Source of the DNA: an uncultured Verrucomicrobiota bacterium
Lineage (GTDB): Bacteria; Verrucomicrobiota; Kiritimatiellia; RFP12; UBA1067
Length of the DNA stretch: 10,323 nt
Direction of reading: 5' to 3'
Assembly: GCA_946631535.1 (NCBI GenBank)
Contig: CAMPAF010000087.1
Span: 1-10,323, forward strand
Part shown: positions 1-10,323 of the stretch, piece by piece
Numbering within the stretch: position 1 is the stretch's first letter
Layout of the letters: each line of letters begins with the position of its first letter
Translations under genes and position numbers: made by a program
Notes under the pieces: generated by a model
Databases searched by the model: none
What the model saw: only the letters and a program-made list of their open reading frames with translations
Told to the model about the DNA's origin: nothing

Positions 1-767
1 TCGCGGAGCCACTGGTGCGACACCTCGTACGCCGTCTTGGCGTCGAGCGCCGGAAGATGGTCGTGCTTGAGCGTGGCCATCGCCGCCATGAGGGCCTCGC
101 GGTAACCGCAGTTCTCGTAGCGGGGACGCCCCTCCATGTAGTAGGACTCCGCCTCGAAGCTCCCGCCGGGCGGCAGGGTGATCCACGTGTCGTAGCGGCC
201 CGTGTAACTGTACTTGAACGTGTAGCTTACGGGGCTTTCGCGGATCGGGTAGATGATACGGTGCTCGAAGCGGCCGTCCTCGAGCTTGCGGATCGAGCAG
301 GAACTCTCCAGCGACGCCGCGTCGCGGTCCGAAGCGTACATCGCAAACAGCTCGTCCTTCGTCTCGGAGAGCGTGCAGGACGGGATGGCCGCGCGGTCGT
401 AGCCGAACACCCACGGCTCGCCGTCGCGCTCAAGTCCGCTCGGCGAGACCTGCGATCCGAACTTGTTGTCGCCGTAGATGACGCCGGGGATCACCCAGTT
501 CGTCGGCTTGAAGGAGGTGTCCGCACGCACGGCCACCTGAAACGTGCGCGTCTCGTTCGAGAGGTTCGTCACCTTCACGAGACGCGTGAAGAGCTTGCAG
601 CCGGCCGGCGCGCCTTTCGCCTCGCGCACGCATTCCTGGACGGTGTACTTGGCCGCGCAGTCGACGTCGCCGCCGCCCTTCTCGTATATCTCCACCGGCA
701 GGAGCCTGCCGAAGCCCGCAGACGCGATGCCCGCGACCGCGAGCGCGAAGAATAATGTCGTACGCAT
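1..767 (-). CDS. Secreted protein of unknown function, N-terminal part (runs off left edge)
   Basis: An uninterrupted reading frame of 255 codons runs from ATG at 767 to the window edge, so the C-terminus is missing. Residues 1-17 form a signal peptide: MRTT, then a hydrophobic core (LFFALAVAGIA), with a likely cleavage after ASA. The next ~200 residues alternate polar and aromatic positions, as in a beta-sandwich (for example residues 90-104, NWVIPGVIYGDNKFG). From about residue 219 the sequence turns helical (YREALMAAMATLKHD), as in secreted carbohydrate-active enzymes with a beta domain followed by an alpha/alpha barrel; this comparison is inference only. It has several cysteines (37, 46, 57, 131, 157, 220). 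It starts 31 bp after the Ldi-domain gene, with no clear promoter between, so it is probably the last visible gene of that operon. An AAGGAA lies about 10 nt before the ATG. I do not recognise the family. Confidence 0.82.
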   Translation of the reverse strand, partial: MRTTLFFALAVAGIASAGFGRLLPVEIYEKGGGDVDCAAKYTVQECVREAKGAPAGCKLFTRLVKVTNLSNETRTFQVAVRADTSFKPTNWVIPGVIYGDNKFGSQVSPSGLERDGEPWVFGYDRAAIPSCTLSETKDELFAMYASDRDAASLESSCSIRKLEDGRFEHRIIYPIRESPVSYTFKYSYTGRYDTWITLPPGGSFEAESYYMEGRPRYENCGYREALMAAMATLKHDHLPALDAKTAYEVSHQWLR

Positions 768-788
768 GGTGTGCTGTTCCTTTCCTTG

Positions 789-807
789 AAGTTTTTCCTC
801 AAAACTT
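789..807 (-). other. Small hairpin in the gap between Ldi-domain gene and secreted-protein gene
   Basis: AAGTTTT (789-795) and AAAACTT (801-807) are perfect 7-bp arms around a 5-base loop. The hairpin overlaps the stop codon of the upstream gene (799-801) and lies just before the next ribosome-binding site. In the direction of transcription it is not followed by a U-run, so it does not look like an intrinsic terminator. It may only affect mRNA processing or relative expression. Confidence 0.3.
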
Positions 808-3231
808 GAGCGGGCCTCGGCCCTGCACGAGATCCCTGAGACGGCTGCCGTTCTTCTCGGCGAGCGAAATGATGCGGTTGGCCGTGGCGCCGATGCGCCA
901 GTCGCGGCCCGCCTCGAGCCGAAGCATGCCGCCTTCGCGGACGAGGAACTTGTCCGCGATGGCGTCGAGGCGATCCGCCGTCTCGTCATCGTCGCACGCA
1001 CGCGCGGCGGCGGCGAGGAACGACGATGCCGCAACCGGCGGCACGTCCACCGGCCGGCAGCAGGTGAAATCCTCGTTACCAACGTCGGGCCGCGTTTCAA
1101 GGCCTTCCCAGTCTATCTTCTCGGCCGCCTTGCGCCAGAGCGCCACCGCCGTCCGCCGGTCTGCCGCCCACGGCTCGTACCAGAGCAGCGACCAGCCGTC
1201 CAGCGCGCCGTCGCCGCGCGGGTAGAAGATTCCCGACCTTACGTGGTACACGAGCTTCATCGCGCCGCCGCCGAACATGGGACCGACGTACTTGGCAAGC
1301 GCCCACTTCTCCCACCGGCGCGCGTCCTTCGTCCAGTCCCCGTAACCTAGCCTAGCGAAGAGCGACAGCGCCACGTGAGGATGGTTGTTGCAGGGGAAGA
1401 ACATGAGCCCTGGCTCGCACGTGATGCCGCCGTTGGGGCCATTCCGCATCTGGTATACCGTAACGTCGATGAGCTTCTTCACGTCGTAGTGCACGCGCTT
1501 CCCGTCCTTCCACACGAAGTCGAAGCCGTCGCGCCAGTACCGCTTGTCGCCAGTGAACGTCTCGTAGAGCGCCAGGAGCTGGAGCAGATGACCGGTGTAC
1601 ATCACGTTCTCGCGATAGCAGGGGTCCGGAGCCCATGGCTTGCGTCCCCAATAGTTCTTGCTCATAGAGTACGCCCAAACGTCCCGCTTCAGGTAGCGCT
1701 CTATGCAGTTGCCGAGGATGCGCGCAACCGTCTTGCGCTGGGCAGCGTCGCCGCGCATCCCAAGCGCCGCCGCGGCATACCCGCAGAAGGCGATGTGGTA
1801 GCGCTTGGAGAAATTCCCGTGCTGCGTGCCGCCGATGTCCCACCAGGACTTCTCCTCCGCGGGCGGCAGCTTGCCCGTCACATGGTCGAGCCAGCGGAGC
1901 GCCGCCAACTCGTCTTCGGCGAGTGGACGCCCGAACGAGCTTACAGGCCGATCAGCCGACGCTTCCTTTGCTTCTGACGCAAATGGCGGAACTTCCGTCG
2001 TCCCGGCCGCCACCGCCACCATCCCAGCCGCCAGAATCGCGACAAGCACTACCATCTGCCAGCGGCTAAGCGGCGCGGAGCGCTCGCGCCAGGCGATGTC
2101 GCCCACCCACACGGCGAACGACACGATCAGGACCTTCTGCGTTGCCGTCACCCACGGCGCAAACGGCAACAGGTCAGCATCGTGCAGAAACAGGAAGGCG
2201 CCGAAGGACGAGATGACGGACAGCAGGACGCATGCCCACACGAGGTCGCGCCTCGCGTCCTTGCGCGTCCTGGCGAACAGCACCCCCGCCCCTCCCAGCG
2301 CCGCCATGTGGCAGCCCGCGTTGTGGAACAGCATGTTCACGTTCTCCGGCACGAGGGCGATGGTGCACAGCCCCGCGACATTGACGGGCCCGCCCCACGC
2401 CAGAAGCTTTCCCCTCCATGGGCTCTCGAGGAAGCGGTTCCCGACACGCCGCTCGTTCCGCATTCGCTCACTCGCCAGTGACTCGCTCTTCCTTATAATG
2501 CAAGCCCACACGTGAGCGACCGATAGCGCGGCGCATCCTAGCCCGGCGATGAAGAGGTAGTGGCACCAAGGATACGCCACTCCGCGCACGACCGTGCGCC
2601 CTAGTGCGCTAAGCATCTTCATGAACGGGTTGTATCCCCCGCCCGGATAGCAGACCCCCGCAAGCAAGAACAGGAGGAACGCCGCTGAGCCGCCCAACGA
2701 CGCCATCGTCCACACGTTGCGCTTCTCCGGAGCGAAGCGCCACTCCCGCGGCAATATCCACGAGATCAGCAGACAGACCTCTGCCAGCACGTACATGGGG
2801 CCGGCCAGCATGTGGCAGCCCGGCATTCGCAAGAGACCGCCGCCGATCATGAGGTCAGAGGCGCACAGGATGCCGATCCCGCAGGCGTAGAACACGCGCC
2901 GCGTGGCGTACGCGACAGAGAATGCGATGGCGGTGAGGACCGCATATGCGCCTACGGCGACTCCCGTGGCGATCGGCAGCACAGGCGCCAGCCTGACGCC
3001 GGCGAATATCCCAAGAGGCAAGGCAAGCGCGAGCGCCATGCGCCAGTCCGGACGTGCCTCGCGCAGCTGCCCGAACGTCCAAAGGACCTGCGCCAGCGAG
3101 AAGCATGCGACGCCGCAGAGGAATTCCGGCGAGCGGCTAGGCGCGCCCTTGACCGCAAGGAACCAGTCGCCCATGCCGGCCGCGACAAACCCGGCCAGCA
3201 TCCATGCCCTTCGGAAGGTGAACCAGGCCAT
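799..3231 (-). CDS. Polytopic membrane protein with C-terminal linalool dehydratase/isomerase (Ldi)-like domain
   Basis: 810 residues. About residues 8-410 carry some 12 hydrophobic segments. Residues 8-160 resemble the YhhN/TMEM86 (lysoplasmalogenase) fold, with GDWFL at 21-25 and a late ILCASDLMIGGG at 121-132. Residues ~175-410 form a second membrane block with PGGGYNPFMKMLSALG (196-211), recalling DUF998; both assignments are tentative. A linker follows (~411-435), then a soluble Ldi-like domain (~436-810). Compared from memory with Castellaniella LinD, YHIAF (478-482) matches the Tyr66 segment, ENVMYTGHL (541-549) puts His548 at His129, and CEPGLMFFPC (605-614) puts Cys605/Cys614 at Cys171/Cys180 with the same spacing. 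Asp449 may match Asp39; no clear Tyr45 equivalent is seen. Family knowledge: Ldi hydrates or dehydrates monoterpene alcohols. The substrate here is unknown. It starts 3 bp after the mlaD-like stop, so it is almost certainly cotranscribed with the MlaF/MlaD genes. Confidence 0.85.
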   Translation of the reverse strand: MAWFTFRRAWMLAGFVAAGMGDWFLAVKGAPSRSPEFLCGVACFSLAQVLWTFGQLREARPDWRMALALALPLGIFAGVRLAPVLPIATGVAVGAYAVLTAIAFSVAYATRRVFYACGIGILCASDLMIGGGLLRMPGCHMLAGPMYVLAEVCLLISWILPREWRFAPEKRNVWTMASLGGSAAFLLFLLAGVCYPGGGYNPFMKMLSALGRTVVRGVAYPWCHYLFIAGLGCAALSVAHVWACIIRKSESLASERMRNERRVGNRFLESPWRGKLLAWGGPVNVAGLCTIALVPENVNMLFHNAGCHMAALGGAGVLFARTRKDARRDLVWACVLLSVISSFGAFLFLHDADLLPFAPWVTATQKVLIVSFAVWVGDIAWRERSAPLSRWQMVVLVAILAAGMVAVAAGTTEVPPFASEAKEASADRPVSSFGRPLAEDELAALRWLDHVTGKLPPAEEKSWWDIGGTQHGNFSKRYHIAFCGYAAAALGMRGDAAQRKTVARILGNCIERYLKRDVWAYSMSKNYWGRKPWAPDPCYRENVMYTGHLLQLLALYETFTGDKRYWRDGFDFVWKDGKRVHYDVKKLIDVTVYQMRNGPNGGITCEPGLMFFPCNNHPHVALSLFARLGYGDWTKDARRWEKWALAKYVGPMFGGGAMKLVYHVRSGIFYPRGDGALDGWSLLWYEPWAADRRTAVALWRKAAEKIDWEGLETRPDVGNEDFTCCRPVDVPPVAASSFLAAAARACDDDETADRLDAIADKFLVREGGMLRLEAGRDWRIGATANRIISLAEKNGSRLRDLVQGRGPLKF

Positions 3232-3234
3232 GCG

Positions 3235-4386
3235 TCAGAGTCCACCCATTATCAGGGATCCGAAAGTCGAGATGGGAGTCGTGTCGCGGTAGTTGTCCAC
3301 GATCTGGCGAACGTCCTTGATGAGGCCGTTGACCTCGTCGTACATCTCCTGGTCCGTCGTCAGCTTGCCGAGCGTTCCCTCGCCCTTCGCCAGCTTGTCC
3401 GACACCGACTTCAGGTTCTCCATGAGCTTCGAGGCGTTGTCGGCCAATTCCTTGTCGTCCATGATCTTCCCAAGCAGGCCTTCGCTGCTCTTCAGCTTCT
3501 CGGAGGCAGCGCGGATGTTGGCGACGGTGTTCGTGAGATCGCCCCAAAGCGAATCGTCCTTCGCAAGCAGGCGCCCGAGCGTGCCCTCGCCCTTCTCGAT
3601 ACGCTCGGCCACGGACGCCGCATGCGCGAACGTGTCCTTTATGCTCGCCACAGCGTTCGTAAGGTCGCCGTAGGCCGCCTCGTCCTTAGACAGCAGCTTG
3701 CCGAGCGTTCCCTCTCCCTTCTCCAGACGCGCGGAGATGGCAGCCGCGTTGTCGAACGTCTGCCGCGCGCTGGCGACGGTGTTCGTGAGGTCGTCGTAGA
3801 GTTCACTGTCGCTTGAGAGTAGCTTGCCTACCGTACCATCGCCACGCTCCACGCGCGCAACGATGAGGTTGAGGTTCTTGGCGGTCTCCTCGAAGTTTGT
3901 CACGATGTTCTTCAGGCTCCCTTCGGACGTGAGGTCGCTGAGGTTGCGCGCTATCTCGCCGATGTCGCGCATCCAGTCCACCGGCGGCTCGCCATGGAAC
4001 ACCGTCGTGCCAAGCGGCTTCACCTTCCCCGTGCCCTCCTCAAGCAGGAGGTAGTTGCCGCCGAGAAGCGAGAGCGCCGACACCGACGCCTGCCCCGTCT
4101 CGCGCATCACGACGTCGCTGTCCACCTTCACGCGCACCGTGATGTTGGACGATCCCAGCTCGATGCGCTCCACGGCGCCCACCTTCATGCCGCGGTACAT
4201 CACGCTGTCGCGCTCCTTCAGCCCGCCGACGTCTCGGAACACGAACGTCGCCGACGTCTTCGCGCGGCCAAGCAGGAGATCCACGCCCGATATCACGATC
4301 GTGAAGTACGCCAGAAGCGCCAGCACCGCCACCATGAAGATGCCGACGATCACTTCAGCAAAGACATCACTGTTTTTTCTGCTCAT
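3235..4386 (-). CDS. MlaD-family (MCE domain) lipid-transport protein
   Basis: 383 residues. It has a short cytoplasmic N-terminus and one membrane anchor (about 11-33, VIVGIFMVAVLALLAYFTIVI). An MCE/MlaD domain follows at ~43-122, with the hallmark YRGMKVGAVERI (64-75) and SLLGGNYLLLEEG (106-118). The remaining ~260 residues are helical and carry five G-E-G-T-L-G-K-L-type repeats starting at residues 182, 224, 266, 301 and 335. Family knowledge: MCE proteins are periplasmic substrate-binding subunits of Mla-type ABC transporters and move phospholipids or other lipids between the inner and outer membranes. The start is supported by GGAG (4398-4395), 8 nt before the ATG, and by the ATGA overlap with the ATPase gene, which suggests translational coupling. 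It is longer than E. coli MlaD (~180 residues); long helical C-termini are common in other MCE proteins. Confidence 0.93.
   Translation of the reverse strand: MSRKNSDVFAEVIVGIFMVAVLALLAYFTIVISGVDLLLGRAKTSATFVFRDVGGLKERDSVMYRGMKVGAVERIELGSSNITVRVKVDSDVVMRETGQASVSALSLLGGNYLLLEEGTGKVKPLGTTVFHGEPPVDWMRDIGEIARNLSDLTSEGSLKNIVTNFEETAKNLNLIVARVERGDGTVGKLLSSDSELYDDLTNTVASARQTFDNAAAISARLEKGEGTLGKLLSKDEAAYGDLTNAVASIKDTFAHAASVAERIEKGEGTLGRLLAKDDSLWGDLTNTVANIRAASEKLKSSEGLLGKIMDDKELADNASKLMENLKSVSDKLAKGEGTLGKLTTDQEMYDEVNGLIKDVRQIVDNYRDTTPISTFGSLIMGGL
3286..3852 (-). repeat. Internal tandem repeats in the MlaD-like C-terminus (42/42/~38/~31/~36 residues)
   Basis: Two exact 42-residue (126-nt) units occupy residues 179-220 and 221-262, and a third starts at 263. 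Each begins with (V/L/I)E(R/K)G(D/E)GT(V/L)G(K/R)LL and contains DLTN(T/A)VA. Two degenerate units follow (SEGLLGKIM at 301, GEGTLGKLT at 335). The repeats probably form stacked helices or a coiled coil extending from the MCE ring. The DNA is also similar between units, with GAGCGT(G/T)CCCTC on the plus strand at each boundary, which points to duplication. Confidence 0.8.
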
Positions 4387-5138
4387 AGTTTCTTCTCCAG
4401 CAAGTCAGGCGTGATGAACTGCGCCTCCAGGAACTCGCGCACTTCGGGGTTCGACGAGCGCACGAACTCCGCTGGCGGCGCCATCTCCACCACGTGCCCG
4501 TTCTTAAGCATGAGGACCTTGTCCGCGAAGAGGAGCGCGCCCTGCAGGTCGTGCGTCACCACGATGGAGGTGACTCCGCGCTCCTTGTTCAGCTTGCGGA
4601 TCAGGCGGTTGATCGTAATCGACGTAACCGGGTCCAGACCCGACGTCGGCTCGTCGTAAAGCACGATGTCGCATTCGCGCACCAGCACGCGCGCAAGGCC
4701 TGCGCGCTTTTGCATTCCGCCGGATATCTCGGCCGGATAGAGATCCGCCGCGCCCGACAGATCCACCGCAGCGAGCGCGTCTGCCACGCGCCGGTCGATC
4801 GCAGCGTCGTCCAGATTCGTCCGCTCCCTGAGCGGCAACGCCACGTTCTCGCCCACCGTGAGCCAGCCCAGCAGCGCGCCGCCCTGGAACAGGTAGCCGA
4901 TCCTGGCGTGGATCGCCTCCAGCGCCTTGCCGCGCGCAGAGGAAATCTCCATGTCGTCCAGCCACACGCTCCCGGATGTCGGCGTCAGGAGACGGACGAG
5001 GTGCTTCAGCGTCACGGACTTGCCAGTGCCGGACGGTCCCACGAGCGCAAGCACCTCGCCATTGTCGACAGTGAAGGACACGCCGGCAAGGACTTCCCTG
5101 CCGTCGAACCGCTTCACGACGTTCTCAAACCGAATCAT
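4383..5138 (-). CDS. MlaF-type ABC transporter ATP-binding protein
   Basis: 251 residues with a complete nucleotide-binding domain: Walker A GPSGTGKS (34-41), Q-loop in LFQGGALL (83-90, Gln85), signature ISGGMQKR (138-145), Walker B IVLYDE (158-163), D-loop SGLDP, and H-loop His196 in VTHD. The LFQGGAL stretch and C-terminal ITPDLLEKKL fit the MlaF/Mkl branch that powers MCE lipid transporters. It should act on the cytoplasmic face with an MlaE permease, but no permease gene is adjacent: the next gene upstream encodes an unrelated secreted protein. The start at 5138 is set by the first residues of the domain (MIRFENVVKRFDG) and by a -10 box only 9 nt upstream. There is no Shine-Dalgarno sequence, which suggests a leaderless message. 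The end overlaps the mlaD-like start by 4 nt. Confidence 0.94.
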   Translation of the reverse strand: MIRFENVVKRFDGREVLAGVSFTVDNGEVLALVGPSGTGKSVTLKHLVRLLTPTSGSVWLDDMEISSARGKALEAIHARIGYLFQGGALLGWLTVGENVALPLRERTNLDDAAIDRRVADALAAVDLSGAADLYPAEISGGMQKRAGLARVLVRECDIVLYDEPTSGLDPVTSITINRLIRKLNKERGVTSIVVTHDLQGALLFADKVLMLKNGHVVEMAPPAEFVRSSNPEVREFLEAQFITPDLLEKKL

Positions 5139-5234
5139 GACGCAGACATTATACCATAAAGTCGCAGGCCCGCATCGCCGCTAACGTACTCTATTGTGCA
5201 AAATTTCCAAAATCGGAGTGACGCTAGAAGTGCC
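5139..5234. other. Intergenic gap between beta-helix gene and MlaF operon
   Basis: These 96 bp hold the operon's extended -10 box near the left end and an AT-rich stretch around 5194-5213. I see no convincing intrinsic terminator for the beta-helix gene, so some read-through into the operon is possible. Confidence 0.5.
5148..5156 (-). promoter_or_regulatory. Extended -10 promoter for the MlaF-MlaD-Ldi operon
   Basis: On the minus strand, TGGTATAAT (5156-5148) is a perfect extended -10 element (TGn plus TATAAT). The -35 region around 5176-5171 (GATGCG) is poor, which the TGn motif could compensate for. Transcription would start near 5141, leaving almost no leader before the ATG at 5138. Confidence 0.65.
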
Positions 5235-7445
5235 TCAGCGAGGCTCGAAGCTGCCCGGATTGTCCGTGAGCACGAGGCCGTCGTACTGGGGCTTGCCGTA
5301 TGGCGTTGCTCGGATGCGCACCGTGTGCTGTCCCGGCTGGAAATCCCAGTGGCAGGTCATGTCGCCGAACTTGTGCCCGGGCGTGAGCATCGTCCAGGTA
5401 GGATAGGGCTTGGTCTGCTGGATCGACTCGGCCGCCTGTTCGCCGTCCACCGCCACGAGCAGGCGGTCGCGCCCCCCCCCCTTTGCGTGAACCATCATGT
5501 AGTAGCGTCCAGCTTTCGGCACGTCAAACGTGAACGCGGTTTCCTTCTTGCGGTCGAAGGTCTTGAACTCGCCTTCGCGCAGGCCGTCCGCGTAGAGGGC
5601 GAAATCCCCTTCCCGCGCGGCCTTGTAAGGCGGGACGAAATCCGTCTCCGCGTAGAGCGACACGGGGCGCGACAGGCCCTCCGTCGTGCGAACGAGGAAC
5701 GCGCCGCGGTAGTTGTGGCGGTCGACCATGCGCTCGGGCCGGAACGTGACGGTGAACATCACTTTGCCGCCCGCGGGGATCACGCCCTGCGCGGGAGCGA
5801 CGTCGAACCAGTCGAACGCGTCGCATTTCGCGACGGCGAACGGCACGTCGCGCGCGCCGCCCGTGGCCGTCACGCGCACGTGCGCCGGCGCCGCCCGTCC
5901 CTTCGCCACCTGGATGCCGGAGAAGCGCGCGCGGTCGAGCTGGAAGCCCGCCGGACGCGCCGGCCACTTCACGGGAAGGTCCTTCTCGGCGAGCTCGACG
6001 CCGAATTTGTCATCCATGCTCGTCATGAACGGCGACACGTCGCGTCCGCGGAACTTCTGCGCGCCGCAGAACGTGTTGCCGCGTGTCTGGAGGCGCAGGA
6101 GCTGCATGCGCGTGATGCCGGTGCCCGTGCCCCAGAGGAGGTTGCCGTACATGTACGCCCAGGCCTCCGCGCCGTGCTCGCCGCCGCCGGTCTTGATCGT
6201 CTGTCCGGCGAGCCCGAACTCGTCGCCCATCGAGTAGAAGCCGTTGTCGTGCACGTACACGGGGCTCGCCATGCAGCCCTGCACGGACACGCCGCAGAGC
6301 GCCTCCTCGAAGCGGTTGTCCCAGCAGCGCACGTTCTGCTGACCGCCGTCGAGCTCGATGCAGTCGTCGTTGCAAATCGCCATGAAGTTGCCGTAGACGT
6401 CGGCGTCACGGTTGAAGCCGCCGTCCGCGCTGAAGTTGCCGATGCTCTCCACGGCGTCGTTCCAGCGGTGCGCGTCGCTCCCGACGAAGTCGTTCCAGCG
6501 GATGACGGTGGAGTGGTCGGGGCTCTGCAGGACGACGGCCTCGGGTCCGGCGGGGTGGGAGTAGAACCAGCTGTTCGCCCGTCCGCGCGGGTCGTGGATG
6601 AAGCAGCGCTCCACCACGACCGCCTGGCTTCCCCTTCCGATCTTGATGGCGCCGTCCATGTTGATGCCGTAGCCGCGCGCCGGCTTGCCGACCTCGTGGC
6701 GGCGCCCGAGCATGTCGAAGCGCGGCGTGCCCACGCGTCCCCATCGCGCGATGTCGCAGCCGCGCACGCGCACGCACGAACTCTTCTCGATGGTCATCAC
6801 GTACCGCGCACCGGAGCCGCGGATCGTGAGGTTGTCGAAGAGCACGTACGCCGCGCCCTCCACCTGGAAGCAGAGTTCCTTCTCAGTAGGGTTGTCCAGC
6901 ACCACGCCGGGCTTGGTCGCATAGCGCACCCAGCCGTCGGGCTTGCCGCGGTCGCTCACCTTCACGGGGAACGTCGTCTGCGCGTCGAGCCACACTGTGC
7001 GCGCCACCGGCACTTCGCTCGCCCACGTGCGGAACGATGTCTGCGCGCGGACATTTCCGTCCGCCACAATGCGCAACTCGTATTCGGTGTCCTCCTCGAG
7101 GCGCAGGATTGAGCCTCGGTAGTCGCCCGTCTCGTCGAAGTGCGGGAACTCGCGCAGCGTCTGCCACGACCCCGCGCCGCGCTTGCGCCACTCGAGCGCG
7201 AGGCCGGGCACGGCCTTCGCCGCTCCGTAGCACACGCCGCTCGCGGCGAACGTGGGCCGCACGCGCAGCACGCCTTCCGCCACGGGGGCGATGAGCGTCT
7301 TCCGGCGCGCAGCACGTTCGGCGTCCGAAGGCTGCGCGGACCCGGGCCGCGTTGCGCCAAATGCGCCGAGCGCGGCCAACAGCATGCCCAGCAGACCCGC
7401 CATGAGGCGGCATCTGCCCGTTTCGACCAGACGAGAATTGCTCAT
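5235..7445 (-). CDS. Secreted right-handed beta-helix protein with C-terminal carbohydrate-binding-like domain
   Basis: 736 residues from ATG 7445. This start is preferred over an upstream in-frame ATG at 7511 because a -35/-10 promoter ends 7 nt before it and a signal peptide follows directly (hydrophobic ~13-31, LMAGLLGMLLAALGAFGA). Residues ~57-150 resemble a fibronectin-III-like domain. Residues ~180-465 are beta-helix rungs rich in N, D and G (CVRVRGCDIARWG, AVVVERCFIHDP, NRDADVYGNFMAICNDDCIELDG at 345-367). Residues ~515-605 form an Ig-like domain, and ~606-736 a beta-sandwich with GRYYMMVHAKG and LLVAVDGEQ, as in CBM6/35-like modules. Family knowledge: such proteins are polysaccharide lyases, hydrolases or glycan-binding proteins; I cannot name substrate or catalytic residues. 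It is separate from the lipid operon downstream. A G10 tract encodes Gly656-658. Confidence 0.87.
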   Translation of the reverse strand: MSNSRLVETGRCRLMAGLLGMLLAALGAFGATRPGSAQPSDAERAARRKTLIAPVAEGVLRVRPTFAASGVCYGAAKAVPGLALEWRKRGAGSWQTLREFPHFDETGDYRGSILRLEEDTEYELRIVADGNVRAQTSFRTWASEVPVARTVWLDAQTTFPVKVSDRGKPDGWVRYATKPGVVLDNPTEKELCFQVEGAAYVLFDNLTIRGSGARYVMTIEKSSCVRVRGCDIARWGRVGTPRFDMLGRRHEVGKPARGYGINMDGAIKIGRGSQAVVVERCFIHDPRGRANSWFYSHPAGPEAVVLQSPDHSTVIRWNDFVGSDAHRWNDAVESIGNFSADGGFNRDADVYGNFMAICNDDCIELDGGQQNVRCWDNRFEEALCGVSVQGCMASPVYVHDNGFYSMGDEFGLAGQTIKTGGGEHGAEAWAYMYGNLLWGTGTGITRMQLLRLQTRGNTFCGAQKFRGRDVSPFMTSMDDKFGVELAEKDLPVKWPARPAGFQLDRARFSGIQVAKGRAAPAHVRVTATGGARDVPFAVAKCDAFDWFDVAPAQGVIPAGGKVMFTVTFRPERMVDRHNYRGAFLVRTTEGLSRPVSLYAETDFVPPYKAAREGDFALYADGLREGEFKTFDRKKETAFTFDVPKAGRYYMMVHAKGGGRDRLLVAVDGEQAAESIQQTKPYPTWTMLTPGHKFGDMTCHWDFQPGQHTVRIRATPYGKPQYDGLVLTDNPGSFEPR
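5472..5481 (-). repeat. G10 homopolymer inside the beta-helix gene
   Basis: Ten consecutive C on the plus strand (ten G in the coding strand) encode Gly656-658 in the C-terminal binding-like domain. Tracts of this length are prone to slippage. A one-base change would replace or truncate the last ~80 residues. It may be a phase-variable site or simply a sequencing-sensitive spot; as given, the frame is intact. Confidence 0.6.
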
Positions 7446-7452
7446 GCGGCAG

Positions 7453-7481
7453 ATTATACACCAAACAGACGGCGCCATCAA
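7453..7481 (-). promoter_or_regulatory. Sigma-70-type promoter of the beta-helix gene
   Basis: On the minus strand, TTGATG (7481-7476) and TATAAT (7458-7453) are separated by exactly 17 bp. The -10 box ends 7 nt before the ATG at 7445, so transcription would begin at or next to the start codon. No Shine-Dalgarno sequence fits in that gap. Confidence 0.7.
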
Positions 7482-7522
7482 CGGGCCGGGAACCTGGCAC
7501 TTCAAGTCCAAGCTCGCAATTC

Positions 7523-7551
7523 TTGCACCGCGGCGCGAAATACACTATACT
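7523..7551 (+). promoter_or_regulatory. Sigma-70-type promoter of the hydF operon
   Basis: TTGCAC (7523-7528) and TATACT (7546-7551) are 17 bp apart. The predicted transcription start is about 7558, 30 nt before the hydF ATG and right at a small upstream ORF. It is divergent from the beta-helix promoter, with about 90 bp between the two start points. Confidence 0.6.
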
Positions 7552-7559
7552 TGTCGGCC

Positions 7560-7601
7560 ATGGAACAGACAGCGAAAAAGGAAACGGCATGGCCGGCCTG
7601 A
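7560..7601 (+). CDS. Possible 13-codon leader peptide overlapping the hydF start
   Basis: ATG at 7560 opens a 13-residue frame, MEQTAKKETAWPA, that stops with TGA at 7599-7601. The ATG lies 8 nt after the -10 box, the same geometry as the two leaderless-looking genes on the other strand. The frame runs through the hydF Shine-Dalgarno and past its ATG at 7589. If translated, it could be coupled to hydF; it may equally be chance. There is no sequence evidence beyond position. Confidence 0.3.
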   Translation: MEQTAKKETAWPA

Positions 7602-8707
7602 ACGAGACGCCATCGGGCGACCGCGTGCGCCTAGCCTTCTTCGGGCGGCGCAACGCCGGCAAAAGCTCGCTCATCAACGCCCTCACCGGACAGGAGGTCG
7701 CCATCGTGAGCGATGTCCCCGGCACCACCACCGACCCGGTCTCCAAGGCGATGGAGATTCTTCCCCTCGGTCCTTGCCTGCTCACCGACACCGCCGGCCT
7801 CGACGACGAGGGATCGCTCGGCGCAGAGCGCGTCCGCCGCGCCCGCGAGGTCCTCGCCGCCACCGACATCGCCATCGTCGTAACCGCAGACACGCTCGGT
7901 CCGCTGGAGAACGAGCTGATTGCCGACTGCGACCGCCGGCACGTCCCCCACCTCGTCTACACGCGCGGCGACGACGTTGAGGCGCTCAAGCGACAGATCG
8001 CCGCCCTCGCCCCTTCCGACCCCACACGCCCGCTAGTCTCCGACCTGGTCTCTCCCGGCGACTGCGTAGTCTGCGTCTGCCCCATCGACTCCGCCGCTCC
8101 CAAGGGCCGCCTTATCCTCCCTCAGCAGCAGGTAATCCGCGAAATCCTCGACGGCGGCGCGTCTGCGCTCGTCTGCCGCGAGACCGAACTCGCCGCCACC
8201 CTCGCGCGCCTCGCCGAGCCGCCCCGCTTCGTCGTCACCGACTCTCAGGCCTTCGGCGCCGTCAGCAAGGTCGTCCCGCCAGAGGTGCCGCTCACTTCCT
8301 TCTCCATCGTGTTCGCGCGCGCGAAAGGCGACCTTGCCACGTACTGCGCCGGCGCGGACGCGCTCAAGAGACTGAAGGACGGAGACAGGGTCCTCGTGAG
8401 CGAGGGCTGCACGCACCACCGCCAGTGCACGGACATCGGAACCGTCAAGTTGCCGAGGTGGATCCAGGAATACACCGGCAAGAAGCTGAACTTCGCCTGG
8501 ACGTCCGGCAACGCCTTCCCTGACGACCTCTCGCCGTACGCGCTCGTCGTCCACTGCGGCGCATGCATGCTCACGCGCCGCGCCGTCCAGAACCGTCTCG
8601 CCCGATGCCGCGCGGCCGGCGTCCCAGTCACCAACTACGGCATCTGCATAGCGGCCTGTCACGGGATACGGGTAGTGCCGAAAACGTGCATGGTGTTGAG
8701 GGGTTGA
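7589..8707 (+). CDS. hydF: [FeFe]-hydrogenase maturation GTPase HydF
   Basis: 372 residues. It has an N-terminal GTPase domain: P-loop GRRNAGKS (19-26), switch GTTTDP (45-50), DTAG (67-70). A dimerisation region follows, then the C-terminal Fe-S domain with CTHH (274-277), RQCTDIGTVKLPRW (278-291) and HCGAC (322-326), fitting CxH-x(44-53)-HCxxC with 45 residues between. Family knowledge: HydF is the scaffold on which HydE and HydG build the 2Fe subcluster before transfer to the [FeFe]-hydrogenase HydA. No hydE, hydG or hydA is in the window. The start at 7589 is supported by AAGGAA (7578-7583), 5 nt before the ATG, and by alignment of the first beta strand. The G4 motif is unusual: TRGD (125-128) replaces NKxD. 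The protein is somewhat shorter than usual (~400), and its last residues (VLRG) are encoded by a tandem repeat. Confidence 0.96.
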   Translation: MAGLNETPSGDRVRLAFFGRRNAGKSSLINALTGQEVAIVSDVPGTTTDPVSKAMEILPLGPCLLTDTAGLDDEGSLGAERVRRAREVLAATDIAIVVTADTLGPLENELIADCDRRHVPHLVYTRGDDVEALKRQIAALAPSDPTRPLVSDLVSPGDCVVCVCPIDSAAPKGRLILPQQQVIREILDGGASALVCRETELAATLARLAEPPRFVVTDSQAFGAVSKVVPPEVPLTSFSIVFARAKGDLATYCAGADALKRLKDGDRVLVSEGCTHHRQCTDIGTVKLPRWIQEYTGKKLNFAWTSGNAFPDDLSPYALVVHCGACMLTRRAVQNRLARCRAAGVPVTNYGICIAACHGIRVVPKTCMVLRG

Positions 8708-8784
8708 GAGGTTGAGGGGTTGAGATATGAAAGTCGAAAGTCGAAAAGTCGTCCCGGTTGTCGGTCGCCGGATGTCGAATGTCG
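8696..8784. repeat. Low-complexity patch: TTGAGGGG, GAAAGTC and ATGTCGA tandems
   Basis: Three and a half 8-bp units (TTGAGGGG, TTGAGAGG, TTGAGGGG, TTGAGATA) span 8696-8727. Three GAAAGTC-like units follow (8729-8750), then ATGTCGA/ATGTCGC (8772-8785). The patch contains the hydF stop codon (8705-8707) and the first start codon proposed for the dehydrogenase. The composition is unlike the neighbouring genes. Confidence 0.75.
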
Positions 8785-9767
8785 CTACAATTCCACCACG
8801 CTATTTGCTTTGGCTCAACTGGCCGATCAGCGCGTTCCGGCTCGACGCCAGCTCGCTCGCCGTGTTCAAAGAGTGCGTAACCGCCGCCAAGACGGCGGTT
8901 TTCCCTGTCTGTTCCGCCGCCAAGATGGCGGCTCCCCATATGGATAGCCGCCGTTCTGGCGGCGATGTCATCACCGTCGTGCGCAGCGAGCGCGCCTTCC
9001 TCAAGGCGCTGCCTTGTGCCACCCATGCGATTGTGTGGGAATTCAAGAAGGAATGGTTCGCTCGCGCGAAGAAGTTGCGCGTCCTCGCGACGCCCAGCGC
9101 GGGCCGCGAGCTGCTGCCCACAGACGCCGAGATGCCGCCCGGCATCGTGCGCGTCAACGGCGCGTTCCACGGGCAGATCATGTCGGAGACCGTCGTCGCA
9201 TGCATCTTCGCCCACGCGCGTGGGCTCTACCGCGCCTACGACTGGCAGCGCGCGGGCGTCCTCTGGCCGCGCGCGGAGCTAAGCCCCTTCTGCTCGCTCG
9301 TCGCAGGCACGAAGGCCGTCATCCTCGGCTACGGCAAGATCGGCCACACCGTCGGCGCGAAGCTCGAGGCGCTCGGCGTCTCTGTCGTAGGCATACGGCG
9401 CGCAAACATCGCCGATCTCAAGCCTGCCCTCAAGACGGCTGACTGGCTTATCGTGGTGCTGCCGTCGGACACCGGCACCGACAACATCGTGGACGCTTCC
9501 GTCCTGCGCTCGATGAAGCGCTCCGCCGTCATCGTCAACATCGGGCGCGGAAACGCAGTGGACGAGGAAGCGCTCGCGGACACGCTCCGCATGCGGCGCA
9601 TCGCAGCAGCGTACCTCGACGTGTTCAAGAGCGAACCCCTCGCCGCAGCCTCGCCCCTCGCCGCGGACATCCCCGGCCTCGTTCGCCTCCCGCACGGTTC
9701 CGCGTTCGCCCCCGACTACCTTCCGCTCTTCTTCCGCGAACTCCAGAAAGGAGGCTGGCTCGCATGA
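8727..9767 (+). CDS. D-2-hydroxyacid dehydrogenase (NAD(P)-dependent)
   Basis: 346 residues from ATG 8727. It has a Rossmann motif GYGKIG (201-206) and the catalytic triad Arg274 (NIGRGNAVD), Glu303 (KSEPL) and His323 (LPHGS). Basic residues at 224-225 (GIRR), where NAD enzymes have Asp, suggest NADP(H), as in glyoxylate/hydroxypyruvate reductases. The reaction would be 2-oxoacid reduction or its reverse in the cytoplasm; the substrate is not predictable. The domain begins at about residue 26 (RYLLWLNWPI). ATG 8727 has GAGGGG 7 nt upstream, but both lie in a tandem repeat; ATG 8772 (residue 16) and TTG 8805 are alternatives. Residues 51-79 are encoded by three palindromic repeats and form an in-frame insertion between the first helix and second strand. 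The end overlaps tsaE by ATGA. Its connection with hydF is positional only. Confidence 0.9.
   Translation: MKVESRKVVPVVGRRMSNVATIPPRYLLWLNWPISAFRLDASSLAVFKECVTAAKTAVFPVCSAAKMAAPHMDSRRSGGDVITVVRSERAFLKALPCATHAIVWEFKKEWFARAKKLRVLATPSAGRELLPTDAEMPPGIVRVNGAFHGQIMSETVVACIFAHARGLYRAYDWQRAGVLWPRAELSPFCSLVAGTKAVILGYGKIGHTVGAKLEALGVSVVGIRRANIADLKPALKTADWLIVVLPSDTGTDNIVDASVLRSMKRSAVIVNIGRGNAVDEEALADTLRMRRIAAAYLDVFKSEPLAAASPLAADIPGLVRLPHGSAFAPDYLPLFFRELQKGGWLA
8786..8791 (+). promoter_or_regulatory. Possible -10 box inside the start region of the dehydrogenase
   Basis: TACAAT lies just after the low-complexity patch and before the conserved part of the protein. If it is a real -10 box, the true start would be downstream, with in-frame TTG 8805 the only nearby candidate. 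No good -35 was found. Confidence 0.25.
8879..8963. repeat. Cluster of three GC-rich palindromes inserted in frame in the dehydrogenase gene
   Basis: Hairpin 1 has AACCGCC (8879-8885) and GGCGGTT (8894-8900). Hairpin 2 has GCCGCC (8916-8921) and GGCGGC (8927-8932), with loop AAGAT. Hairpin 3 has GCCGCC (8947-8952) and GGCGGC (8958-8963), with loop GTTCT. Palindrome CCATATGG (8936-8943) lies between 2 and 3. The first two share GCCGCCAAGA(C/T)GGCGG. The pattern resembles dispersed palindromic elements, here translated without stops. Confidence 0.85.
9747..9754 (+). promoter_or_regulatory. Strong ribosome-binding site for tsaE
   Basis: AAAGGAGG ends 9 nt before the ATG at 9764 and lies inside the end of the dehydrogenase gene. 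It is the clearest Shine-Dalgarno sequence in the window and fixes the tsaE start. Confidence 0.8.
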
Positions 9768-10183
9768 ACCAGGCATACAACGTATCTTCCGTCGAGGAGA
9801 CTTGGGCCGTGGCCCGCCAGTTCGCCGCCGAGCTTAAGCCTGGCGACATCGTGTGCCTGGAGGGCGACCTCGGCGCGGGCAAGACCACGTTCACGCAGGG
9901 CCTCGCGGCCTCGCTCGGCGCGAAGCGCGCAGTCACCAGCCCGACGTTCTGCCTCGTCGTGGAGCATCCAGTGGAGAAGTTCCTGCTCGTGCACATGGAT
10001 CTCTACCGCCTGCACGACGCCGACGACGTGCTAGCGATCGGCTGGGAGGACTACCTCGCGCGCAACGCGGTCCTTTTCGTCGAGTGGCCAGACCGCGCCG
10101 GCGATCTGATCCCGTCCACGGCGCGCCATGTCGTCTTCACGCTAGGCGACACCCCCGACTCCCGCACCATCACTTTCCGGTAG
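9764..10183 (+). CDS. tsaE: tRNA threonylcarbamoyladenosine biosynthesis ATPase TsaE
   Basis: 139 residues, close to the usual ~150. It has Walker A GDLGAGKTTF (34-43), VTSPTF (57-62, switch-like segment), HMDLYRL (77-83) and VEWPDRAGDLIP (106-117, with the conserved Glu-Trp), all typical of TsaE (YjeE). Family knowledge: TsaE binds the TsaB-TsaD complex and uses ATP to drive synthesis of t6A at position 37 of ANN-decoding tRNAs; it is essential in many bacteria. The gene overlaps the dehydrogenase stop by 4 nt (ATGA), so the two are cotranscribed and probably translationally coupled. Neither TsaB nor TsaD is in the window. Confidence 0.96.
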   Translation: MNQAYNVSSVEETWAVARQFAAELKPGDIVCLEGDLGAGKTTFTQGLAASLGAKRAVTSPTFCLVVEHPVEKFLLVHMDLYRLHDADDVLAIGWEDYLARNAVLFVEWPDRAGDLIPSTARHVVFTLGDTPDSRTITFR

Positions 10184-10186
10184 ATA

Positions 10187-10260
10187 TTAAAACCACGAAA
10201 TACACGAAATACACGAAAGTGCACAGAGGCTTTTCGTGCGGTTCGCGTATTTCGTGGTTA
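10187..10260. repeat. REP-like inverted repeat with CACGAAATA tandem units
   Basis: Outer arms AACCACGAAATACACGAA (10191-10208) and TTCGCGTATTTCGTGGTT (10242-10259) pair over 18 bp with one mismatch. Inner arms CACGAAA (10212-10218) and TTTCGTG (10232-10238) nest inside. The left side contains three CACGAAA units at 9-bp period (10194, 10203, 10212). It starts just after the tsaE stop and could also terminate transcription from either side, though it lacks a clear U-run. Confidence 0.75.
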
Positions 10261-10269
10261 ATTCACAAT

Positions 10270-10323
10270 TCAGGAGAAGATATCGAGCGGGCTGGTGGCT
10301 GCAGCCATGCGCCCTACGGCAGG
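10270..10323 (-). CDS. Possible C-terminal tail of a convergent gene (runs off right edge)
   Basis: On the minus strand a frame enters from the right edge and stops with TGA at 10272-10270, reading PAVGRMAAATSPLDIFS. It is open for all 17 visible codons and uses GC-rich codons like the neighbours. A convergent gene ending at a palindromic repeat would be a normal arrangement. With so few residues this is only a suggestion and the product cannot be named. Confidence 0.35.
   Translation of the reverse strand, partial: PAVGRMAAATSPLDIFS

Follow-up and report, generated by a model that had tools for sequence, protein, structure and literature searches.

The mlaF-mlaD-ldi gene row found in this 10,323-nucleotide stretch of DNA (hereafter the window) probably does not amount to a new joint system, because Mla and Ldi genes mostly lie apart in the relatives examined. 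The reading favoured here, which we hold to be reasonably probable, is that two independent things stand side by side: genes for subunits of an Mla transporter, and a gene for a membrane-tethered enzyme of the Ldi family. The real interest of the locus is the Ldi protein, which unites in one chain a truncated form of YhhN, a DUF998 part and an Ldi domain predicted to be periplasmic.

According to this reading, mlaF would encode the ATPase and mlaD the MCE subunit of the Mla-type transporter for phospholipids that occurs in nearly every genome of the family, and in two relatives with the same layout mlaE would lie elsewhere, behind its own promoter. The third gene would encode a membrane-tethered protein of the Ldi enzyme family, whose roughly 13 helices (the truncated YhhN, the DUF998 and one more) would hold the Ldi barrel at the periplasmic side, the membrane part being mainly an anchor or a substrate funnel. 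At a C=C bond, a Cys/Cys/His site may then add, remove or shift water or a hydroxyl group, the substrate being a small hydrophobic alcohol or alkene. Within this clade the three genes would be co-transcribed, yet without a functional link across the family.

Gene row and promoter

All three genes are on the minus strand. An MlaF-type ABC ATPase of 251 residues (4383..5138; PF00005, ABC_tran, E 2e-31) is followed by an MCE (MlaD-type) protein of 383 residues (3235..4386; MlaD PF02470, E 2e-15) and by a membrane-anchored Ldi-family protein of 810 residues (799..3231; PF18566, E 3e-36). The tight row described in the original prediction is borne out in its coordinates as well as its spacing: the ATPase and MCE genes overlap by 4 nt (4383-4386), and a gap of 3 nt (3232-3234) separates the MCE and Ldi genes. 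Two close relatives, loci L001 and L002, share the identical overlap and gap, so the row is more than chance; the pairing thus extends beyond a single genome, and since the layout occurs in three distinct genomes it has lasted. For these two loci, dS is 0.13-0.31 for mlaF and ldi, and 0.25 and 0.02 for the MCE gene. The operon of the original prediction is supported as a likely single transcript, and mlaF, mlaD and ldi are probably co-transcribed throughout this small clade.

The strong upstream promoter that had also been proposed stands only in part. An extended -10 element, TGGTATAAT (5148..5156, minus strand), lies 9 nt upstream of the mlaF ATG and is the same in L001 and L002, but it has no -35 match, and the promoter scan of the window did not report it. 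This putative element would be expected to yield a nearly leaderless mlaF transcript. The window contains no tRNA and no Rfam family at gathering score.

Transporter genes

For the ATPase, MlaF is the top-scoring NCBIfam model, though far under its cut-off (174.5 of 441 bits); the best solved relative is 8fed_G, the ATPase of an Mce1 entry, and MlaF chains are within the best ten. The MCE protein, whose solved relatives are Mce1 and MlaD, has its MCE domain at residues 45-118, followed by a long tail in which a GEGTLGKL-like motif forms the core of five repeats, at residues 182, 224, 266, 301 and 335. MlaE is absent among the window ORFs scanned with Pfam. In genomes G001 and G002, mlaE sits on a different contig, with a TATAAT and an ATG nine bases apart, and in G001 a thiD-like gene comes next; some relatives retain the order mlaE-mlaF-mlaD. 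MCE stretches with neither MlaE nor MlaF made up 12 of the 17 that were fetched, many of them chosen for that very reason. Having mlaE apart from the MCE gene is not peculiar to the clade of the window, L001 and L002.

Distribution of Mla and Ldi genes

Does Ldi go with Mla? An MCE gene adjoins Ldi in only 2 of 33 Ldi loci, 29 of which contain at least 5 kb upstream of Ldi; the metagenome relatives P0001-P0015, at 60-91% identity, stand outside this count. At the level of genomes, MCE shares a contig with Ldi in 2 of the family's 22 Ldi-bearing genomes, and is on another contig in the remaining 20. These genomes are fragmented, and a gene on another contig may still be near. The pairing is also missing from all six further genomes of the class with a strong Ldi match. 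The co-occurrence of MCE and Ldi genes, named as a check in the original prediction, therefore breaks down outside one tight clade, and the idea of a lipid transporter coupled to Ldi as a joint system is not supported. In the near relative G008, whose MCE protein is 85% identical, mlaE-mlaF-mlaD is intact, while ldi is found elsewhere, 12 nt after panC.

Among 114 genomes of the family, MCE is present in 110, MlaE in 112 and Ldi in 22, so that most have Mla without Ldi. Given that all 22 Ldi genomes also carry MCE, there may be a functional link without adjacency. Records with members of this Ldi branch are titled Kiritimatiellae, Lentisphaeria, Victivallales and Verrucomicrobia, with lakes and the guts of animals as their sources. 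Viral contigs, when scanned, yielded no close relative of the Ldi protein. Among the papers listed in searches of an open-licence library, none has a title or displayed abstract on this architecture or on an Mla-Ldi link.

Catalytic domain of the Ldi protein

The Ldi domain occupies residues 477-772 (916..1803, minus strand). The PF18566 score of the window protein is 125.9 bits against a curated cut-off of 26.1, and the same profile matches all 26 relatives aligned with it, as well as at least 109 of 111 proteins among the matches listed. Linalool dehydratase/isomerases are its sole significant solved relatives. The equivalents of the catalytic Ldi residues Cys170 and Cys179 are Cys605 (1417..1419) and Cys614 (1390..1392), each found in 143 of 144 aligned rows with a gap in the other; His548 (1588..1590), the equivalent of the active-site residue His128, is kept in 144 of 144. 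The equivalents of Tyr65 and Trp53 are also retained. At the positions of the Cys48-Cys101 disulfide the window protein has Glu and Lys, and in neither column of the 144 rows does cysteine rank within the six most frequent residues. Values of dN/dS are 0.035, 0.072 and 0.111 for the Ldi domain, compared with 0.60, 1.01 and 0.71 for the linker; the domain is under strong purifying selection. We read the protein as an exported hydratase, dehydratase or isomerase that probably acts independently of Mla.

Membrane part and topology

Ahead of the catalytic domain stand two membrane parts, a truncated YhhN-like one (about residues 1-165; 2737..3231, minus strand) and a DUF998-like one (about residues 176-385; 2077..2706, minus strand). 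Each profile scored in 9 of the 26 aligned relatives; the Pfam scan of the window protein itself scored neither. YhhN reached a best E of 2e-16 in these relatives, with profile matches beginning only at position 21-31. A similar DUF998-like module is fused to a metallophosphoesterase and to one other protein. Ldi relatives often lack YhhN or the entire membrane part: by length, 36 of 141 rows belong to the DUF998 type and a further 26 count as short, and the forms without YhhN are scattered across the tree. Many Ldi-only relatives begin with a stretch that, by eye, resembles a signal peptide or an anchor; the protein of Oligosphaera ethanolica (L025) is an example of a relative with a signal-peptide start.

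The Ldi domain is predicted to face the periplasm. With helix ends placed by hand, loop charges mostly agree with 13 helices and Ldi outside; against this, Lys/Arg averages 3.0 in loop 196-218, which should lie outside, and is absent from loop 105-107, which should lie inside. The envelope location originally proposed for the encoded proteins is supported.

Genes next to ldi

The original prediction noted a secreted protein after the Ldi gene, and by eye the next gene does open with a signal-peptide-like stretch. This gene is the beginning of one for a six-hairpin (GH127-like) protein (3..767, minus strand), cut by the window end and 89% identical to its L001 counterpart, which has GH127 and GH76 (six-hairpin glycosidase) matches under the cut-off; a Pfam scan of the 3..767 fragment gave no match. 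Neighbours were clustered from 294 ORFs that lie no more than 7 kb from Ldi at the 33 loci, using crude longest-ORF gene calls; a second gene caller overlooked genes, such as mlaF in L001. The Ldi cluster itself covers 26 loci. Another cluster, with 9 ORFs in 8 loci, is probably spurious as a conserved partner of ldi, since six of its members overlap the Ldi gene on the opposite strand. Beyond these two, no cluster is present in more than 3 of the 33 loci, where neighbours are partly annotated. Ten hand-picked genes adjoining ldi belong to unrelated families or to none: panC, a peptidase A24, PDZ/hydrolase (two), a rhamnosidase (the rhamnosidase-type gene beside ldi in L007), a DUF4143 ATPase, a leucine-rich repeat protein, an esterase with a sugar-hydrolase domain, a six-hairpin protein and one without a family.

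Alternative explanations

A true joint system of the clade, in which MlaFD, with MlaE from elsewhere, passes an envelope lipid to or from a periplasmic Ldi enzyme, would account for the tight spacing in three genomes, the single promoter element upstream and the predicted periplasmic Ldi domain. It seems improbable when set against the 31 of 33 Ldi loci that have no MCE gene, the 20 genomes with MCE on another contig, the near universality of MCE and MlaE without Ldi, and the separation of Mla and ldi in G008. Many six-hairpin barrels act on carbohydrates, and the Ldi domain could do likewise with the neighbouring six-hairpin protein as its partner. The GH127-like next gene and the rhamnosidase-type gene of L007 speak for this; we nevertheless find it unlikely, as the significant solved relatives are all linalool dehydratase/isomerases, the equivalents of Cys170, Cys179, His128 and Tyr65 are kept, and the partly annotated loci share no real neighbour family beyond three of the 33.

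The whole protein might instead be an enzyme of vinyl-ether or isoprenoid lipids, its YhhN part cleaving vinyl ethers and its Ldi part hydrating or isomerising the product. Proven lysoplasmalogenases do exist among YhhN proteins (PMC11994398, PMC9052158), and by eye and spacing G21, D22, G118, S125 and D126 of the window protein correspond to five of the eight active residues proposed in the first of them (PMC11994398), with Y146 a rough fit to a sixth. However, the protein lacks the initial YhhN helices and therefore the site of a lysine; mutating that lysine in TMEM86A/B cut activity to below 10% (PMC11994398). The active-residue His is replaced by Gln, and the DUF998-type and short forms occur at scattered places in the tree. 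As the lysine-bearing part is absent, YhhN was rejected as an active lysoplasmalogenase, and the wider proposal appears doubtful at best. We give still less credence to a new kind of envelope lipid enzyme, a single chain whose two C=C-hydrating modules, YhhN and Ldi, are connected via DUF998, which hydrates or isomerises a vinyl-ether lipid or membrane isoprenoid on the periplasmic side and which in one lineage is wired to Mla. Two independent things side by side remains the reading that we prefer.

Significance

A handful of monoterpene enzymes are the best-known members of the Ldi family. The branch described here is large and patchily spread, with catalytic residues kept, the disulfide absent and membrane anchors exchangeable, and it may widen the range of substrates for C=C hydration. 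The locus also illustrates how a tidy operon can hint at a system that wider comparison fails to bear out.

Comparison with known systems

The window resembles the Mla/MCE phospholipid transporter (MlaFEDB) in its recognisable ATPase and MCE subunits; it differs in that the operon lacks mlaE and the MCE protein carries a long repeated tail. The likeness to YhhN/TMEM86 lysoplasmalogenases lies in the profile matched in 9 of 26 relatives, whereas the window protein lacks the first helices and the place of the lysine, and is fused to DUF998 and Ldi. Closest in its catalytic part is the Ldi/LinD of Castellaniella defragrans, of the same Pfam family, with all five equivalents (Cys170, Cys179, His128, Tyr65 and Trp53) kept in the window protein. 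That enzyme is periplasmic (PMC6600392), matching the location predicted for the window domain; in contrast to it, the window protein lacks the pocket-capping Cys48-Cys101 disulfide, has Leu at Tyr44 and bears about 13 membrane helices. In the Lis of Thauera linaloolentis, an Ldi-like domain is held at the inner membrane by N-terminal helices, and its description gives four predicted helices, reports no Pfam domain and predicts a cytosolic Ldi-like part (PMC4791888). Likened by description only, the two share a membrane-tethered Ldi-like domain, to which the window protein adds YhhN- and DUF998-like parts and a barrel predicted to be periplasmic.

The three-gene unit and its surroundings

The minus strand of the window carries a row of three Pfam-backed genes, encoding an ABC ATPase (mlaF, 4383–5138, ABC_tran), an MCE protein (3235–4386, MlaD) and an 810-aa Ldi protein (799–3231, Ldi), and their spacing, a 4-nt overlap and then a 3-nt gap, is as originally described. 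Two Ldi-gene loci from other genomes, L001 and L002, hold the identical trio with identical spacing, and their Ldi proteins are 88 and 89% identical to that of the window. Downstream of it in both come a six-hairpin protein and topoisomerase I, which in L002 share a single 1540-aa reading frame; the window ends inside its six-hairpin gene. The 5′ neighbor of mlaF is a 758-aa protein with an Ig-like match only, unlike the BNR-repeat protein of L001 and L002, and TGGTATAAT lies 9 bases 5′ of the mlaF start in all three. Because trio and spacing are kept while the 5′ neighbor differs and TGGTATAAT is common, the unit is real and probably begins at mlaF.

Some features of the vicinity may be recorded here. 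TATAAT-like -10 elements occur on the minus strand at 5148–5153 and 7453–7458, as well as in L070, L071, L027 and other loci. Of 228 genes from 31 sources, with starts set by a crude caller, 17 have such an element 6–9 nt 5′ of their in-frame ATG, or about 4 per offset vs. 1.3 at offsets 10–40; such closeness to the ATG hints at leaderless mRNAs in the window's group. The plus-strand neighbors (7523–10183) are hydF, a 2-hydroxyacid dehydrogenase gene and tsaE, and relatives of the latter two are also together in L024, a contig with an Ldi gene. Within the dehydrogenase ORF, two near-identical palindromes (CCGCCAAGAYGGCGG) occupy 8884–8931, where shuffling gives an expectation of 0.07 and 2 of 200 shuffles reach as many. 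Their exact form was found in one of 79 loci examined, and the pair is perhaps a small repeat element.

Co-location of MCE and Ldi genes

The original prediction joined the Mla parts and the Ldi-like enzyme into one lipid system, a proposal that gene locations in related genomes do not bear out. A search of 84,980 species, one genome per species, by means of a 26-sequence alignment yielded 40 pattern matches and from these 33 loci encoding a relative of the Ldi protein. A profile built from the N-terminal 130 residues of 15 MCE proteins of the window's group found MCE at only two, L001 and L002. In the window MCE is 5′ of Ldi, and at least 5 kb precede Ldi in 29 of the 33 loci (less than 1 kb in L004, L012, L032 and L033). 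G001, the genome of L001, belongs to a family of 114 genomes, of which 22 have PF18566, 110 PF02470 and 112 MlaE. MCE occurs in all 22 Ldi genomes and shares the Ldi contig only in G001 and G002 (the genome of L002). Class-wide, PF18566 is found in 38 of 345 genomes at E 0.001 (34 over the cut-off) and, by our own count, in 28 at E below 1e-15; none of the six strong-Ldi genomes beyond the family's 22 has MCE on the Ldi contig. In assemblies as fragmented as those of family and class, and of unstated completeness, another contig does not prove distance. The reading we moderately favor is that part of an ordinary transporter operon adjoins an Ldi-family enzyme that is exported, anchored in the membrane and independent of the transporter; the novelty is the architecture and spread of this enzyme, not its pairing with MCE.

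G008 is a near relative, with 86% identity to the window in MlaF and 85% in MCE; there mlaE, mlaF and mlaD are contiguous and ldi stands elsewhere, 12 nt 3′ of panC. The mlaE genes of G001 and G002 are on a contig other than that of mlaF-MCE-ldi, with neither MlaF nor MCE in the 14 kb (G001) and 9 kb (G002) examined around them; each has a TATAAT 9 bases from an ATG, and a thiD-like gene follows mlaE in G001. A rearrangement in the window's clade would explain this. By our own, non-exhaustive count, 23 or more of the 114 family genomes have MlaE within about 2 kb of an MCE gene. Among 17 MCE stretches, many chosen since mlaE seemed separate, 12 were without MlaE and MlaF and five had all three; the split is not unique to the window's clade. 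The window's MCE protein (3235–4386) is 100% identical to that of L002 (8846–9997), and its gene's dS of 0.022, against 0.13 for mlaF and 0.17 for ldi, can be read as a sign of patchy recombination.

The membrane part

Among 26 aligned proteins, Ldi is matched in all, YhhN in nine (best E 2e-16) and DUF998 in nine (best E 8e-8); in the window protein itself Pfam matched Ldi, and neither YhhN nor DUF998. YhhN matches start at profile position 21–31 of 182, so the first YhhN helices are missing. For TMEM86A/B, PMC11994398 proposes eight key residues and gives less than 10% activity for most mutants, including those of the lysine and both aspartates. The place of that lysine would fall within the absent YhhN part; by eye and spacing, five of the remaining key residues match, and a further one, the tyrosine, does so roughly.

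Length classes of 141 rows comprise 79 full, 36 DUF998-type and 26 short proteins, some metagenome members being possibly truncated and hence misclassed. A tree of 83 rows plus Ldi (rows more than 85% identical removed; a third of the forks weakly supported) needs 19 class changes, 7 for the short class, and proteins without YhhN are dispersed among its carriers. The DUF998-like module (aa 176–400) looks like a swappable anchor, with counterparts in the metallophosphoesterase P0110 (46% identity) and the large protein P0111 (39%). With the membrane part alone as query, 82 proteins were recovered, all except these two with PF18566; since nearly all carriers are thus Ldi proteins, the data only weakly favor an anchor rather than a substrate-specific lipid domain. 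For Ldi domain, YhhN part, DUF998 part and linker in turn, dN/dS of the window gene is 0.035, 0.10, 0.26 and 0.60 against L001, 0.072, 0.35, 0.38 and 1.01 against L002, and 0.111, 0.27, 0.25 and 0.71 against L027; constraint is strongest in the enzyme domain.

A predicted topology of 13 helices (ends placed by hand) with the Ldi domain outside on the whole fits family hydropathy and loop charges, the ill-fitting loops being outer 196–218, which averages 3.0 Lys/Arg, and inner 105–107, which has none. The outside placement is supported by Ldi-only relatives, many of whose N-termini (several of them uncertain) resemble by eye a signal peptide or anchor, some with a lipobox-like Cys.

The active site compared with known enzymes

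The 144 rows of the active-site alignment, which has Ldi of known structure as reference, come from all but three (P0109, P0110 and P0111) of the 111 proteins among the matches listed, 108 in all, and from 36 distinct window and locus proteins. Equivalents of His128 are present in all rows, of Cys170 and Cys179 in 143 (one gap), of Tyr65 and Trp53 in 139 (five gaps), and the Asp38 position is acidic (Asp or Glu) in 125. We take His128, Asp38 and Tyr65 to be functional positions in Ldi. The Tyr44 position, in contrast, is Leu in 128 rows, and at those of Cys48 and Cys101 mostly Glu and Arg/Lys, respectively, are found; roles of these two cysteines and of Cys170 and Cys179 are described in PMC6600392. 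Judged from the alignment, the active-site core is of Ldi type and the pocket cap departs from it, a hint at a substrate other than that of Ldi. According to PMC6600392, known Ldi assembled and became active only upon export to the periplasm, which also supports the outside placement. Thauera Lis, according to PMC4791888, is predicted to be cytosolic, unlike the predicted outside Ldi domain of the window protein.
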